Below, piece by piece: positions 1 through 64,000 of a stretch of DNA of 64,000 nucleotides. Numbering within the stretch: position 1 is the first letter of the stretch; the number at the start of each line of letters is the position of its first letter. Under the pieces are notes generated by a model. That model ran no database searches. It worked only from the letters and a program-made list of their open reading frames with translations, and was not told the DNA's origin. Both the position numbers and the translations under genes were made by a program. The stretch comes from Acidobacteriota bacterium (GTDB lineage Bacteria; Acidobacteriota; Terriglobia; Acidiferrales; UBA7541): the NCBI GenBank assembly GCA_003167215.1, contig PMTV01000053.1, positions 1 through 64,000 of the forward strand, given 5' to 3'.

Positions 1-538
1 ACCAGCCACCACGGGCAGCGAAATCCTGCAAGTTTAAGCGCGGCTAGAAACGCGGTCAAAAGTGCTATCAGACCGAGTTCATAGTACTTGTTGTGTGTTT
101 CCTTTACCTTTCATGCTACATTGCTCTTATGTAATCTTATAACTCTAGACTCACTTGAACGCAATAGTAACGTACAGCTCGCACACTTTTGCATTCTAAA
201 ACGGAGACTTCGGTTTCTACGGAGCCTTCGTTCTTATCCAATCAACTCTTCTCGTCCTGAGGAACGAAGGGCGAATTGTGAAGGGTGCGGGTTTTGACCT
301 GCACTTCTGCACGCGAAAAATCTGGAAAGCCCACAGTGTGCACATCCTTGCATTCCGCATCCTGACTTCCTATCATTGTTGCGATGAAAATTTGGTTTAG
401 AACGGGCCACGAGCGGGGCGGCGCCGAACGGGGCGAGGGCCAGGGCGGCGAGCAATCGCGCCCGGTGGGATTGCTCCGTCCCGCTATCAGGCTAATCACG
501 TACTTACCGGCATTCTCTTTCTTGGTACGATTCTGAAC
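1..538. other. Intergenic region, no supported gene
   Basis: No convincing gene is seen here. The first 37 bases could be the last codons of a gene entering from the left (one frame ends ...GSEILQV then TAA at 35-37), but the piece is too short to identify. Short open frames further on have no ribosome-binding site or recognisable family. Around 255-275 there is a short sequence of the kind that recurs between genes in this genome (CGTCCTGAGGAACGAAGG). The last 60 bases should hold the promoter of the cupin gene that starts at 539. Confidence 0.5.
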
Positions 539-949
539 ATGGAGATCAAAAGAGCAGGCTCGCAAGCGTCCGTCAAGGGCCCGTCAGAGTGGTTCACTGG
601 TACGGTCCGGATTGATCCGCTATTTCAGGCGCCCGATCCGGCACTGGTCCAAGGTGCCAGCGTAACTTTCGAGCCGGGCGCGCGGACCGCTTGGCATACG
701 CATCCGCTCGGTCAAACTCTCATCGTCACGGCGGGCTGCGGCTGGGCCCAGCGCGAAGGCGGGCCCATCGAGGAAATCCGGCCCGGTGATGTGGTTTGGT
801 TTTCGCCCGGCGAGAAGCATTGGCATGGAGCCACGCCGAGTACGGCCCTGACGCACATCGCGATTCAGGAAAAGCTTAACGGCAAGGTCGTGGACTGGAT
901 GGAACAGGTCAGCGATCCAGAATACCGGCTTGGGTTAATCGGCAAATGA
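539..949 (+). CDS. Cupin, manganese-dependent hydroxynitrile lyase type
   Basis: A 136-residue single-domain cupin that matches, nearly residue for residue as far as I recall it, the (R)-selective hydroxynitrile lyase of the acidobacterium Granulicella tundricola (GtHNL). That enzyme reversibly splits cyanohydrins into aldehyde and HCN in the cytoplasm. The known metal ligands are present at the same numbers: H53 and H55 in AWHTH, Q59, and H94 in GEKHWH. The catalytic-pocket residues A40, V42, H106 and Q110 also match. Length is normal for the family. The start at 539 gives the expected N-terminus (MEIKR), although no clear Shine-Dalgarno precedes it. It stands alone, followed by 470 bases of repeats. 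The natural substrate is unknown; the close relatives named carboxymuconolactone-decarboxylase-associated cupins are an alternative label. Confidence 0.92.
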
Positions 950-1421
950 AGAACCCCGGTTCCTCATGCACAGCTCCCGCCGCGACAATCCGGCCTAAAG
1001 CCCGGGGGTTTAGGTCCCGCAGGGTTCAGCGAGAGGAACCGGCTTCTGACGTTTCTAATCGAAACTGGCTCAAAAACAGAAGTTACAGAAAACACACGAC
1101 TAAACCATGTCTAACCGGGGCCAGAATCGGTTGTCAGCGTCGCGCAAACTCAGTCGCGGAGGCTCTTTCTAATCGAGAACTTTCAACCAATCGGGATCGC
1201 TCCAATTCTCCCGCTGCGAGCACCCTGACATTTCTAACCGGTTCTGCCTCGCAAACAGAATTCGCCATAACCCATTCAAAACAAACGACGCCGTCAATTC
1301 TAACCGGTTCTAGAATTGTGAATTCCACAGGAATTCACCCAGAGCGCAGTTCGCGAAGGGCACAATACCGCCCGGGCATTGACACCTCTTTCCGCCTGGC
1401 GCAAGATGGCGCGCAATTAAA
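950..1421. repeat. Intergenic region with degenerate direct repeats and a hairpin
   Basis: An open frame crosses this stretch, but its translation is Ser/Arg/Thr-rich with no family and it is better explained as repeats. Five copies of a TTTCTAAYCGRNWCTG-like element lie near 1048, 1106, 1162, 1227 and 1294, spaced about 57-67 bases. The copies at 1048-1081 and 1227-1260 agree at 26 of 34 positions. At 1318-1338 a perfect 9-bp hairpin (GTGAATTCC, loop ACA, GGAATTCAC) is followed by CCAGAG. This is one copy of a hairpin family also found at 4042, 14452 and 15087. The region probably also contains the promoter of the ABC transporter operon. Confidence 0.55.
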
Positions 1422-2365
<944 letters not shown>

Positions 2366-2369
<4 letters not shown>

Positions 2370-3949
2370 GCGCCTTCGCCGTGAATCCCGAATTCCTGCG
2401 CAACGCCCGCATCCAGTTGCGCCCTGGCCGCGCCATCGCCGCCGCCGTCATTTGCGCCGCCATCTCCCTGACGATTTGGTATTCGTTCGAGTCTCGATCC
2501 GCCCAATCGGTCGCCGTGGACGCAATCGAGATGTTCAAATTCATTCTGCAAATGCAAGCCTTCGTATTGCTGGTCGGCGGCGGAATCTACGAGCTTCTTT
2601 CGGTTCACCGCGAAAAAGAGTTGAACACTTTCGATTTCCAGCGCGTCACGCGGCTCACCGCCTTTGAGCTTGCTGTGGGAAAACTCTTCGGCGCGCCGAT
2701 TCTTACCTACCTGATTGTTTTGTGTTTTATGCCCATCGCTATCTTCGCCGCAGTTGTGGGGCATGCTCCACTTGTGCTGGTAGTGGAGGCGTACGCCATT
2801 CTGCTGGTGGGTTGCATTGCGTTTCACGTTCTCGGACTCTTGATCTCAACGGCGTTGGGGCACGGCGTTTCTGCTATAGCGGTTCTGCCGTATTTAATTT
2901 TAGTGGTTTTTACTTCCGTCGATTTTTTTACCACCCAGGGTCCTGGTCTCTCCCCGTCTGCTTCAACCTGGACGGTTCATCAATTGAATCCGTTCGCCGC
3001 AACCGCGATGTTTGCGAAGGACACGCCGCGAGGTTTGAGCGATCTTTTCTTCGGAGTTTCCGTTCCTCACTTCGCCGTTCTGATGGTGATTTACGTCACG
3101 CTCATCGCGTGGTTTCTGCTCGCTATCGTGCGCAATTTGAAACGAGATCCCGCGGTTTACGAGCTGTATTCGCCCATGCAAGCTTTCGGATTCGCCATTT
3201 ATCTGAACTTGCTGATGCTCGGCTTCTTCAATTGGAAAGCGCCTCTTGGCCCGCCGTACATGGTGGACGGCCAGATAACCGGCTTTGCGGCTTTTCCCGC
3301 TCGTTCAGTCGAGACCATGCTTCTGGCTAGTAGTTTTTGGCTCTTCGCCTTGCTCGGAATAATTCTGCTGCGCAAGCGCGAACAGGTTAGGCGGAGAATC
3401 CAATCATTGGGCGAAGGAGCGGCGGGCATCTGGGCCGCGCTTTGGCCCGCTCCCTATGTGTTCGCCGGCATGATCGCCGTGGGAATTGCGATTGTGGAGC
3501 TTATCCGCGTTTACCGGAATCCTGCGCCTAATGAATGGGATTGGGGGCTTGCGACCGCGACCATCGCCTTCTACACGCTGTGGGTGGCGCGGGACTTGCT
3601 GTACTTGCAGTGGATGGGTCTGCGCCGCACGCGGCGTCCGCTTGGCTCCGCCATAATTTATTTGCTCGTGTTTTACACTTGCACCGGCATCATCTTTGGA
3701 GTGGCTCACGTTTTGCTGCGCCAGTCCTCCGCGCCGTATTCGGCCATGCTGATTCCGTCCGGCATTTCGTCGCTCTCCATTGAGGAGTGGACGGCTAGTT
3801 ACCAGATATGGCTGGTGGTGCCGGCAGTCCTTGCCGCCCAGGTGCTGCTGTTCGCTTTCCTCCAGCGGCAAAAACTTCGCGAATTCATCACGCCGGCCGT
3901 CGTGGCCCCGGTCGTTACGCCGCGCAAACCCAGCCTCATGACCCGCTGA
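2366..3949 (+). CDS. ABC-2 type transporter permease
   Basis: A 527-residue integral membrane protein with about twelve hydrophobic segments (for example near residues 17-33, 57-77, 113-133, 136-157, 168-185, 236-255, 275-290, 315-335, 358-382, 394-413, 430-450 and 478-500). It starts at a GTG that overlaps the end of the ATPase gene by four bases, a usual arrangement for coupled subunits. It is the membrane channel half of the transporter and its partner is the ATPase encoded just upstream. At about twice the length of a common ABC-2 permease, it may have arisen by fusion or duplication of two six-helix halves. Substrate is not evident. A repeat-rich 220-base gap separates it from the convergent response-regulator gene. 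Confidence 0.88.
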
Positions 3950-4041
3950 AAATGACCGCAAACTCCCAACTCGCCCCCACAAATCCTTGGCGATCACTGG
4001 AACATGGGGCAGGGCCCGCTTTTCGTAGCGCCGGGCTCGTC

Positions 4042-4095
4042 TTGTGATCCCGCAGGAATTCACCCAGAGGCCTTTGCGAAGGGCCGGCTCTTTTG
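4042..4095 (+). repeat. Hairpin repeat, GTGAATYCC family
   Basis: Copy of a dispersed repeat: an imperfect hairpin (GTGATCCCG..AGGAATTCAC) followed by CCCAGAGGCCTTTGCGAAGG and GCCGGCTCTTTT. The same order is found inverted at 15057-15107 and partly at 1318-1360. Confidence 0.65.
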
Positions 4096-4114
4096 GTTTT
4101 CGTATCCGATCGGC

Positions 4115-4145
4115 AACCCGCCGGCGGGACGCCGGCGCTACAAAA
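4115..4145 (+). repeat. Dispersed palindromic repeat, GCCGGCG family
   Basis: A 7-bp inverted repeat, GCCGGCG-GGA-CGCCGGC, followed by GCTACAAAA. It belongs to the family that recurs at more than ten places in this window. Confidence 0.75.
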
Positions 4146-4169
4146 CCTTCCCGGGCGTACCGTCCGGGG

Positions 4170-4877
4170 TTACGGCTGCACCAAATTGTTGCGGATGGCG
4201 AAGCGGATTAAATCGCTGAAGCTGTCGAAATCCATTTTGCGCATGATGTGGTTGCGGTGGCTTTCCACCGTGCGGGTGGAAACGCCGATCGACGCGGCCG
4301 CTTCCTTGTTGCTTTTTCCGCTGGCCAAAAGCTGCACCACTTCGAGTTCGCGTTGCGAGAGCGGAGCTTCGTCCGGCACGCCGTTGGATCCCGTACCGCG
4401 CGTATCGCGGACGAAACTTTCCGCCATGGTGGCGGCCAGTTTGCCGGTAAAAAACGGCTTGTTGCCCTTGATGTGGCGCACTGCGGCGAGCAGCTCGCCG
4501 TCCGCGTCGGATTTCAGAACGTACCCGCGCGCGCCGCAGCGCAGCACTTCCCGCGCAACCTCCTCGGAAAAGTGCATGGTCAGGATCAGCACTTCGGTGG
4601 ACGGCGATTGTTCGCGAATCATGCGGGCCACTTCCAGGCCGTTTTTTTCCGGCATAGTGAGATCGAGCACAACCAGGTCCGGCCGCTGCTTGATCACGTA
4701 ATCCATGGTGGTCACACCGTCGGCCGCTTCCGCGCATACTTCTAGATCCGGCTGGGACTCCAGCAGCGAACGGATGCCGCGGCGCACGATCGAATGATCG
4801 TCGGCTACGAGAATCTTGTAAGTTCTCGGCGCCGCCGGTGCTGCCCCTGTGGTTGAAGTTGCCGCTTCTTTCGCCAT
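4170..4877 (-). CDS. Response regulator, NarL/FixJ (LuxR) family
   Basis: A 235-residue two-domain transcription regulator. The receiver domain (about 19-137) keeps the acidic pair D26/D27 (VADDHS), the phosphorylation site D72 in LVVLDLTMP, T100 and K122. A LuxR-type helix-turn-helix covers about 170-235 (SQRELEVVQLLASGKSNKEA, then TRTVESHRNHIMRKM). It should bind DNA when phosphorylated by its partner kinase. That partner is almost certainly the PAS histidine kinase immediately upstream on the same strand, 136 bases away. The gap between the two is filled with low-complexity sequence that includes a TTCGCTCAGGACAAGC-type repeat. The target genes are unknown; no obvious target operon lies alongside. 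Confidence 0.95.
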   Translation of the reverse strand: MAKEAATSTTGAAPAAPRTYKILVADDHSIVRRGIRSLLESQPDLEVCAEAADGVTTMDYVIKQRPDLVVLDLTMPEKNGLEVARMIREQSPSTEVLILTMHFSEEVAREVLRCGARGYVLKSDADGELLAAVRHIKGNKPFFTGKLAATMAESFVRDTRGTGSNGVPDEAPLSQRELEVVQLLASGKSNKEAAASIGVSTRTVESHRNHIMRKMDFDSFSDLIRFAIRNNLVQP

Positions 4878-5013
4878 TTTTCCCTCGCGTACCGAGATTG
4901 TGGCCGTCTCCCGCCCCGCCTTTCGCTCCAGCGCTCCCGCGCTCCCGCCCTTCGCCTCGGCCTTTCGCTCCGCGCCTCACCCCGCCTTTCGCTTCGCTCA
5001 GGACAAGCGGGCG

Positions 5014-6414
5014 CTACTGCTGCTGCGAATCTTCGGGCGCGGGGAGCTCTACCGAGACGGTGGTGCCGCGACCGGGCTTGCTTTTTATTTCGAAGGTGCC
5101 GCCGAGCTGTTTCACGCGCTCGCACATTCCGGCGATGCCGATGCCCAACGGGGAATTCCAGCCCGTGGCCGCGGAAGGCTGCGCCATCCCGACGCCCGCA
5201 TCTTTCACCGCGATCCGGATTTTTCCGCCGGCGCGTTGCAGGAGAATCACCGCGACGGGAGACTTGGAATGGCGGTGAATGTTCGTAAGCGCTTCCTGCA
5301 CCACGCGAAAAAGCGCGATTTCGGTTTCCTTGGGCAAGCGGCCGAAGTCTCCCCTGCTGTTCACTTTCACCTGAATGCCGCTGCGCTCTGCAAATCCCGA
5401 GGCATACCATCGCAGCGCGGAGCCAAGTCCGGCTTCTTCGAGCAACAGCGGGTGCAGCAGGTAAGAGACGGTGCGAACCTGGCGAATGACGGCGTCGGCA
5501 AAATCGCGCGCGGATTGCAGGAATTTCCTGCCCACGGTGTTGCGCTTTGGCAGTGTGTCGCCCACGCGCGCGAGCGACATTTTTAGCGCAGCCATTTCCT
5601 GCGAGACGGTTTCGTGCAAATCGCGCGCCATGCGGCGATGTTCTTCGTCGCGCAAAGTGAGCAACTGGTCGGACACGCGCCGCAGTCGCTCCTCGACGTT
5701 CAGGCGGTCGGTGACGTCTTCGGTCACTCCCACCACGCGGACTACGCGCCCTTCGGAGTCGCGCAGAGGAAAGCCCCGAGCGTGAAAATGGCGCAAGCCA
5801 GCGGACGAGAGGCATCGAAGGTCGTGCTGGAAAGGTGTCCCGTCTGTTATCGCCCCTTGCATACGCTTCTGGGCCTCGGCGACATCGTCGGGATGGACGT
5901 TCGGCGCGATGTTTGGAAGATCGTTCTCGCATTTTCGGTAATCGACGCCGAGAATTCGATAGAGATTGTCGGAACACAAAACTGTTCCCAGGTTTGCATC
6001 CACTTCCCAGCTTCCCATGTTGACGAGCTGTTCGGCTTGCGCCAGCAGCGCCTGGCTTTTGCGCAGTTCGTCTTCCGTCTTTTTTTGAGCGGTAATGTCG
6101 TGAGCCAGCAACGAAACCGAAGGGCGCTTGCCCAAGGTTCGGCCGACCGGCAGCACACGGGCGTAAAACCAGTGGCGGCCGTCTTCCAAGTCCACGGGAA
6201 ATTCGATCCCATCGGCCTGGTGGGTCGCGATCACACGGTGAAGAACCTCGCTAAACGGGAGGAAAACGTCTTCGCCCAAAACCTCCATGGCATGCCGACC
6301 GATAAAGTCCGTCTGGTGCCCGATTTTGAGAGGCTGGCGGGAGCTCCACATTCCTAAGAACCGGCCGTCTGTGTCGAGCTCAAATAAAAACTCGTCGAAT
6401 ACTTTCGCCAACAC
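5014..6414 (-). CDS. PAS-domain sensor histidine kinase, NarX/DegS type
   Basis: Soluble kinase of 466 residues with two PAS domains (about 1-110 and 125-240), a short coiled coil, a HisKA_3 dimerisation domain with the phospho-histidine H267 in ARDLHETVSQE, and an HATPase domain with N378 (EALTNIH), the G1 box DAGVG (405-409) and the GIGIAGM box near 424-430. No membrane segments are seen, so it probably senses a cytoplasmic signal. Its output should be the LuxR-type regulator just downstream. The start is uncertain: the GTG at 6414 lacks a clear ribosome site, and coding-like sequence continues in frame to a stop at 6577, with only rare CTG starts. The true N-terminus may be up to about 50 residues longer. 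Confidence 0.9.
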   Translation of the reverse strand: MLAKVFDEFLFELDTDGRFLGMWSSRQPLKIGHQTDFIGRHAMEVLGEDVFLPFSEVLHRVIATHQADGIEFPVDLEDGRHWFYARVLPVGRTLGKRPSVSLLAHDITAQKKTEDELRKSQALLAQAEQLVNMGSWEVDANLGTVLCSDNLYRILGVDYRKCENDLPNIAPNVHPDDVAEAQKRMQGAITDGTPFQHDLRCLSSAGLRHFHARGFPLRDSEGRVVRVVGVTEDVTDRLNVEERLRRVSDQLLTLRDEEHRRMARDLHETVSQEMAALKMSLARVGDTLPKRNTVGRKFLQSARDFADAVIRQVRTVSYLLHPLLLEEAGLGSALRWYASGFAERSGIQVKVNSRGDFGRLPKETEIALFRVVQEALTNIHRHSKSPVAVILLQRAGGKIRIAVKDAGVGMAQPSAATGWNSPLGIGIAGMCERVKQLGGTFEIKSKPGRGTTVSVELPAPEDSQQQ

Positions 6415-6577
6415 GGCCAGCGGGCGCGACGCTGTCGCCAGCGATTCGAATCCGTCGTAGCGGGAATTATAGGCCAGAGCAAAATAGGTTCGGCGCGGGA
6501 AGCGCTCGCCTTTGGCCTCTTGAGCTGACCCGAGTTGAAGTTCGCCCCAGGGAGAGTGGTCATTATTTAGAGAAAGC

Positions 6578-7197
6578 TAAACACAACTCCGACCACAAAC
6601 GCCTCGCTCGCGCTTGGATCGGTCAAATTCAGTTGCGGTGTGGAATTCGAAGCCCAGGATTTCGTTTCCAACGGCGTGAATTTCCTCTCTCGTAACTTGG
6701 ATTGTCAAGTAATTTGTGTTTCACAACGGGAAGGACGGCATCTGTAAGTCGTCAGAGCTACGTGTTTCATTTTGGAACTAGAACTATTGCTGAATGCTTC
6801 GCGGAGTTGCGTACCGACCGCAAAACAAAAGCCGTAATGTTGCGAATTGAAACAACTATCGCGATGATTATATTTGTTCGCCAAAGCTGGAAGGGTCAGG
6901 GAATGTTGCTAATGTTTCTCCCACGGTCCCCCGATAAGTAAATAGGGAATGGACGGTCAACATCTCTCCAGAGCTGCTTGCAGCATCGAGACAAAAGTGC
7001 GGCAGGCGGTTCTGGGGGGATGAAGATTTGTGGCCGGTTTTGTACGTTTGAGTTTGTGGAAGTGCGCGTTTGCAGCGCCGTCTGCCAAACGCCGGATTCG
7101 TTCCGATTTGACCGTTTTGCATGGACTTCAGACAGCGAAACGCTCAAGCGAGTTGGCACCGATATGGGCCGCCCGTTCCCCGCCAAAAGGGGAAGCT
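6578..7197. other. Divergent intergenic region
   Basis: About 600 bases between the minus-strand kinase and the plus-strand pseudo-receiver gene. It must hold the promoters of both. AT-rich stretches occur around 6700-6880. No gene, repeat or clear operator was recognised; open frames here have no family features. Confidence 0.5.
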
Positions 7198-7872
7198 ATG
7201 TGCGCCTCCGCGGTTCGCATTCTTGTCGTGGGTCACATGTCCGCCAGCACTCTGGCTACACTGCAACGACTTGAACGGGATGGCTGGAACGCTTATTCCG
7301 TAAGCAGCATCGCCGAAGCAGAATCTGTGCTGAAAACGATTCGATTCGATGTGATTCTCGCGGGCGAAAGCATCGGTGACGGCAGCGGCTACGACTTAGC
7401 CGACGTGGTTTTGGAGTGTGGCGCGACATTGCTCGTTTCCGTTGCGCTCTCGGAAGCTTCGCTGTGGCTGCCGGTAGTCCAGCGTGGAATGATGACTCTC
7501 GGCGACCGGGCGCTGAACTCTTCCAAGTTGCAATTGGAAATCACACAGCTATTGGACAAACCCGTCCGCACGCAGGTGTCAATCTCGTCCGGCAAAGCAC
7601 CCGGCTGGGTTGCCGAAACATCGCCGCGCGAAACACTTTCCGCTGCGGACCCTCGTGTAGGCCCGGGCGAAAGAAGAGGACGCTCCGCGCAGGGAAGTGC
7701 TGCGCCAAAAAACTCCCTGCCGCTGCGACGCCGATCGGCGGGAGCAGCATTAATCTCCATTCCTAACGATGCCGGGCTCGAGCTCGAACCCGCGAAAGCT
7801 CGCGGAGTCCCGGGCGACGTTGCCGGAGAACAGTTTCGCCGGCATCCCGCTCGCACACTGAATCGTCATTGA
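7198..7872 (+). CDS. Degenerate response-regulator receiver protein
   Basis: The N-terminal half of this 224-residue protein has the CheY-like fold pattern (VRILVVG, then RFDVILAG, then TLLVSVA). The key residues are changed: the acidic pair is G12-H13, the phosphorylation site is glutamate (E57 in LAGESIG) and the conserved lysine is missing. It is therefore unlikely to be phosphorylated and may be locked in one state, since glutamate can mimic phospho-aspartate. The C-terminal 90 residues are Arg/Pro/Gly-rich and look disordered. The ATG at 7198 was chosen because AAAAGGGGAAGC precedes it; an open frame reaches further upstream but without a ribosome site. It lies 58 bases before the DUF2934/Hsp20-like gene on the same strand. 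Partner and output are unknown. Confidence 0.65.
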   Translation: MCASAVRILVVGHMSASTLATLQRLERDGWNAYSVSSIAEAESVLKTIRFDVILAGESIGDGSGYDLADVVLECGATLLVSVALSEASLWLPVVQRGMMTLGDRALNSSKLQLEITQLLDKPVRTQVSISSGKAPGWVAETSPRETLSAADPRVGPGERRGRSAQGSAAPKNSLPLRRRSAGAALISIPNDAGLELEPAKARGVPGDVAGEQFRRHPARTLNRH

Positions 7873-7930
7873 GCGGCGTGAGCATTTGACGTCAGGAGCA
7901 TTTGGCATTTATTTAACAGTGAGAGGCACT

Positions 7931-8590
7931 ATGAAGCCATTCGCATCAGGGACGCGCACGGTCCCGTCGCAGAAGCACTTGAAACTCGCGCTGCCCTCCG
8001 CCGCGCTGCGCGAATTCGTTCCGCTGTCCGATTTGACGGAGGCGCTTCTTTGCGCCTACGACGGAGTGGCGCGCCGGGCCTATGAGAAATTCATGGATCG
8101 TGGCGCGCGGACGGGCAGCGAACTCGAAGATTGGCTGGACGCCGAACACGAGGTGCTGGGCGAGATGCAAGTGGACGTCGCGGAGTGCGGCGGGTACGTA
8201 AGCGTGTTGGCATCGCTGCCGGGATACCGAAGCGCGCAAGTGATCCTGGGCATCGAGCCGCGCTGGCTTCTGATTTTCGGCTGTCAAGAGTGCAAAGATC
8301 GCGCGGACACGTCCGGGTTGGTGCGTGCGCTGGACCCGCTGCGAGGGCCGCCGCGGATGGACGCGGCTGCTCTTGCCGTCATGTGCGTCCATGCGTGCCG
8401 CGAAGAAGTCTCAGCGCGGCACGCCGATTCGGCGCATCCCGCACCGAACCTTTTTTGCATCCAGGAATTACCCGCGGAAGTAGATCCGGCCCGGTGCAGC
8501 GCGATTCTTTCGAACGGATTACTTGGCATACGCATCTCCAAGACCTCCGGGGAAAAAACTGCACCGGACAAGAGCCTCTCGACCTCGTAG
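7931..8590 (+). CDS. DUF2934 and Hsp20-like domain protein
   Basis: A 219-residue protein. Residues about 40-75 fit DUF2934 (ARRAYEKFMDRG then ELEDWLDAEHEVL). Directly after it comes a stretch with the pattern of a small heat-shock alpha-crystallin domain (QVDVAECGGYVSVLASLPGY, then GIEPRWLLIFG), where the acidic side chains and PG turn match Hsp20 strands. The combination is common in Acidobacteriota and is thought to be a chaperone-type stress protein, but I know of no experiment that proves it. The start at 7931 has GAGAGG seven bases upstream. It may be cotranscribed with the pseudo-receiver gene before it. The C-terminal 90 residues are not assigned. Confidence 0.7.
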   Translation: MKPFASGTRTVPSQKHLKLALPSAALREFVPLSDLTEALLCAYDGVARRAYEKFMDRGARTGSELEDWLDAEHEVLGEMQVDVAECGGYVSVLASLPGYRSAQVILGIEPRWLLIFGCQECKDRADTSGLVRALDPLRGPPRMDAAALAVMCVHACREEVSARHADSAHPAPNLFCIQELPAEVDPARCSAILSNGLLGIRISKTSGEKTAPDKSLSTS

Positions 8591-8618
8591 GCGCAACCCG
8601 CCGCGCTACGAAACCGGT

Positions 8619-9461
8619 TCAGGCTAGATTACCGCGCCGGGTGAAACTCTTTGCCAGCCACCACCATAAAATAATTCCGGCGATGAATGACGCGAGGCTG
8701 CCGGCCTGTGCGTTGGACATTCCGAGGAAGGAGCGGGGATTGATGCGGATGAATTCCACCAGGAAGCGGGCCAAGCCTGTGAGCACCAGGTAGGCGGCGA
8801 AAACGGAGCCGGCGGGAAGTGGGTTGTTGCGCAGCGCGCTGCGCTGGCGATCAAACATGCGCCATAGAAACCAGGCGATGGCGCAGGCCACGATCAATTC
8901 GTAAATCGGCGTGGGATGCACGCGCTGCGTTGTCGGAACGAGACCGTTCGGGAAACTCATGCCCCATGGGAGGGAAGTGGGGATGCCGTAGTCACCGTCG
9001 CCCGAGAGGAAGCAGCCGATGCGTCCGATGCCGTAGCCTAAGGCGGCGGCGGGCGAGCCTGCGTCGAGCAGAGTGAGGAGCGGGATGCGCTGGCGGCGAC
9101 CGACCCATACGAACGCCGCGAAACCTGCGAGCAAACCTCCGAACCAGGCAAAGCCGTAAGGACTAATGAGCAGCGCGAGCGGATGGGCGAAAAAATCAGT
9201 TGGGGATTCCAGCAAGTGATAAAGCTTCGCGCCGGCCAGACCCACCATGCATGGAATGGCGACGAGCAGTTCGGCTTCGGCGTTGGCGGATTTGGACGAA
9301 GCTGCGCCTGCTGAGTTCGAGGCGTGCTCTTTGCCGGACGATGCGAGGCCGCGGCGTTCGAGGTCGGCGCGCAGGACGAAAAAAGCAGCGAGCATCGCGC
9401 AGGCGACCATCAAGCCAAACGTCGGAATGGTGAGAGGCCCGAGATGGAGAAAGGGAATCAC
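8619..9461 (-). CDS. lgt: Prolipoprotein diacylglyceryl transferase
   Basis: Inner-membrane enzyme that transfers diacylglycerol from phosphatidylglycerol to the lipobox cysteine of prolipoproteins, the first step of lipoprotein maturation. The 280 residues contain about seven membrane segments, the Lgt signature beginning GRIGCFLSGDGDYG (146-159, with R147 equivalent to the essential arginine) and the HPTPIYE motif (182-188). An unusual Ala/Ser-rich insert of about 25 residues lies at 42-64, in the first loop. It ends 28 bases from the convergent DUF2934 gene. Lipoproteins that would depend on it include the PQQ-propeller lipoprotein at 36-38 kb, which has a clear lipobox. Confidence 0.95.
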   Translation of the reverse strand: MIPFLHLGPLTIPTFGLMVACAMLAAFFVLRADLERRGLASSGKEHASNSAGAASSKSANAEAELLVAIPCMVGLAGAKLYHLLESPTDFFAHPLALLISPYGFAWFGGLLAGFAAFVWVGRRQRIPLLTLLDAGSPAAALGYGIGRIGCFLSGDGDYGIPTSLPWGMSFPNGLVPTTQRVHPTPIYELIVACAIAWFLWRMFDRQRSALRNNPLPAGSVFAAYLVLTGLARFLVEFIRINPRSFLGMSNAQAGSLASFIAGIILWWWLAKSFTRRGNLA

Positions 9462-9615
9462 GTAGCGAAAAATAATTCAGACAATAGTTTACAGTTTTGG
9501 AGAGGCAAAACCACGGCATTCCGGCGATATGGGGATGGTCTGATTCACGGCTTGATTTCAAATGCGATTGGATGCATCTTTACGCCGCTGCGCGCTTCAG
9601 GCGAGAGCTGCACGA

Positions 9616-10104
9616 ATGAATCCAATCAAGTTGCACTATAGCGAACCTCTGATTCGCAGGGCTGTTAAGACGTTCTGGTTTCGGGTCACAGGATGGCGAT
9701 TGTTTACTGCGCTATTCCTTTTGCTCGCGTTCCTTGTTTATTCGATTGTCGCCGGAGACCGCTCGTGGTCTGTCGGCGTGACGGGCAGCGTGCTCGCAAT
9801 AGGCGTGATTTTCTCAGTCACACTGTACGTGGTGCACTACAGGGCATCCGTCGGGCGCTTCCGCAGTATGCACACCCCTGAAGCAACGTTGGAAGTTGGT
9901 GACGAGAGGTTTCGTATGACGAGTGACGTTGGCTCTTCGGAAATGAGGTGGGACATTGTGACCGAGATCTGGCGCTTCCCGGAGTTCTGGCTGATGTTTT
10001 TCTCACGCGCACAGTTCGTTACTCTTCCCCTAGCTGACCTCGACGGAGAGGCCCGTGAAGTGATCCTCGGCCGTGTGAAATCCCATGGCGGCAAAGTCCG
10101 ATAA
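9616..10104 (+). CDS. YcxB-like membrane protein
   Basis: A 162-residue protein with two membrane helices in its first third (WRLFTALFLLLAFLVYSIV and SVLAIGVIFSVTLYVVHY), followed by a soluble beta-rich domain of about 90 residues with the YcxB pattern (ATLEVGDERFRMTS, then MRWDIVTEIWRFPEFWLMFF). Function is unknown. The ATG at 9616 was preferred over an in-frame one 54 bases upstream because the extra residues are Arg/Ala-rich and not part of the family. It converges on a PH-domain membrane protein with only 8 bases between the stop codons. That neighbour has a similar two-helix plus beta-domain design. Confidence 0.7.
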   Translation: MNPIKLHYSEPLIRRAVKTFWFRVTGWRLFTALFLLLAFLVYSIVAGDRSWSVGVTGSVLAIGVIFSVTLYVVHYRASVGRFRSMHTPEATLEVGDERFRMTSDVGSSEMRWDIVTEIWRFPEFWLMFFSRAQFVTLPLADLDGEAREVILGRVKSHGGKVR

Positions 10105-10112
10105 TATTGAAG

Positions 10113-10625
10113 CTAAACGACTCCGATTTGCTGCTGGACGCTTTGGCGGAATTGCTGGGGATGGGCGATCATGACGAAAGATTCCGGGGTGCCTCCGGTG
10201 CCGCGGACGACTACGGAGCCGTAGCCGAGCATCCTGCCGAGAAAAGTTTCCTGTACGGCGATGCTTTCGACCTTGTTCAGCACCATGTCGAGAGTCCTGC
10301 GGCTGGCCATGCCCGTCTTGATCAGCACGCGGCGGTTGGTTACGGCCATTTCCGTTGCGTTACGTTTTGCCAGGCCGTAGGCGAAGATGATCAGCGCAAT
10401 CAGCAAGAGCGCCGCGCCGATCGCGGCCAGCGCCTCAGGGCCAATCGAGTTGAGCTGCTGAACGCCGCGGCCGTTTTTCTCGGCGACGGCGTCGGCCAGA
10501 ATCATGGCACCCGGTACGCCCAGCAACAAAGTGACCAGCACGGGGCCGATCAAGACGACCCAGTGGTGCCGCGTCTCAAACAGCAGCGTCTCACCCGGAA
10601 CCAGGCTTTTCGTTATGTAACTCAT
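10113..10625 (-). CDS. Bacterial PH domain (YdbT/bPH2-like) membrane protein
   Basis: A 170-residue protein with a short N-terminal strand (LVPGETLLFETRHHWVV), two membrane helices (about 24-47 and 66-86) and a C-terminal bPH2 domain (TEMAVTNRRVLIKTGM, then LDMVLNKVESIAVQE, then GYGSVVVRGTGGTPESF). The motif VTNRRVLIKTG followed by VESI is diagnostic of this family. The family is membrane-anchored and its function is poorly known. The start ATG at 10625 fits the family start (MSYITKSLVPGE). It converges with the YcxB-like gene. Confidence 0.85.
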   Translation of the reverse strand: MSYITKSLVPGETLLFETRHHWVVLIGPVLVTLLLGVPGAMILADAVAEKNGRGVQQLNSIGPEALAAIGAALLLIALIIFAYGLAKRNATEMAVTNRRVLIKTGMASRRTLDMVLNKVESIAVQETFLGRMLGYGSVVVRGTGGTPESFVMIAHPQQFRQSVQQQIGVV

Positions 10626-10768
10626 CGCGCCCTTTAGGGGCCAGAGTGGCCCGCTTCATAATGGGGTTCGTAACGCTGAACGAATCATACGTTACCTGCT
10701 CGGCGTGCGGCGTAAATTCTAAACCAAAAGAGCGGCCCTTCGTAGCGTAGGCCAAGCAAGACGCCCTT

Positions 10769-12079
10769 CTATTCCGGAGATATCTGGGCTGCAGATTCAG
10801 GCGCAGAGCGAAACCTCGCGCGCGAAGGGCTATACAGGCCGGCCCAGGGGTTTTCGCGTCCCATGATTAAATCGGTGAGAAGTATTCCGGCGATGGTGCC
10901 GTGCGTAAGGCCCATACCTGAATCACCTGTAGCGATGTACACGTTTTCTTCATCGCCGGGACTGCGACCGATCAGGGCAAGGCCATCGATGCTGTTCATC
11001 ACTTGCCCGGACCAATGAAACTCCGGCTCGGCGAGAGGCCCGAAGCGGCCTCGCGCCCAACTGCGGAGGCGCGCAAAACGGTTCTCAAGGTCTTCGGGCT
11101 GGCCTGCTTTGTGATCTTCGCCGCCGAGGATCAAGAGCTGGCGCTCGCCAAGATGGTCGTTCATCCGCTGCAAGCGCACGTAATGGAACGGATCCTCGGT
11201 ATCCCAGTACAAAGCGTTGGGAATTGAATTCGCACGAATGGGGATGCCGATTACATAACTGCGGTAGGCAGTCTGTTTGGCGTGAAGGCTCATGCGGTGA
11301 TTCGCAGGTGTGTTCGTGGCGACTACGACGGCACCAGCCGAGACTTTCCGTTTATTCGCTGTAAAGACTTCCGCGGTCTTACCTGATTTTATTTTTCGCG
11401 CTTCGGTTGCGGTATAGATTCGGCCGCCATAGCGCTTGAATGCGGCGGCCAATCCGGCCACGTACTTTAGCGGGTGGAATTGCGCCTGGCGCTGAAATTT
11501 AAGGCAGGGGCCAAGTTGCAGATGGGACGGTGCGTGCTGGACTTCTTTCACGTTGACGCCCGCGCGCCGGGCAGCCTCGAATTCCAGGTGCAGGTCGTTC
11601 TCTGAATCATGGGGGCCAAGAAACAGGTATCCGTCAACTCTTTCAAAACGGCAGTCAATGTGTTCTTTTGCGACGATAAAATCAATTCGCGAAATCGCCG
11701 AGGAGTGGCTGTGAGCGGCGAGGCGCGCTCCCGTTTCACCGTGAAGGCTTTCAATCTTGCGATAGCCGACGTCCAGAGCGTTGGAAAGATGGGCGCTGGT
11801 GTGAGAAGTTTCGCCGCCGCCGATTTTATTTTTTTCCAACAGGACCACGGACTGGCCCTCGCGAGCGAGCAGGTAAGCGGTGGTCAAGCCGGCGATTCCG
11901 GCACCAATTACGCAGACATCGGCGTGAACATTCTGCTCGAGAGAAGGCGAGGGAAAAGGCGCCGCTGTGGCGCACCAAGTGGAAAGGCCGCGCATGGCTA
12001 CAGACGAGCGCGGGTTTAGAACTTTGTCGGACGAAGATTTACGTTTGCGAGATTTCGCAGACGCGGCTTTGCGCGCCAT
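10769..12079 (-). CDS. FAD-dependent oxidoreductase, DAO family
   Basis: A 436-residue flavoenzyme of the glycine/D-amino-acid oxidase (DadA-like) superfamily. The FAD-binding GAGIAG at 59-64 and the acidic end of the second strand (VVLLEKN) are present. The C-terminal GDSGMGLTHGTIAG is the second FAD-contact motif. The closest families in soil bacteria carry a C-terminal Rieske [2Fe-2S] domain after this point. Here the protein stops about 40 residues later with no CxH motifs, so the Rieske part is absent. The first 50 residues are Lys/Ser/Arg-rich and are probably a disordered extension, and a start at the internal M29 is possible. The substrate is unknown; an amine or amino acid is likely. 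Confidence 0.82.
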   Translation of the reverse strand: MARKAASAKSRKRKSSSDKVLNPRSSVAMRGLSTWCATAAPFPSPSLEQNVHADVCVIGAGIAGLTTAYLLAREGQSVVLLEKNKIGGGETSHTSAHLSNALDVGYRKIESLHGETGARLAAHSHSSAISRIDFIVAKEHIDCRFERVDGYLFLGPHDSENDLHLEFEAARRAGVNVKEVQHAPSHLQLGPCLKFQRQAQFHPLKYVAGLAAAFKRYGGRIYTATEARKIKSGKTAEVFTANKRKVSAGAVVVATNTPANHRMSLHAKQTAYRSYVIGIPIRANSIPNALYWDTEDPFHYVRLQRMNDHLGERQLLILGGEDHKAGQPEDLENRFARLRSWARGRFGPLAEPEFHWSGQVMNSIDGLALIGRSPGDEENVYIATGDSGMGLTHGTIAGILLTDLIMGRENPWAGLYSPSRARFRSAPESAAQISPE

Positions 12080-12652
12080 AAACGGCGTTCCCCCTCGGAT
12101 GCTCGTTGCTTAGCCTGCCGTTTTCACGCCCGGTTCACGTGGCGAACGGGCACTGATGCTGCCCTAATCCGCTACTAGTAGCGGACTTCGATAACGATTC
12201 TTCGTTGCACATGGAATAACTTCGTATTACAGACCGAGTACGCGCGGCCAATTGTCATTGGATTGCGCATACGCTCGCAGATGCGAAACGATCGCTTGCT
12301 TTGCGCGCCATGCGCAGCCGCCCAGGCCGGGGAGCCTCGCTGCGGTCTTAGTTGCGCGGAGGGTTGCCAAAGGTTGCTAACTAGTAACTAGCGAGGTAGG
12401 TGTAGGAGGTGTACTAGAGCACGAGCGCGGGACTGTGGGAGAGGAAGAGCGGGCGGCGTGGCGAAAAACCGGGCAGCACCGGAGTGTGCTTAATTGAACA
12501 GACGCCGTGGTTTGGAGCCAGCTACGATGATTGTCGTCTGCAAATTCAGACAGCCTGCGTATAGGCGAGTTCATCGGGTTTATCGGCGCTCGAGGCCGAA
12601 TTCCGTGTAACTAAGTTCGACCACTTGTATCTAAGCTACTAGGAGGCTTTCG
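12080..12652. other. Intergenic region with a perfect palindrome
   Basis: No gene is supported. It contains a 16-bp perfect palindrome (CCGCTACTAGTAGCGG) at 12169-12184 and a related imperfect inverted repeat (GCTAACTAGTAACTAGC) near 12375-12391; both are centred on ACTAGT. They could be operators for the small stress-type gene set that follows or for the divergent oxidoreductase gene. A strong ribosome site (TAGGAGG) at 12640-12646 serves the next gene. Confidence 0.5.
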
Positions 12653-12808
12653 ATGCTACTGCTCATCATTATTTTGGTCCTGTTGTTCGGTGGAGGCGGC
12701 GGATACTACGGCTACTCGCGATGGGGAACCGGCGGCGGCCTCGGAATCCTCGGCACCGTTTTGCTGATCGTATTGGTTTTGTACCTGCTCGGAGCTGTAC
12801 GTTTTTAA
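12653..12808 (+). CDS. Small DUF3309-like membrane protein
   Basis: A 51-residue peptide: an N-terminal hydrophobic helix (MLLLIIILVLLFGGGGG), a Gly/Tyr-rich turn (YYGYSRWGTGGG) and a second helix (LGILGTVLLIVLVLYLL). This is the design of the DUF3309 family of tiny membrane proteins, which often lie beside stress genes. TAGGAGG at 12640-12646 is well placed before the ATG. It is followed 28 bases later by a CsbD-family gene, so the two probably form an operon. Function is unknown. Confidence 0.8.
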   Translation: MLLLIIILVLLFGGGGGYYGYSRWGTGGGLGILGTVLLIVLVLYLLGAVRF

Positions 12809-12836
12809 GAACACAAACCACAGTTGGGAGGCCATC

Positions 12837-13016
12837 ATGAAGGACAGCACGAAGGACCAAGCAGAAGGAAAGCTGCACGAAGTGAAAGGCAAAGTGAAAG
12901 AGGCCGTGGGACGCGCTACCAACAATCCGAACCTGCAAGATGACGGTACGGACGAAAAGGTAGCGGGCAAAGTCCAAAAGAAAATCGGCCAGGTAGAGAA
13001 AGTCTTCGAAAAGTAG
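12837..13016 (+). CDS. CsbD family stress protein
   Basis: A 59-residue, highly charged protein with the CsbD pattern: KDQAEGKLHEVKGKVKEAVG at about 6-25, then DEKVAGKVQKKIGQVEKVF near the C-terminus. Members are small hydrophilic cytoplasmic proteins induced by general stress, often as part of the sigma-B-like or envelope-stress response; the biochemical role is unknown. TTGGGAGG precedes the ATG. It follows the DUF3309-like gene and is followed by a hairpin at 13037-13063 that may end the transcript. Confidence 0.9.
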   Translation: MKDSTKDQAEGKLHEVKGKVKEAVGRATNNPNLQDDGTDEKVAGKVQKKIGQVEKVFEK

Positions 13017-13036
13017 CAGCAAAGCTCTGCGCGGCG

Positions 13037-13063
13037 GGGCGTCCTCCCCGAAATAGGACGCCC
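13037..13063. terminator. Hairpin after csbD-like gene
   Basis: A 9-bp perfect stem, GGGCGTCCT and AGGACGCCC, with a 9-base loop, 20 bases after the CsbD stop codon. There is no T-run, so it may be a transcript-stabilising or weak terminator hairpin. Confidence 0.45.
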
Positions 13064-13222
13064 GCGCTGCGAAGCTTGCTCCGCAAAAAATCCCCATTGA
13101 GTTCAGACACCTCCGAAGGTTCTTGTAACGCTTGCCCGGATAACGCAAACGAGAGAGAATGAGCGCCGTCGTAATGTTTCATTTTTGTACTTACTCGATC
13201 TGAGACTTGGGGGAGGATCGTC

Positions 13223-13432
13223 GTGACTGAAAACCAAACGGAGCAGAAAAGCAATTTGGTGATTCGTGTGCCGGTATCCGCGAACGCCTACGTGTCGATT
13301 TATTACGTGAGCAGTGACGCGAAACAGATGAACGATCGCGAGTGGTGGCACCTGAAACAAGTAGTGGAACTGGCGAGCAAGGTGTTCGTGAAGCCCGAAG
13401 ACCGGGCGCAGGCCGCAACAGCCGGGGCCTAG
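13223..13432 (+). CDS. Small conserved-looking hypothetical protein
   Basis: A 69-residue soluble protein that starts at GTG 13223, with GGGGGAGGA nine bases upstream. The sequence has a beta-strand pattern (NLVIRVPVSANAYVSIYYVS) followed by a helix (DREWWHLKQVVELASKVFV). I do not recognise a family. Its strong ribosome site and regular structure make it more likely a real gene than the overlapping frame. The following MmcQ-like open frame overlaps its 3' end in another frame. Confidence 0.55.
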   Translation: MTENQTEQKSNLVIRVPVSANAYVSIYYVSSDAKQMNDREWWHLKQVVELASKVFVKPEDRAQAATAGA

Positions 13433-13752
13433 TTTTGTTTTGGTCTTGCGCGGCATGGCGGGGCAGCGGCAGCCATGCCGCTTTCCGCGTACGCAAGAAA
13501 GTTTTCGCCTACTTCTTGAACGACCACCACGGCGACGGCATCGTTTCGGTGTGCGCCAAAGTCCTGCCTGGGGATAACACCGCGCTGATCGCGGCACAGC
13601 CTGCCCGATTTTATATGCCCGCATATATTGGACCGAGAGGCTGGGTAGCGCTGCGCCTGGACCGGGGTGCGATCGACTGGAAGGAAGTTGCCGAGCTGGT
13701 GGCAGGAAGCTACCAGCTCACTGCGCCGAAACGCCTCGCCGCCAAACAGTGA
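13342..13752 (+). CDS. MmcQ/YjbR-like protein, N-terminus missing or unclear
   Basis: From about residue 45 onward this frame fits the MmcQ/YjbR family: HAAFRVRKKVFAYFL, then AAQPARFYMPAYIGPRGWV, then LDRGAIDWKEVAELV and SYQLTAPKRL. The family normally begins with a segment of about 25 residues containing LPG/LPE...G; this is absent. The upstream part of the frame instead overlaps the 13223-13432 gene and looks non-coding. The usable start may be TTG at 13435, which gives a protein lacking the first strand and helix. It could be a truncated remnant. YjbR proteins have a CyaY-like fold and unknown function; some are called DNA-binding. Confidence 0.55.
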   Translation: MVAPETSSGTGEQGVREARRPGAGRNSRGLVLFWSCAAWRGSGSHAAFRVRKKVFAYFLNDHHGDGIVSVCAKVLPGDNTALIAAQPARFYMPAYIGPRGWVALRLDRGAIDWKEVAELVAGSYQLTAPKRLAAKQ

Positions 13753-13902
13753 ATTTGCTACGCGGTTCGGGACCGCAACTCGAAACGGACCAATGGCAAG
13801 AGGTTCCGGGGCCTTGTGTGGACTCCCGTGTGAAGCGAAAGGTTGCGGACGCGCGAAGGGTGCGCGAAGCGGTCTAAACGCGGTATGCTGGGCGAGATTA
13901 TT

Positions 13903-14271
13903 ATGCCGCTTGAGATTTCAATCCGGGAGTCTGAAGATGTCACGATTGTGGATCTTCAGGGAAGAGCGACGATCGGGGCGAACACCGATCTATTGGACCA
14001 TCAACTGCGAAAGTTGACTGCCAGCGGAGTGCGTAAAGTGCTGGTGAATCTGGCGGGCCTGACGATGATGGATAGCTCGGGCATCGCGTCTATCGCGGGG
14101 ACTTATGTCGGGCTCACGCGCGAGGGCGGGAGCCTGAAGTTACTGCGCCCGAGCGATCGAGTGCGGGAAGTGCTGGCGGTGATGCGTATATTGAACTCTA
14201 TTCCCACATTTGAGAACGAAGCCGAAGCGCTGGCGAGCTTCCGGTTGGCCAGCCGATCTGCAACATCCTGA
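13903..14271 (+). CDS. STAS-domain anti-sigma-factor antagonist
   Basis: A 122-residue single STAS domain of the SpoIIAA/RsbV type. The strand DVTIVDLQGR, the loop LTMMDSSGIASI with the serine that anti-sigma kinases phosphorylate (the SSG motif), and the final helix pattern are all present. It should bind a serine-kinase anti-sigma factor and release a sigma factor in a stress response; that partner is not in this window. Two in-frame starts further upstream (13843 and 13885) are possible. I chose 13903 (MPLEISIRE) because it gives the standard family N-terminus, with GGGCGAG about 11 bases upstream. Confidence 0.88.
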   Translation: MPLEISIRESEDVTIVDLQGRATIGANTDLLDHQLRKLTASGVRKVLVNLAGLTMMDSSGIASIAGTYVGLTREGGSLKLLRPSDRVREVLAVMRILNSIPTFENEAEALASFRLASRSATS

Positions 14272-14589
14272 TGGATCGAACTTCCGCACAAGTACCCTCG
14301 AATTTCATCCATAGCTTGAGTGAATCCGGTGTAAAGGTACAGAGCGCGCCATGGACCGGGAATTGTTTGCCGGATCGGTAAATCGCCGGCGAGACGCTCT
14401 TGGGCTTCGCTCAGGACAAGCTGGCGCTACCCTTCGGGACGCCGCTGTGGTGTGAATTCCTTCGGAATTCACGAAAAACCGAGAGCCGCAGGCGGCTATG
14501 GATGAAAAGGGGAATGAACGGTATGCTATCAAGTGGAACACCGGATTCAGCAACGTACCGGTGATCGAAATCAAGGCAAGGAGGAAAAG
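14272..14589. repeat. Intergenic region with repeats
   Basis: Contains a TTCGCTCAGGACAAGC-type repeat at 14405-14430 and a perfect hairpin GTGAATTCC-TTC-GGAATTCAC at 14452-14472, a copy of the hairpin family also at 1318, 4042 and 15087. No gene is supported. Confidence 0.55.
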
Positions 14590-14805
14590 TTGCACTCTTA
14601 CTCAATTAGTTTCGAATACCAGGATCGTCAGAACGGAGCGACAAAGAACGAAGTCAAGATGGAAGGTTCGACTATTCCCGTGGTGATCGGCAAAGCGGCT
14701 CGCGCTTTCTTCAAAGGATTAGATCGCAAACAGCGATTTGACGCGAACAAGGGATTAACGATTTCCTGCACGCGCGAGGCAGGTGGCGAGAACGAAGGGA
14801 CATAA
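14590..14805 (+). CDS. Small hypothetical protein, TTG start
   Basis: A 71-residue protein. The TTG at 14590 was chosen because AAGGAGGAAAAG lies directly upstream at ideal spacing; an in-frame ATG 57 bases earlier has no such site and would add an Arg/Gln-rich lead. The protein reads as a strand-rich start (HSYSISFEYQDRQ), a second strand (VKMEGSTIPVVIG) and a helix (KAARAFFKGLDRKQRF). No family is recognised. Its end overlaps the next gene by 23 bases in another frame, so the two may be cotranscribed. Confidence 0.55.
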   Translation: MHSYSISFEYQDRQNGATKNEVKMEGSTIPVVIGKAARAFFKGLDRKQRFDANKGLTISCTREAGGENEGT

Positions 14806-14998
14806 GCGCGCGGTGGACGAATCCGGTTCGGCACAGGACGGGGTGAAATGCTCGAAGTGCGGAGCAGCGCTGGTGCTTCGGCCTGTTCCCGGTGCAAAAC
14901 AATTTCCCCGGCGATGGGAGTGTCCGCAGCACGGATGGGCGGCAGAAAATCCGCGGCCCATCCGAATGCGATTTCATAAAGACAGACCGGACTGGTGA
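14783..14998 (+). CDS. Small zinc-ribbon-like protein
   Basis: A 71-residue basic protein with a CxxC (CSKCG, residues 23-27) and a later CPQH (C-x2-H) 19 residues on, which could bind one zinc ion. The flanks are rich in Arg and Lys. It starts at GTG 14783 inside the preceding gene. No known family is recognised; nucleic-acid binding is a guess from the zinc ribbon and the basic charge. Confidence 0.5.
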   Translation: MARTKGHKRAVDESGSAQDGVKCSKCGAALVLRPVPGAKQFPRRWECPQHGWAAENPRPIRMRFHKDRPDW

Positions 14999-15056
14999 GG
15001 AAGTCTTTAGACGCGAGACATTCCCAGCGCCGGATCAGTCTGAGCGCGCAAACAGA

Positions 15057-15107
15057 AAAGAGCCGGCCCTTCGCAAAGGACTCTGGGTGAATCCCTTCGG
15101 GATTCAC
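15057..15107 (-). repeat. Hairpin repeat, GTGAATYCC family
   Basis: A perfect hairpin GTGAATCCC-TTC-GGGATTCAC at 15087-15107, joined to CTTTGCGAAGGGCCGGCTCTTTT read on the minus strand. The unit has the same order as the copy at 4042-4095. Confidence 0.7.
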
Positions 15108-15150
15108 AAGACGGGCCCGGCGCTAGGAAAAACTTGGGCGCCTTTCGCTT

Positions 15151-15843
15151 TTAAGTTGTGGGCTTGCGGCGCTTTGGGGATTTCGGAGCGCTTTTGACGG
15201 CTGGCGCGAGTTTTTTCTTCGCACTTTTAGCCGCTGGGTCGCCGGTGGTGGCTTTCTCGACGTCGCCGCCGCCATCGCGAGCGATGTCCGCGAGGAGGCG
15301 CTTGCTACTGATGGAGCGCGGTTCTTCGATGGTGATCTCGCCAGTGGAGGCGTATTGATCGCGATGTTTTATGAGCAGCCAGGATTTGCCGGAACTCCGA
15401 CCGTAGCCGTGCGTGCGCACGAGCACCCACGAACCTTTTAGTTTTTTCCCGCGCAGAGTGAACTTCAGATCGCCTTTTTGTATTGCAGCGTCCACGTCTT
15501 CCACTTCAGGCTCCCAAGTTCCGTTGTCCCAGACCATGACGGTACCGCCGCCATATTCGCCCGCGGGTATGACGCCTTCGAACTCTGCGTATTCGACAGG
15601 GTGATCCTCTACCTGCATGGCCAGGCGTTTCACCGAGGGATCGAGAGAAGGCCCTTTGGGTACGGCCCAGGAGAGGAGCGTGCCATGCCATTCGAGGCGG
15701 AAATCATAGTGAAGCTGCGTGGCGCGATGTTTCTGAACGACGTAAAGCAAATTGGGATGCTGGCTTTTCTCGCGGCTGGTTTTGCCGGAGGGTTCAGGAG
15801 AAATTCCAAAGCGACGTTTCTTTTTATAGTCTTCCAGAGTCAT
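15151..15843 (-). CDS. LigD-type 3'-phosphoesterase domain protein
   Basis: A 230-residue stand-alone version of the 3'-phosphoesterase (PE) domain of DNA ligase D. This domain trims 3'-phosphate and ribonucleoside ends during bacterial non-homologous end joining. The active-site motif HRATQLHYDFRLE and the GVIPAGEYGGG loop are intact, followed by the WVLVRTHGYG and WLLIKHRD strands. The last 40 residues are Lys/Ala/Ser/Pro-rich, probably a DNA-contacting tail. The ATG at 15843 (MTLEDYKKKRRF) is the family start. No Ku or ligase gene lies nearby, so it may act in trans with a LigD or Ku encoded elsewhere. Confidence 0.92.
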   Translation of the reverse strand: MTLEDYKKKRRFGISPEPSGKTSREKSQHPNLLYVVQKHRATQLHYDFRLEWHGTLLSWAVPKGPSLDPSVKRLAMQVEDHPVEYAEFEGVIPAGEYGGGTVMVWDNGTWEPEVEDVDAAIQKGDLKFTLRGKKLKGSWVLVRTHGYGRSSGKSWLLIKHRDQYASTGEITIEEPRSISSKRLLADIARDGGGDVEKATTGDPAAKSAKKKLAPAVKSAPKSPKRRKPTT

Positions 15844-15947
15844 CGCAATCCTTGGTGGTTCGAAGTTGAGAATGAGCGTCGAGGATAGCAAGCTCCGGCT
15901 TCGGACGACAACTCCACCCTCGGATGACGACGGCGCTTCGGCGCGCG

Positions 15948-16991
15948 TTAGGCCGGAAGCTGTTCTGAAGTCGGATAGTGATGTTGCCGGCGGCCGACGT
16001 CGCCATCATATTTCTTCGTTGTTTTAAAGAGTTCAAAGCGGCCGTCCGCGGCGAAGACTTTCACGCGCTCGCGAAGCGCCTGCATTTCCTCCGGCTTCAT
16101 GGGCTGAAAACCCTTGGCGATGCCGAGGTTTTGTTCCAGCACGCCGAGTGAATCCATTCCGCTGATGGTGGTGGCAACGGGAAGGCTCATGGCGTAACGC
16201 AGAGCATCCGAGGGAGTGGCTGCGCCGTGAGTGACGATTTCACCCGAGCCGCCCATGCTCTTCATGCCGAGGACTGCGATGCCGCGGCGATTTGCCTCGG
16301 GCATCACGTGAGTCTCAAAACTACGAAACGTAGCATCGAGACAATTGAGCGGCATCTGCACGGTGTCGAAAGGGAAGTCCTGGGTGAGCATGCGCAGATG
16401 AATTGAGGGATCCTTGTGGCCGGTGAATCCGATAAAACGCACTTTTCCTTGCTGCTTCGCGGCCAGCAGGGCCTCCGCAGCGCCGCCCGGAGCAAAAATC
16501 AGATCGGGATCGTTGTAATAAATTACTTCATGAATTTGCCAAAGGTCCAGATGGTCGGTCTGAAGGCGGCGCAGTGATTCTTCGAGCTGCTGCATGGCGA
16601 CATCCTTGCCGCGCCCGTGCGTGCATACTTTGGTCATGAGGAATGCGCGATCGCGCTTGCCTTTCAGCGCTGTGCCGAGCCTCTCTTCGCTCAGGCCGTC
16701 GTGATAGTCCCAGCAGTTATCGAAAAAATTGATTCCGGCATCGAGCGCGCGCTCGACCAGCTCGCTAGCCTCATTCTGATCCTTGGTCGAACCGAGATGG
16801 TAGCCGCCAACTCCGAGAGCGGAGACTTGAACGCTGGTCTTGCCGAGCGGCCGCTGGGGAACCTGATCGGGAGGCGCGTCCTGGCGAGGTTGACCCGCTA
16901 ATCCCAAATTTGGATTCACTAGCGCCGAAGCTGTCAGCACGGCCGCCCCCTTTACGAATGTTCGACGAGTGACGCCTTTTTCCTCAGACAA
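15948..16991 (-). CDS. Aldo/keto reductase, Tat-exported type
   Basis: NADPH-dependent oxidoreductase of the aldo/keto reductase superfamily, 347 residues. The catalytic tetrad is visible: D91, Y97, K121 and H154. The N-terminus is a twin-arginine signal (TRRTFVKGAAVLTASALV), so the protein is predicted to be exported folded with its cofactor, which is unusual for this family but recurrent in Acidobacteriota. It is a close paralogue of the next gene downstream on the same strand order (17016-18056), sharing long segments such as MTKVCTHGR and SLPVATTI. The two lie 24 bases apart and probably form an operon with the cytoplasmic copy first. Confidence 0.92.
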   Translation of the reverse strand: MSEEKGVTRRTFVKGAAVLTASALVNPNLGLAGQPRQDAPPDQVPQRPLGKTSVQVSALGVGGYHLGSTKDQNEASELVERALDAGINFFDNCWDYHDGLSEERLGTALKGKRDRAFLMTKVCTHGRGKDVAMQQLEESLRRLQTDHLDLWQIHEVIYYNDPDLIFAPGGAAEALLAAKQQGKVRFIGFTGHKDPSIHLRMLTQDFPFDTVQMPLNCLDATFRSFETHVMPEANRRGIAVLGMKSMGGSGEIVTHGAATPSDALRYAMSLPVATTISGMDSLGVLEQNLGIAKGFQPMKPEEMQALRERVKVFAADGRFELFKTTKKYDGDVGRRQHHYPTSEQLPA

Positions 16992-17015
16992 GAAATGGTC
17001 TCCGGATATTCTAAT

Positions 17016-18056
17016 TTATTTCGGGATAACCGGGTAAGGGTGCCCGGTGTTTCCAGTAGCCTGGATCATTTCCTTCACTTCCGCCGATTGCAGATCGAGC
17101 GGGAAGCCATGCGCCATGCGCGCTTCGGGGTTGTCAAATTTCAGCGACACTTTGTATAACTCGAAGTGACCGTCGGTGGAAACTTCGCGGGTACGATCGC
17201 GCAAAGCCTGCATTTCTTCGGGCGTCATAGGCTGGAAACCCTGGGCGACCTTCAAATTCTGTTGCAGGACATCCGAACGCTCCATTCCCGTAATCGTGGT
17301 GGCCACGGGGAGGCTCATGGCGTACCGCAGAGCTTCTTCCGCGCTTACCGCGCCTTGCTGAATGGGTTCACCGTGGCCGCTCATAGGCTTCATGCCGAGA
17401 GGGGCGATACCGCGGCGAATGAGCTCCGGCAAAACTTGAATTTCGAAGCTATGAAAGTTTGCGTCGAAGGAATTCAGCGGCATTTGCACAGCGTCAAACG
17501 GGAAATCGGTTTGGAGCATGCGCAAATGAATTCCGGGATCCTTGTGGCCGGTAAAACCGAGGAAACGAACTTTGCCCTGCTCTTTGGCTTTGAGGAGAAC
17601 TTCAGCGGCGCCACCGGGGCGCATGAAAAGAGCGGGATCGTTCTCGAAACAAACCCCGTGGACCTGCCAGAGATCGAGGTGGTCTGTCTGAAGCCTGTTG
17701 AGCGATTCTTCGAGCATCTGCAGGGCCAGGGAACCATCGCGGCCGTGGGTGCAGACTTTAGTCATCAGAAAGACTTTGTCGCGCAGGCCTTTGAGACCTT
17801 TGCCCATCCAGTTTTCACTTTTTCCGCGATGGTATTCCCAGCAGTTGTCGAAAAAGGTGATGCCGTTATCAACGGCTTCGTGGACTAGCTTGATTGCAGT
17901 TTGCTCGTCCTGGGCATCGCCGAGATGATGGCCGCCAAATCCAAGGGCGGAAATTCGCACATCGTGCCGGCCAAATTTGCGGAGGGGAATTGCACCGTCG
18001 CCGGGAGAGCCGGCAGCGCCCTGTTGGCCTTGATGAACTACAACTTTTCGATTCAT
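17016..18056 (-). CDS. Aldo/keto reductase, cytoplasmic paralogue
   Basis: A 346-residue aldo/keto reductase with the tetrad D70, Y75, K100 and H133. It lacks the Tat signal of its neighbour; instead it has a 24-residue Gly/Gln-rich lead (VVVHQGQQGAAGSPGDG). The body aligns along its whole length with the 15948-16991 protein, which points to a tandem duplication followed by different targeting. The substrate is unknown. It is transcribed first in the pair. Confidence 0.92.
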   Translation of the reverse strand: MNRKVVVHQGQQGAAGSPGDGAIPLRKFGRHDVRISALGFGGHHLGDAQDEQTAIKLVHEAVDNGITFFDNCWEYHRGKSENWMGKGLKGLRDKVFLMTKVCTHGRDGSLALQMLEESLNRLQTDHLDLWQVHGVCFENDPALFMRPGGAAEVLLKAKEQGKVRFLGFTGHKDPGIHLRMLQTDFPFDAVQMPLNSFDANFHSFEIQVLPELIRRGIAPLGMKPMSGHGEPIQQGAVSAEEALRYAMSLPVATTITGMERSDVLQQNLKVAQGFQPMTPEEMQALRDRTREVSTDGHFELYKVSLKFDNPEARMAHGFPLDLQSAEVKEMIQATGNTGHPYPVIPK

Positions 18057-18259
18057 GGTTGCCGATCCAGATCGGGTTTTGGTGATTGGATTCTATCTCG
18101 CAAAGTTTCCGTTTGGCAATGTGCCTTAGGCGGAGGCTTCGTTCCATACCAGCATTACTGGAGATTCGCGGGCGGTGTCGTTGTAAGGAGGACGCGGAAG
18201 CGGCGGAGAGGCGGCGGAGAAGGGCCTGGCATTCGAAGACGAACGTACGAGCGAAGGGC

Positions 18260-18748
18260 TTAGCGATTGTTTTTTTCGGCGCGTTTCAATGCGCGGTGAC
18301 GCAATTTGCCGAGTTTTCGATTGAGGACGTTGTCGCGATTGAGGAAAGACAACACGGGGGTGCGGCGTTTTTCGATGCGGCTTCTGGCGCGTTTCAGGCG
18401 TTCATCGTTGCCGAAGAGTTCCAGGGCGGCGTCGAGGGTGTCGATGGCCTTGGAGTTCCTGCCGGCTAATTGATAGACCTCAGCCAGATTGAGATGGAAC
18501 TGGGATTCCGAGCGTTTTAGCTGTACCGCGATTTCGCAAAGTTCGGAAGCTTGATCCCATTTGCGTTCGGCGCGGGCGATGGATAATCCGAGAAACGAAA
18601 GATAGTAGGGGTTTCGTTTTTCACATTCGAAAGCGCGGCGTAAAGGACCTAGAGCGGCTTGGGCGTAACCGTTCTTGAGCAGGTCAACGCCTTCCTTGAA
18701 ATCAGCGACAGGACTAGGCTTCGACGGGCTTAATACTTTTTCAGTCAT
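18260..18748 (-). CDS. Tetratricopeptide-repeat protein
   Basis: A 162-residue helical protein with about three TPR units (for example NGYAQAALGPLRRAFECEKR, then AERKWDQASELCEIAVQLKR, then QLAGRNSKAIDTLDAALELF). The C-terminal 50 residues are strongly basic. TPR proteins mediate protein contacts; the partner is unknown. No signal peptide is seen, so it is cytoplasmic. It stands alone between the reductase pair and the repeat region at 18.8-19.0 kb. Confidence 0.78.
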   Translation of the reverse strand: MTEKVLSPSKPSPVADFKEGVDLLKNGYAQAALGPLRRAFECEKRNPYYLSFLGLSIARAERKWDQASELCEIAVQLKRSESQFHLNLAEVYQLAGRNSKAIDTLDAALELFGNDERLKRARSRIEKRRTPVLSFLNRDNVLNRKLGKLRHRALKRAEKNNR

Positions 18749-18885
18749 GCGAATTTACCGGCGTAGCTGAAGTAAGAAGCTTCCAATAGCCACTGTAGAG
18801 AAGTGGGATGCGGGAAGTCTACTGGCCTTACGGGCAGGGTGACGCAAGCGGCAACGGAGGCGGGAGGATTCGAGGGGATGTAAAA

Positions 18886-18920
18886 CAAAAGAGCCGGCGG
18901 GACGCCGGCGCTACGAAAAG
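18886..18920 (+). repeat. Dispersed palindromic repeat, GCCGGCG family
   Basis: CAAAAGAGCCGGCGGGACGC followed by CGGCGCTACGAAAAG; a full-length copy of the family in an intergenic gap. Confidence 0.8.
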
Positions 18921-18955
18921 CGGCGGATTGCCCACTGTCACACCTTGACCCTGGT

Positions 18956-18985
18956 TCAGCGGGCGCAGCACGCTGCGCCCCTACA
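18956..18985 (+). repeat. Dispersed palindromic repeat, GGCGCAGCAYGCTGCGCC family
   Basis: CAGCGGGCGCAGCACGCTGC followed by GCCCCTAC. Other copies lie near 28439, 29516, 35838, 51818 and 54522. Confidence 0.7.
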
Positions 18986-19026
18986 AGGTTCTGTTGAGGC
19001 AAAACAGTGTGCGCCACGAAGATTCT

Positions 19027-20091
19027 TTAATGAATGATGGGGGCGGGGGATTCGGGGGACTCGGCGTGAGGCTCGACGGGCACGGACAGAGAACGGCGAT
19101 CGCGTTTGCGCCAACGCGAAAGGATGGGCGCCCAGGTCTGCTCGACGGAGCATGGCAGGGCGACCGGTTCGAGACGAACCATCAGAAGTGAGGACAAAGC
19201 CGATTTCAGGAGGCGGCGCGCTTTGGGGCTGCCGGTGAGGCGGAGGTGTTCGGTGAGGGCTTGACGCAGCCAGGCGCGCTCGGGCTCTTGGATTTCCGCG
19301 CGGCGAACGAATTCGGAATTGTAATCGGTGGCCGCGAGCGATTTGCGCAGAGCGTAGACCAGACCGCCCGTCATGCCCGATCCGAGATTGATTCCGGCGC
19401 GACCGAGCAGGATCACGATTCCGGCAGTCATGTATTCGCATCCGTGTTGGCCCAGGCCTTCGACCACGGCGAGAGCGCCGCTGTTGCGGACGGCGAAGCG
19501 TTCACCGGCGCATCCGGCAATGTAGAGTTCGCCGCTGGTGGCACCGTAAAGAAGGGTGTTGCCGGCAAGAACGTCGCCACGTTGCGAAGCTTCGGGGCCC
19601 GCGGTGATGGCAATCGTGCGGCCGCTCAAACTTTTACCAACGTAATCGTTGGCCTCGCCGGTTAGGCGGAAAGTGATGCCGGGAATGAGGAATGCGCCGA
19701 AGCTTTGTCCGGCGGCGCCGCGAAATTCGCAATGCATGGTGGCGCGGCCGAGGCCGGAGTAATCGGTACGGCGAAGAATCTGGCCGCTGAGGTGCGCGCC
19801 GACACTGCGGTCCGAGTTGGCGATGGTGAACTCGAGCGGCTTGGTAGATGCGGCATGGTTTCGGCCGACAGCGCGAGAGAGTTCGTGGTGAAGGCCTTGG
19901 CCCTCGATGAGCATGCCCTTGGACTGCGTGGCGGAGCCGGTGATGGGCGCGAGAAGGTCCGAGAAAGCTTCGGCGGCTTCCTGGTTGCGCGGCTTCAGCA
20001 TATGCGCTGCGCCCATGCTCGGATGACGCGAACAAGCCGCTTGGCTGGAAGACGGACACGATCGTGAAAGACTTCGGGGCGTGCCAGCCAT
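19027..20091 (-). CDS. Isolated glutamate-synthase GXGXG domain protein
   Basis: A 354-residue protein matching only the C-terminal structural domain (GXGXG beta-helix) of the glutamate synthase large subunit. Clear segments are GQSFGAFLIPGITFRLTGEA, NDYVGKSLSGRTIAI, GNTLLYGATSGELYIAG, GERFAVRNSGALAVVEG and HGCEYMTAGIVILLG. The glutaminase, central and FMN/Fe-S domains (over 1000 residues) are absent and no trace of them lies upstream. The first 35 residues (Ser/Arg-rich) look non-coding, so the true start may be an internal one such as M26. It is either a decayed gltB remnant or a stand-alone GXGXG protein of the kind seen in archaeal split glutamate synthases and formylmethanofuran dehydrogenases. 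No partner subunit is nearby. Confidence 0.75.
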   Translation of the reverse strand: MAGTPRSLSRSCPSSSQAACSRHPSMGAAHMLKPRNQEAAEAFSDLLAPITGSATQSKGMLIEGQGLHHELSRAVGRNHAASTKPLEFTIANSDRSVGAHLSGQILRRTDYSGLGRATMHCEFRGAAGQSFGAFLIPGITFRLTGEANDYVGKSLSGRTIAITAGPEASQRGDVLAGNTLLYGATSGELYIAGCAGERFAVRNSGALAVVEGLGQHGCEYMTAGIVILLGRAGINLGSGMTGGLVYALRKSLAATDYNSEFVRRAEIQEPERAWLRQALTEHLRLTGSPKARRLLKSALSSLLMVRLEPVALPCSVEQTWAPILSRWRKRDRRSLSVPVEPHAESPESPAPIIH

Positions 20092-20112
20092 AGAATGCCG
20101 CGCGGACGGGCT

Positions 20113-20331
20113 TTAACCTTTGGGCTTCGGGAAGGCGTCGGGGCCGACGACGGCGCGAACATCGTCGTAATATTCGGGGTGCTTCACGAGAATGGATTTA
20201 ATCTCCTGGGCCAGCGGGCTTTCCGAGAGCCATACTTTTTGCTGGTCGGGAAACATCGGGAGCATGAGCGGCTTGGCCTCTTGCAGCAATTGCTTTAGCC
20301 GGAGATGGTCCGCGCTTTCACTTTGAGCCAT
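20113..20331 (-). CDS. Small hypothetical protein with a decayed second copy
   Basis: A 72-residue helical, soluble protein (SADHLRLKQLLQEAKPLML, then EIKSILVKHPEYYDDVRAVV). No family is recognised. It ends 21 bases before the GXGXG gene on the same strand. Part of its 3' end and its upstream region are repeated in degraded form at 27488-27720, showing that the locus was once duplicated. That supports it as a real gene unit. Confidence 0.6.
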   Translation of the reverse strand: MAQSESADHLRLKQLLQEAKPLMLPMFPDQQKVWLSESPLAQEIKSILVKHPEYYDDVRAVVGPDAFPKPKG

Positions 20332-20520
20332 TTCGATCCCCCTATATTAGCGAACTTTTTTTAGATGCGGCAGAACCTGGGACAGACGCGAGACAAGCCG
20401 GAGAGAAGGCGGAGGTCTGTGCCGTTGGGAACACTATCGCATTTCAATTTCAGATTCAATGATTCAGGCGATGTCCGGGGAGTGACGCCCTCACAGGGCC
20501 GGTCCGCCACACCCTCGGTA

Positions 20521-21288
20521 TCAGTGGGCCCAGATTTTGGCAGGGTCGGTCTCGAACGGATATACGTGGACCATCCAACTGAAGATTATGGGAATCCAGC
20601 GGCCGCCCGCGGCTTCGCATGCATCCTGGGCAGCGATGGAGCCGCGTAGGCCGAACTCTTTCCAATTCGCCTGCTTCACTCCTGAGGCGCCTTTCGGCGG
20701 CCAACAGAGATTCACGTGCTCGTGCCAGCGCGCGATGCTCAGCGGGATGCGTTCGTTTAGTTGATCTTCGTCAAGACGGCGCGGTGCGGTGTACATGGCG
20801 CCCTCGAGTTCGTAACCGTCGCCCACTTTTTTGTAGAGCAATGAAGTGGGATGCGCGGGGTTGAAGGTGAACTGCGCCTCCATGGCGTAGCGATAATTCG
20901 TGAAGTGATAATGATCCTGGGGAACGCCGGCGCCGAAAATCTTGAAGCCGTCGTCCAAGGCTTTGTGGTAGTCCTTGTATTGTTCGATGGCGGGGCGAAG
21001 TTTATCCAGGATTTGCTGCGCGCGCTGTTCATCTTCCGGCGAGGGTTTGCGCAAGTCGGTCATGTGCATGTGCGGACCCATGTCCATGTGCATATCGGAC
21101 ATCTGCTCGTTCGCGGACATCGCCGCTTGCGGAGCGGCCTTGGCGTCTTTCTGCATTTCGCCCATGTCCATTCCGGGCATATCGGATTTGGGCGGGGGCG
21201 GAGTTTGGTTCTGCTGAGCGCGGAGCAGCGGAATGCATGAGAGCGCGAATATCGCAAGCGGCAGGATCATCCAACGGTTGCTTTTCAT
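20521..21288 (-). CDS. Secreted Met/His/Asp-rich protein, possible metal binder
   Basis: A 255-residue protein with a signal peptide (WMILPLAIFALSCIPLLRAQ). After it lie two clusters rich in Met, His and Asp (MPGMDMGEM and DMHMDMGPHMHM, residues about 37-77), a composition typical of periplasmic copper or silver binding. The main domain (about 85-255) is unassigned but contains regular conserved-looking motifs (DHYHFTNYRYAMEAQ, then IPLSIARWHEHVNLCWPP). It ends DPAKIWAH. Metal binding is an inference from composition only. No copper ATPase or oxidase gene is adjacent. Confidence 0.65.
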   Translation of the reverse strand: MKSNRWMILPLAIFALSCIPLLRAQQNQTPPPPKSDMPGMDMGEMQKDAKAAPQAAMSANEQMSDMHMDMGPHMHMTDLRKPSPEDEQRAQQILDKLRPAIEQYKDYHKALDDGFKIFGAGVPQDHYHFTNYRYAMEAQFTFNPAHPTSLLYKKVGDGYELEGAMYTAPRRLDEDQLNERIPLSIARWHEHVNLCWPPKGASGVKQANWKEFGLRGSIAAQDACEAAGGRWIPIIFSWMVHVYPFETDPAKIWAH

Positions 21289-21613
21289 CTTGGTCCTCGC
21301 TTAGGGCTGACTCTGACTCCAATATAAGCCCGGGATTATTCTTTTCGGCAAAATCCTATCGGGAGGGTGCATTGATGTTAAACGTGGCGGCCCATTAAAG
21401 CGGTCCGCTTCGCGCGGCTATCAAGGAAATGACACGCCATTCCGCGCCTGCGCGCTCCGGGCAAAAAGCGCGGCGCATTGAAAAAGAATCTGTGGTCGGG
21501 CCGGGAATTTTCGGAGTAGAATCGGCGCGGTTCCTCTCACAGGTCGTTTATTCGCGCTGCGCCGCTCCGGCGAGCGGCAGATTCCGAGACATAAGAACGA
21601 GTGGAGGTGTCTA
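21289..21613. other. Divergent intergenic region
   Basis: About 325 bases between the minus-strand Met/His-rich gene and the plus-strand HdeD-like gene; it should contain both promoters. No repeat, hairpin or additional gene was recognised. GTGGAGGTGTC at 21601-21611 is the ribosome site of the HdeD-like gene. Confidence 0.5.
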
Positions 21614-22186
21614 GTGGCGTCAACAAATCCGACTCAAGGATTGAGTGGGGCGGCAAGCGTGGTCAAGAAAGCGAGCGGGTTGTATATCGGTATGGCGGTG
21701 GTGTTCATTATTCTGGGGATATTGGCGATTGTTGAGCCGACGGTTGCGGGGTTGGCGGTAACGATCTTGGTGGGATGGCTGCTGATTTTTGGCGGCGCGG
21801 CGCATTTGGTTGCGGCGTTCAGCGGAGGCGGAGCGGGGCGCGTGATTTGGCAGGTGCTGATCGGAATCGTGTTCATCGCGGGCGGGATTTACTATTTGAC
21901 GCACCCGTTGCTGGGACTGGGAACGCTGACGCTGCTATTGGCGGTGATTATCCTGATGGCGGCGCTGTTCGAACTGATCGCGTATTTCGGATCGCGCGGT
22001 GCAGCCGGGTCGGGCTGGCTGCTGATGAACGCGATTATCACGTTGTTTCTCGGCGGGCTGATTTGGTTCCACTGGCCATCGAGTACGGTGTGGGCGATCG
22101 GAACGCTGGTGGGAGTAAATCTGTTGATGACCGGAATTTCGCGGCTGATGCTAGGCCTGGCAGCGCGGAAACTTGTGAGCGCGTAG
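21614..22186 (+). CDS. HdeD-family (DUF308) membrane protein
   Basis: A 190-residue protein made almost entirely of six membrane helices in three pairs, the layout of HdeD, an inner-membrane protein linked to acid resistance in enteric bacteria. Typical segments are FIILGILAIVEPTVAGLAV, VLIGIVFIAGGIYYLTHPLLG and LITLFLGG-type loops near the end. The GTG start at 21614 is preceded by GGAGG. The role in this organism is unknown; acid or envelope stress is likely from the family. Confidence 0.88.
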   Translation: MASTNPTQGLSGAASVVKKASGLYIGMAVVFIILGILAIVEPTVAGLAVTILVGWLLIFGGAAHLVAAFSGGGAGRVIWQVLIGIVFIAGGIYYLTHPLLGLGTLTLLLAVIILMAALFELIAYFGSRGAAGSGWLLMNAIITLFLGGLIWFHWPSSTVWAIGTLVGVNLLMTGISRLMLGLAARKLVSA

Positions 22187-22190
22187 CGAT

Positions 22191-22757
22191 CTAGCGAAGG
22201 CCGGGCGCATTCGCCGGTCGAGCGCGGGGGAATCCGGGGCTGGCCATGACCTCTTCGCTTTGCACGCGGTGGCGATCGCAATGTCCCGCAATCAGAAGCA
22301 GCCATTGATACAAGTCGAGCTCGCCGAATACAGGGTGCTTGAAGAAGTGTCGCCTTAAATCCGCGGTGGTGATGGCGGCAAAGTCGCGCGTCTGCCGGCG
22401 TGCCGCTTCGAATTCCTGCAAAAGCTGCTCATCCGGCCAGCGGCCTGTGGGAGCCACAGGCTCCGGCGCCTGAAAACGGGTCACGCGGGCAACCGCGCCG
22501 ACGATGATCTCATCGTCCCTGCCCTCCAGGGCGCTGCGTTTGGAAGAATCGGGACCGGCCTCCAAAGTTTTTTGAATGGCACCGAGGAGCCGTTTTTCGA
22601 CTGTCACGATATGCTCGACGCATTCGGCGACAGTCCAGCGGCCGGGCGCGGGCCGGTAGTGCAATTCCTCGCGCGAAAGGTTTTTCGCCATTTGCAGCAG
22701 GCGCTCGCGCGACTCCGCAAGATTCTTCAACAACAGTTCGCGTTCGGCAGAAGTCAT
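22191..22757 (-). CDS. DinB-like (DfsB/YfiT) metal-binding protein
   Basis: A 188-residue four-helix-bundle protein of the DinB superfamily, with histidines placed as in the metal triad: H in VAECVEHIV (after RWTVAE), and the pair in IAGHCDRHRVQ near the C-terminus. The start at 22757 (MTSAERELLLKN) has AGGGAGAGC upstream. Members bind nickel or zinc and many are thiol transferases with bacillithiol or mycothiol-like cofactors; the substrate here is unknown. It converges with the HdeD-like gene, 4 bases apart. Confidence 0.82.
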   Translation of the reverse strand: MTSAERELLLKNLAESRERLLQMAKNLSREELHYRPAPGRWTVAECVEHIVTVEKRLLGAIQKTLEAGPDSSKRSALEGRDDEIIVGAVARVTRFQAPEPVAPTGRWPDEQLLQEFEAARRQTRDFAAITTADLRRHFFKHPVFGELDLYQWLLLIAGHCDRHRVQSEEVMASPGFPRARPANAPGLR

Positions 22758-23092
22758 TTTGCTCTCCCTTCGTGACGGCTCGTCGCCCGTCATCATACGA
22801 CTTGCGCGAGCCCCGGCAAAGCTTCCTCGGGCTCGGCTAAGGAGAATTGGGTTTGAGTTTAGTGGCTGATTCGTTGCGACTGGAGAAGAGGCAAAAGCGA
22901 TTGCTGGCGAGCGGTCGAGGTTGAATTAGCGGAGAGATAATAGGGCGAAGAGCCGGCTGTAGCCGGAAACAAACATCGAAATTACCTCGCGGTTTACGTG
23001 TGCCGGTGGTACCTTACGCGCACAAAAGGGCTGGCCGTGTCCTCCCAAGCCAACCGGGCATCCCTATGGCAATCCCGCTCAAAGGAGAAACC
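22758..23092. other. Divergent intergenic region before the protease gene
   Basis: No gene is supported. It holds the promoter region of the sedolisin gene, whose ribosome site AAAGGAGAAACC lies at 23081-23092. No repeat family was seen. Confidence 0.5.
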
Positions 23093-25426
23093 ATGGTCCG
23101 CAGAATCGGTTTGATTTTGCTCACAATCGGCGCGCTTATCGCGGTTGTGGCGATGAATACCCAGGCGCAGGCACAGTCCCTTATGACTCGACATGTGCGA
23201 GAAGCAGTTCTCGATGGACAGGCGCTGTCCGTCGGACGGCTGCCCGCAACACAGACCATGCAGCTCAACATTGTTTTGCCGCTGCGCAATCAGGGGGAGT
23301 TGGATAATTTCCTGCGAGAACTCTCCGATCCTTCCAGCGGGATGTACCGGCGGTTTCTAACGGTGCCGGAGTTCACCGAGCGGTTTGGACCGACGCAGGC
23401 GGATTACGACGCGGTGGTTCGATTCGCGAAAGCGAACGGATTCACAGTGGTTGGCGGCACACGCGATGGCATGGACGTTCAGATCGTGGGTCCGGTATCG
23501 GCGGTGGAGAAAGCTTTCCACGTAACAATGGGGAACTACCAGCACCCCACTGAGGACCGAATTTTTTACGCGCCAGACCGCGAGCCCACCACAAACTTGC
23601 CCTTCCAGCTCTGGCACATTTCCGGTATGGACAACTACTCCATCCCGCATCCGATGTTTGTGAAGAAGAGCGACTACGCGGCGGCGCACGGAATCGATGC
23701 GGAGAAAGTTGTGTCGCACGCCACTACCGGCTCCGGTCCCTCGGCTTCGTTTTTGGGCAGCGATATGCGCGCGGCCTACTACGGCGGAACGGCACTCACC
23801 GGCGCGGGGCAGAACCTGGGACTGTTCGAATATCTCGGGACCGACTTGGCAGACCTGACGACCTATTACAAGAATGTGGGACAAACGAACAATGTGCCGA
23901 TAACGCTGCTTTCGACGGACGGGACCAGCACATCCTGCGTGGATACGAGAGCGGGTGGCGATTGCGATGACACGGAACAAACGCTGGACATGACCCAGGC
24001 AATCGGCATGGCTCCGGGGCTGTCAAGCCTGGTGATGTACATCGGATCCACCGATACTGCCATCATCAGCGCAATGACGACGCACAGTCCGCTGCCGACG
24101 ACGATTGGATGTTCGTGGGGCTGGACGCCTGCGGATCCAAGCACGCTGAATCCGTACTTCCAGAAGATGGCGGCGCAAGGTCAGAACTTCTTTGCGGCTT
24201 CCGGCGACTCATCCACCTGGTCGTCACGGAATGAGGCTTGGCCGGCGGACAATGCGTATATCGTTTCTGTAGGCGGCACGGATTTGATAACCGCCAGCGC
24301 GGGTGGGGCGTGGAAATCAGAAACCGCGTGGGTTGACAGCGGCGGCGGAATCTCGCCGGACGCAATTCCCATCCCGTCATGGCAGCAGATCTCGGGAGTG
24401 ATCAATTCGAGCAATAAGGGATCAACGACGCTTCGGAACGGTCCGGACGTTTCGGCGAACGCAAACTTTACATTTTACGTTTGCGCGGACCAGACCACGT
24501 GCACGGCGAACGATTACGGCGGCACGAGCTTCGCGACGCCGATGTGGGCCGGGTACATTGCGCTGGTGAACCAACAGTTGGCGGCCAACGGCGACCCGAC
24601 CATCGGCTTCATCAACCCAACGATTTACGCACAGAATGTGACGTCGAGCTACGCAACGGACTTCCACGACATCACCAGCGGCACATCCGGCAGCTATTCG
24701 GCTGTGACCGGTTACGATCTGGTGACCGGGTGGGGAAGCCCTAACGGAGTGGGGCTGATAAACGCACTAACCGGAGGGTCCTCTCCAACTCCTAACTTCA
24801 GCATTTCCGCGTCGCCCAGTTCGGTTTCAGTCGTGCAGGGTAGCAATGGCAGTTCGACGATCAGCACCGCCGTGGTGGATGGCTTTAACGCGGCGATTGC
24901 TTTGACTGCGAGCGGCCAGCCGACGGGCGTGACAGTGACGTTCAATCCCACGTCAATCGCTGCGCCGGGGTCCGGCAGCTCGACCATGTCCATGGCAGTG
25001 GCTGCGACGACCGCGACGGGTACTTACACGATCACGATTACCGGTACGGGCGGAGGCATTACGCAGAAGACTACGGTCGCTCTGACGGTGACTGCGGCGG
25101 CGGGCGCTGACTTCAGCATCAGTGCGTCGCCCACCGCGATTTCCGTGGTGACGGGCAAGTCCGGCACTTCGACGATCACCACCGCGGCGCTGAACGGTTT
25201 CGACTCGGCGGTTACTTTGTCTGCTTCCGGAGAAGGAAGCCAACAAACAGTGACCTTCAGTCCGAACCCCATTGCAGCGCCGGGCTCAGGGTCATCGACT
25301 ATGACGGTCAAAGTCGGGACACGTGCTACGGTCGGAGCCCATACCATCACGATAACGGGCACTGGCGGAGGCAAGACGCATACGGCCACAGTCACACTCA
25401 CCGTGGTGAGAAACGGATTTCGGTAG
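23093..25426 (+). CDS. Secreted sedolisin (kumamolisin-like S53) protease with Ig-like repeats
   Basis: A 777-residue secreted serine-carboxyl peptidase, active at acid pH in this family. Order: signal peptide (1-28), pro-enzyme activation domain (about 50-185), S53 catalytic domain (about 215-560) and two tandem Ig-like repeats (about 569-665 and 668-770), each opening FSISASP. The catalytic triad is E295 and D299 (DTEQTLDMTQ) and S479 in GGTSFATP, with the oxyanion aspartate D372 in AASGDSS. A calcium-site-like DFHDIT (523-528) follows. The ATG at 23093 was chosen because AAAGGAG precedes it and the signal peptide starts there. A strong terminator lies just after the stop. Confidence 0.95.
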   Translation: MVRRIGLILLTIGALIAVVAMNTQAQAQSLMTRHVREAVLDGQALSVGRLPATQTMQLNIVLPLRNQGELDNFLRELSDPSSGMYRRFLTVPEFTERFGPTQADYDAVVRFAKANGFTVVGGTRDGMDVQIVGPVSAVEKAFHVTMGNYQHPTEDRIFYAPDREPTTNLPFQLWHISGMDNYSIPHPMFVKKSDYAAAHGIDAEKVVSHATTGSGPSASFLGSDMRAAYYGGTALTGAGQNLGLFEYLGTDLADLTTYYKNVGQTNNVPITLLSTDGTSTSCVDTRAGGDCDDTEQTLDMTQAIGMAPGLSSLVMYIGSTDTAIISAMTTHSPLPTTIGCSWGWTPADPSTLNPYFQKMAAQGQNFFAASGDSSTWSSRNEAWPADNAYIVSVGGTDLITASAGGAWKSETAWVDSGGGISPDAIPIPSWQQISGVINSSNKGSTTLRNGPDVSANANFTFYVCADQTTCTANDYGGTSFATPMWAGYIALVNQQLAANGDPTIGFINPTIYAQNVTSSYATDFHDITSGTSGSYSAVTGYDLVTGWGSPNGVGLINALTGGSSPTPNFSISASPSSVSVVQGSNGSSTISTAVVDGFNAAIALTASGQPTGVTVTFNPTSIAAPGSGSSTMSMAVAATTATGTYTITITGTGGGITQKTTVALTVTAAAGADFSISASPTAISVVTGKSGTSTITTAALNGFDSAVTLSASGEGSQQTVTFSPNPIAAPGSGSSTMTVKVGTRATVGAHTITITGTGGGKTHTATVTLTVVRNGFR

Positions 25427-25453
25427 CCCACGGCACCAAGTTGAGCAAAGAGA

Positions 25454-25489
25454 GGCCCGGACGAAATGATCCGGGCCTTTTCTTTTTTT
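25454..25489 (+). terminator. Rho-independent terminator after the protease gene
   Basis: An 8-bp stem GGCCCGGA...TCCGGGCC with an 8-base loop, followed by TTTTCTTTTTTT, 28 bases after the sedolisin stop. Confidence 0.9.
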
Positions 25490-25615
25490 GTTCCGTGCGT
25501 AGCCTCGGGTGAGATTTTGCACGATTCGCGCCGGTGCGCGGCGCAGCCCCGGGATATCACAACAGTAAATGTATTCTCTCTGAATCGGTGGCACAAAATG
25601 GTAGGATTCGGGAAA

Positions 25616-27370
25616 ATGAGCAACATTCGTAGTTCCTTACTGGCTATTCCTTTGCTATCGAGTATTGCTCTCTGTCTTGCGGCTTCGCCAAGACTCGCAG
25701 AAACAACGCCGAATGGGGTTGTCCGAGGCGTGGAGATTCAATCGGAAGAAAAGGGTTCTGGGTCTCATTCGCAGAGTTTATCGACAGATGGAAAGCCTCA
25801 AGAAGGGACAAAGCCCATACAGGCTCCCCCTCCCGTGCTAACGGTGGCGACTCAGATGGTACAAGTGAGCGTCGTGGTGCAGGACAAGCACGGAAAGCCT
25901 ATACCCGGTTTGAAAAAGAGCGATTTCACTTTGCTGGACGATAAGCGACGGCAGGAGATTCAGTTTTTTTCGGGAGAAGAGAATTCAGAAGCGGCGGCTG
26001 GTGCAAAGGCAAAGAGCCAGCCGCCATTGCCGCCGAACACGTTCACAAACAAAGTGGCCTCGGCCGGTGGAGGGTTGAACAATATCACGGTGATCCTGCT
26101 CGATGCCTTGAACACGCCGCTTCTCGACCAGTCTTATGCCCGCGATCAGGTTATAAAATTTTTGCAACAGATCCTGCCCGAAGATCGCATTGCGATCTAC
26201 ACACTGGGCCGCAACTTACGGATGATGCATGACTTCACGACGGATTCGGCGAGCCTGGTGGAAATGCTGCAGAAGTATAAGGGGCGGCCGACATCGGAAC
26301 TGGAAACCTCAAAAGAGTGGAACGACAGCCCGCTTCAGACCTTTTTGTTACCGAAAGAGTCCATCGAGACGGCGAGCATATCCATTGAGGAGCGAGTACA
26401 AATGACAGCCGCCGCATTTCAAGAAATCGCGAACCAAGTGGCGTGGGCGCCCGGACGGAAAAACCTGATCTGGGTGTCCGGGGCGTTTCCCCTGGTGATT
26501 GGCCTAGAACCGGGACGGAGCATTGATGAAGGGCCGGTTTCCTTTGCGGACGAAATCGACCAAGTGACGAAAGTGCTGAACAATTCTAACCTGGCGGTTT
26601 ACCCCGTTGACGCGCGTGGAATTATCGGCGCGGATCTGGGTGGACCGGGCCTGCCTTTAGGAGGGCCTTCAGGCAACGGGGATGCGCCGAGCTTCCTAAC
26701 AATGAGCACTATTGCTTCGATGACGGGCGGGAAAGCCTATTACAACAATAACGACATAAAGGGCTGCATCCGAGAGGCGATTAACGACGCGAGCGTAACC
26801 TATAAGCTGGCCTATGCACCGAATGGAATCGCCTGGAACGGCAGGTACCACAAGATCAAGGTGGAAGTGGACGTCCCGGGCGCGAAGGTTCGCGCCCGGG
26901 AAGGGTATTTTGCGACACCGTTACCCAGGCCGAATCAGCACGTCCGAAACGCCATCCTCGCAGGCACGGCAAGCAGTACGCTTGAAGCAACGGCCATCGA
27001 TCTCACTTCGCGAGTAATGGCGACGGATGCGGATTCGAGGAAGATTGCTGTGGTGACCAGAGTGGACCTTCACCAAGTCTATTTTCAATCGGTGAACGGC
27101 AAATGGAGTGGAACGATAGAGGCAGTGTTGACGCAGGTGGACGATCGGGATGCGATCGTTGACGTTGATAGCCAAACATTGTCCTTCGACGTGGCCCCTG
27201 AAACTTTCCAACGACTGCTAGCCAAAGGCGGAACTTATTCGAGGGAACTTACCGTGAATCCTAGAGCTGTATCGCTACGTATAGTCATTCGCGATGCAGT
27301 TACAGGAAACATCGGCTCCGTCAGCATTCCACTCAGCAAATATTTTCCGAGGAAGAACAGGGGAGCTTAG
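25616..27370 (+). CDS. Acidobacterial VWFA-related domain protein
   Basis: A 584-residue secreted protein of the VWFA-related family that is expanded in Acidobacteriota (TIGR03436 type). It has a signal peptide (SLLAIPLLSSIALCLAASP), then a region around VQVSVVVQDKHGKPIPGL and SDFTLLDDKRRQEIQFFSGE that is the family hallmark, and a VWA-like domain (ITVILLDALNTP..., DRIAIYTLGRNLRMMHDFT, GRKNLIWVSGAFPL, LAVYPVDARGI). A C-terminal beta domain follows (REGYFATPL onward). Function is unknown; adhesion or surface protein assembly is suspected. I chose the ATG at 25616 since the signal peptide begins there; 25598 is an alternative. Confidence 0.9.
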   Translation: MSNIRSSLLAIPLLSSIALCLAASPRLAETTPNGVVRGVEIQSEEKGSGSHSQSLSTDGKPQEGTKPIQAPPPVLTVATQMVQVSVVVQDKHGKPIPGLKKSDFTLLDDKRRQEIQFFSGEENSEAAAGAKAKSQPPLPPNTFTNKVASAGGGLNNITVILLDALNTPLLDQSYARDQVIKFLQQILPEDRIAIYTLGRNLRMMHDFTTDSASLVEMLQKYKGRPTSELETSKEWNDSPLQTFLLPKESIETASISIEERVQMTAAAFQEIANQVAWAPGRKNLIWVSGAFPLVIGLEPGRSIDEGPVSFADEIDQVTKVLNNSNLAVYPVDARGIIGADLGGPGLPLGGPSGNGDAPSFLTMSTIASMTGGKAYYNNNDIKGCIREAINDASVTYKLAYAPNGIAWNGRYHKIKVEVDVPGAKVRAREGYFATPLPRPNQHVRNAILAGTASSTLEATAIDLTSRVMATDADSRKIAVVTRVDLHQVYFQSVNGKWSGTIEAVLTQVDDRDAIVDVDSQTLSFDVAPETFQRLLAKGGTYSRELTVNPRAVSLRIVIRDAVTGNIGSVSIPLSKYFPRKNRGA

Positions 27371-27800
27371 GCCTGCCGCTTGAAGAAGAACGCATTTCAG
27401 TGGGTGATCAGGAAGGCCTGCCGGGATATTGCTAGCCGCTACTTGCTCGCGGGCCGTTGTAATTCAACCTCTTGATTTCTAGAAAACGTCCGGGCCGACG
27501 ACGGCCCGGACGCCGTCGTAATACTCAGGGTGGTGCTTGAGTCGATCTAATTTACTGTTGGTCCCTGCAACAGTTGTTCTAGGCGGAGGCGGCCGGGGCT
27601 TTCGTTATCATTCATTTTCGATCCTGCCGATATCAGCTACCATCTGTTTGCGCGCGGCGGAACGAGGCAGGGACGCGAGACGAGTAGCGGAGAAGGCGGA
27701 CATCTGGGCCGCTGTGAACATTGGCGCAGTTTATTTTTGCGTGCGATGTTCCACGCGATGCGTGTGACATGATGGCAGGGCGGATAAGAGGAGAGCGGCG
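27371..27800. other. Intergenic region with a decayed gene copy
   Basis: Contains, at 27488-27720, a degraded copy of the locus at about 20130-20440. The piece GGGCCGACGACGGC (27492-27505) and CGTCGTAATACTCAGGGTG-type sequence match the 3' end of the small gene at 20113-20331. The later part (TTTCGATCCTGCCGATATCAG through GGACGCGAGACGAGTAGCGG) matches that gene's upstream region. The middle is deleted. No intact gene is present. Confidence 0.6.
27488..27720 (-). pseudogene. Decayed duplicate of the 20113-20331 small-gene locus
   Basis: A remnant in the same orientation as its intact relative. It keeps about 50 bases of the 3' coding end (equivalent to residues about 49-66), then jumps to the start-codon region and about 90 bases of upstream sequence (GAGACGAGTAGCGGAGAAGG against GAGACAAGCCGGAGAGAAGG). 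Frame is not preserved. Confidence 0.6.
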
Positions 27801-28202
27801 ATGAAATTGCGGTTCAAGCCAAATTCGGTTCGGCTGCGGCTGAATCGAGATGAGGTAACGAAGTTTACGAAGACCGGGGAGATTGCGGAAACGATTGAGT
27901 TCCCGGGGCGCGCGGTTTTTCGGTATGGGCTGCGAGTTTCGAGCGGCGCTGTGCCGGAAGCGACGCGGATTGAGAGTGGGGAACTGATGTTAAGTGTTCC
28001 GGGGGCGGATGCAAAAGCCTGGGCGGGGCGTGACGGAGAAATCGGATTGTATTACGAGCAGAAACTGGACGGCGGCGGAGCTCTGCGGATCATGATCGAG
28101 AAGGATTTTCAGTGCATCGACGGGCCAGCGGAAGAGATCGATCCAGCGGGGTACCCGAATCCTTTGGCGGCGACGGGATGCAAGCCGGGGGAAGAAAAGT
28201 AA
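27801..28202 (+). CDS. Conserved-type hypothetical protein (DUF7009-like)
   Basis: A 133-residue soluble protein that begins MKLRFKPNSVRLRLNRDEVT, then strand-rich segments (ETIEFPGRAVFRYGLRVSS, then GELMLSVPGADAKAWAG), then GALRIMIEKDFQCIDGP. The first 20 residues and the IEKDF motif are typical of a conserved hypothetical family found in Acidobacteria and Bacteroidetes. GAGGAGAGCGGCG precedes the ATG. Function is unknown; no operon partner. Confidence 0.7.
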   Translation: MKLRFKPNSVRLRLNRDEVTKFTKTGEIAETIEFPGRAVFRYGLRVSSGAVPEATRIESGELMLSVPGADAKAWAGRDGEIGLYYEQKLDGGGALRIMIEKDFQCIDGPAEEIDPAGYPNPLAATGCKPGEEK

Positions 28203-28269
28203 GCTAGGAATGTGCGTTAGGGCAAAAGCCTTAGGTCTGAAGACCTGAGCTGCATTCACCAGGAAGAAA

Positions 28270-28306
28270 GTCAAAAGAGCCGGCGGAACGCCGGCGCTAC
28301 GAAAAT
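28270..28306 (+). repeat. Dispersed palindromic repeat, GCCGGCG family
   Basis: GTCAAAAGAGCCGGCGGAAC followed by GCCGGCGCTACGAAAA; one loop base differs from the consensus GGGAC. Confidence 0.8.
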
Positions 28307-28506
28307 CGCACCTAGCATTCGCCAAGTTTGACGGCGAGCACAGTCCGACTGGGCGGCGGGACGCCGGCCGTACGAAAACCGCACTTAGCATTCGCCACGC
28401 TTGACGGCTAGCACAGTCCGGCTGGACGGCGCGTCATTGGGCGCAGCATGCTGCACCGGTACGGAAACTTGCTACGGCAAAAAACGTCGAGCGGAGCCAG
28501 CAAAAA

Positions 28507-28559
28507 AGTCAAAAGAGCCGGCGGGACGCCGGCCTGCCTGCCGGCAGGCGCTACGAAAA
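28507..28559 (+). repeat. Extended palindromic repeat, GCCGGCG family
   Basis: The standard unit with a second palindrome, CCTGCCTGCCGGCAGG, inserted before GCGCTACGAAAA. A similarly extended copy is at 29420-29477. Confidence 0.8.
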
Positions 28560-28682
28560 TCGCACCTAGCATTCGCCAAGTTTGACGGCGAGCACAGTCC
28601 GGCTGGGCGGCGCGTCAGCGTGAGCAGCTCCAATGTAAGGAGACGCGGGAAGGCGTACCAAGCTGCGTGCGTACGCGAGGGT

Positions 28683-29366
28683 TTAGGGCTTGGCGACGAA
28701 GAGGCTCGGGAATTGCTGCTGAAGATTTTTTAGTTTGGGGAGATCGAACATGGCGATGTAGGGATTGTCGGGATGCTCGGTGGCGTAGTTCTGGTGGTAG
28801 TCTTCGGCGCGATAGAAAGCTTTGAGCGGGACGATTTGCGTGACGATGGGCTGCGAAAAAACTTTGGACTGATTGAGCTGGTCCACGTAGGACTGCGCGA
28901 TGCGCTGCTGGTCGGTGTTGGAGAAGAAAATGATGGAGCGATACTGCGTGCCGGTGTCGGGGCCCTGGCGGTTCAGTTCGGTGGGGTCGTGAGCGACGGA
29001 GAAAAATACTTTTAGGAGCTGGCCCAGGGTGATTTTGGATGGGTCGTAGACGATTTCGACGGATTCGGCGTGGCCGGTTGTGCCGCTGCTGACCTGTTCG
29101 TAGTCGGGATTTTTGACGGTGCCGCCGGAGTAGCCGGAAGTGGCGCGGGTGACGCCTTTCACGTGCTGGAAGACGGCTTGGACACCCCAGAAACAGCCGC
29201 CTGAGACGACGACGGTTTGTTGGCCTTTTTGCGAGGCGAGAGTTTCGTCCACGGCGGGATCGGGGATTGCGGTGGCGGCGCTGGCGTAATTGTGGCGGGT
29301 CCAGAGGAAGAGAGCCAGGACGGCGAGTAAGACGGTCAAAGTCGGGGTGATGATTGAGCGCTTCAT
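28683..29366 (-). CDS. msrA: Peptide methionine sulfoxide reductase A, signal-anchored
   Basis: Reduces the S-form of methionine sulfoxide in proteins. The 227 residues have an N-terminal hydrophobic anchor (LTVLLAVLALFLW, about 10-22), so the enzyme faces the periplasm. The catalytic motif GGCFWG places the active cysteine at C58. The acid/His pocket segment and GTQYRSIIFF are present. C58 is the only cysteine; the usual C-terminal resolving cysteines are missing, so an external thiol must recycle it. Upstream on the same strand are msrB and a DipZ-type electron carrier. A 216-base gap with repeats separates msrA from msrB. Confidence 0.95.
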   Translation of the reverse strand: MKRSIITPTLTVLLAVLALFLWTRHNYASAATAIPDPAVDETLASQKGQQTVVVSGGCFWGVQAVFQHVKGVTRATSGYSGGTVKNPDYEQVSSGTTGHAESVEIVYDPSKITLGQLLKVFFSVAHDPTELNRQGPDTGTQYRSIIFFSNTDQQRIAQSYVDQLNQSKVFSQPIVTQIVPLKAFYRAEDYHQNYATEHPDNPYIAMFDLPKLKNLQQQFPSLFVAKP

Positions 29367-29419
29367 CGGTGATTCTCCTTCGAGCGATTGTTAAGAAACT
29401 TTCTAAAGCCAGAAACAAA

Positions 29420-29477
29420 GTCAAAAGAGCCGGCGGGACGCCGGCCCGCCTGCCGGCAGGCAGGCGCTACGAAAAAC
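29420..29477 (+). repeat. Extended palindromic repeat, GCCGGCG family
   Basis: GTCAAAAGAGCCGGCGGGAC, then GCCGGCCCGCCTGCCGGCAG, then GCAGGCGCTACGAAAA. It lies between msrB and msrA, so a shared transcript would carry this hairpin. Confidence 0.8.
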
Positions 29478-29515
29478 GAGACGTCGCCTGCGCGTTGAGG
29501 CTGGGCAGCGCGTCA

Positions 29516-29560
29516 GCGGGCGCAGCATGCTGCCCCTACGGGCTCTTGCTCCCGCAAGAC
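29516..29560 (+). repeat. Dispersed palindromic repeat, GGCGCAGCATGCTGC family
   Basis: CAGCGGGCGCAGCATGCTGC, then CCCTACGGGCTCTTGCTCCC and GCAAG; in the msrB-msrA gap. Confidence 0.7.
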
Positions 29561-29582
29561 ACTGCGAGAACTCGCTAAACCT

Positions 29583-30194
29583 CTACGACGCTTTGGCGAA
29601 GCGCATGGAGACGGAGTTCATGCAGTAGCGCAGGCCGGTGGGAGGCGGGCCGTCGTCAAAGACGTGGCCCAAGTGCGCGTCACACAGGCGGCAGGCGACG
29701 GCGGTGCGCTGCATAAACAAACTGCTGTCGGTGGTCTCCAAAACATTTTCCTTGGCAATGGGGGCCCAAAAGCTGGGCCAGCCGGTGCCGGACTCGAACT
29801 TGGTGCCGGCGTCGAATAGAGCGGTGTCACAGCAAATGCAGCGGAAGACACCTTTCTCGTGATTGTTCGGATTTTCGTTGGTGTAGGCGCGCTCGGTGCC
29901 GGCGTGGCGAGTTACTTCGAACGAATCGGGCGAGAGCTGCTTGCGCCAGTCATCTTCGGTTTTTACGACTCTGGGAACGGTCACGGTGTCCTGGCGCTTG
30001 CCCGCGTCGGTGAAATTTACGATCTTGACCGTCTTGGGAAGGTCAGCGGGCGCAGATGCGGCCTCGGCACGCACGGGGCCGTGCTTCTGAAAATAGGCCC
30101 AGACAACCGCCAGAGCAGCGGTGGCGCTGCCGATCAAAAAGACGCGGCGGCCCATCTCTCGGGGAATCTGATCTTTCTCATTTACTGAAAACAT
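29583..30194 (-). CDS. msrB: Peptide methionine sulfoxide reductase B, membrane-anchored
   Basis: Reduces the R-form of methionine sulfoxide. The 203 residues have an N-terminal anchor or Tat-like signal (GRRVFLIGSATAALAVVWAY). The zinc site is C119/C122 (CICC) and C168/C171 (CRLC); the catalytic cysteine is C191 in RYCMNS, and GTGWPSF is the substrate loop. The ATG at 30194 with GAGGGC upstream was chosen; an in-frame ATG 18 bases earlier is possible. It follows the DipZ-like gene by 20 bases on the same strand, so the two are surely cotranscribed. Confidence 0.95.
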   Translation of the reverse strand: MFSVNEKDQIPREMGRRVFLIGSATAALAVVWAYFQKHGPVRAEAASAPADLPKTVKIVNFTDAGKRQDTVTVPRVVKTEDDWRKQLSPDSFEVTRHAGTERAYTNENPNNHEKGVFRCICCDTALFDAGTKFESGTGWPSFWAPIAKENVLETTDSSLFMQRTAVACRLCDAHLGHVFDDGPPPTGLRYCMNSVSMRFAKAS

Positions 30195-30214
30195 GATGCC
30201 CTCGCGTTTCAAAT

Positions 30215-31945
30215 TTATCCAAACGTAAAAGCGAATGCCTGCACGCCGGGATCGAGAAAATCGATCTCGAAAGTCCTGTCTTCGACCGCGCCCTTTTGGC
30301 GAATGAGCTGATACAGGCGGTTGCCTTGAACGGTGCCGAAGCCGGTTGCGTCGGTGTCGGCGCCGTGATCGTCGCCGGGCGCAGTGCCGTCAAGTTTGAC
30401 TGTGAAACGAATCGGCTTGCCATTTTTCGTGGGGCCGAGGACCAAGTGCAGGTCGCGCGCGTGAAAGCGAAAAACGATTTTGCCCGGGACGGACTCGAGT
30501 ACGGCGCTTTCGTCGCCCACTTTCCAGCTTCCGCCCAAAGCCCACTGATTCAGCGAAAGCCTCGGTTGCGGGCTGTAGGTCTTGCGCGAATCTTTTGCGA
30601 TAGGCTCCGCCGAAGCGAAATTCGCGGAGCGTTTGTATCCCACGTATGTTTCGGGCGAACCAACGTTTCTGCTGTCCGAAGCGGCTTCCGCGCCGGTTGC
30701 GTTGACGTTGAGCACTCCCCCGGCGAGCGAACTCGCGCCATTTTCTTTCAGCAGCTCCTGAATCACGCGCTCGGACTCGTCGTATCCGCCTTCGCCGAAA
30801 TGGTGAGCGCGAATGCGGCCTTTGCCGTCAATGAAATAGTGCGCGGGCCAGTATTGATTGTTGAAAGCTTCCCAAATTTTGTAATCGCTGTCGATGGCGA
30901 CGGGGTAGGTCATCTTCAGGTCGCGGACGGCCTTTTCGACGTTCGAGCGTTCTTTTTCGAAGGCGAATTCGGGCGTGTGCACGCCGATGACTACCAGACT
31001 GGCGTCCTTGTATTTCGCGGACCAGCCTTCGACGTAAGGCAACGCGCGAAGGCAATTGATGCAGGAGTAGGTCCAGAAATCAATGACCACGACTTTGCCG
31101 CGCAGGGACTTGGTGGTCAAGGGAGGGGAATTGAGCCAGCCAACCGCGCCGCTGAGCTCCGGCATGGGGCCTTCGTCGGGAAGAGCCTGCGGCGGCGCGA
31201 GGAACCTTATGGAAATGAGCCCTGGTTTTCTCGGAGCGAGGGAGTCGATCAAATGCTCTTCGGCTTTGGCCGTGTTCACGAAAGAAAATTTCGTGAGCAA
31301 GCCCGTATCCCAGCCGAGCGCGATGGCAACTACGCCGACGATCACCGCGATGCCCAGGGCGCGGCGGATCCAGACGTCGAAAGACAGAGAGCGTTTCATT
31401 GCGGAAAAAACCTTCTTTCCTGCAAGGAGCGCGATGCCGAGAGAAGTGGCGGTGCCCAAAGCATAAGATAGCAACAAAAAGGATGAACGCACGCCGGGGC
31501 CTTGAATCGCGGCGCCGGTCAAAATCAGGCCGAGGATGGGGCCGGCGCAAGGAGCCCAAAGCAGTCCGGTGGAAATTCCCAGGACAAAAGATTTTCCGAT
31601 GCTGATCTCGGACGAAGGGCCGCCCTGAATTTTCGCGCCGGCCTGAACCAGCGGGCGAGTAAGCGCTTCGGCCAGCGAAGGGAAAAGTAGGGTGAGTCCC
31701 AACACAAGGAATATGGCGATGGCAACATAGCGGCCACCCTGGTTGAGGCGGACGACCCAGTGACCGCCGAAAGCGGCTGCGGTGGCGACCAGCGCGAAAG
31801 TGAGCGCCATGCCCGTCAGTAGAGGCAGACCGGAGCGGCGGAACGGCTGGTCGGCGCGCGAGAACACGAACGGGAGCACAGGAAGGATGCACGGGCTCAG
31901 GATAGTGAGGACGCCGCCGACAAACGCGAGTAAGTAGATGAGCAT
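30215..31945 (-). CDS. dipZ: DipZ-type CcdA-thioredoxin fusion protein
   Basis: A 576-residue membrane protein that carries electrons from the cytoplasm to the periplasm. An N-terminal CcdA-like domain (about 1-215) has six membrane helices and the paired cysteines C19 (ILSPC) and C133 (WAPCAGP). A TlpA-like periplasmic thioredoxin domain follows (about 280-400) with C295-I-N-C298. A C-terminal beta domain (about 430-576) completes the DipZ layout known from mycobacteria. It is the first gene of a minus-strand set with msrB and msrA. The likely role is to supply reducing power to the two exported sulfoxide reductases, the latter lacking resolving cysteines of its own. Confidence 0.92.
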   Translation of the reverse strand: MLIYLLAFVGGVLTILSPCILPVLPFVFSRADQPFRRSGLPLLTGMALTFALVATAAAFGGHWVVRLNQGGRYVAIAIFLVLGLTLLFPSLAEALTRPLVQAGAKIQGGPSSEISIGKSFVLGISTGLLWAPCAGPILGLILTGAAIQGPGVRSSFLLLSYALGTATSLGIALLAGKKVFSAMKRSLSFDVWIRRALGIAVIVGVVAIALGWDTGLLTKFSFVNTAKAEEHLIDSLAPRKPGLISIRFLAPPQALPDEGPMPELSGAVGWLNSPPLTTKSLRGKVVVIDFWTYSCINCLRALPYVEGWSAKYKDASLVVIGVHTPEFAFEKERSNVEKAVRDLKMTYPVAIDSDYKIWEAFNNQYWPAHYFIDGKGRIRAHHFGEGGYDESERVIQELLKENGASSLAGGVLNVNATGAEAASDSRNVGSPETYVGYKRSANFASAEPIAKDSRKTYSPQPRLSLNQWALGGSWKVGDESAVLESVPGKIVFRFHARDLHLVLGPTKNGKPIRFTVKLDGTAPGDDHGADTDATGFGTVQGNRLYQLIRQKGAVEDRTFEIDFLDPGVQAFAFTFG

Positions 31946-32087
31946 GGTATATGGCTAGTACGCTTTTCAGGGTGCCGATGGATTGGAGCGGAGCCGCGCG
32001 GGATTTCGCTCCTAACCCGATCATTTTACAATCAAATGGCGCTCGAGTCGCGGGGCTGATGCTGTAATCTATGCGGCTGGGAGCACC

Positions 32088-32441
32088 ATGATTCCGAAGT
32101 TATTGGATGTGCGCGGCATCGAGTTGGATGCGCAGACACGCTGCGAGCATTACCACGGGCCGACGGACATCATCGCGATCAAGATGAAGTGCTGCGGGGT
32201 GTATTACGCATGCAAAGATTGCCACGAGGCGCTTGCGGGCCACGCGGTCGAGGTGTGGCCAGAGAGCGAGTGGGAGCAAAAGGCGATTCTTTGCGGGGCT
32301 TGCGGCGCGGAGTTGACCATACGTCAGTATATGCAGTGTGAATCTTGCTGCCCGAGTTGCCGCGAGAGTTTCAATCCGGGGTGCCGTAGTCATTACTATT
32401 TTTATTTCGATACCAAGCAGCCTGCAAAGACACAGAGATGA
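32088..32441 (+). CDS. CHY zinc-finger protein
   Basis: A 117-residue protein of the CHY zinc-finger family. Cysteines and histidines lie in the family order: C19-x-H (RCEHYHG), CC (KMKCCGVYYACKDCHE), then CGAC, then CESCCPSC, with YYCHNC-like ends (RSHYYFYF). It should bind three zinc ions. Similar single-domain proteins are found in bacteria and yeast (Hot13-like), where the domain acts in mitochondrial import redox; the bacterial role is unknown. It lies alone, 140 bases after the divergent DipZ start. Confidence 0.88.
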   Translation: MIPKLLDVRGIELDAQTRCEHYHGPTDIIAIKMKCCGVYYACKDCHEALAGHAVEVWPESEWEQKAILCGACGAELTIRQYMQCESCCPSCRESFNPGCRSHYYFYFDTKQPAKTQR

Positions 32442-32468
32442 CGCAGGCCAGTGCGGGAGGATACTGAC

Positions 32469-33302
32469 ATGAATTTTCGTTTCTGTTACGGTTCCGCGAT
32501 GCGGTCACTTAGGGTCGGCGTGGCTCTGCTTGCACTTGCGGCGCTGGCCCCGGGCGCTGCGCGGGCGCAGCAGATCACGACCACGAAGGTGATTTTCTTT
32601 GTTACGGATCCCAGCGGCGCCGCAATCGGCAACGCAACGATCATTTTGGGGATGCCTTCGAATACGCCAGGGACGAAAACAGACGAGTACGGCCGTCTAT
32701 CCGTGGATTTGCCGATCGGAGCGCAGTACAACTTTCCCGTCTCCGCGCCCGGATACGTCAGCGACTACATTTACATCGATCTCACCTCAGCCGATCTTCC
32801 GGCTGACGAAACGAAGAACGTGACAGTTGTGCTTCACCCGGGCGATGGTGACTCGCAGAATTCGCAGACAGTCCCGAAATCCAAGCTGCTGGTGACAGGC
32901 GATGCGAATCATGCTCCCTTGAACCTTTCGTTTGCCGAATTCCGCGCACTGCCGCATGTGGACATCAAAGTGCACAACGGGCACACGAACGCCGACGAAA
33001 CTTATTCGGGAGTTCCGCTCGCCGTGCTGCTGGCCAAAGTGGGCGCGCCGCTCGAAGAGAATTTGCGCGGCAAGGCGCTAACCAATTACGTCGTCGCCAC
33101 TGGCTCGGACGGCTACTCGGTGGTGCTGTCTCTCGCGGAAGTCGATCCCACCTTTCATGACGGCCAGATCGTTGTAGCTGACTCTCGAGATGGCCAGCCG
33201 CTCACGAGTTCCGGCCCGTACCAGTTGATCGTCTCCGAAGATAAACGCCCCGCTCGATGCGTTCGCAACCTCGTTTCTATCGCTGTGCAAAGCATCCGCT
33301 GA
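32469..33302 (+). CDS. Secreted protein: carboxypeptidase-regulatory-like and SUOX-fold domains
   Basis: A 277-residue exported protein. After a signal peptide (VGVALLALAALAPGAARAQ) comes a carboxypeptidase regulatory-like domain (about 37-125; FFVTDPSGAAIGNATIILG, then DEYGRLSVDLPIG). The C-terminal half (about 140-277) looks like the molybdopterin-binding domain of sulfite-oxidase-like proteins (FAEFRALPHVDIKVH, then YSGVPLAVLLAKVG, then YVVATGSDGYSVVLSL, then GPYQLIVSEDKRPARCVRN). It lacks the cysteine usual for molybdenum in true SUOX proteins, so it is probably a binding or structural relative. The start has GGGAGGATACTGAC upstream. Confidence 0.75.
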   Translation: MNFRFCYGSAMRSLRVGVALLALAALAPGAARAQQITTTKVIFFVTDPSGAAIGNATIILGMPSNTPGTKTDEYGRLSVDLPIGAQYNFPVSAPGYVSDYIYIDLTSADLPADETKNVTVVLHPGDGDSQNSQTVPKSKLLVTGDANHAPLNLSFAEFRALPHVDIKVHNGHTNADETYSGVPLAVLLAKVGAPLEENLRGKALTNYVVATGSDGYSVVLSLAEVDPTFHDGQIVVADSRDGQPLTSSGPYQLIVSEDKRPARCVRNLVSIAVQSIR

Positions 33303-33441
33303 CGGCGTTTCAAAGGCCTCAGGTCGGAAACCATGCGTCCCCGTGGCAAACCTACAATTGACCGAGCGCGGGACCGATTTATTTACGAAGAGTGTGCTGT
33401 ATTGCACGGAAAAGGCCGTGGATTGCGTCTATCGTACGTAT

Positions 33442-33693
33442 ATGGCGAATAACAACGGGAAGAAGGGCCAAGCTCGCGCGACGCTCGACGGCGTCGATAT
33501 CAGCAGCGGGAAGAAAGTCGGGAGTAGAACGACTTTCAACAGTGGGGCGAATCAGAGCGGGAAGAAACGGCAGGCTAAGGCCACTCTGGCAAGCGTGGTG
33601 AAAGAAATGGACAAGCCTCGGTTGGCTGCATCGGTTGAGAGAGAGATCAGCAAAAAGTCCCGACCTGCGATTTTAGAGACTGTGCAAAAGTGA
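33442..33693 (+). CDS. Small basic hypothetical protein
   Basis: An 83-residue Lys-rich protein (NNNGKKGQARATLDGVDISS, then SGKKRQAKATLASVVKEMDK). Two imperfect internal repeats of GKK(G/R)QA(R/K)ATL are visible about 30 residues apart. The start is uncertain: the frame is open to 33343, and a separate 39-residue frame (33333-33452, beginning MRPRGKPTIDRARDR) overlaps the start. No clear ribosome site is seen for any of them. No family recognised. Confidence 0.4.
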   Translation: MANNNGKKGQARATLDGVDISSGKKVGSRTTFNSGANQSGKKRQAKATLASVVKEMDKPRLAASVEREISKKSRPAILETVQK

Positions 33694-33745
33694 ACAGAAA
33701 ACCAGGAGCCGGGGGCTTAAACTGCTCAGCACGAGGGAGGCGAAC

Positions 33746-34042
33746 ATGAGCAAACCAGAATGGGGATGGCAGGATCACTACCTGGAAGCGTTCCTGGAGA
33801 CAAACCCGGACAACCTCGTTCATCGGGTTGAGGCCGCCGAGAGTGCAATCTATTTGCGCACGAAAGAGCTGGCCTCAAGCGTGGACACGAAACCGGAGTG
33901 GCAGGCGATCGCAGATGCGATGGCGGGTTTGACTATTCTCAAGAGAGAGATCAAGTCTCAGAATGGAAACGGGATGTCCGCGGGGCGGAGCCCACGCGAA
34001 ACGATGGATGCGAATCATTTGTCGCGGGCGACAAGGAATTAA
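33746..34042 (+). CDS. Small hypothetical protein
   Basis: A 98-residue helical protein that begins MSKPEWGWQDHYLEAFLETN, then RVEAAESAIYLRTKELASS, then WQAIADAMAGLTILKREIKS. GAGGGAGGCGAAC is a strong ribosome site for this ATG. The pattern resembles a small conserved hypothetical often seen in Acidobacteria; no function is known. It stands alone after the 33442-33693 gene. Confidence 0.65.
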   Translation: MSKPEWGWQDHYLEAFLETNPDNLVHRVEAAESAIYLRTKELASSVDTKPEWQAIADAMAGLTILKREIKSQNGNGMSAGRSPRETMDANHLSRATRN

Positions 34043-34223
34043 GCCAGCTGGTTTTCCTTTTAACAAGCTCGACATGATCCGCGCAGGCGATTCAGCGGAT
34101 CAGTCCTGCTGACTCGGACCTAAGATTCGTGAAAGTATCAGAACAACGCAGAGCAAAATCAAAACCCGCACGCTCTAGATCGCGAAACGAGTTTCGCTAA
34201 CGCACCGAATCCCCCTTGTGATT

Positions 34224-34661
34224 TTACGAGGTGGCTGCGGCGGCGGTGGCGGTGGAAACCTGCTGCATCAGGCCCAACTGGTCCCAATTGTCCCAGCCAC
34301 GAACGATCTTGCCATTCTCGATCTGCGCAATGGTGATGCCCGTGACGCGAACGCGTTTGTTGGTCGCCCGGACGCCAAGGTGGTCGCCGGTATGAGTCAT
34401 TACCCCGGACCAACGGACCACGACGCTGTTGTCCGCACCGAAAGCGTCTTCGATGGTGTTTTTTATATCTGGAAACGCACCGCGAATGCGATTGAAGAGG
34501 GTCACGAAATCACGAGGTCCGCGTAATTCTTTGCCCGGTTGGTCTTGTCCAACGGCAGTCGCATTTTCCGCCATGAGATCGTAGATGGTTTGAACGCGTC
34601 CCTCGTTCCAAACTTCCTTGAACCACTTTTTCATGAGCGCAATGTTGTCTTCGACGGACAT
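34224..34661 (-). CDS. SnoaL-like ester cyclase family protein
   Basis: A 145-residue alpha+beta protein of the SnoaL/ester-cyclase type in the NTF2-like superfamily. Recognisable segments are MKKWFKEVWNEGRVQTIYDLM, broken by DLMAENATAVGQD, then GPRDFVTLFNRIRGAFPDI, VVVRWSGVMTHTGDHLGV and GKIVRGWDNWDQLGLMQQ. Members either cyclise polyketides or have unknown small-molecule roles. The ATG at 34661 has AAAAGGAAGG upstream; the frame is open further left but without a site. It is isolated. Confidence 0.82.
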   Translation of the reverse strand: MSVEDNIALMKKWFKEVWNEGRVQTIYDLMAENATAVGQDQPGKELRGPRDFVTLFNRIRGAFPDIKNTIEDAFGADNSVVVRWSGVMTHTGDHLGVRATNKRVRVTGITIAQIENGKIVRGWDNWDQLGLMQQVSTATAAAATS

Positions 34662-35138
34662 GAGACACCTTCCTTTTGAGGGCGCCGAGGTTAGCTCGGG
34701 CAATGGAAGCTCTCCCGCGGAGGTATACCATGAAGTCACGGCGCAAGCTAGTTTGATGTCAGGCGCGGAAGGCTTGCGAACGGAAGACGATGCGAACGCA
34801 GCACCAATTGCGCAAAACAGAATGAAGAGAGGAATTAGTGCCCAGGTCAGGTTCGTGGAATTTGTACGACAATCACTAGTGCAGAATCTTGGCCCTAATG
34901 TCGGGGCTGCCCTCCGCTAGCTCAGGGTAAAAGACCGTGCCCTGACGACTCGTGGGCTCAAGACACTACCGAGCCTCCGGCTTAAATACCCATGTCCGCC
35001 GTTGGTTAGAAGAAATAGCGAAACGCAACTTCTTTCCGGAGGGGGTGTTTAACTTGATAGACGCGGACGAAGGTAATCGGAAGCGTCTGACAGAAGAGAG
35101 AGTGGAAAGGACTTTACGGGCTCAGAAGGGGCCCAAAA
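34662..35138. other. Divergent intergenic region
   Basis: No gene is supported; the open frames here lack ribosome sites or overlap the next gene. A short hairpin (TCAGGG...CCCTGA) lies at about 34922-34945. The region holds the promoters of the SnoaL-like and glycine-rich genes. Confidence 0.45.
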
Positions 35139-35666
35139 ATGAAATACTTTATAATGCTGGCGTTGCTTGGTACTTGTTTAGTTGGGGCACCTAACGCGAA
35201 GGCACAAGTTGCAGTGGGAATGGGAGTCGGCGGGCCGGGATATGGCGCTCCCGTTTGCGCGTATGGCTACTACGGGTATTACCCGTATGCGTGCGCGCCC
35301 TACGGCTACTACGGGCCTAGTTGGTTCAATGGCGGGTTGTTTATCGGAGCGGGGCCGTGGTTCCGCGGCGGCTTTGGATTCAGGCCGGGATTCGGATGGG
35401 GTCGGCCTGGATTCGGCGGACGACCTGGCTTCGGCGGCAGGCCAGGATTTGGTGGCCGGCCGGGAATCGGCGTACGTGGATCGGCTGGCAATGGATTCCG
35501 CGGCAGTGTCTCACGCGGAGGTAACTTCCACGGCGGCAGTGCTCGCGGCGGAGGCGGCTTCCACGGTGGCGGCAGTGCACACGTCGGTGGCGGTTCCCAC
35601 GGTGGTGGCGGCTCGCATGGTGGAGGCGGTTCGCATGGGGGCGGTCACGGCGGCGGACACAGGTAA
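35139..35666 (+). CDS. Secreted glycine-rich protein
   Basis: A 175-residue protein with a signal peptide (MKYFIMLALLGTCLVGAPNA), a Gly/Tyr/Pro region (YGYYGYYPYACAPYGYYGP) and a Gly/Arg/Phe segment with about four copies of RPGFGG, followed by a Gly/Ser/His-rich tail (GGGSHGGGGSHGGGGSHGGG). The His-Gly tail could bind metals. It resembles other glycine-rich surface proteins of Acidobacteria, including the one at 45905. Function is unknown. A good terminator follows at 35719. Confidence 0.78.
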   Translation: MKYFIMLALLGTCLVGAPNAKAQVAVGMGVGGPGYGAPVCAYGYYGYYPYACAPYGYYGPSWFNGGLFIGAGPWFRGGFGFRPGFGWGRPGFGGRPGFGGRPGFGGRPGIGVRGSAGNGFRGSVSRGGNFHGGSARGGGGFHGGGSAHVGGGSHGGGGSHGGGGSHGGGHGGGHR

Positions 35667-35718
35667 GATTCAACGGTAACCAAAGGCCGCTCGCGTTAGG
35701 CGGCCGCTACAAAAGCGA

Positions 35719-35754
35719 ACGGCCGGCGGGAAACTCTGCCGGCCGTTTTTTTTT
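35719..35754 (+). terminator. Rho-independent terminator
   Basis: A 9-bp stem, ACGGCCGGC and GCCGGCCGT, with a 10-base loop, followed by a run of nine T. It ends the glycine-rich gene 52 bases upstream. Confidence 0.9.
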
Positions 35755-35893
35755 GCCGAGGGCAAGCAACACAAATTCACCCGGGATGAAAAAATAAGCG
35801 ATGACCGAGGGTTGAAGGCAGGGGCACGGATCGACCGGAGCAGCACGCTGCGGGCCTACGGGATGTTGTTACGGCAAGACGGGGCAGATGAAG

Positions 35894-35936
35894 AAAGTCA
35901 AAAGAGCCGGCGGGACGCCGGCGCTACGAAAAGCGG
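35894..35936 (+). repeat. Dispersed palindromic repeat, GCCGGCG family
   Basis: GTCAAAAGAGCCGGCGGGAC, then GCCGGCGCTACGAAAAGCGG; consensus copy, directly after a GGCGCAGCA-type repeat. Confidence 0.8.
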
Positions 35937-36005
35937 GTCAGCGTCAAGCATAGGGTTGCATTCGGGCGGGGAGACCGCGCGGCTGCAAGTACAAAGGCAA
36001 AAGGT

Positions 36006-38261
36006 TTAGTTTCCGACGACGAAAAGTTGGCCGTTGTTTTGGGTGTAGATCTTGCCGTCGACGCCGATGGAGATGGGAGTGTAGGCGGCACCGATGGCTG
36101 AGTTGAGGAACATTTTTCCGCTGGGGGCGGTGAAGATTCCGGAATGAGCTTGCGGCAATTCGTAAACGTAGCCGTCTTCGCTGTTGACGTAAACATTGCC
36201 GAGCATGTCGATCGCAGGCATGTTGATGCACCATTCGTAGCCGTTGGGATGATCGGTGTCGATGGTGGTGCTTTGGAACTGCCATTCGATGTTGAGAGAG
36301 GCATCGAGCTGGGTGATGTAATACGGGCCGGGCGGAGTGGGGGTACAGACCGGGCTATCGCCGCTGCAATATGCCGCTGAGGGGTAGTGATTGTCTTTGA
36401 TCACCACGGAGAAAGTGTTGTCGTGAGCCCAAACGCCCGGCGTGGAATCCCATCCGAATCCGTAGGCGCCGAGATAATTTCCCGAGGAGTCGAAGCGGAA
36501 AAGATGACCGCGCGAAAAATTGTAATTATCCCGCGCGCCAAAAACCACGGAACCGTCGGGCAAGACGGTGGGCGAGGACGACGCTTCGTCAATCACGTAG
36601 CCCGATCCCGGCGCATTCGTGGTGGGATCAACTCCGACGGTGGTGCCGAAGAGGCAGGAATTCGGCAAGTTGGTGACGCCGGAAGGGGCGATGGGCAAAG
36701 GAACCTCGCCGTCTGGTTGGACGAAACCACATCCGTCGGTGAGGCGATTTTGAAGTGAAGCTTGCCATTTGGGCGACAGGTCGACGGTGTTCACGGCCAG
36801 CACGTAGCTGGCTAAATTGTCGAAGTGGGCCACGCTCACGGTGTAGACCGTTGTCCCGTCTGCTGACACAGCGGGCGCGACGTTGATTCCAGGCCGCTGC
36901 GAACCGCAAGCAGCGGGGAAGAACGGAGCTACGGCGGTCGGGCTTGGCGGCCAGGGAAAGGCGGGTTGGGGATTCAGGTTACCAAAAGTTCCGGGGCAAG
37001 TGAGTGACGTTGCTGCGGGCGCGCCGGGGTTGAGCGAGGCGAAGGTCGCAAAGGTGGAAGAATCATCCGGCGCAATCTTTACCAGCCAGGCGCCGACGGC
37101 GTCGTTTTGATCCCAGGGATTGCCCGTCAAGTTCAGCTCGATCACGTTGTAGTAGATGTTGCCGTTGGCATCGGCGGTGAGCGGGCCGGCGACAAACGTG
37201 TTCACCGCAGTCATGCTGGGATTTGCAAGGAAGGGATTGATGTGCGAAGCGGCCACTCCGGTGGTCTTGTTCACTTTCCAGACTGAACCGGCGGCAGCCG
37301 GAACGTAAATAAAATTGTTGGCGTCCACCGGGTGGAAAACAGGTTCCCAACCCTCCAGTCCGGCAAATCCCTGGTTGAAATTCGTGGCGTTGGGTTCCGG
37401 AACCCAATCGGTGTCGAAGGTCCAGGCTTCCACGAGTTGCCCCTTGACCCAGCTAAATCGCGTTTCGTACCACTCCATAGTGTTCCAAGTGTTGGGGCCG
37501 CAAGCAGCGCCGCTGGTCCACTGACCGACCGGGTCGCAGGAATTGTACACGCCCCCCTTCATGACCATGTAGGTGTCTTTTCCGTCGGTGATGGGCGCCT
37601 GTTCGTGGACGGTCAACGCCGGTTCGCCGAAGAGCGGAACGTTTTCGTTTTTTTCCTGGCTTACGAAGGGGTCGTAAACGATATTCGCGAGAATATTGTT
37701 TAAGTTCTGACCGGTAGCGGCGACCATCCCGGTGTGCTGTGGGTTGGATCCCCACTGCGGCCAAAACGGGGCGTTCGATGCGGTTTGCGAGCCGACCACA
37801 AAAGTGACCGTAATGACCGCGGGCGAGTCTTGAGCGACCGTAGCGGTTACGGTTATGTGTCCGATGTAAGTTCTCGGCGCGAGCGCTCCCGCCGAGGCGG
37901 ATATTTGCAAAGCCTGCGGAGCGGTTCCGCTGGTGGGGGTGACTGTGAGCCAGGGGACATCGGTTTCCACGGTGAAATTGAGCACACCGGTGCCGGTGTT
38001 GGTGACGTTCACGGACGCAGGCGCGGGATTGAATGAGCTGCCCTGAACGACGACGAACGAGACAGCGTTCGTGGAGAGGACTAGTACGGGAGCGGCGGGG
38101 GGAGTGTGGTGGGCGCTACCGCCGCATCCAGCGGACAAGGACGCAAGAGCGCAGAGGATTGCCGTCAGACAGATGATTGCTGAACGATTGATTGCTACAC
38201 GAATGATTGGTAAACAATGAAAAAGGTGTGCGAGACGAAACGGTCCCAAGATCCGAATCAT
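36006..38261 (-). CDS. Lipoprotein with BACON-like and PQQ-propeller domains
   Basis: A 751-residue outer-surface lipoprotein. The signal peptide ends in the lipobox LSAGC. Next comes a BACON-like Ig domain (about 58-155; VSFVVVQGSSFNPAPASVNV, then LNFTVETDVPWLTVTPTSG). The rest (about 170-751) is a beta-propeller of PQQ-like repeats, with repeated xxGxVY/WxF patterns such as AGSVWKVNKTTG, GNVYVNSEDGYVYELPQ and GKIYTQNNGQLFVV at the end. GGGGAGAATATT precedes the ATG at 38261; the same frame runs on upstream for 216 codons but is Arg/His-rich and not coding. Function is unknown; an extracellular binding role is likely. Confidence 0.85.
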   Translation of the reverse strand: MIRILGPFRLAHLFHCLPIIRVAINRSAIICLTAILCALASLSAGCGGSAHHTPPAAPVLVLSTNAVSFVVVQGSSFNPAPASVNVTNTGTGVLNFTVETDVPWLTVTPTSGTAPQALQISASAGALAPRTYIGHITVTATVAQDSPAVITVTFVVGSQTASNAPFWPQWGSNPQHTGMVAATGQNLNNILANIVYDPFVSQEKNENVPLFGEPALTVHEQAPITDGKDTYMVMKGGVYNSCDPVGQWTSGAACGPNTWNTMEWYETRFSWVKGQLVEAWTFDTDWVPEPNATNFNQGFAGLEGWEPVFHPVDANNFIYVPAAAGSVWKVNKTTGVAASHINPFLANPSMTAVNTFVAGPLTADANGNIYYNVIELNLTGNPWDQNDAVGAWLVKIAPDDSSTFATFASLNPGAPAATSLTCPGTFGNLNPQPAFPWPPSPTAVAPFFPAACGSQRPGINVAPAVSADGTTVYTVSVAHFDNLASYVLAVNTVDLSPKWQASLQNRLTDGCGFVQPDGEVPLPIAPSGVTNLPNSCLFGTTVGVDPTTNAPGSGYVIDEASSSPTVLPDGSVVFGARDNYNFSRGHLFRFDSSGNYLGAYGFGWDSTPGVWAHDNTFSVVIKDNHYPSAAYCSGDSPVCTPTPPGPYYITQLDASLNIEWQFQSTTIDTDHPNGYEWCINMPAIDMLGNVYVNSEDGYVYELPQAHSGIFTAPSGKMFLNSAIGAAYTPISIGVDGKIYTQNNGQLFVVGN

Positions 38262-38483
38262 AATATTCTCCCCGCACCGCCTGATGCGGAATTGCCCGTA
38301 CCGGGAGCGTACGTTACTACGGCGCCGAATCGCAAGGGCGCGAAATTGTCCTCGACGTACGCAAACGACAATCGGCTGCCGTGGCTTCGCGGGAATGAGT
38401 TGTAGGGGGACCTGGGAGTCAACTAGAATGCGACGGTCATACACTGGCTGTTCCTTGAGCGGCCTGCGGGCGGGCGATCTTCC

Positions 38484-38876
38484 ATGACGGCTTCCATCTC
38501 TCCTTCGGAGAGCAGCAAAGTAACCAGTCATCTGGCAAACGAGCGGACGTTCCTGGCATGGATTCGCACGAGCATCAGCATTATCGTATTCGGATTTGTG
38601 GTGGCGAAGTTTGGAATTACGTTGCGCGAATTTCTGCGGGTCCAGGGAGCCGCCGAACACGAGAGTGGTGTGTCTCTGATTATCGGCGTGGGATTCATAG
38701 CGATGGGGATTTTTATGGCGCTGGCGGCTTGGTTTCGGTACCAAGGCACCATGCGTCGAATAGAGACGGGAGATTTCAGACCCGCGGGGGCGATTGTGAC
38801 GGTGTTGACAGTCGTTGCCGCGGTATTCGGGATAATTTTGGCGGTGTATTTGATTTATACCGCGCGAGCGCTTTAG
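38484..38876 (+). CDS. YidH-like (DUF202) membrane protein
   Basis: A 130-residue protein with three membrane helices (about 31-44, 62-82 and 104-125). The DUF202 signature is clear: LANERTFLAWIRTSISIIVFG at 17-37, split here as LANERTFLAWIR and TSISIIVFGF. Such proteins are small, of unknown role. The start ATG at 38484 is preceded by CGGGCGATCTTCC without a strong ribosome site. It converges with the reductase-like gene at 39056. Confidence 0.88.
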   Translation: MTASISPSESSKVTSHLANERTFLAWIRTSISIIVFGFVVAKFGITLREFLRVQGAAEHESGVSLIIGVGFIAMGIFMALAAWFRYQGTMRRIETGDFRPAGAIVTVLTVVAAVFGIILAVYLIYTARAL

Positions 38877-39055
38877 CAGCGCGTCACTTAAGGCGCGCGC
38901 AGTCCGCACCCTGGTAGCAAGAACCCCGCCCGCCTAAAGGCGGCCGCTACAGAAGCGCACCCGGCGATGTGAAAGCGTAGTCCGATTAAGAAAGTTAAAA
39001 GAGTCGGCCCTTCCTTCGTCAGGGTAACCGGCGCGACGAAAACCTGCGTGGCGGA

Positions 39056-39568
39056 CTATAGTACGGCGTAGGTCAGCATGACGATTCCGGTCTTGTAAAT
39101 TTTGTGGGCGGTTAATTTTAGCTTGGCCTGCTTGGCTGGAGAGGCGAGAAGGGGAATTCCTGCGCCGAGGAGGACGGGGATTACGGCGACTTCCACTCTG
39201 TCCACGAGCTTTGCGTCAAGAAAACTTTGGAAGAGCGAGCCGCCGCCGAACAGCCAGATATCCTTGCCGGGTTTGGCGCGGAGGGAAGCGACCGTTTCCT
39301 CGGGCTTGCCGGACACGATGGTCACTTCGGGGTAGTCGCGCGGGCGCAGCGTCTTGGAAAAAACAAACAGCTCCATGCCTGGAATTTTAGTGCGGCCCTG
39401 CCGCACCATCAGCTCAAACGTTCGGCGTCCCATGAGAAGCGTGTCGAACTGAGCGAAGAGCGCGACAAAATCAACGTCGGGATCGTTGACGATCCAGTCG
39501 AACTCACTGTTGGGGCCGGCGATGTAACCGTCGAGGCTCATGGCAACGTGGTAGCAAATTGGGCGCAT
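39056..39568 (-). CDS. RibD C-terminal / dihydrofolate-reductase-like protein
   Basis: A 170-residue protein of the RibD C-terminal domain family, similar to the dihydrofolate-reductase fold. Motifs: CYHVAMSLDGYIAGPNSEFD near the start, DTLLMGRRTFELM, then IWLFGGGSLFQSFLDAKLVD and VEVAVIPVLLGAGIPL. AGGAGGTTCC sits directly before the ATG at 39568. It should bind NADPH and reduce a pterin- or pyrimidine-like substrate; the physiological one is unknown. It is followed on the same strand by the DUF3224 gene after 172 bases. Confidence 0.92.
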   Translation of the reverse strand: MRPICYHVAMSLDGYIAGPNSEFDWIVNDPDVDFVALFAQFDTLLMGRRTFELMVRQGRTKIPGMELFVFSKTLRPRDYPEVTIVSGKPEETVASLRAKPGKDIWLFGGGSLFQSFLDAKLVDRVEVAVIPVLLGAGIPLLASPAKQAKLKLTAHKIYKTGIVMLTYAVL

Positions 39569-39740
39569 GGAACCTCCTGGGTAAATTCGCAGAACAGCGA
39601 GATGCGGATTATCGCGCAAGATGGTAAGGGCTGGCGAGCAACGTTTTTGACGGGCGAGATTGCGCGTCTTATGTATGATGGCGGCCGGGCAGCGCTGCGG
39701 CTGACTTTCGAGGCACGGCTCCGCGAAACAGGATCGAGGA

Positions 39741-40295
39741 TTACGGAGTTTCGGGGAGGGAGTAGTCGAAGGCGTAGGAATGCTTGCCGGCGTCGATGAT
39801 TACGGTGAGCTTGCCGGTTAGGCCGGTGAGTTGGCCAGTGCCAGAGTCGGGGACGACGGTGATGTTTTGCACCGGGGCACCGCGGGTCAATGTGCCGGTG
39901 TGTTGCAGAACGAAGCTACCGGTGCGACCGTTTAATTTTCCGGTGACGCGTTCGATGGCGACGTAGCCGGCTGAACCTTTCACATCGGTGCCAGCGGTGA
40001 GCATGGTGCCTTTGGCGGTGGCGTCGAGATCGCCGTGATATTGCTTGTCGAGGGAATACCTGGCGAGAGTTGAGCCCTCGGCTTTGTCGTCCTCGCCCTG
40101 AGGGGCTAACTTCACGTCAAATGGGCCGGTTGCATGTTTTGTCACGTTAGCTCCGTTTTGTGCGGCGGTTTGGATAGGCGAATGCGTTCGCGTGAAAGCG
40201 AAGGAGGCCAAGGCCACAGCGAAAAATAGGCAGATGGTAGCGATGGCGAAAGCTCGAGCGCGGATTTGGATTTTTCTCTGGTCAGTGATTTCCAT
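39741..40295 (-). CDS. DUF3224 domain protein with N-terminal membrane anchor
   Basis: A 184-residue protein. An N-terminal hydrophobic helix (AFAIATICLFFAVALASFAF, about 15-34) anchors or exports it. The rest is a DUF3224 domain: ATGPFDVKLAPQGEDDKAEG, then STLARYSLDKQYHGDLDATA, then AGYVAIERVTGKLNGRTGS, then FVLQHTGTL and VVPDSGTGQLTGLTG, ending HSYAFDYSLPE. This family is a beta-barrel of unknown role, some called avidin-like. The ATG at 40295 has no strong ribosome site but the upstream extension is not coding-like. Confidence 0.88.
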   Translation of the reverse strand: MEITDQRKIQIRARAFAIATICLFFAVALASFAFTRTHSPIQTAAQNGANVTKHATGPFDVKLAPQGEDDKAEGSTLARYSLDKQYHGDLDATAKGTMLTAGTDVKGSAGYVAIERVTGKLNGRTGSFVLQHTGTLTRGAPVQNITVVPDSGTGQLTGLTGKLTVIIDAGKHSYAFDYSLPETP

Positions 40296-40370
40296 GTCGC
40301 CAGCCAGCGTACCCTGAATCGAATGCGTTGGGATACCCTTTTCATCCCAAAAGTAAGGTGAGCGACGGAG

Positions 40371-40410
40371 AAAGTCAAAGAGCCGGCGGGACGCCGACGT
40401 TACGAAAACC
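40371..40410 (+). repeat. Dispersed palindromic repeat, GCCGGCG family
   Basis: GTCAAAGAGCCGGCGGGACG, then CCGACGTTACGAAAAC; two mismatches in the second arm. Confidence 0.7.
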
Positions 40411-40464
40411 GGACGGCGCCATTCAACATCCATATGGGTCTGTGTTAACTTGCTGGCACACTTC

Positions 40465-40563
40465 ATGAGTGCAAAGAAATCGTTGCTGGCCATCTCCTTG
40501 CTCGTCTCCCTGCCCATGGTCATGGGAACTACCATGAGCATGTGGACCGATACCAGCAAGTAA
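40465..40563 (+). CDS. Possible 32-residue membrane peptide
   Basis: A short open frame: MSAKKSLLAISLLVSLPMVM, then a Met-rich hydrophilic end (TTMSMWTDTSK). It has a basic N-terminus followed by a hydrophobic helix, like a signal peptide or tiny membrane protein. No clear ribosome site is seen. It lies 128 bases before the toxin-antitoxin pair. It may be spurious. Confidence 0.3.
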   Translation: MSAKKSLLAISLLVSLPMVMGTTMSMWTDTSK

Positions 40564-40690
40564 GGCGGCGAGAGACTGAAACGGGGGTGACCCGGGCGTT
40601 ACTCGGCATGTCTTGGTGCATCTAGATGTGTCTGGACTGGTAACAATTCCGTCGGGTAGAATGAAGCAAGACGGAAGGAGACTCGACGCT

Positions 40691-40927
40691 ATGGCGAGAG
40701 AAACCAAAAAACAGGTCGGACTCAACATGCGGGCGGCTCTCTATGAGGATCTGGCCAAGCTGGCGAAGGACAACGGCCAGACGACGACATACGTCCTGGA
40801 ACAAGCAGTGGAACACTACATTCAATTCATCGCGCCCACGCAGGGAGTGGTGCGTCCTGAGATTATGGCGCACGTACGGCGATCGGTGGAGAAGAACCGA
40901 AAGTTACTGCAGCTTTTGGCGCAGTAG
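40691..40927 (+). CDS. Antitoxin-like protein, ribbon-helix-helix type
   Basis: A 78-residue protein. The start ARETKKQVGLNMRAALYEDL, then AKLAKDNGQTTTYVLEQAVE and HYIQF have the pattern of a ribbon-helix-helix DNA-binding domain (one strand followed by two helices). The C-terminal 30 residues (RPEIMAHVRRSVEKNRKLLQ) would then clasp the toxin. The stop codon is directly followed by the ATG of a Doc toxin, so the two form an antitoxin-toxin operon that the antitoxin probably represses. Doc is usually paired with a Phd-fold antitoxin, so this pairing is less common. AAGGAGAC lies upstream of the ATG at 40691. Confidence 0.75.
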   Translation: MARETKKQVGLNMRAALYEDLAKLAKDNGQTTTYVLEQAVEHYIQFIAPTQGVVRPEIMAHVRRSVEKNRKLLQLLAQ

Positions 40928-41308
40928 ATGCCCCGGCGCATTTACCCGACGGTAGCCGAGACAATCGCAACCCACCGTATGCTCATCGAGGAATTCGGCG
41001 GACGCCAGGGCATCCGTGATAAGGGGCTGCTGGAGTCCGCTATTTTTCGTTCACAAAGCGGCTACTACAGCGGCATCATCGAGGAAGCCTCTGCCTTAAT
41101 GGAGTCGCTGGCAAACAATCACCCCTTCATTGACGGGAATAAGCGAATCAGCTTTGTGATGACGGACGCGATGCTGCGAGCCAACGGGTATTTTTTGGAT
41201 GTCGATCCGATCGAAGCCGACAAAGTGATTACCGAAGCGATGGACGAAAAGCTATTTCGTTTTCCGATGATTTGCGCGTGGATAGCTTCGATCGTGAAGG
41301 CATGTTGA
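40928..41308 (+). CDS. doc: Doc-family death-on-curing toxin (Fic fold)
   Basis: A 126-residue toxin of the Doc branch of the Fic family. The active motif HPFIDGNKRIS has H65, D69, N71 and R73, matching the HxFxDGNKR signature. Doc phosphorylates elongation factor Tu and halts translation. Upstream, starting one base before, is an RHH-type antitoxin-like gene. The length and motif are normal for Doc, so it is likely active. Confidence 0.92.
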   Translation: MPRRIYPTVAETIATHRMLIEEFGGRQGIRDKGLLESAIFRSQSGYYSGIIEEASALMESLANNHPFIDGNKRISFVMTDAMLRANGYFLDVDPIEADKVITEAMDEKLFRFPMICAWIASIVKAC

Positions 41309-41345
41309 AGATTTCGCCAGCGCGACTCGCGCGGGTGCTACAGAC

Positions 41346-42170
41346 CTATTCGTCGGGTTCGTCGGGCAAGGCTTTGGGTAAGTAATTCACGAGATCGGGG
41401 ACGGACATTCCTACGATAGAAGTCCTTCCGTGAGCGATTCGATACGCTTCCACAGGGCTGTCAGATTCAACTTTTCCGGAGGAGATGTCCCAGCGCGCAT
41501 TGGCCATGAAGAAGCCGCCGTGTGGCTCGTACAACAACTGCAAGAGATATTTGTGGGCAGGCTGCGAGCCGCGCTGCTGGGGTTCTATCCGCGAAGTGAA
41601 GACTTTGCCGTTGGGCGATCCTATGCTTCCCCCGGGAATCGCGGCATCGACGAGCGCGCCGCTCGACAGTGACAGGCCTTCGGGCTCTTTGAAGACTTGC
41701 TCCACGCGAAAATTCATCTCGGTATAAAGCAATTCGTAATCGCGGCCGATCGCGTACACGTGGAAGTCTTCAAAGGTGGCTATGACCCAGGTAGCGCCTT
41801 TCACGGCGGAGAATTCCGGGCCATCCGCTAAGTAGGCTCCGGGGCTCGTGAACATTGCACCACCAGCGGCCTCGGCGGCTTTCTTCTCGTCGCGATAAGT
41901 TCCCAGGGGAACCTTCCAGAAGGCGTCGCGCTGCTCACGCGGAGTCGGATTCACGGTATCGACTTGCGATTCGAGGTTTGCGGCGGCGAGTTGCCATTTA
42001 TTGGCGGCGTTGCTGAAATCGGGCTGGGAGGGATGAGGCGAAGGCTGCGACGGAGGGCAAGGACAGTCCTGCGACGAAGAAGGGTTCTGCGACCAAAGAG
42101 GCGGGACAGCACATAATCCGGCGACAAAAGAGACTGTGAAGATGAACAAGCGTAGGAACCAAACGCTCAT
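41346..42170 (-). CDS. Secreted hypothetical protein
   Basis: A 274-residue protein with a signal peptide (LFIFTVSFVAGLCAVPPLWS) and a Pro/Ser/Cys segment (CPCPPSQPSPHPSQP). The main domain from about 60 is soluble and structured (PREQRDAFWKVPLGTYRDEK, then WVIATFEDFHVYAIGRDYEL, then YTEMNFRVEQVF, then KYLLQLLYEPHGGFFMANA). No family is recognised. It converges with the doc gene after 37 bases. Confidence 0.65.
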   Translation of the reverse strand: MSVWFLRLFIFTVSFVAGLCAVPPLWSQNPSSSQDCPCPPSQPSPHPSQPDFSNAANKWQLAAANLESQVDTVNPTPREQRDAFWKVPLGTYRDEKKAAEAAGGAMFTSPGAYLADGPEFSAVKGATWVIATFEDFHVYAIGRDYELLYTEMNFRVEQVFKEPEGLSLSSGALVDAAIPGGSIGSPNGKVFTSRIEPQQRGSQPAHKYLLQLLYEPHGGFFMANARWDISSGKVESDSPVEAYRIAHGRTSIVGMSVPDLVNYLPKALPDEPDE

Positions 42171-42294
42171 AAAAAGCTCCTCATTGTGCGTCCCAAGCGT
42201 CCGATGATTGCTATGAAGCGGCGGCTAGGGCAAGCGTTGCTTTTAGTGGAATTGAAAAAGGGGCTAAACGGGACAGGAGTTTGCACGCGGCGCG

Positions 42295-43062
42295 CTATTT
42301 GGCGGGATAGCCGAGGAGGTAGGTCACGGTGACGAAGCCGCGGGGTTCTTCGCCTACTTCCCAGACGTAGCCGTCGGCGTGAAGAGAGGCGATCATTTCG
42401 CGAAGCTGTTTGATGGAATATGCGTGCAGGCTGGAGATTACGCCGTCGTAAAAGAGCACGAAGGGAATTACGGGCAGGATGTAAGTCCAGAAGAGGCGGG
42501 AAAAACGGAAGGGGCGGATGAAGGGCGCAGTTATAAGGGCGCCGAAAAATATGAGAACGGTTTGCGCGATGGTGACCGGATGGCGGCGAGCAGCTTCGAA
42601 GATCCCGATGCCTTGGCGATTGTCCACGGCGTTTTGCAAAATGCCGATCGCTACGGGCGGTGGAAAGTGGTGGAAGGAGCTGAAGATTGTGCGGAAGCCG
42701 GTGAGTTGAGCGGGGACTTGGGTGGCGTCAACGGATTCCGGCCAGTAAGTGATGGCGCCGTGGGTTTCCGCGTGGATGCGCTCGAATGCCGGAAGGTTGG
42801 GGTACAAATCGGTGAGGCAAATTTCCGCGAGGCGGCCGTGGGCGTCGCGAAGAGATTCGTGCAACCAGGGCCAGGGGCCGCTGCCGCCGGAACAGAGATC
42901 CACGACACGGGAAGCCTTGCTGGTCTGGAAGGCGTTTTTCAGCCTGTCAGCGATGCAGCGGTAGATGCCGCCGAGGCTCATGACGGACTGCAAGCCGTCG
43001 GTCACGTAATCGCGGAGGTAGGTGGGCAACCAAGGTTGATCGTTGAATTCGAAGAGGGGCAT
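42295..43062 (-). CDS. SAM-dependent methyltransferase-like membrane-associated protein
   Basis: A 255-residue protein. The N-terminal half has a class I methyltransferase pattern: the SAM-binding loop VVDLCSGGSGPW near 53-64, an acidic end of the second strand (EICLTDLYP), and a later FSSFHHFPPP segment in the place of motif IV. The C-terminal half has two membrane-like helices (VLIFFGALITAPFI and YILPVIPFVLFYDGV), so it may sit at the membrane. The substrate is unknown. Confidence 0.72.
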   Translation of the reverse strand: MPLFEFNDQPWLPTYLRDYVTDGLQSVMSLGGIYRCIADRLKNAFQTSKASRVVDLCSGGSGPWPWLHESLRDAHGRLAEICLTDLYPNLPAFERIHAETHGAITYWPESVDATQVPAQLTGFRTIFSSFHHFPPPVAIGILQNAVDNRQGIGIFEAARRHPVTIAQTVLIFFGALITAPFIRPFRFSRLFWTYILPVIPFVLFYDGVISSLHAYSIKQLREMIASLHADGYVWEVGEEPRGFVTVTYLLGYPAK

Positions 43063-43160
43063 GGGTTAGGAATAGAGAGCCTGGGCCTCGGGATGATACC
43101 ACCGGGAGGGCTTACCTCCGTGTTGGTCACGGTGAAGAATAGTTTGCCGACCGACGCAGG

Positions 43161-43200
43161 AAATCAAGAGAGCCGGCGGGACGCCGGCGCTACGAAAGGC
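43161..43200 (+). repeat. Dispersed palindromic repeat, GCCGGCG family
   Basis: AAATCAAGAGAGCCGGCGGG, then ACGCCGGCGCTACGAAAGGC; intergenic between two divergent genes. Confidence 0.75.
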
Positions 43201-43266
43201 GGGTGATTGCCAGGACTGCCGTTCGTGGTACTGTGCACGTTTTGTGATTCGTAGTTCGCGACGAGA

Positions 43267-43905
43267 ATGGGAGATGCCTTGAGAAAACAAGCGATCCTGA
43301 TTCTAGCGGCGGTGGCTGTGCTGGCGGCGGCTTTGGACGCCGGGACCACAAAGTTCGTGTTTACGTGGATGAACCCGAACTATACCGGCACGCATTTCAA
43401 AACAATCCTCGTGCTGGGAATAAACGGGAAGGTGGAAAACCGCGCCGAATTTGAAGATCGGCTTTCAGCGGCGATAACCAGGCCGGGAATGGTAGCCATT
43501 CCGAGCTATTCGCTGCTTCCCAGGCCGAACTCGATGCCGCTCGATATGGATCAATTGAGGGATGTCGTGCAGGGGCAAGGCATAGATGCGGTCTTAGCTA
43601 CGCGTTTGATAAAGGTGAAAAAGAGTGTGACCGAGATTCCGGGGCAGGCGTACACGCCCTATCCGTATTACAACTCGCTGTATGGCTATTACGGCGCGAT
43701 CTATCCGGAAGTTTATGCTCCCGATTATCTGCGAACGGAGAGGATCGCGCAGATCGAAACGAACTTCTATTCAACGGCCAAGCCGGATGGGGAGCTTATC
43801 TGGACCGGAACAAGCGACACGATCGATCCGCATTCGCCGCGGAAGGCGATTGATGCGGTTTCGAGAATTATCGTTTTGGAATTGGAGAAGAGAAAAATAA
43901 TTTGA
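43267..43905 (+). CDS. Exported hypothetical protein (DUF4136-like)
   Basis: A 212-residue protein with an N-terminal hydrophobic segment (AILILAAVAVLAAALDAG). After it, NYTGTHFKTILVLGINGKVE, then RAEFEDRLSAAI, then GIDAVLATRLIKVKKSV and LYGYYGAIYPEVY give a conserved-type pattern seen in exported proteins of soil bacteria related to DUF4136 lipoproteins. No lipobox cysteine is seen. Role unknown. It ends before a repeat-rich 234-base gap and converges on the DUF2252 gene. Confidence 0.65.
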   Translation: MGDALRKQAILILAAVAVLAAALDAGTTKFVFTWMNPNYTGTHFKTILVLGINGKVENRAEFEDRLSAAITRPGMVAIPSYSLLPRPNSMPLDMDQLRDVVQGQGIDAVLATRLIKVKKSVTEIPGQAYTPYPYYNSLYGYYGAIYPEVYAPDYLRTERIAQIETNFYSTAKPDGELIWTGTSDTIDPHSPRKAIDAVSRIIVLELEKRKII

Positions 43906-43949
43906 GCGGCGCCCTCCGTCCGCGGTGGACGCCTCTGCCAAGTCGAACG

Positions 43950-43990
43950 GAAAATCAAAAGAGCCGGCGAGACGCCGGCGCTACGAACAA
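43950..43990 (+). repeat. Dispersed palindromic repeat, GCCGGCG family
   Basis: AAAATCAAAAGAGCCGGCGA, then GACGCCGGCGCTACGAAC. A variant unit, GCCGGGCTGAAACCCGGC with CACTACAAAA, follows at 44068-44095. Confidence 0.75.
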
Positions 43991-44139
43991 CAACACCGCA
44001 GTTCAAAAGCGTCGGGTCTGAAGACCCGCGTTACATTAGCCCCACACCTCAAAAGCAAAGGCAAGATGCCGGGCTGAAACCCGGCACTACAAAAGCGACA
44101 ACGTCCGGACGCCGCGGGTGCTGCGCGTGCGATTCGAGA

Positions 44140-45546
44140 TTAGGCCGCGGCGGTGGCTTGAGCTTTTAGGCGGCCGGCGCGGATGGCTTTCAGCAGCGCG
44201 GCGTAGTCGCGGTCGGCTTGGTCGGCGTAGGAGGCCGCGAACTTCGCCAGGGCAGAATCGAAGGCATCGCTTTTGCCGAGGTAGCCGCCGATCATGGCCG
44301 CGTCGCCGGAACGGGCGTGGGCGCGTGCGAGAGTCCAGCCGCAGATGCCGACGTACTCGACCCAGTCGGTTTTGGTCATGGTCTCCAAGTCGATTTTCAT
44401 TTTCATGTCGCGGAGCTGGCGGAAATAATAGCTGCGACCTTCGGCGTCGCTGGTCCATCCGAGGAACACGTCGCTGGCCGATTGCAGAATGCGCTGTCCG
44501 GTGACGACGCGCTCGCCGTGATTGGCATACCGGCTCTTGCCGGCGTAGGGTTCGAGCACGGAAGGAAGGGCTTCTTTGAATTGCAGCAACATGGGATCGT
44601 GCTCGCCAGCCATCAGTAAAGCCACGGCGCAGCGCGTGCCCACGCTGCCCACTCCGACCACTTTCCGCGCCACGTCGATGATGTGATAGCGGTCGAGAAT
44701 GACGCGGCGCTCGGCCGGAAGAGTTTCGCGGTAATCGTGGAACATTTTGGTCACTTGTTTTTGCATCAAGTCGCTCTCGCGTGTGTGATAAACCAAAGGG
44801 GGATGATCCACGATTCGCGTGCGTCCATTGATCACGTCGGCGATCTTCGGGAAAATGTGTTCGGCGGTCTGGAGCCGGGCCTCGTGCTCGATTTCTTCCC
44901 AGCGCTTTTTCGCGGCCGCCGACTTCGATTCTTCGATGAAGACTTCGGCGTCCATGTGCGAGTACCAAACTTCCAGAGCGCGCATGTGCGCGTAGCGGCG
45001 CATGTGCTTGCGATAGGACTGTGCCAGCGTAAGCACAGCATCTTCGCAGCGACCACGGCCCATGCCGAGTTCACGCGACGCGAGGACGACACTCGCGGCC
45101 AGGCGCTTGACGTCCCACTCCCAGGGGGCTTGGAGCGTTTCGTCGAAATCGTTGATGTCGAACAGAAGCTGGCGCTCCGGGCTGGCGAATCCTCCGAAAT
45201 TCGCAGCGTGACAATCGCCGCAAGCCTGCACGCGAATTCCGGTGGCGGGAGTTTTCGAGAGATCCCAGGCCATCACTGCCGCCGAACCGCGGAAAAATGC
45301 AAAAGGAGATTGGCGCATGCGGCCGTAGCGGATGGGCAAAAGGTCGGGGAGGCGGCCGCGGTCGGATTGGCGCAGGATTTCGATGGGATCGGGACGGTTG
45401 GGAGGAGCGGACCACTTGGCGTGAGAGTTCCGCGGGACGCTTTCCCGCAGAGCTTTTCCCCGGCGCATGCGCTCTTCGATGCTGGGCCCCAGCACGGCGG
45501 ATCCTTCGCGTGGGATGCTGTGAATTTTTCCGCGGTGGGTGGTCAT
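44140..45546 (-). CDS. DUF2252 family protein
   Basis: A 468-residue soluble protein of the DUF2252 family. The family motif is split over GDCHAANFG (110-118) and FDINDFDE (129-136), a kinase-like pair (catalytic-loop-type HxxN and DFD-type) that suggests an aminoglycoside/choline-kinase-like fold. The segment EWDVKRLAASVVLASRELGM follows. Function is unknown; members occur widely in soil bacteria. The first 20 residues are variable. GGGATGC... gives no clear ribosome site; the ATG at 45546 is the first in frame with the family pattern. Confidence 0.9.
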   Translation of the reverse strand: MTTHRGKIHSIPREGSAVLGPSIEERMRRGKALRESVPRNSHAKWSAPPNRPDPIEILRQSDRGRLPDLLPIRYGRMRQSPFAFFRGSAAVMAWDLSKTPATGIRVQACGDCHAANFGGFASPERQLLFDINDFDETLQAPWEWDVKRLAASVVLASRELGMGRGRCEDAVLTLAQSYRKHMRRYAHMRALEVWYSHMDAEVFIEESKSAAAKKRWEEIEHEARLQTAEHIFPKIADVINGRTRIVDHPPLVYHTRESDLMQKQVTKMFHDYRETLPAERRVILDRYHIIDVARKVVGVGSVGTRCAVALLMAGEHDPMLLQFKEALPSVLEPYAGKSRYANHGERVVTGQRILQSASDVFLGWTSDAEGRSYYFRQLRDMKMKIDLETMTKTDWVEYVGICGWTLARAHARSGDAAMIGGYLGKSDAFDSALAKFAASYADQADRDYAALLKAIRAGRLKAQATAAA

Positions 45547-45904
45547 GGGTTAGGCATTGCCGAAGATACGGTGCTAGACGGATCGATTATGCCGGTTATG
45601 GTAGCCCCTGGGCTCGGGGCAAGTCATGAAGATAATTCTGGGCTGGGTGAGTGCGATAGGGGATCCTCCGAGTCCAACCGCAAAAGAAAGGAGCCGGCGA
45701 GACGCCCTTCCTGCGTCAGGGTAAACCGGCGTTACGAAGACCGGTGCGGCTCCCACTCGGGTAAGGCGGTGCTATGAAAGGCGGAACCGCCGGCGTGAGG
45801 CGCCGAGGGGGGCGCGGGGAGAAACCAATTGATGCGGGAATGCGTCTAATCAATTAGAATCGTAGTAATGTCCGTCAGGATTCAGAGCGGCGGAGGGTAC
45901 TAAA
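45547..45904. other. Divergent intergenic region with a repeat
   Basis: A composite repeat lies at 45686-45742 (AAGGAGCCGGCGAGACGCCC then TTCCTGCGTCAGGGTAAACC, then GGCGTTACGAAGAC); the same CGTCAGGGTAA insert occurs at about 39000-39045. The remainder holds the promoters of two divergent genes. No gene is supported. Confidence 0.5.
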
Positions 45905-47092
45905 ATGAAGCAACCAGCCCAGCAGCCCGCAGCAATCAGGTCGATCTTCTTGAAAAGCTTGCTTGGAATATCGTTCGCGGCCGTATTGGCATTGGCGCCC
46001 GCTCCTGCTTTCGCGCAACATGGCGGAGGCGGTGGTGGAGGCGGCGGGTCGCATGGCGGCGGAGGCGGTGGTGGGTCGCACGGAAGCAGCGGCGGTGGAC
46101 ACGCGAGCAGCGGGTCTGGCAGCGGATCGCACGCAACTTCCAATGCAAGCTCATCCAGCACAGGCGGGCATTGGTGGAATCCGTTCCATGGCAGCGGCGC
46201 CAACAACGCCGCAGGAACGAAAGCAGGCGGCACGGCGTCCGGCGGGAATACGGCAAATTCCACGGGCACGAACGCGACGACGCATTTCGCGGCAGGGAAC
46301 AACGTCTGGCAGGATCCGCCGGCGAACACGCGCGCAAATACAAACGCGCCGTCACATTTTTACGCAACTTCGAATCGCGAGGCCGCGACTGCCAAGCCCG
46401 TGCAGAGAACGATGAACAATACCTTGGGTCGAGCGGGCATCTCGCAAAACGCTTTGCGCCAGCGCCCGATCATTATTATTTACCCGTACAATCCATATGG
46501 ATTTGGATTTGGTTCGCCGTTTGGGTTCGGTTACGGCTTCGGGTGCGATCCCTGGCTCTGGGGATGCCCGGCAGGCCTGGGCTTTGGATTCGGTTACGGC
46601 GGAGGCTTCGGATACGGGGCCGGCCTTGGTTATTACGGCGGCGGCTATGGCGCCGGTTACGATGGCGGCTACGGCGGCGGATCGGACATGACGTTCGAGT
46701 CCAACGGAGCTGATCAAGGCGCGCCGAACGGCGACATGGCTTCGGCAGAAGGCAATGCAGGCGAGTGGCAGAACGCGCCGGAAAATAGCGCGCAGCCTAA
46801 TGATGCGAAGGCGCAGCCCTACGTGGTGATTTTCTTGCGCGACGGATCGAGCTACGCGGTCAGCGACTACTGGCTGGCGGAAGGCAAGCTGCACTACGTC
46901 ACTTCTTATGGCGGCGAGAATTCCGTGGACGCGAATCAGATCGACCTGCAGCGTACGGTGAACGAAAACGCGGCGCACGGAGTCACGTTCACGCTGCGCC
47001 CCGCAAACGCAACAAACCCTCCCAAGGGCAAACAGAATTTGCAGCCACCGCCGTCCAACGACGGCCAAACGTCCGCGCCAAACCCACAGTAG
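45905..47092 (+). CDS. Secreted glycine-rich protein
   Basis: A 395-residue exported protein. The signal peptide (SLLGISFAAVLALAPAPAFA) is followed by Gly/His/Ser repeats (GGGGGGGGSHGGGGGGGSHG), a Thr/Asn/Ala-rich linker, a Gly/Phe/Tyr segment (GFGFGSPFGFGYGFGCDPWL) and a C-terminal compact domain (AQPYVVIFLRDGSSYAVSDY, then KLHYVTSYGGENSVDANQID) of about 90 residues. That last part is the only segment with a fold-like pattern. Role unknown; surface matrix protein is a guess. GGAGGGTACTAAA precedes the start. Confidence 0.8.
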   Translation: MKQPAQQPAAIRSIFLKSLLGISFAAVLALAPAPAFAQHGGGGGGGGGSHGGGGGGGSHGSSGGGHASSGSGSGSHATSNASSSSTGGHWWNPFHGSGANNAAGTKAGGTASGGNTANSTGTNATTHFAAGNNVWQDPPANTRANTNAPSHFYATSNREAATAKPVQRTMNNTLGRAGISQNALRQRPIIIIYPYNPYGFGFGSPFGFGYGFGCDPWLWGCPAGLGFGFGYGGGFGYGAGLGYYGGGYGAGYDGGYGGGSDMTFESNGADQGAPNGDMASAEGNAGEWQNAPENSAQPNDAKAQPYVVIFLRDGSSYAVSDYWLAEGKLHYVTSYGGENSVDANQIDLQRTVNENAAHGVTFTLRPANATNPPKGKQNLQPPPSNDGQTSAPNPQ

Positions 47093-47111
47093 TTTTCCTG
47101 CGTAAAGAAAC

Positions 47112-47137
47112 AGGGCTGCCCATATGGGGGCAGCCCT
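47112..47137. terminator. Hairpin after the glycine-rich gene
   Basis: A 10-bp stem, AGGGCTGCCC and GGGCAGCCCT, with a 6-base loop, 20 bases after the stop; no T-run. It lies in the convergent gap with the FAD monooxygenase gene and may end either transcript. Confidence 0.55.
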
Positions 47138-47191
47138 AGAACACCGTTAGACATTTCCTAGCCAAGGCGGGGTGCGCTGAAATCCGAACGC

Positions 47192-48700
47192 TTAGGCGGT
47201 TTCCTCCGGCGGTTCGGCAGTGGCGTCGTCGGTCTGGACGTGCTCGGGGCGAAAACCCATTCCCACGACGTAGGCGGGGATTCGGCGCAGGATGGGAAAG
47301 CGCGCCAGTAGTTTTATGGGCCAGGGAAGCGCGAACTGTTTCTTGCTGGCCAGCACGGCGCTGATCACGCGATTCTGTATCAGCACCTGCAAGCGCTGCA
47401 TCATGCGAGTTGGAAATTCGCGGCGGCGCTGAACGACGGCGAGATCGTCCTCCGTCACGGTGCTGTATTCGAGTTCGGGCGCAGATGCTGTACGGTCGTT
47501 TTCGGCGAATGCGCTGCCGCCTACATTTCTCTCTGGCGTCCCGCCGTTTTGATCCACGGGGCCGCGCAAAAACGGCGAAGCGATTTGCCGGCTCGGCAGG
47601 CCCGCTGGCGCGAGCGTCAATCCCATCGCGATGGCCGCGGGAAGCGTGCCGCCTTCAGTTGAGAGCTCGGAAGTGAGCGCGTCCATTACCGGGACAATTC
47701 CAGGCACGGCGCCTCGCTGAAACGCGGGCGCCAGAATATTTCCCGCGGCGACGGCGTCTTGTATCGCGAGATTTATACCGACACCGCCAATTGGGGACAT
47801 GGCGTGCGCGGAATCTCCGATGCACAGCAGACCGGGGCGGTGCCATCGCTTCAGGCGGTCCACGACCACAGTAAGCAGCTTGATGTCGTCCCAGGTCTTT
47901 AATTCGTCCACGCACTCGCGAAGGTAGGGCGAGAGCCTGGCGATTTCTTCGCGGAAAGCGGGCAAGCCGCGCGCACAAATGGCGTCGAACCCACCTTTAG
48001 GAATCACGAAAGCGCACTGCCAGTACTCGTTACGCTGGATCTGCACAAGAACCCGCCCAGAATCTACGTGGCCCAGAGTTTGCACCGGGTCGGTTGGTTT
48101 GCGCGAAATGCGCATCCACAGCACGTCAATGGGCGAGCCAAAATCCTGCACTTGCAGGCCGGCTTTTTCGCGAACGATGGAGTGGCGGCCGTCTGCGCCG
48201 ATTATCAGTTCAGCGCGCACTTCGAGGGGGCCGAATTGGGTTTTCGCGCGCACGCCGATGACGCGATCGCCCTCCAGGATCAGATCGGTGACCTCAGCTC
48301 GCATGCGCAGATTAAATTCAGGATAGCGTTTGGCGTGGTCGGCCAAGAAATTCAGGAAATCCCACTGCGGCATGAGGGCAATGAATTTGCAGTGCGTTGG
48401 CAGATGCGTGAAATCAGCGATGGTCGCGTGTACGTCGTTAATTTGCACGCCAATATCGCGAAGCTCGTCGTGAGGAAGTTTGAGGAATTCATCGAGGAGG
48501 CCAAGCTCGTGCATGACTTCGAGCGTGGAGGGGTGGATGGTATCGCCGCGAAAATCGCGCAGAAAATCGGCATGCTTCTCGAGGACCAGGACTTCAACGC
48601 CCGCGCGCGCTAATAGATACGCCAGGACCATTCCCGCCGGCCCTCCGCCGGTGATGCAGCAGCGCGTGTTGATCTTTTGAACTGCGGGGTCTTCCGGCAT
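47192..48700 (-). CDS. FAD-dependent monooxygenase with internal insertion
   Basis: A 502-residue flavoprotein monooxygenase of the UbiH/PHBH group. The FAD dinucleotide motif is GGGPAG (18-23), followed by the DG motif (IGADGRHSIVREKAG, near 172-186) and the GDSAHAMSPIGGVGINLAIQ segment near 300. Relatives continue directly from FQRGAV to an RRREFPTR helix. Here about 82 residues are inserted between them (about 47460-47706), rich in Gly/Ala/Thr/Ser and containing GPVDQNGGTPERNVGG-like repeat-derived sequence. Substrate unknown, an aromatic ring is likely. The gene converges on the glycine-rich gene. Confidence 0.85.
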   Translation of the reverse strand: MPEDPAVQKINTRCCITGGGPAGMVLAYLLARAGVEVLVLEKHADFLRDFRGDTIHPSTLEVMHELGLLDEFLKLPHDELRDIGVQINDVHATIADFTHLPTHCKFIALMPQWDFLNFLADHAKRYPEFNLRMRAEVTDLILEGDRVIGVRAKTQFGPLEVRAELIIGADGRHSIVREKAGLQVQDFGSPIDVLWMRISRKPTDPVQTLGHVDSGRVLVQIQRNEYWQCAFVIPKGGFDAICARGLPAFREEIARLSPYLRECVDELKTWDDIKLLTVVVDRLKRWHRPGLLCIGDSAHAMSPIGGVGINLAIQDAVAAGNILAPAFQRGAVPGIVPVMDALTSELSTEGGTLPAAIAMGLTLAPAGLPSRQIASPFLRGPVDQNGGTPERNVGGSAFAENDRTASAPELEYSTVTEDDLAVVQRRREFPTRMMQRLQVLIQNRVISAVLASKKQFALPWPIKLLARFPILRRIPAYVVGMGFRPEHVQTDDATAEPPEETA

Positions 48701-48855
48701 GGCCGACCGTGCTCCGGTTCGTTCTGCGCGCTAATTCCAAGGCGCGAGACTGTGGGCCTGCGCAGATTGTACTTCAAATTGCAGCGTCCGACTGCGGGAG
48801 TCGGGATTTCGGAACCGAGCATTTGTAGAATACGAGGAAATCAACGGGAGCAGGC

Positions 48856-50133
48856 ATGGAGCGATGGCGAAGCTGGGGGATGGGCCGCCGGCCAATCCAG
48901 ATTTGGTACGCTGCGATATTGGTTTTACTTGCGACGCTTCTCGGATCGTTTCTTGTTGCGCAAGAGACGGCGCCAAGGCCTCCGCAAACGGGACTACTTG
49001 CTTCCACGCCCGAACCGGTCTATTCCAACAACACGAACGATCCGTGGAACCGAATATTTTACTTTTTGTTCTCGCGGCGCATCGAAACGCGCGTGAGCGA
49101 GGAGTTTTCCGAGGGCGCACCGTTTGTTGACGGCGTGAGCACGCGCACGTTCGAGCGAAACGAAATCGGGGATCGCGCAATCGACCCGTTGTACCCATCG
49201 CAAATTGTGGATATGGGGAGGCGGTTGGTTCTTACCGAGCCCGGTTACCCCGGCTTCACGAAAGCGCTGCACGAGGCGCTTGATGAGAGCGTCCCGCGCT
49301 CGACGGTTGCCAGGGCGTTGATGCAGAGCGATCTGTGGGGCGCACACGACATTCTATTCGTTCCATTTCCCGCGGCGGACGAGAAGGAGCTTGGTGAACG
49401 CAGGCTTGCGACGCTGGATCTGATCTCGCGCCTGATCAGGAAAATCGCTTTGACGCCCGCGGAGATTAAGTCGTTACCCAACAATTATTCCGCCGCGGTG
49501 CAGAGGCATGCGTTCCCCGATGTGTTTGGAAAGGACAGCGGATGGATAGAGGTCTTGGGGTTTCATCCGCGCGCGCACGATAGTGTTGCCGGCTTTCGCC
49601 GGACGGCGCGTGTTTTTCTGAAACCAGCGCAGGTGCAGCGCGACATGAAAGAATTTCTGAATGGTCTGCCGCAACGAGCCGAAAGTGACCCTATTGGAGG
49701 CTTGGACGGCGTCGCGCTGGTGACGCAACTTCTGTTAATCGATACGGAGGGGAAGTTGCATCCGACCACGCTCACCTCGGAGGCCCAGGTTCGGATGTTC
49801 GAAAATAGCGATGAGAGCAGATCCAAGCCGAATGACGGCAGGTTCAAGACGAATGACGGAACGCTCAAAAGAACTTCGCTGCAAGTGTGCGAGATCAGCC
49901 GGAAACTTTTCGTGCGAGAACCGGGATCGGGAGGGCTGGTCCCAGAGGACGACAGCATGCCCGCTTACGACCAAGGCTACGGCTTCGGCGAAGGCCAAGC
50001 CGTCAATCAAGGGCCAGATGCCTCGATTCTCGTCGAGACGCCGATTCAAGTTACGTTGAGAACGCGCTGCGCCGAGTGCCACGGCGACTTTGACGCAGAT
50101 AAACACATTTGCGATTGCGCGCCCTCCGCGTGA
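48856..50133 (+). CDS. Exported hypothetical protein with a CxxCH motif, possibly frameshifted
   Basis: A 425-residue protein with a hydrophobic segment near 19-37 (WYAAILVLLATLLGSFLVA). The main part is soluble and unassigned. Near the C-terminus, CAECH (about 408-412) is a possible single haem-c site. Directly past the stop, another frame stays open as NPAANETANFVISEKKKRRD then FETLRAYFNG, which reads like the natural end of the protein. This suggests a one- or two-base frameshift near 50115. GGGAGCAGGC precedes the start. No function is assigned. Confidence 0.65.
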   Translation: MERWRSWGMGRRPIQIWYAAILVLLATLLGSFLVAQETAPRPPQTGLLASTPEPVYSNNTNDPWNRIFYFLFSRRIETRVSEEFSEGAPFVDGVSTRTFERNEIGDRAIDPLYPSQIVDMGRRLVLTEPGYPGFTKALHEALDESVPRSTVARALMQSDLWGAHDILFVPFPAADEKELGERRLATLDLISRLIRKIALTPAEIKSLPNNYSAAVQRHAFPDVFGKDSGWIEVLGFHPRAHDSVAGFRRTARVFLKPAQVQRDMKEFLNGLPQRAESDPIGGLDGVALVTQLLLIDTEGKLHPTTLTSEAQVRMFENSDESRSKPNDGRFKTNDGTLKRTSLQVCEISRKLFVREPGSGGLVPEDDSMPAYDQGYGFGEGQAVNQGPDASILVETPIQVTLRTRCAECHGDFDADKHICDCAPSA

Positions 50134-50673
50134 TGCGCCGCCGGTCAGGCAATTGAATCCAGCGGCGAACGAGACTGCAAATTTCGTCATCAGCGAAAAG
50201 AAGAAGCGGAGGGACTTCGAGACGTTGCGCGCGTATTTCAACGGCGCGGGGTCTGCGGCGACCCGGCACTGAGGCACATTCGCCAGTTTGGTGGTTGGCC
50301 ACTGCTTTCGGAATCGGGAAGCGATGCCTACGCATTGATTCCATGGGGGTTCTGTGCTGAGGGCGCCGAAGCACCGCTGACCGGCGTAATCACCGGAAAT
50401 TATTTTTGGGGTGAAAAGTGCGCGTAACTGGCGGGGAGACATTCACTTGCGACTTGGACGAGTTATGCTCACACAGTCAATCACTTGCGTTATTTTTTGA
50501 TTTAGGGTAAAACTTTTTTTGTTAGCCTCGAGATCCGCGCAGAACAGATCACAGTTAGCCAATTCCGAAACGCAAACGGAAAACCCGCCGGCCTAAAGGC
50601 CGCCGCTACAGCACCGATCGTCCCTGAAGTTGTGACTGCATTCCGCAGCATGCAAATCTATACCGGAGAAGAC
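50134..50673. other. Intergenic region, possible frameshifted gene end
   Basis: The first 140 bases hold a coding-like frame (about 50134-50272) that may be the true end of the preceding gene. The rest, including an AT-rich stretch at 50460-50530, has no supported gene. A GGCCTAAAGGCC-type short palindrome lies at 50587-50605. CCGGAGAAGAC at 50662-50673 is the ribosome site for the next gene. Confidence 0.5.
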
Positions 50674-51057
50674 ATGCCGAATTACAACGCGCAAGTACCG
50701 CCGTATTCCATTTTTCCGGGCGACGTGGCGCTCGCCTTCAGCAACGAATCGCCCGCAGCGGGGCAGGCCAGCCAGCAATTCGCTTTGCCCAGCTACGCGG
50801 GATTTCCCGAGAACGGCCGCACGGTACGATGGCAGATCAGCTTCGGCACGGCGCCGACCGCGGTCAGCATTCAACTGCAGACGGCGATGAACGACGTGGA
50901 CGCGCAGTATGCCGTACCCACCGGCGCGGCCAATATGGGTTCCACGCTCACCACGGGCGACAACCTGGTGGCCACAGGTGTGCGCGCAAATTTTGTGCGC
51001 GCGAAAGTTGTGTCGATCACCGGGGGCTCGGGGGTCACGGTGCAGATCCTGGGATAA
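50674..51057 (+). CDS. Phage-structural-like hypothetical protein
   Basis: A 127-residue protein with a beta-rich, low-charge sequence (NYNAQVPPYSIFPGDVALAF, then GRTVRWQISFGTAPTAVSIQ, then RAKVVSITGGSGVTVQILG). The composition (Ala, Thr, Gly, Val, Gln) is like small phage decoration or tail proteins. It lies 940 bases before the terminase genes on the same strand. Assignment to phage is an inference. The ATG at 50674 has GGAGA upstream; an in-frame ATG 24 bases earlier is an alternative. Confidence 0.5.
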   Translation: MPNYNAQVPPYSIFPGDVALAFSNESPAAGQASQQFALPSYAGFPENGRTVRWQISFGTAPTAVSIQLQTAMNDVDAQYAVPTGAANMGSTLTTGDNLVATGVRANFVRAKVVSITGGSGVTVQILG

Positions 51058-51288
51058 GGCGGGCCTGTTCGACACGGATCGGCTCTCCGATTGCGAACTT
51101 TGGTCGCAAAACTGTCTTCCAACGCGGCGGTATCGGGTGGTATCGTAGCGACTCGGGCTAGGGAGTCTTCAGATGCCTGAAGAATTTACCTCCATCCGGC
51201 GGAAGGCGGGGCTTCGATCAAACGGTCATCGCATCGCGCGAATATAGTAGCGGCGGTCCTCGCAGTTGCGATCGCGGCTGCCGCTCCG

Positions 51289-51777
51289 ATGCTCGGGCAC
51301 GCGAGGGCGCAGTCGGCCAGCCCGTCGGTTCTACCGGCACCCAAGCAATCCACAGTTCAAGCTCCCGCGCAACCGGCCTCCGAGGTGCAAACGCCTGAAG
51401 GGCCGCCGCAGGCGGTTCGGCGCACGGTTACCGTAGCGTTCGATTACGATTTTTCGACGTATCCGCCGTGTTCCGCGAAGACGAATAAGAAATGCATCCA
51501 GCAATTCAATGTGTACGAGGTTTCTGCTCCTAAGCCCATTTTTCTTTTTACCATTCCGGTTCCTGCCAACGCGAAGGGAATGGTGAGCGGAATTAGCGGG
51601 TCGTCTCCAAACAAACGCGTCTTTTTCACCGGGCCGCACCGCTTCGGAGTGTCCGCGAAAATGGCCTCCCCGGACGGTGAGTCGAATCCGTATCAGTGCA
51701 TGGTCTTCGCGCAAGTGCTGCCTGACGATGCCGCGACACCCACGCAGGCGCCAGGCAGTTCATCACCTCAAAAATAA
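51289..51777 (+). CDS. Exported hypothetical protein, start unclear
   Basis: A 162-residue Pro/Ser/Ala-rich protein (ASPSVLPAPKQSTVQAPAQP, then a beta segment AVRRTVTVAFDYDFSTYPPC and IFLFTIPVPANAKGMVSG). The ATG at 51289 lies inside a signal-peptide-like stretch (VAAVLAVAIAAAAPMLGHA) that continues upstream in the same frame but without a start codon. A plausible start at 51173 (MPEEFTSIRRKAGLR, with AGGGAG upstream) is in another frame that ends at 51247. A frameshift near 51240 would join the two. Function unknown. Confidence 0.55.
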   Translation: MLGHARAQSASPSVLPAPKQSTVQAPAQPASEVQTPEGPPQAVRRTVTVAFDYDFSTYPPCSAKTNKKCIQQFNVYEVSAPKPIFLFTIPVPANAKGMVSGISGSSPNKRVFFTGPHRFGVSAKMASPDGESNPYQCMVFAQVLPDDAATPTQAPGSSSPQK

Positions 51778-51817
51778 TGCGGTATTGATTTCCCGGCTGC
51801 CTCGCCAAGCATTTATG

Positions 51818-51846
51818 GCGGGCGCAGCATGCTGCGCCGCTGCGGA
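51818..51846 (+). repeat. Dispersed palindromic repeat, GGCGCAGCATGCTGCGCC family
   Basis: GGCGCAGCATGCTGCGCC is a perfect 18-bp palindrome at about 51820-51838, the most regular copy of the family. Confidence 0.75.
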
Positions 51847-51914
51847 TCGAATCAGAACACTCCGATTAATTGCGACAACTTCCTCCTATGTGGGACACGT
51901 CCGCGCCAGCGGAG

Positions 51915-51983
51915 AAATCGACGCCTGCGGGACTCGAACCGGCTCGGCGGAGGGCGTGTCCCGCTACCCATTAGATAGTTACA
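51915..51983 (-). other. tRNA-like 3' fragment, possible attachment site
   Basis: Read on the minus strand, AATGGGTAGCGGGA, then CCGAGCCGGTTCGAGTCCCG and CAGGCGTCG resemble a tRNA D-loop and T-arm (TTCGA loop). No acceptor or anticodon pairing can be built, so it is not a working tRNA. GCGGGAC and GTCCCGC form a 7-bp stem. It lies at the left edge of the phage module, where an attachment-site duplicate of a tRNA 3' end would be expected. Confidence 0.3.
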
Positions 51984-51997
51984 AACAAAAGTGACGA

Positions 51998-52357
51998 ATG
52001 GCTGCAACCTCGAAGACGCATGCTGCAAAGGCGGAAAAACGCGTCGGCGCAGATCTTGCGGCTCAAACGAGCGCTGTTCGTTCTGCCGACGACACTGACG
52101 CTGGCGTCAAAAAAATCGGGCTTGCGGAAGCGCTGCGCGAAGAGGGAATTGACGAGAGGAAGATTGCGCGAGGCTACGCGAATACGCATAACAAACTCGG
52201 GGACAGCGCAGACAAGGGTGACATCAAGCTTTTCGTTGAGGTCCTGAAGGAGAACACGCGCACGCTGGAAGCCACTCGCGCCCCAGACCGGCGCGGCGCG
52301 GGCGACGGTCCTTTCACCATAATCATGAGACATAACGTTCCGCGGCCGGCCCGATAG
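51998..52357 (+). CDS. Phage terminase small-subunit-like protein
   Basis: A 119-residue protein with an Ala/Lys/Asp-rich N-terminus and a helical body (KKIGLAEALREEGIDERKIA, then RGYANTHNKLG, then FVEVLKENTRTLEA). It lies 18 bases before the large terminase gene, in the usual order. Small terminases bind the phage packaging site; assignment here rests mainly on the position and the DNA-binding-type helix pattern. Confidence 0.65.
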   Translation: MAATSKTHAAKAEKRVGADLAAQTSAVRSADDTDAGVKKIGLAEALREEGIDERKIARGYANTHNKLGDSADKGDIKLFVEVLKENTRTLEATRAPDRRGAGDGPFTIIMRHNVPRPAR

Positions 52358-52375
52358 AGCCTAGGAGACTGTTCG

Positions 52376-54006
52376 ATGTTGACGGTTACATCCGGCCTCG
52401 AGCGTTTTGCCAACGACGAAGTTGACCTGGGTTACGAGCCGTTTCCTAAGCAGAAAGAATTTCACGCTTCGCCTGCAAAATATCGGCTATTCGGCGGGCC
52501 GCGGGGCCGGGGAAGTCGAAGGCGCTGCTGATGGAGGCGGTGCTTCAGGCGCACGAGCACGCGGGCGTGAACACGCTTTTGTTGCGGCGGACATTTTCGG
52601 AGCTGGAGCAATCGCTGCTGCTTTATTTCCGGCGCGACATTCCGCGGGAGCTATACAAAAGTTACAACGAGTCAAAACACGTGGTGACCTGGTTGAACGG
52701 TTCGACCACGCGGTTCGGATATTGCCAGAGCGAAGCGGACGTTTACCAATACCAGGGCGCCGAATTTCTTTTTATAGGAATTGACGAACTTACCCTCTTT
52801 ACCCTCCGCCAGTGGCAGTTCCTCACGTCTCGCAACAGGTGTCCCGTGCCGGGCGCGTTTGCCTGCATGGCTGGTGCTACCAACCCCGGTAACATCGGTC
52901 ATGCGTGGGTGAAGTCGCTGTGGATCGACAAACAACCCGCGTCCGGCATGGAACATCCCGAAGAATTCGACGCAGCGGATTACGATTTCATTCCCGCGCG
53001 CGTATCGGACAATCCGATTTACGCGGGTGACGAGAATTATTTGAAGACATTGCGCGCGCTGCCTTCGCATTTGAAGCGAGCGTTTCTTGACGGCGACTGG
53101 GACGTTTTCGCCGGGCAGTATTTCGACCGGTTCGATTGCTCGCGACACGTGGTTCGGGCGGAGCAGATCGATTGGAAGCCTTGGTGGGCGCGGTGGATTT
53201 CGATTGACTGGGGGTTCGAGCATCCGGCAGCGGTGTATTGGCATGCGCAAACGCCGGTGGGCGTGGCGCAGCATGGTGGAGCGGCTTCCGTCACGGATGC
53301 GTTGGGCACGGCTGATGAAACGGTAGCCAGTAAGGATTCCCGGAGGATTGTTACTTACCGCGAGTTTGTGACGCATCGGACTTCGCCGCGTGATCTGGCG
53401 CAGGAGATCGTCGCGCGCGGCGTTGGTAGGGATCACGGAACGGCGGGGCAGTCTGATGCGGCGTTGAGTCTAAACAGCCGGCGGGACGCCGGCGCTACTG
53501 AAGGCAACTACACGCGCGAGAAGATTGATGCGATTTACCTTTCGCCGGATGCGTTTGCACGGCGGACGGACGAGGCGTCCATTGCGGATCAGATGGGGGA
53601 TGTTTTTGTCGCGGGGGGAATGCCGCGTCCTGTTCCGGCGGACAACGATCGCGTGGGCGGGTGGATGTTGATGTACCAAATGCTGGACGCGGGGGAGTGG
53701 CTGCTCACGGAGAATTGCGTTGAGCTGATTCGGACGATTCCGAACCTGGTGCGCGATCCGGCGCGCGTGGAAGACATCGAAAAGATGGATGGCGATGATC
53801 CAGCCGATGCCGCGCGGTATGGGCTGAAATCGCGTTATGGCGCACGCCGCGCGTGGGAGACGCATCCGCCGCTCGAACAGCGGGTTGCCGAGCGCGTCAC
53901 CTCAACAGATCCCACGGGGCGTGCGATGCAAGCACATAAATTTCAGATCGAAGAGAAGCGTCGGGTGCAGCCGGTGTCATTTCTGCATCACCACCGGCGC
54001 AGATAG
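52376..54006 (+). CDS. Phage terminase large subunit, frameshift in Walker A
   Basis: DNA-packaging motor ATPase and nuclease of a tailed phage. Frame one starts at ATG 52376 with AGGAGA upstream and runs MLTVTSGLERFANDE to PAKYRLFGGPRG, then is lost; the continuation, GKSKALLMEAVLQAHEH, is in the next frame. A single missing base near 52507-52508 (CC for CCC) would give GGPRGPGKS, a normal Walker A. Downstream FLFIGIDEL is Walker B and the nuclease domain begins near RWISIDWGFEHP. At 53470 an in-frame repeat adds LNSRRDAGATEG. As written, the gene is broken, or the missing base is a sequencing error. The next genes are portal and capsid. Confidence 0.85.
53469..53503 (+). repeat. Palindromic repeat inside the terminase gene
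   Basis: TCTAAACAGCCGGCGGGACG, then CCGGCGCTACTGAA. It keeps the reading frame and encodes LNSRRDAGAT. The flanks differ from intergenic copies (CAAAAGAG), but match the copy in the portal gene at 56019. Confidence 0.85.
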
Positions 54007-54031
54007 CCTTCCTCACAACGGTACATAAACC

Positions 54032-54466
54032 ATGAACATTCGCGAAACATGGCGGCGGATTACGGCGACGCGCTATACGCGGGCGCTCGAGGCGGACGTG
54101 GCGCGGTTGCGCGCGGAGAATCGGGCGCTGCTGAATTCGATGCTTGGCATCGCGGGCGTTCCGCCGATTACGGTGCTTCCTGATTCAGTGTCGATAGGGG
54201 CATCCGACGCGGAGAGGGTTGCTGACGCTAGCGCCGTACAACACAAACACCGACGAACGCGACAAGTTTTCACCGCAGCGGGCTCAACAGGAAGATCCAC
54301 GGCGCAAAGTGCGCGTTCGAGCGAGACACCCGACCCGACAGTGCTTCCGTCGAACGGAAATGCGCAGGGCGCAAACGTCGTTATGCCAATCCGACGGCGG
54401 TCGTGGCACCAGATTTACCGCATGCTGGAGATTGATTCGGCGAGGAAGAAACCCCAAGAGCTGTAG
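54032..54466 (+). CDS. Small coiled-coil phage-region protein
   Basis: A 144-residue protein with a helical, coiled-coil-like N-terminus (RALEADVARLRAENRALLNS), a Ser/Thr/Ala/Arg-rich disordered middle and a basic end (MPIRRRSWHQIYRMLEIDSA). It lies 25 bases after the terminase on the same strand. It may be a phage-encoded accessory; no family is recognised. Confidence 0.5.
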   Translation: MNIRETWRRITATRYTRALEADVARLRAENRALLNSMLGIAGVPPITVLPDSVSIGASDAERVADASAVQHKHRRTRQVFTAAGSTGRSTAQSARSSETPDPTVLPSNGNAQGANVVMPIRRRSWHQIYRMLEIDSARKKPQEL

Positions 54467-54521
54467 ACATTCCGCCGGCCACGCGAGGCTAACGCCGAGC
54501 AACACGAGGCTGGCCGACACT

Positions 54522-54556
54522 TCAGCGGGCGCAGGATGCTGCGACCCTACGGGTGT
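54522..54556 (+). repeat. Dispersed palindromic repeat, GGGCGCAGSATGCTGC family
   Basis: CAGCGGGCGCAGGATGCTGC, then GACCCTACGGGTGTC; intergenic within the phage module. Confidence 0.65.
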
Positions 54557-54635
54557 CTGTGTTTGCGCCAACTTCCTTCACGCGATCTCGTTTCACTTTT
54601 CCAATACATTTCTATTTTTCACACTGGGAGGGAAC

Positions 54636-55100
54636 ATGCCGTTCATTCGAGGGCGTTACCACATCAATCCGATCGCGGGCGAAGCGCTGGAAGCGGCGCG
54701 GGCTGCAGAGGCCGCGCTGTCCGAGTTGGAGCAGGAGGCGGACAGCGCGCTGGCTGACTCTGCGGACGCGCAGGGCGATCAGGGCGGGGAAGACGACGAT
54801 GAGTTTGGCAGCGGCGCATCTCAAGCGGGCGCGGGGCCGATCCATCGAGTAGAAATCGAAGCGGCGGAGCTGGTGCCGTCGCATTCCGGGCGAGCGCAAC
54901 GCGGGTTTGTCGCGCGCGTGCATCGCGAGGGAGCTGGCGCGCCTGGAGTACGCGCCTTCGGCGCGCCGAGTTCGCCTCGGCTGCCGGGCGAATACCCGTC
55001 AAGTGGGTATGCACCGCGTCCTGAGACGCACGTATTTGCCGGCCACCGGGACCTGGTTAGTTTCCTTCGCGACGCATTCGCGAAAGATTGCCAGCGCTGA
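54636..55100 (+). CDS. Small acidic phage-region protein
   Basis: A 154-residue protein. MPFIRGRYHINPIAGEALEA, then helical Ala/Glu-rich (ARAAEAALSELEQEADSALA) and an acidic patch (DQGGEDDDEFG), then a Gly/Pro/Arg-rich end (GYAPRPETHVFAGHRDLVSF). TGGGAGGGAAC precedes the ATG. It sits between terminase and portal, a place where phages often have a small head or protease-related gene. Function is unknown. Confidence 0.55.
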   Translation: MPFIRGRYHINPIAGEALEAARAAEAALSELEQEADSALADSADAQGDQGGEDDDEFGSGASQAGAGPIHRVEIEAAELVPSHSGRAQRGFVARVHREGAGAPGVRAFGAPSSPRLPGEYPSSGYAPRPETHVFAGHRDLVSFLRDAFAKDCQR

Positions 55101-55176
55101 ACCTGTTTCCGTCTCTGCGTCCCTGACGTAATCCCTTTCCGCCGCGCCCGGCGCGTGCACAGGATGGTCATCCACT

Positions 55177-57768
55177 ATGTCGATTCAGAAGCTAATTCCG
55201 ATGGCGGATCCGGCGATTGTGCCGGTCGAAGGGCCGGCGAATGCGCCACGCGAAATGACGGAGCGCGCCGGCATCCTCGCCGCGGAGGCCAATCCGTTTG
55301 GGGCGAACAACGAGCAGTTGCCGGAGAAGCTGCAGGAAGCGCTGCGGCGGCTGGTGTTTCAATTCTCGACGGAATCGGAATCCACGCGGCGGCAGGAGGT
55401 GCGACGGATCAAGCAGGCGCACCAATTCTGGCGCGGGCTGCAATATTTGTGGTGGAGCGAGCAGGACCAGAACTGGCATCTTCCGTTTGAGCAGAAAATG
55501 ACGGACGGGTCGTCGATCGAGGATTTGCCGCGCTACGAGTTCGTGACGAATATTTATCAGGCGTTTGGATTGTCGTTGGTATCCGTGCTTTCGCAGGATG
55601 TGCCGCGCGTGCGTTTTTTCCCTTCGTCGGCGCAAGCGGAAGAGGATGTGGCGGCAGCGAAGGCGGCTACGGAAGTGGCGGGGTTGGTTGAGCGCAACAA
55701 CCGCGTCGGCAATTTGATTGTGGACGAAGCGTTTCAGCTTTGGACTGATGGGAAAGTTGGGGCGTACGTGCGGTTTGTCGTCGATGGGCAGCGGTTTGGA
55801 TTTCATCCGGAGACGGAGATTGGCGCGCGGGAAGTGCGGATTGGCGGGGATGTTTACGTTTGTCCGGAGTGCAGTGCTGAGACGGGCGCAGATGGTGGAA
55901 TGGACGAGGAAGGTCAAGAGCAGATCCCTCGCTCCGCTCGGGATGACAGGAAAACGGCAGGAATCGCGAATAGCGGCAACAGCGGCGCCAGCACCTCGAT
56001 GTCCCTGCCGGACGCGGATCTAAACAGCCGGCGAGACGCCGGCGCTACGAAAAGCGGGGCCGCGGCTCGTTATAACAATGGGGCAGCGGATGATTCGGGA
56101 GGCGCACCCCGGGCGTTGCAATGCAATTTTTGCGGGGCGCTGCTGACGGAGGAAGACTTTGTGGCGGCGGAGACGGTCACGGTGCCGACCGGGCAGACGC
56201 GGCTGCGGGTACCGAACGGGCAGGAAGTGATCACGATCGTTGGCGGCCTGGAACTGAAGACTCCGCCGTGGGCTAACGAGATGCACGAGTATCCGTACCT
56301 GCAATGGAATCTCGAAGTGCACCAGGCGCGGCTGCGCGCGGCGTATCCGCGTGCGGCGGACAAAATTGGTTCGCCGGTGGCGCCGGGCGCACAGCAGTAC
56401 GAGCGGCTGGCGCGTCTTTCGCAATCGCAAGGCGGGCCGCTGACCGAAGGCGGCGATTTCAACATCAACTTGATTACGTTTCAGCGGACCTGGCTGCGGC
56501 CGTGGGCGTTTTTTGCGCTAGACGATAAGTCCATGCGCGACGAACTGCTGCAAATGTTTCCGGACGGCGCGTACGTGGCGTTCGCGGGCGATGCGTACTG
56601 CGAATCGCGAAACGAAAATATGGACGACCACTGGCGAGTGCTGCATGCACTGCCTGGAGATGGCTCGAGCGGCCGTCCGGCACTGGGGGATGCGCTGATC
56701 AGCGTGCAGGAACGGTTCAACACGCTTTCGAATTTGCAGATGGAAACATACGAGTACGGAATTCCGCCGATCTACGCCGACAGCGAAGTGCTGGATTTCG
56801 ATTCGCTGCAGAATCAGACCGCCGAGCCGGGTTCGCACTATCCCGCGCGGGCGAAACCGGGGCAGTCGCTGGCGGCGGGTTTTTTCCAGCCGGAGCCTGC
56901 GGAAGTTCCCGGAGATCTTGCCGAACACGCGGCGAATTTGATGGGGCCGATTGCACAGTTTCTGACCGGGGCGTTTCCCGCGCTATTTGGGGGCGCGATG
57001 TCGAACAACGACACCGCTTCGGGTTACGCGATGGCGCGCGACCAGGCCATGGGGCGCATTGGTCTAGTTTGGCGGCGGATGAAATTCTTCCATGCGGATA
57101 TTATGCTGCTGGCGGTGGATTGTTTCCGCCGCAACCGGCCGAACGACGTGGAAGTGACGCTGCTGGGAGCGGGAGCTGCATTTGAATCGCAATGGATTCG
57201 TCTGGCGGACCTGAAGGGGAATTTATTCAGCTACCCGGAAACGGACGAGCAGTATCCGACGCTGTGGTCGCAGCAGCGCGCAGTGTTGCTGCAATTAATT
57301 GGCAATCCCGACCCGCAGATTCAAGCTGTGCTGGCGCATCCGGAAAATATGGCGCTGGTGAAGCGTTTGATTGGTCTGGAAGAATTTGTGATCCCGGATG
57401 AGGAGTCGCGCACGAAGCAGTATCGCGAAATCGCGCAGCTCGTGGCGGAGCTTCCGCTGGTGAAACGGCAGGACGTAACTAGCGCGGTGAATCCTGCGTT
57501 CAAGGAAGCTGTTGCAAGCGGAGTTGACGCAGAACTTATTTTGCCGAGCATCATGCCGGATGAGTTTGCGGACAATCATGCGGTGGAGCTTGAGATTTGT
57601 ATGCGGTGGTTTTCGGCCGACGCCGGGCAGGTGGCCAAGATCGAAGCGCCGTTGGGTTACGCGAACGTCCGCGCGCACGCGCTCTTTCACCGCGACTATT
57701 TGCAGAAGCAGCAAGCCGCGGCGTCGCAACAAGCGCCGCCGATGGCTCCGCCGCGGCCGCGGAGATAA
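55177..57768 (+). CDS. Phage portal protein with interrupted zinc ribbon
   Basis: An 863-residue protein fitting the portal family: QARQFWRGLQ-type helix (HQFWRGLQYLWWSEQDQNW), then RYEFVTNIYQAFGLSLVSVL, a long helical-beta body and the later segment NDTASGYAMARDQAMGRIGL. The portal forms the ring through which DNA enters the head. CPEC (229-232) and CNFC (316-319) are the two halves of a zinc ribbon, separated by an 83-residue insert. The insert contains two repeat-derived pieces: IPRSARDDR and, at 56019, LNSRRDAGATKSG. Length is large for a portal. The reading frame is intact. Confidence 0.85.
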   Translation: MSIQKLIPMADPAIVPVEGPANAPREMTERAGILAAEANPFGANNEQLPEKLQEALRRLVFQFSTESESTRRQEVRRIKQAHQFWRGLQYLWWSEQDQNWHLPFEQKMTDGSSIEDLPRYEFVTNIYQAFGLSLVSVLSQDVPRVRFFPSSAQAEEDVAAAKAATEVAGLVERNNRVGNLIVDEAFQLWTDGKVGAYVRFVVDGQRFGFHPETEIGAREVRIGGDVYVCPECSAETGADGGMDEEGQEQIPRSARDDRKTAGIANSGNSGASTSMSLPDADLNSRRDAGATKSGAAARYNNGAADDSGGAPRALQCNFCGALLTEEDFVAAETVTVPTGQTRLRVPNGQEVITIVGGLELKTPPWANEMHEYPYLQWNLEVHQARLRAAYPRAADKIGSPVAPGAQQYERLARLSQSQGGPLTEGGDFNINLITFQRTWLRPWAFFALDDKSMRDELLQMFPDGAYVAFAGDAYCESRNENMDDHWRVLHALPGDGSSGRPALGDALISVQERFNTLSNLQMETYEYGIPPIYADSEVLDFDSLQNQTAEPGSHYPARAKPGQSLAAGFFQPEPAEVPGDLAEHAANLMGPIAQFLTGAFPALFGGAMSNNDTASGYAMARDQAMGRIGLVWRRMKFFHADIMLLAVDCFRRNRPNDVEVTLLGAGAAFESQWIRLADLKGNLFSYPETDEQYPTLWSQQRAVLLQLIGNPDPQIQAVLAHPENMALVKRLIGLEEFVIPDEESRTKQYREIAQLVAELPLVKRQDVTSAVNPAFKEAVASGVDAELILPSIMPDEFADNHAVELEICMRWFSADAGQVAKIEAPLGYANVRAHALFHRDYLQKQQAAASQQAPPMAPPRPRR
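56019..56056 (+). repeat. Palindromic repeat inside the portal gene
   Basis: TCTAAACAGCCGGCGAGACG, then CCGGCGCTACGAAAAGCG. It is in frame and encodes LNSRRDAGATKS; the same phase as in the terminase copy. Confidence 0.85.
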
Positions 57769-57808
57769 TTTCGTAGGCGTTCTAGGTAGGGAGTAGAATC
57801 CGCGCAGC

Positions 57809-58423
57809 ATGGATCACTTTTCCAACGCGCGCGAAGCAAAAGAGTTCCTCGTCTCGCGAATTGTCCAGGAAGCCCAACAAGAAGGCGTTTCGCTATCAGA
57901 AGTTGAGCGCAAGATGCTTTACTTCACGGAAACTGCCTGGACTTTGCCAGACATTATGGAAGTTTCTGACGAGTTTGACCGTACATATGATCAGGGAGAA
58001 TACGAACAAAAGATTGCAGGTCTTGTCAGGAACGCCGGAAAACGGGCTCAGAAGGAGAATCGCGAAGAGTATGGCCGCTGGGGGGATGCCATTCGGGTGC
58101 TCAGCAAAGAGGACCATTACGTACTCGTGATGATAAGGCGCGCCGGTTTGCGTCGGCCAGGCGATGCTCTAAGACTTTGGGGCACAGGCTTTGCCATCGT
58201 AACAGCGTTTTGTTTGGCGACATTCATTTCGCTCAAATTCAACATCGAGATAGATAAGTACGTGCCATCGAGAAACGCGGTTTATTTTTATGTTTGGGCA
58301 GCGATGGCTTCGGCGGTGATTGGGTACATGATTCTGCGAGTGGCCTGGGGTGCGCAGCGGACTGATGACCTCGTCAACAAACTTTTGCGAATGATATTTC
58401 GAATTCCGAAGCGCGAGAAGTAG
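57809..58423 (+). CDS. Hypothetical membrane protein
   Basis: A 204-residue protein. The N-terminal 120 residues are helical and charged (SNAREAKEFLVSRIVQEAQQ, then SLSEVERKMLYFTET). Two membrane helices follow (about 127-145, FAIVTAFCLATFISLKFN, and 158-178, YVWAAMASAVIGYMILRVA). No phage or other family is recognised; it may be a host-type gene. It lies 40 bases after the portal gene. Confidence 0.55.
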   Translation: MDHFSNAREAKEFLVSRIVQEAQQEGVSLSEVERKMLYFTETAWTLPDIMEVSDEFDRTYDQGEYEQKIAGLVRNAGKRAQKENREEYGRWGDAIRVLSKEDHYVLVMIRRAGLRRPGDALRLWGTGFAIVTAFCLATFISLKFNIEIDKYVPSRNAVYFYVWAAMASAVIGYMILRVAWGAQRTDDLVNKLLRMIFRIPKREK

Positions 58424-58447
58424 ATACCAATCCTGCCCGCGTCGCAG

Positions 58448-59317
58448 TTACAGTGTGCGTTCGATGTTGCTGGCGGAGCGGGAGCTGCCGTAGGCGCTCT
58501 TGTTTTGCGGCGGCGGAGCGACCAAGCGAACGACGTGCAGCAGCCTTTCGGGTTTGAACGGCTTTGCCATGCAGACAACTGCGCCGAGCTGATGGCTGGC
58601 GGCGTAGTCGGCGGGCTGCGCGGCGCGCGTGAGCAGAATTACGGGGACGTGCTGCAAGCGATCGTTGCGTTTGATGATCAGGCAGAGATCGTGGCCGCTC
58701 ATATCCTTGCCTTCCACTTCCGCTAGGAAGCAGACCGGAACGGTGGTGCGGAGAACTTCGAGCGCTTCCTGGGCGGTCGCCACGACGATCACGGTGTAAC
58801 CGTCCTGCTGAAGGGTATTGCGCATGATTTCGGCGGTGCGCTGATCGGACTCCACAGCCAACACGACGGATGGTTGCTTCCTTTGCGGCGCCGGGCTCGC
58901 GGAATTCGGATCGCTCTCGGCAAAGGGATCGCCCTTTGCGACATTCTTTTCGCCGGTTTTTTGGGCGGCTTTCGAGGCGGCGAAGTGAACAGCCACTCCA
59001 TAATTGCCGCCTTCTTGTTCGGAGACGCGCACCACTTCGGCTCGCTGAGCCGTGTTCAAGGCAGCCGCGGCATTGGAATACGGAAAGGTGACGTCGAGGA
59101 TCTGCCCTTTCCAGTATCCGCGGCCCGTGGCGGTGAAAAGCAAACCGTCGCGCGAGACGTCAATGCTCTTGCAGACTTCTTCAAACGGCTCGGGAGAATC
59201 TACCGCGCGGACGTGAACCTGCGCGGAAATTTTCGCGCGCTTCCGGTGGCGGCGTTCTACCTCAATGGACTTCGCTGTGGCTTTTGGTTCGGCGGAAGTA
59301 ATTGGCGTCGTGCTCAT
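58448..59317 (-). CDS. PilZ and degenerate receiver protein
   Basis: A 289-residue protein on the strand opposite to the phage genes. An N-terminal PilZ domain (about 20-118) has RRHRKR (22-27) and DVSRDG (53-58), the two c-di-GMP binding motifs, so it may bind c-di-GMP. A receiver domain (about 150-265) has S158 or D159 at the acidic pair, glutamate E200 at the phosphorylation site (LAEVEG), T230 and K252. It cannot be phosphorylated normally and E200 may mimic the phosphorylated state. Start at 59317 with GAGGTG upstream. The pseudo-receiver at 7198 has the same kind of change. Confidence 0.78.
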   Translation of the reverse strand: MSTTPITSAEPKATAKSIEVERRHRKRAKISAQVHVRAVDSPEPFEEVCKSIDVSRDGLLFTATGRGYWKGQILDVTFPYSNAAAALNTAQRAEVVRVSEQEGGNYGVAVHFAASKAAQKTGEKNVAKGDPFAESDPNSASPAPQRKQPSVVLAVESDQRTAEIMRNTLQQDGYTVIVVATAQEALEVLRTTVPVCFLAEVEGKDMSGHDLCLIIKRNDRLQHVPVILLTRAAQPADYAASHQLGAVVCMAKPFKPERLLHVVRLVAPPPQNKSAYGSSRSASNIERTL

Positions 59318-59873
59318 CCCACACCTCAGAATTTGGCGGGCGCTGGGCGCGTCCGAACGATTCAGCGACGACCCATCAGGAAGACTCAACTCGCGCTGGC
59401 ATATATAGATGTACAGGTACGCGACGGTGCGGGAAATAGTACCTTGGTTTCAACCGAAAAGAATTCTCGGCGTGGCGAATTGGCGGTCGAGGTAAGCCAT
59501 GGTCTTGCAGTAGCTTAGCCGGAGGGACAGCTGTACTCGGATGGTTACCTGTAAGAAGCATTGTGAAAAAATTCCGAGGAAAAAACCCCGCGTGTCGGGA
59601 CGCAGAAAGAGCGCATGCTGCGCCCTCACTACGCCGACCTTGGCGGAAAGAAGCAGTTGCGATTTTACAAGACGAAGATGCCGGGATAAAGCCCGGCGCG
59701 ACGAGTTCAGCGGAAAAAGAAAAGGGCCGACGGGATGCTGACGTTACGGAAAAAAGCGCGCATCAAAGTCCTCGGGTCTATGGAATTTAGGCTTGGCAAC
59801 GGACAAATTCTAGGTTTGGGATTCCAAGTATATCAAGGCCGAGAATCCTAAGAATATATATGGAGAAAACGCT
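59318..59873. repeat. Intergenic region with variant palindromic repeats
   Basis: Two variant repeats lie at 59666-59703 (GATGCCGGGATAAAGCCCGG then CGCGACGAG) and 59712-59756 (AAAGGGCCGACGGGATGCTG then ACGTTACGGAAAA). Both keep the stem but with changes in the arms. The rest holds the start region of the next gene. No gene is supported. Confidence 0.55.
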
Positions 59874-61160
59874 ATGGCTGCCACCCCTGCGACGATTGGC
59901 GGTTCCCAACACGGCACTGTCGAACCTCGCGTGAACTCGCCTTCAGGATCGGGCGCGGAGTCTGAGCCAGCGAGCCCCTCCGCGACGGATGACGAAATCC
60001 TGGGACTGACGACGAAGGTGCGGCGACGAGATTCGCGTGGCGTTCGAACGGCAACGGAGACTTCGCGCGCAGCCAAGGATCTCGATCAGCTCGACTTGGA
60101 CTTCGCGGGCGAAGGCCCGAGGCGGAGTGAAAAGACACCGGCAGGCGAGAGTCTTGGCTCCAAGCAAAAGGCTGCGCAAAACGGCGATGCTGAACCCAGC
60201 AATGATCCTGCGGGCGCTGCGAATGAAGCGGTCACGTTAACAGGCGCCGCAGAACCCGCGCATCTGCGAGCGGCGCTCGAAGCGAACCCCGAATTGCGCG
60301 CGGCGTGGCGTGACGCGAAAGCTTACCGGGAAACTTTTGCGACACCGGAGGAAGCCCGAACGGCGACGGGCATGCTTGCAGATCTAAACCGAATGGATGC
60401 GCTGTTTTTCTCCCGCCACCCGGAAGACCACGCGCAACTTGCGCGAGCTGTGGCCGATCTGGACCCGGTCGCGTTTACATCTCTGGCGCGTGCAATGACG
60501 CAGGTAGCGCGAACCACCACCGCCGCATTTCCGGCAATCGCCGCGCGATCGGCCGCTTCGCGTCACCCCGCAGAGGAGCAGCCATCCGCAGCAGATCTTG
60601 GGAATGCTGCGCCCGCTCCAGCGACGGGTAGTGCTGCAGCACAACAGGCACTTGCGAGCGCGACGCCCGTGGTCACCCCGGCGCAAGAGCAATTTTTCCA
60701 CTCGACGAACGCTGCCGCCGTGGAAGGCGTGGTGGAAGCGATTGAAGCGCAAGTGGAACGCCTGCTGCCGGAGGGGATCTCGAAAAGCGCGCGCAATCGC
60801 GTAGTGGGAGAAATTTACCGCGAGCTGGATTCGACGCTGCGCGCAAATCGCACACTGACGCAACAGATGCGCGACGCATTTCGATCCGGCGGCCTCGATA
60901 CAAATCACCAAAAGGCGATTGTGTCGCTGATTACCGGGCGTGCGCGACAGGCATTGCCAGGCGTCGCCAAGCGAGTGTTGAACGAGTGGACCACCACGGT
61001 TGTTTCCGCAAACCAGGAACGCCGCGCGCGACAACACACGGCTGAACGCCGCGTGGACATAGGCGGAGCAGGCGGCGCAGGCAGCGAAGGCCGCCACTCG
61101 ATGGGTCCGCGCGAAATAAACTACGCGCGTATGTCCGACGCCGACATTTTGAATATGTAG
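59874..61160 (+). CDS. Scaffold-like phage head protein
   Basis: A 428-residue protein with a Ser/Ala/Pro/Glu-rich, apparently disordered N-terminal half and a more ordered helical region (AHLRAALEANPELRAAWRDA, then LNRMDALFFSRHPEDHAQLA, then VEAIEAQVERLLPEGIS and ALPGVAKRVLNEWTTTV). The Ala/Glu-rich composition and the place between portal and capsid fit a scaffolding protein. ATATATGGAGAAAACGCT precedes the ATG. A scaffold is inferred from position and composition, not from a specific motif. Confidence 0.5.
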   Translation: MAATPATIGGSQHGTVEPRVNSPSGSGAESEPASPSATDDEILGLTTKVRRRDSRGVRTATETSRAAKDLDQLDLDFAGEGPRRSEKTPAGESLGSKQKAAQNGDAEPSNDPAGAANEAVTLTGAAEPAHLRAALEANPELRAAWRDAKAYRETFATPEEARTATGMLADLNRMDALFFSRHPEDHAQLARAVADLDPVAFTSLARAMTQVARTTTAAFPAIAARSAASRHPAEEQPSAADLGNAAPAPATGSAAAQQALASATPVVTPAQEQFFHSTNAAAVEGVVEAIEAQVERLLPEGISKSARNRVVGEIYRELDSTLRANRTLTQQMRDAFRSGGLDTNHQKAIVSLITGRARQALPGVAKRVLNEWTTTVVSANQERRARQHTAERRVDIGGAGGAGSEGRHSMGPREINYARMSDADILNM

Positions 61161-61313
61161 CCGCGGTGTTAGCCGCTCGGATGACGGAGAAACCGGTCTA
61201 AAGGAAAGGGCGACCGGGGTGGGAGCGACCCTAAATCACACGTGCCGAACCATCGAGCACGCTACTCGATCAAAGTCAGGTACAGAATTCGCGGCGCGCA
61301 ATGGCGCAAATCG

Positions 61314-62018
61314 TCACAGGGTGGTGCGGTTGGTGGAAACTTTATAGGCGTAGATCGCTTGCGCCACTGAATTTACCAGGGTTTTTACTTGGGCGCTTGT
61401 GTGGTCGGCTGGAAGTTTCATCAGGCCGGCACTCATTAAATTATCGACGGCGGTGCTGAGATTCGAATCTACCTGGGTCCAGTTCACGGATCCATTCGAC
61501 GTACCGGTCACGATGTAAGAATCAATCATACGCAATCCGACGCCTGGCGTGAGCATCTGGAGCATGCCTTCGTTGTCATTCATGGCGGTTGCCAGATCGA
61601 GCGTGAACCACTGGAGATCTTGCACCGTAGTGCCGGACGGGGGAGTAACAAAACCGCCCGCAGATGCGGCGTTCACAATTTGCGACACTGCGAGGTCCTG
61701 CGCGGACTGATTCGCCGAGCCGTTGGCATTTGTGGGAGGCATGGCGTCCGAGATCGCGCTGGCGACACCAGTAAGCAGGAGATAGCTGTGATGCGTCTGC
61801 ACAATCAGCGAAACGGCTACCCCGTAGGCCTCGAATTGAGGCAGAGTCATGCCGTATCGTGGCGAGGTAATTTTTGTGGTGACGGCGTTGGCCACGAAAC
61901 ATTGCACGGCGGCGGCCTGCGATGCGGTACAGCTTTGAGCGCGCACCGAGGGCGCGGCGGAGGCTGCTACTCCCAGACATATTCCTATTCCTAGCAAAGC
62001 TAGTTTTCTTAGTCCCAT
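61314..62018 (-). CDS. Secreted hypothetical protein within the phage module
   Basis: A 234-residue protein with a signal peptide (KLALLGIGICLGVAASAAPS). The rest is an Ala/Ser/Thr-rich helical protein (SCTASQAAAVQCFVANAVTT, then LPQFEAYGVAVSLIV, then LATAMNDNEGMLQML, then VKTLVNSVAQAIYAYKVS). It resembles exported hypothetical proteins of Acidobacteria, not phage proteins. GAGGTGTCGTTTATC precedes the ATG. It lies on the opposite strand between the scaffold-like and capsid genes. Confidence 0.65.
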   Translation of the reverse strand: MGLRKLALLGIGICLGVAASAAPSVRAQSCTASQAAAVQCFVANAVTTKITSPRYGMTLPQFEAYGVAVSLIVQTHHSYLLLTGVASAISDAMPPTNANGSANQSAQDLAVSQIVNAASAGGFVTPPSGTTVQDLQWFTLDLATAMNDNEGMLQMLTPGVGLRMIDSYIVTGTSNGSVNWTQVDSNLSTAVDNLMSAGLMKLPADHTSAQVKTLVNSVAQAIYAYKVSTNRTTL

Positions 62019-62432
62019 GATAAACGACACCTCAACATAAATGTTTACTTCGATTTCACGGGAAGGGGGGCGGAGACGAGCGCAGCGCACTCGCCAGCTT
62101 CCAAGCAAAGACAGTGTGTCTCGCGGCCGGAAACCGTTCAACTGGCCTAGGGGACAGGTGGGGACCAGTACGAATGGCCAGTTTCCCTCGATCCTCGGAA
62201 GTGAGCAACTCAGGCTGACTTTTGGTGCGCCGCATAAACGCTTCTCGTGCCAAACAAATTTTCTCTCGCAATCATCCGTAGAGGACATCCCCGCATTTTC
62301 AGCACTGAAGCGCTAGACAAATAGTTCGACGATTCCGACGCCCGATGGATTCCCGCGCCGCGTGAAACGTGACGTCTGCCCACGGCCGTGGGACGGGGAC
62401 GGATCGTCCATTCCAAGGGAGAATTCAATCAC
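62019..62432. other. Divergent intergenic region before the capsid gene
   Basis: About 410 bases with no supported gene. It holds the promoters of the secreted gene and of the capsid gene; AAGGGAGAATTC at 62414-62425 is the likely ribosome site of the latter. No repeat family was recognised. Confidence 0.5.
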
Positions 62433-63707
62433 ATGGCACAAATGCAAAATGCGCAATCGGTTGCGCTGCAACTGGAAAAAGTCCGGGACAAGCTTCCGCT
62501 GCTGTACGAGCGCGATGACATCCTACTGACCATGATCCAGCAGCGCGGCGACGTGGAACGCGTCAGCTCGCGGAACATGCGTTTGCCACTGCAAATCCGT
62601 CCAGGAGGCAAAGCAGGCTTGGCCAACATGGACGGCGGAGATTTGGGCCGCGGTTCGGGGACGGTGTACGACGTGGCGCAAGTGACGCCGGTATTTTTCC
62701 GGCACGCTGTGGAAATCACGAAGTTGGTGGAATACGCATCGAACGCTCCGGAAAAAGCAATCGAGAACGCAGCGAAACGCGAAGTGAAGAACGCGATGTT
62801 TCAGTTTCGATCGTTTCTCGACAAGGTGATGCAGACGAACGGTAACGGCGTGCTGGGCACCGTCAGCTCAATTACGACCACAGGATTGCCCGCCGGCGTG
62901 GCGGCGCAATTCGGGATGGCCAAGCCGCCGGGCGCGCAGCTTCTCTACTACAACCAGACGGTGCAGGTTTACGATCCCACGCTGACAACGAATCGCGGCT
63001 CGGCGAACATTTTGCTCGTTGATCCGTTCAATTCGCTGATTCAGGTGGACGGATTGCCCACGGGTACGAGCGTCAACGACTTGATCGTTCACGACGGGCT
63101 AACCGGAGCGCAACCTACGTCGCTCTTCGGCATTCTGTATCATCAGACGAACGCGACGACGGGGACGTGGCTGAACTTGAACCGCGCAACGTATCCGGTG
63201 GAACTCGCAACACCCACGGTGAACGGAAACAATTCGGCGATCACGCCGGGTGCAGTGCGCCTTGCCATCAACAAAGTGCGGAAATCGTTGGGCTCGAACC
63301 AGGTTTCGAAGCTCATTGCCTACACGGCGTTGGAACAGGAACATCAGTGGGAGCAGCTCGGCGTCACGATTTCGCAAATCATCAAGGAGGGAGCGGGCGG
63401 GCGCGCGAGCGATCTCGATCTACTCTTCACCGGCGAGAAATCGATGGCGGGAGTGCCGATCAAATCGTCTATCAATGCCAATCAGACGCGCGTGGATTTC
63501 CTGGATCTTTCGCACTGGGGCCGCGCGGTGATGCAAGACATTGATTTCTACGACGTGGGCGGGCAAACCGTGTTCCCGATTTACGGCGCAAGCGGCGGAA
63601 TTTCGGCGGCGTACATCTTCTACTTCGTCACCGGTTTCCAGGTGTGGAACGAGTCGCCCCGCAGCGGCGCGTACATCAACAACCTGGCGATTCCGACGGG
63701 CTACTAG
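62433..63707 (+). CDS. Phage major capsid protein, HK97-fold type
   Basis: A 424-residue protein with the pattern of a phage head protein: a helical N-terminus (QSVALQLEKVRDKLPLLYER), a DDILLTMIQQRGDVERVSSR segment, then PVFFRHAVEITKLVEYASNA, a long beta body (ANILLVDPFNSLIQVDG), and a C-terminal stretch (IPTGY end after VFPIYGASGGISAAY). I recognise it by place and general composition, not by a certain family motif. The ATG at 62433 (MAQMQNAQSVALQ) was chosen because of AAGGGAG upstream. Expected to form the head with the portal. Confidence 0.65.
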   Translation: MAQMQNAQSVALQLEKVRDKLPLLYERDDILLTMIQQRGDVERVSSRNMRLPLQIRPGGKAGLANMDGGDLGRGSGTVYDVAQVTPVFFRHAVEITKLVEYASNAPEKAIENAAKREVKNAMFQFRSFLDKVMQTNGNGVLGTVSSITTTGLPAGVAAQFGMAKPPGAQLLYYNQTVQVYDPTLTTNRGSANILLVDPFNSLIQVDGLPTGTSVNDLIVHDGLTGAQPTSLFGILYHQTNATTGTWLNLNRATYPVELATPTVNGNNSAITPGAVRLAINKVRKSLGSNQVSKLIAYTALEQEHQWEQLGVTISQIIKEGAGGRASDLDLLFTGEKSMAGVPIKSSINANQTRVDFLDLSHWGRAVMQDIDFYDVGGQTVFPIYGASGGISAAYIFYFVTGFQVWNESPRSGAYINNLAIPTGY

Positions 63708-63790
63708 TCGTAGCTTTCGGTTTGCCGTTGCGTTTGAATAATTGTCTTCGTAGCGCCGGTATCTTGGCGGCTGGTCGCACGTCGACCGAG

Positions 63791-63830
63791 AAAGTCAAAA
63801 GAGCCGGCGGGACGCTGGCGCTACGAAAAC
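63791..63830 (+). repeat. Dispersed palindromic repeat, GCCGGCG family
   Basis: AAAGTCAAAAGAGCCGGCGG, then GACGCTGGCGCTACGAAAAC, in the gap after the capsid gene. A minus-strand variant lies at about 63750-63775. Confidence 0.75.
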
Positions 63831-63973
63831 CTTACGGGCATTAAGATAATCAGGGACGCACGAAATTAATAGAGGCGCAACAGGCGCGTAATAATGCGCG
63901 GAATTCGGGTGGTAGGATGGCGCGTTAGCCTTTCCGTCACGAGAATTGCGGAACAAAGGAAACGACGACAACC

Positions 63974-64000
63974 ATGATGCCACCTAAACTGATACTCGCC
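63974..64000 (+). CDS. Start of a gene running off the window
   Basis: ATG at 63974 opens the frame MMPPKLILA, which continues past the right edge. AAAGGAAAC lies 10-19 bases upstream. Only nine codons are visible, so no identity can be given. Confidence 0.4.

Follow-up and report, generated by a model that had tools for sequence, protein, structure and literature searches.

How a terminase gene comes to be divided between two reading frames at its ATP-binding loop, and what this means for the phage-derived genes that surround it, is the question raised by the locus described here. The window, that is, the whole stretch of 64,000 nucleotides that was analysed, corresponds to positions 1-64000 of contig C46 (309,137 bases), part of a 3.78-Mb genome in 68 contigs that is 95.7% complete and whose named relatives are Acidobacteriota and Candidatus Acidiferrales MAGs.

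Position of the break in the terminase gene

The gene for the terminase large subunit (TerL) is present in the assembly as two parts that are one base out of register and are split inside the Walker A motif, as the initial annotation had reported. It was likewise correct that the upstream frame carries the start, an ATG at 52376 preceded by a ribosome-binding site. The elements of the gene are as follows.

52363-52367, + strand, AGGAG, ribosome-binding site of the TerL gene, seen in the sequence
52376-52531, + strand, 5' part of TerL, 51 codons, with a TGA (52529-52531) that overlaps the ATG at 52531 (TGATG), from the sequence
52450-54006, + strand, 3' part of TerL in the other frame, with AAGPGKS, the remaining ATPase and the C-terminal part, matching phrog_979
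52496-52498, + strand, lesion, where the G run lacks one base that the nearest relatives have, in the FGG of Walker A, from a codon alignment and a MAFFT alignment

From the ATG at 52376 the upstream frame reads ...AKYRLFGGPRGRGSRRRC and then encounters the TGA, whereas the downstream frame reads ...IRRAAGPGKSKALLMEA, is open from 52450 to the stop codon at 54004-54006, and has its first ATG at 52531, from which a product of 491 aa would be made. The 5' part is 95% identical to the start of TerL in the copies L132/L049, where the motif is in frame. The 3' product matches phrog_979 (terminase large subunit, E 6.9e-28), and the intact TerL orthologue of genome G023 passes the cut-off of the Pfam family Terminase_6N (PF03237); the window differs from both families in that its P-loop is spread over two frames. 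Each half has its counterpart in the corresponding half of one and the same set of homologues, and chance is therefore not at issue. The break is known from one copy in one genome.

For comparison, TerL relatives were gathered from 38 whole genomes, from named MAG contigs and from IMG/VR. In all 60 distinct close relatives the P-loop is in a single frame with the rest of the protein, reading FGGAAGPGKS in 33 and FGGAAGPGKT in 27, and a frame break at this motif is found in none of them. The intact motif is thus not the GGPRGPGKS that had been reconstructed by adding a base at the CC of 52507-52508; AAGPGKS is also what the window's own downstream frame gives. Nor does the missing base belong at that CC, since codon alignment places the lesion at 52496-52498, inside the second glycine of FGG and 9-12 bases further upstream. 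In the closest copies (L060 and L049/L035) the sequence is ttc ggc ggg gcg gcg ggg ccg ggg, and the window has one G fewer at 52496-52498, together with a synonymous third-base change in the Ala codon that follows the lesion. A homologous protein beginning at 52531, which had been proposed as the observation that would speak against a break, was found in none of the relatives.

A P-loop divided between frames was also observed in a distant terminase (L115:4950-4990, on the viral contig IMGVR_UViG_3300028832_000317), where VLYGGAA and a stop lie in one frame and AGGGKSYGQ in another.

The phage-derived cluster and its inheritance

The terminase gene is part of a set of phage-type genes, interrupted by host genes, that extends beyond the end of the window on the same contig.

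50632-51057, + strand, conserved cluster protein, function not assigned, in most of the TerL-bearing clusters mapped
51998-52357, + strand, probable terminase small subunit, from its position only
54032-54466, + strand, small cluster protein, conserved in mapped clusters, encoded between TerL and the portal-like gene
55177-57768, + strand, portal-like protein, 863 aa, so named from position and size only, conserved in mapped clusters
58448-59389, - strand, host PilZ and response-regulator gene inside the phage set, kept in genomes without the phage genes
59874-61160, + strand, conserved phage-set protein, 428 aa, between the portal-like and major head proteins, possibly a scaffold or similar
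61314-62288, - strand, host gene enclosed by the phage set, retained in G012
62388-63707, + strand, major head protein, with 11 of 13 orthologues matching phrog_14242 (E 3e-8 at best)

Beyond the window end the set continues with a zinc-ribbon protein, a fibre of 1720 aa that carries a pectate-lyase-like domain, proteins of 238 aa and 117 aa, and a 795-aa virion protein (phrog_3287, 8.8e-8). The host-type genes interleaved with the set include, further to the right, an NHL-repeat gene (Pfam) and genes that appear TrmJ-like and RidA-like, the latter two names being a reading of the sequence and not the outcome of a family search. Judged by its content the gene set looks podovirus-like, and no tape-measure gene was seen in it. 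The portal-like protein matched no family, neither it nor the head protein matched any phage record, and a search by sequence of solved structures with profiles of the two proteins returned nothing relevant. AlphaFold models of the head and portal-like proteins had pLDDT values of 41 and 47, too poor for a fold search.

In G023 an SLT transglycosylase gene lies near the cluster, and the portal-like gene is separated from the head-protein region by a Fic/DOC-family gene (PF13784, PF02661; L142:14144-15340) that runs on the opposite strand. The C-terminal half (SCLRAGMVVQTKERGTVKIESCQVG...) of a cluster protein at G000:C46:80363-81457 (L130:16363-17457) resembles, by eye, a Hint/intein-type domain, and has no Pfam match.

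The position of the cluster can be followed with reference to nadE (NAD synthetase; PF02540, PF00795), a 545-aa gene at C46:91682-93316 that was found in 96 of the 101 genomes searched. In six genomes, which represent five genera (G000 of g1, G023 and G050 of g5, G026 of g8, G034 of g4, and G029 of g11), TerL and nadE are separated by 24-39 kb and share one relative orientation; the order of the phage genes between them is largely kept. Distances for TerL correlate with those for nadE in the 21 genomes compared (Mantel r 0.73, p 0.0001). Each of the genera g3, g4 and g5 forms a single clade in the TerL tree as well as in the nadE tree. Three genomes depart from strictly vertical inheritance: G016 strays from g1 in the TerL tree, so that this genus is monophyletic for nadE and not for TerL; in G033 a distance of 115 kb separates the cluster from nadE, and the orientation differs; and G047 (g12) has a divergent TerL and an altered gene order. 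In the last case (L209, L210) the head protein is ~80% identical and the terminase only ~41-49% identical, amid a rearranged order, which suggests that the terminase has been replaced in g12.

The conserved genes of the cluster are under purifying selection: dN/dS lies between 0.05 and 0.10 for the head protein, between 0.05 and 0.17 for the portal-like protein, and between 0.08 and 0.21 for TerL. Relative to the nearest relative, G019, TerL of the window has a dN of 0.029 and a dS of 0.28; the latter is near the dS of flanking host genes (0.14 and 0.20), and cluster and flank therefore look similar in age.

A GTA has been defined by proteins derived from tailed phages, full endogenisation and mostly vertical inheritance, and in addition by the packaging of mostly random host DNA, a head too small for its own gene set, and delivery to other cells (PMC9662315). 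Three of these six features were found here: phage-derived proteins (TerL, phrog_979; head, phrog_14242; virion protein, phrog_3287), endogenisation (interleaved host genes, the nadE linkage in six genomes, and no tyrosine integrase in the mapped clusters) and mostly vertical inheritance (the Mantel correlation and the three genera monophyletic in both trees). On this count the cluster is labelled GTA-like and not a GTA.

Two genomes of the same genus as the window genome, G012 and G010, gave no TerL match in a whole-genome search. At the corresponding locus their host genes are intact and in the same order, with short pieces of phage genes between them. For instance, G012 retains 32 of 439 aa of the head protein (at 97%), 26 of 863 aa of the portal-like protein (at 92%) and 44 of 795 aa of the protein encoded at the 77.3-kb position (at 77%), together with pieces of the 117-aa and fibre proteins; these remnants are in order, in mixed frames, and contain stops. 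The pieces found in G010 are a partly different set, and in G058 the portal-like gene is partly retained. Such remnants between intact host genes indicate that the cluster was once present in G012 and G010 and was removed piecemeal, the host genes staying in place. Excision of a prophage does not fit this pattern, because it would have taken the interior host genes along. These observations are best read as a cluster that many relatives keep whole and under selection, while in other relatives it is decaying. An apparent further case, the palsa_289 copy (G015/L132), was rejected, the terminase break there being a scaffold gap of N.

Probable recent loss and its alternatives

Taken together, these data make it reasonably probable that the locus is a domesticated, vertically inherited GTA-like cluster of a Candidatus Acidiferrales-type Acidobacteriota lineage, in which TerL has, in this genome, recently lost one base of the G run in Walker A. 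Of the three options set out in the initial annotation, inactivation of the gene is thus favoured, loss of a base in sequencing stands as the main rival, and ribosomal frameshifting is disfavoured. A recent and real loss of the motor is favoured over sequencing loss because the cluster has been lost in sister lineages, because comparison over ~140 kb of conserved host coding of the contig brought up no true frameshift, and because the lesion dates after the split from the nearest relative; we infer that the base is truly absent in the organism.

The broken gene would be expected to yield a stub of 51 residues. Re-initiation at TGATG could add no more than a piece of 491 residues, devoid of the P-loop, and neither product would contain a whole P-loop. 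A terminase motor that lacks Walker A would be unable to move DNA into heads. Whereas intact clusters would presumably give rise to DNA-filled particles, heads might here assemble yet stay empty, a phenotype predicted from what is generally understood of terminases. Of the cluster genes, it is that of the packaging motor that was found broken in the window genome, and its break may represent an early stage of the decay that is already far advanced in the sister species.

The main rival is that one G was dropped in sequencing or assembly, with the terminase intact in the organism and the cluster functional there; this is less likely than a real loss. The G was lost from a GC-rich, partly palindromic stretch in which the G run is flanked by GCGG and CCGC, an arrangement compatible with such an error, although the run is merely 3-4 G long. 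In addition, every other mapped cluster gene of the window genome appears undamaged, which fits a very recent lesion and fits an error equally well, and dN/dS of TerL is still 0.10 relative to G019. A second indel, situated only 2.4 kb from the first, concerns a neighbouring host gene.

48856-50133, + strand, neighbouring host gene (CxxCH) with a 2-base deletion between 50086 and 50087, from comparison with relatives

The deletion at 50086-50087 falls directly after the CxxCH motif of a gene that is intact in G019/L046 (472 aa) and open in G012, and two lesions within 2.4 kb could reflect a local assembly fault. Against this, conserved coding of the contig was compared with the genes of relatives over ~170 kb, and no true frameshift was found in the ~140 kb of conserved host coding that lies to the right of 82.5 kb on C46. 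An apparent frameshift at C46:171604 proved to be two adjacent genes, and apparent events at 113412 and 117906 were antisense ORFs. Indels are thus not common on the contig in general, which mildly favours a real lesion, and the recurrent loss of the cluster among relatives likewise argues for a real lesion.

It is improbable that the cluster is a normal prophage, still mobile and integrating at a preferred site. IMG/VR does list many of the relatives as viral contigs, with head, portal-like and terminase genes. However, an integrase or recombinase beside the structural genes, as is characteristic of prophages, was not found in the form of a tyrosine integrase (PF00589) inside the mapped clusters of nine genomes (the window genome and eight relatives). 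Moreover, the interleaved host genes stay when the phage genes vanish, synteny with nadE extends across genera and is accompanied by congruence of TerL with nadE, and the head and portal-like proteins are without a counterpart among phage records.

The recent loss of a G, as preferred here, would have a different significance if the re-initiated product had a use of its own, for instance as a nuclease-only terminase piece. The overlap of TGA (52529-52531) with ATG (52531-52533) and a downstream frame that is intact to 54006 would allow such expression, but in intact relatives that have it the ATG at 52531 is a mere internal Met codon and in none is it a start, and a P-loop-less piece of this kind is very unlikely. 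Least credible is a programmed -1 ribosomal frameshift that fuses the two parts, which the 82-base overlap of the frames (52450-52531) makes geometrically possible, but which none of the 60 distinct relatives, with Walker A in a single frame, would need; no X_XXY_YYZ slippery heptamer is present in the upstream frame of the overlap, the fold downstream of it is unremarkable (rank 13 among 69 windows of the TerL gene), and the break is not a conserved feature, as no relative starts at 52531 and none has the break.

Relation to known systems

Acidobacteriota are one of the dominant soil phyla, and to our knowledge few GTAs are known outside the Alphaproteobacteria. If the cluster makes particles, it would allow genes to be exchanged among soil bacteria that are difficult to cultivate. 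A search of open-access literature gave no direct report of a GTA in Acidobacteriota. It is tempting to propose, with the odds perhaps slightly against so broad a statement, that the clusters represent a podovirus-type GTA lineage of Acidobacteriota that is of independent origin, has not been described before, and has resided beside nadE since the ancestor of the family, perhaps of the order, with a series within one genus that runs from intact through motor-disabled to shredded.

The cluster resembles RcGTA, the alphaproteobacterial type I GTA (Rhodogtaviriformidae), in that head, packaging and tail genes of a phage are fixed in the chromosome and inherited vertically. It differs in belonging to another phylum, in its podovirus-like look, in having no tape-measure gene seen and host genes interleaved, and in that its head and portal-like proteins are unmatched by phage records. 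Among podovirus-like, GTA-like elements outside the Alphaproteobacteria, the closest precedent is FpGTA of Faecalibacterium (PMC12946183), also of another phylum, for which packaging was inferred from particle DNA, whereas the evidence here is genomic. Phage-like regions of Acidobacteria flanked by metabolic genes have been noted in peat moss, on shared contigs of Acidobacteriaceae and Acetobacteraceae, and have been proposed to be cryptic or co-opted (PMC12142844); these contigs come from other families.

Loss and pseudogenisation of GTAs are known in Alphaproteobacteria (PMC9662315, PMC10883770), and pseudogenised clusters there have been read as recent, non-producing 'cheater' lineages (PMC10883770). 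The lineage of the window could likewise be a 'cheater'. A lineage in which only the motor is broken, beside others with intact and with shredded clusters, would offer material for testing how GTAs are lost, and on such a series the view that pseudogenised clusters mark recent 'cheater' lineages (PMC10883770) would become testable.

A separate observation concerns a palindromic element that lies in frame in the terminase gene.

53467-53510, + strand, in-frame palindromic repeat inside TerL (NSRRDAGATE), from the sequence

Alignments of TerL with its relatives are gapped at residues ~302-328, at the palindromic repeat. The element, CCGGCGGGACGCCGGCGCTAC, has 12 copies in the window against 0 expected, all on the + strand, at positions that include 4121, 18894, 28280, 35907, 43173, 43964, 53478, 56028 and 63804, and it is in frame in both the terminase and the portal-like gene, where it reads SRRDAGAT. 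It is similar to palindromic elements that encode protein, such as those of Rickettsia. With up to 3 mismatches allowed, 31 sites are found in the genome, 15 of which are on C46, and 13 of those 15 lie in its first 68 kb.
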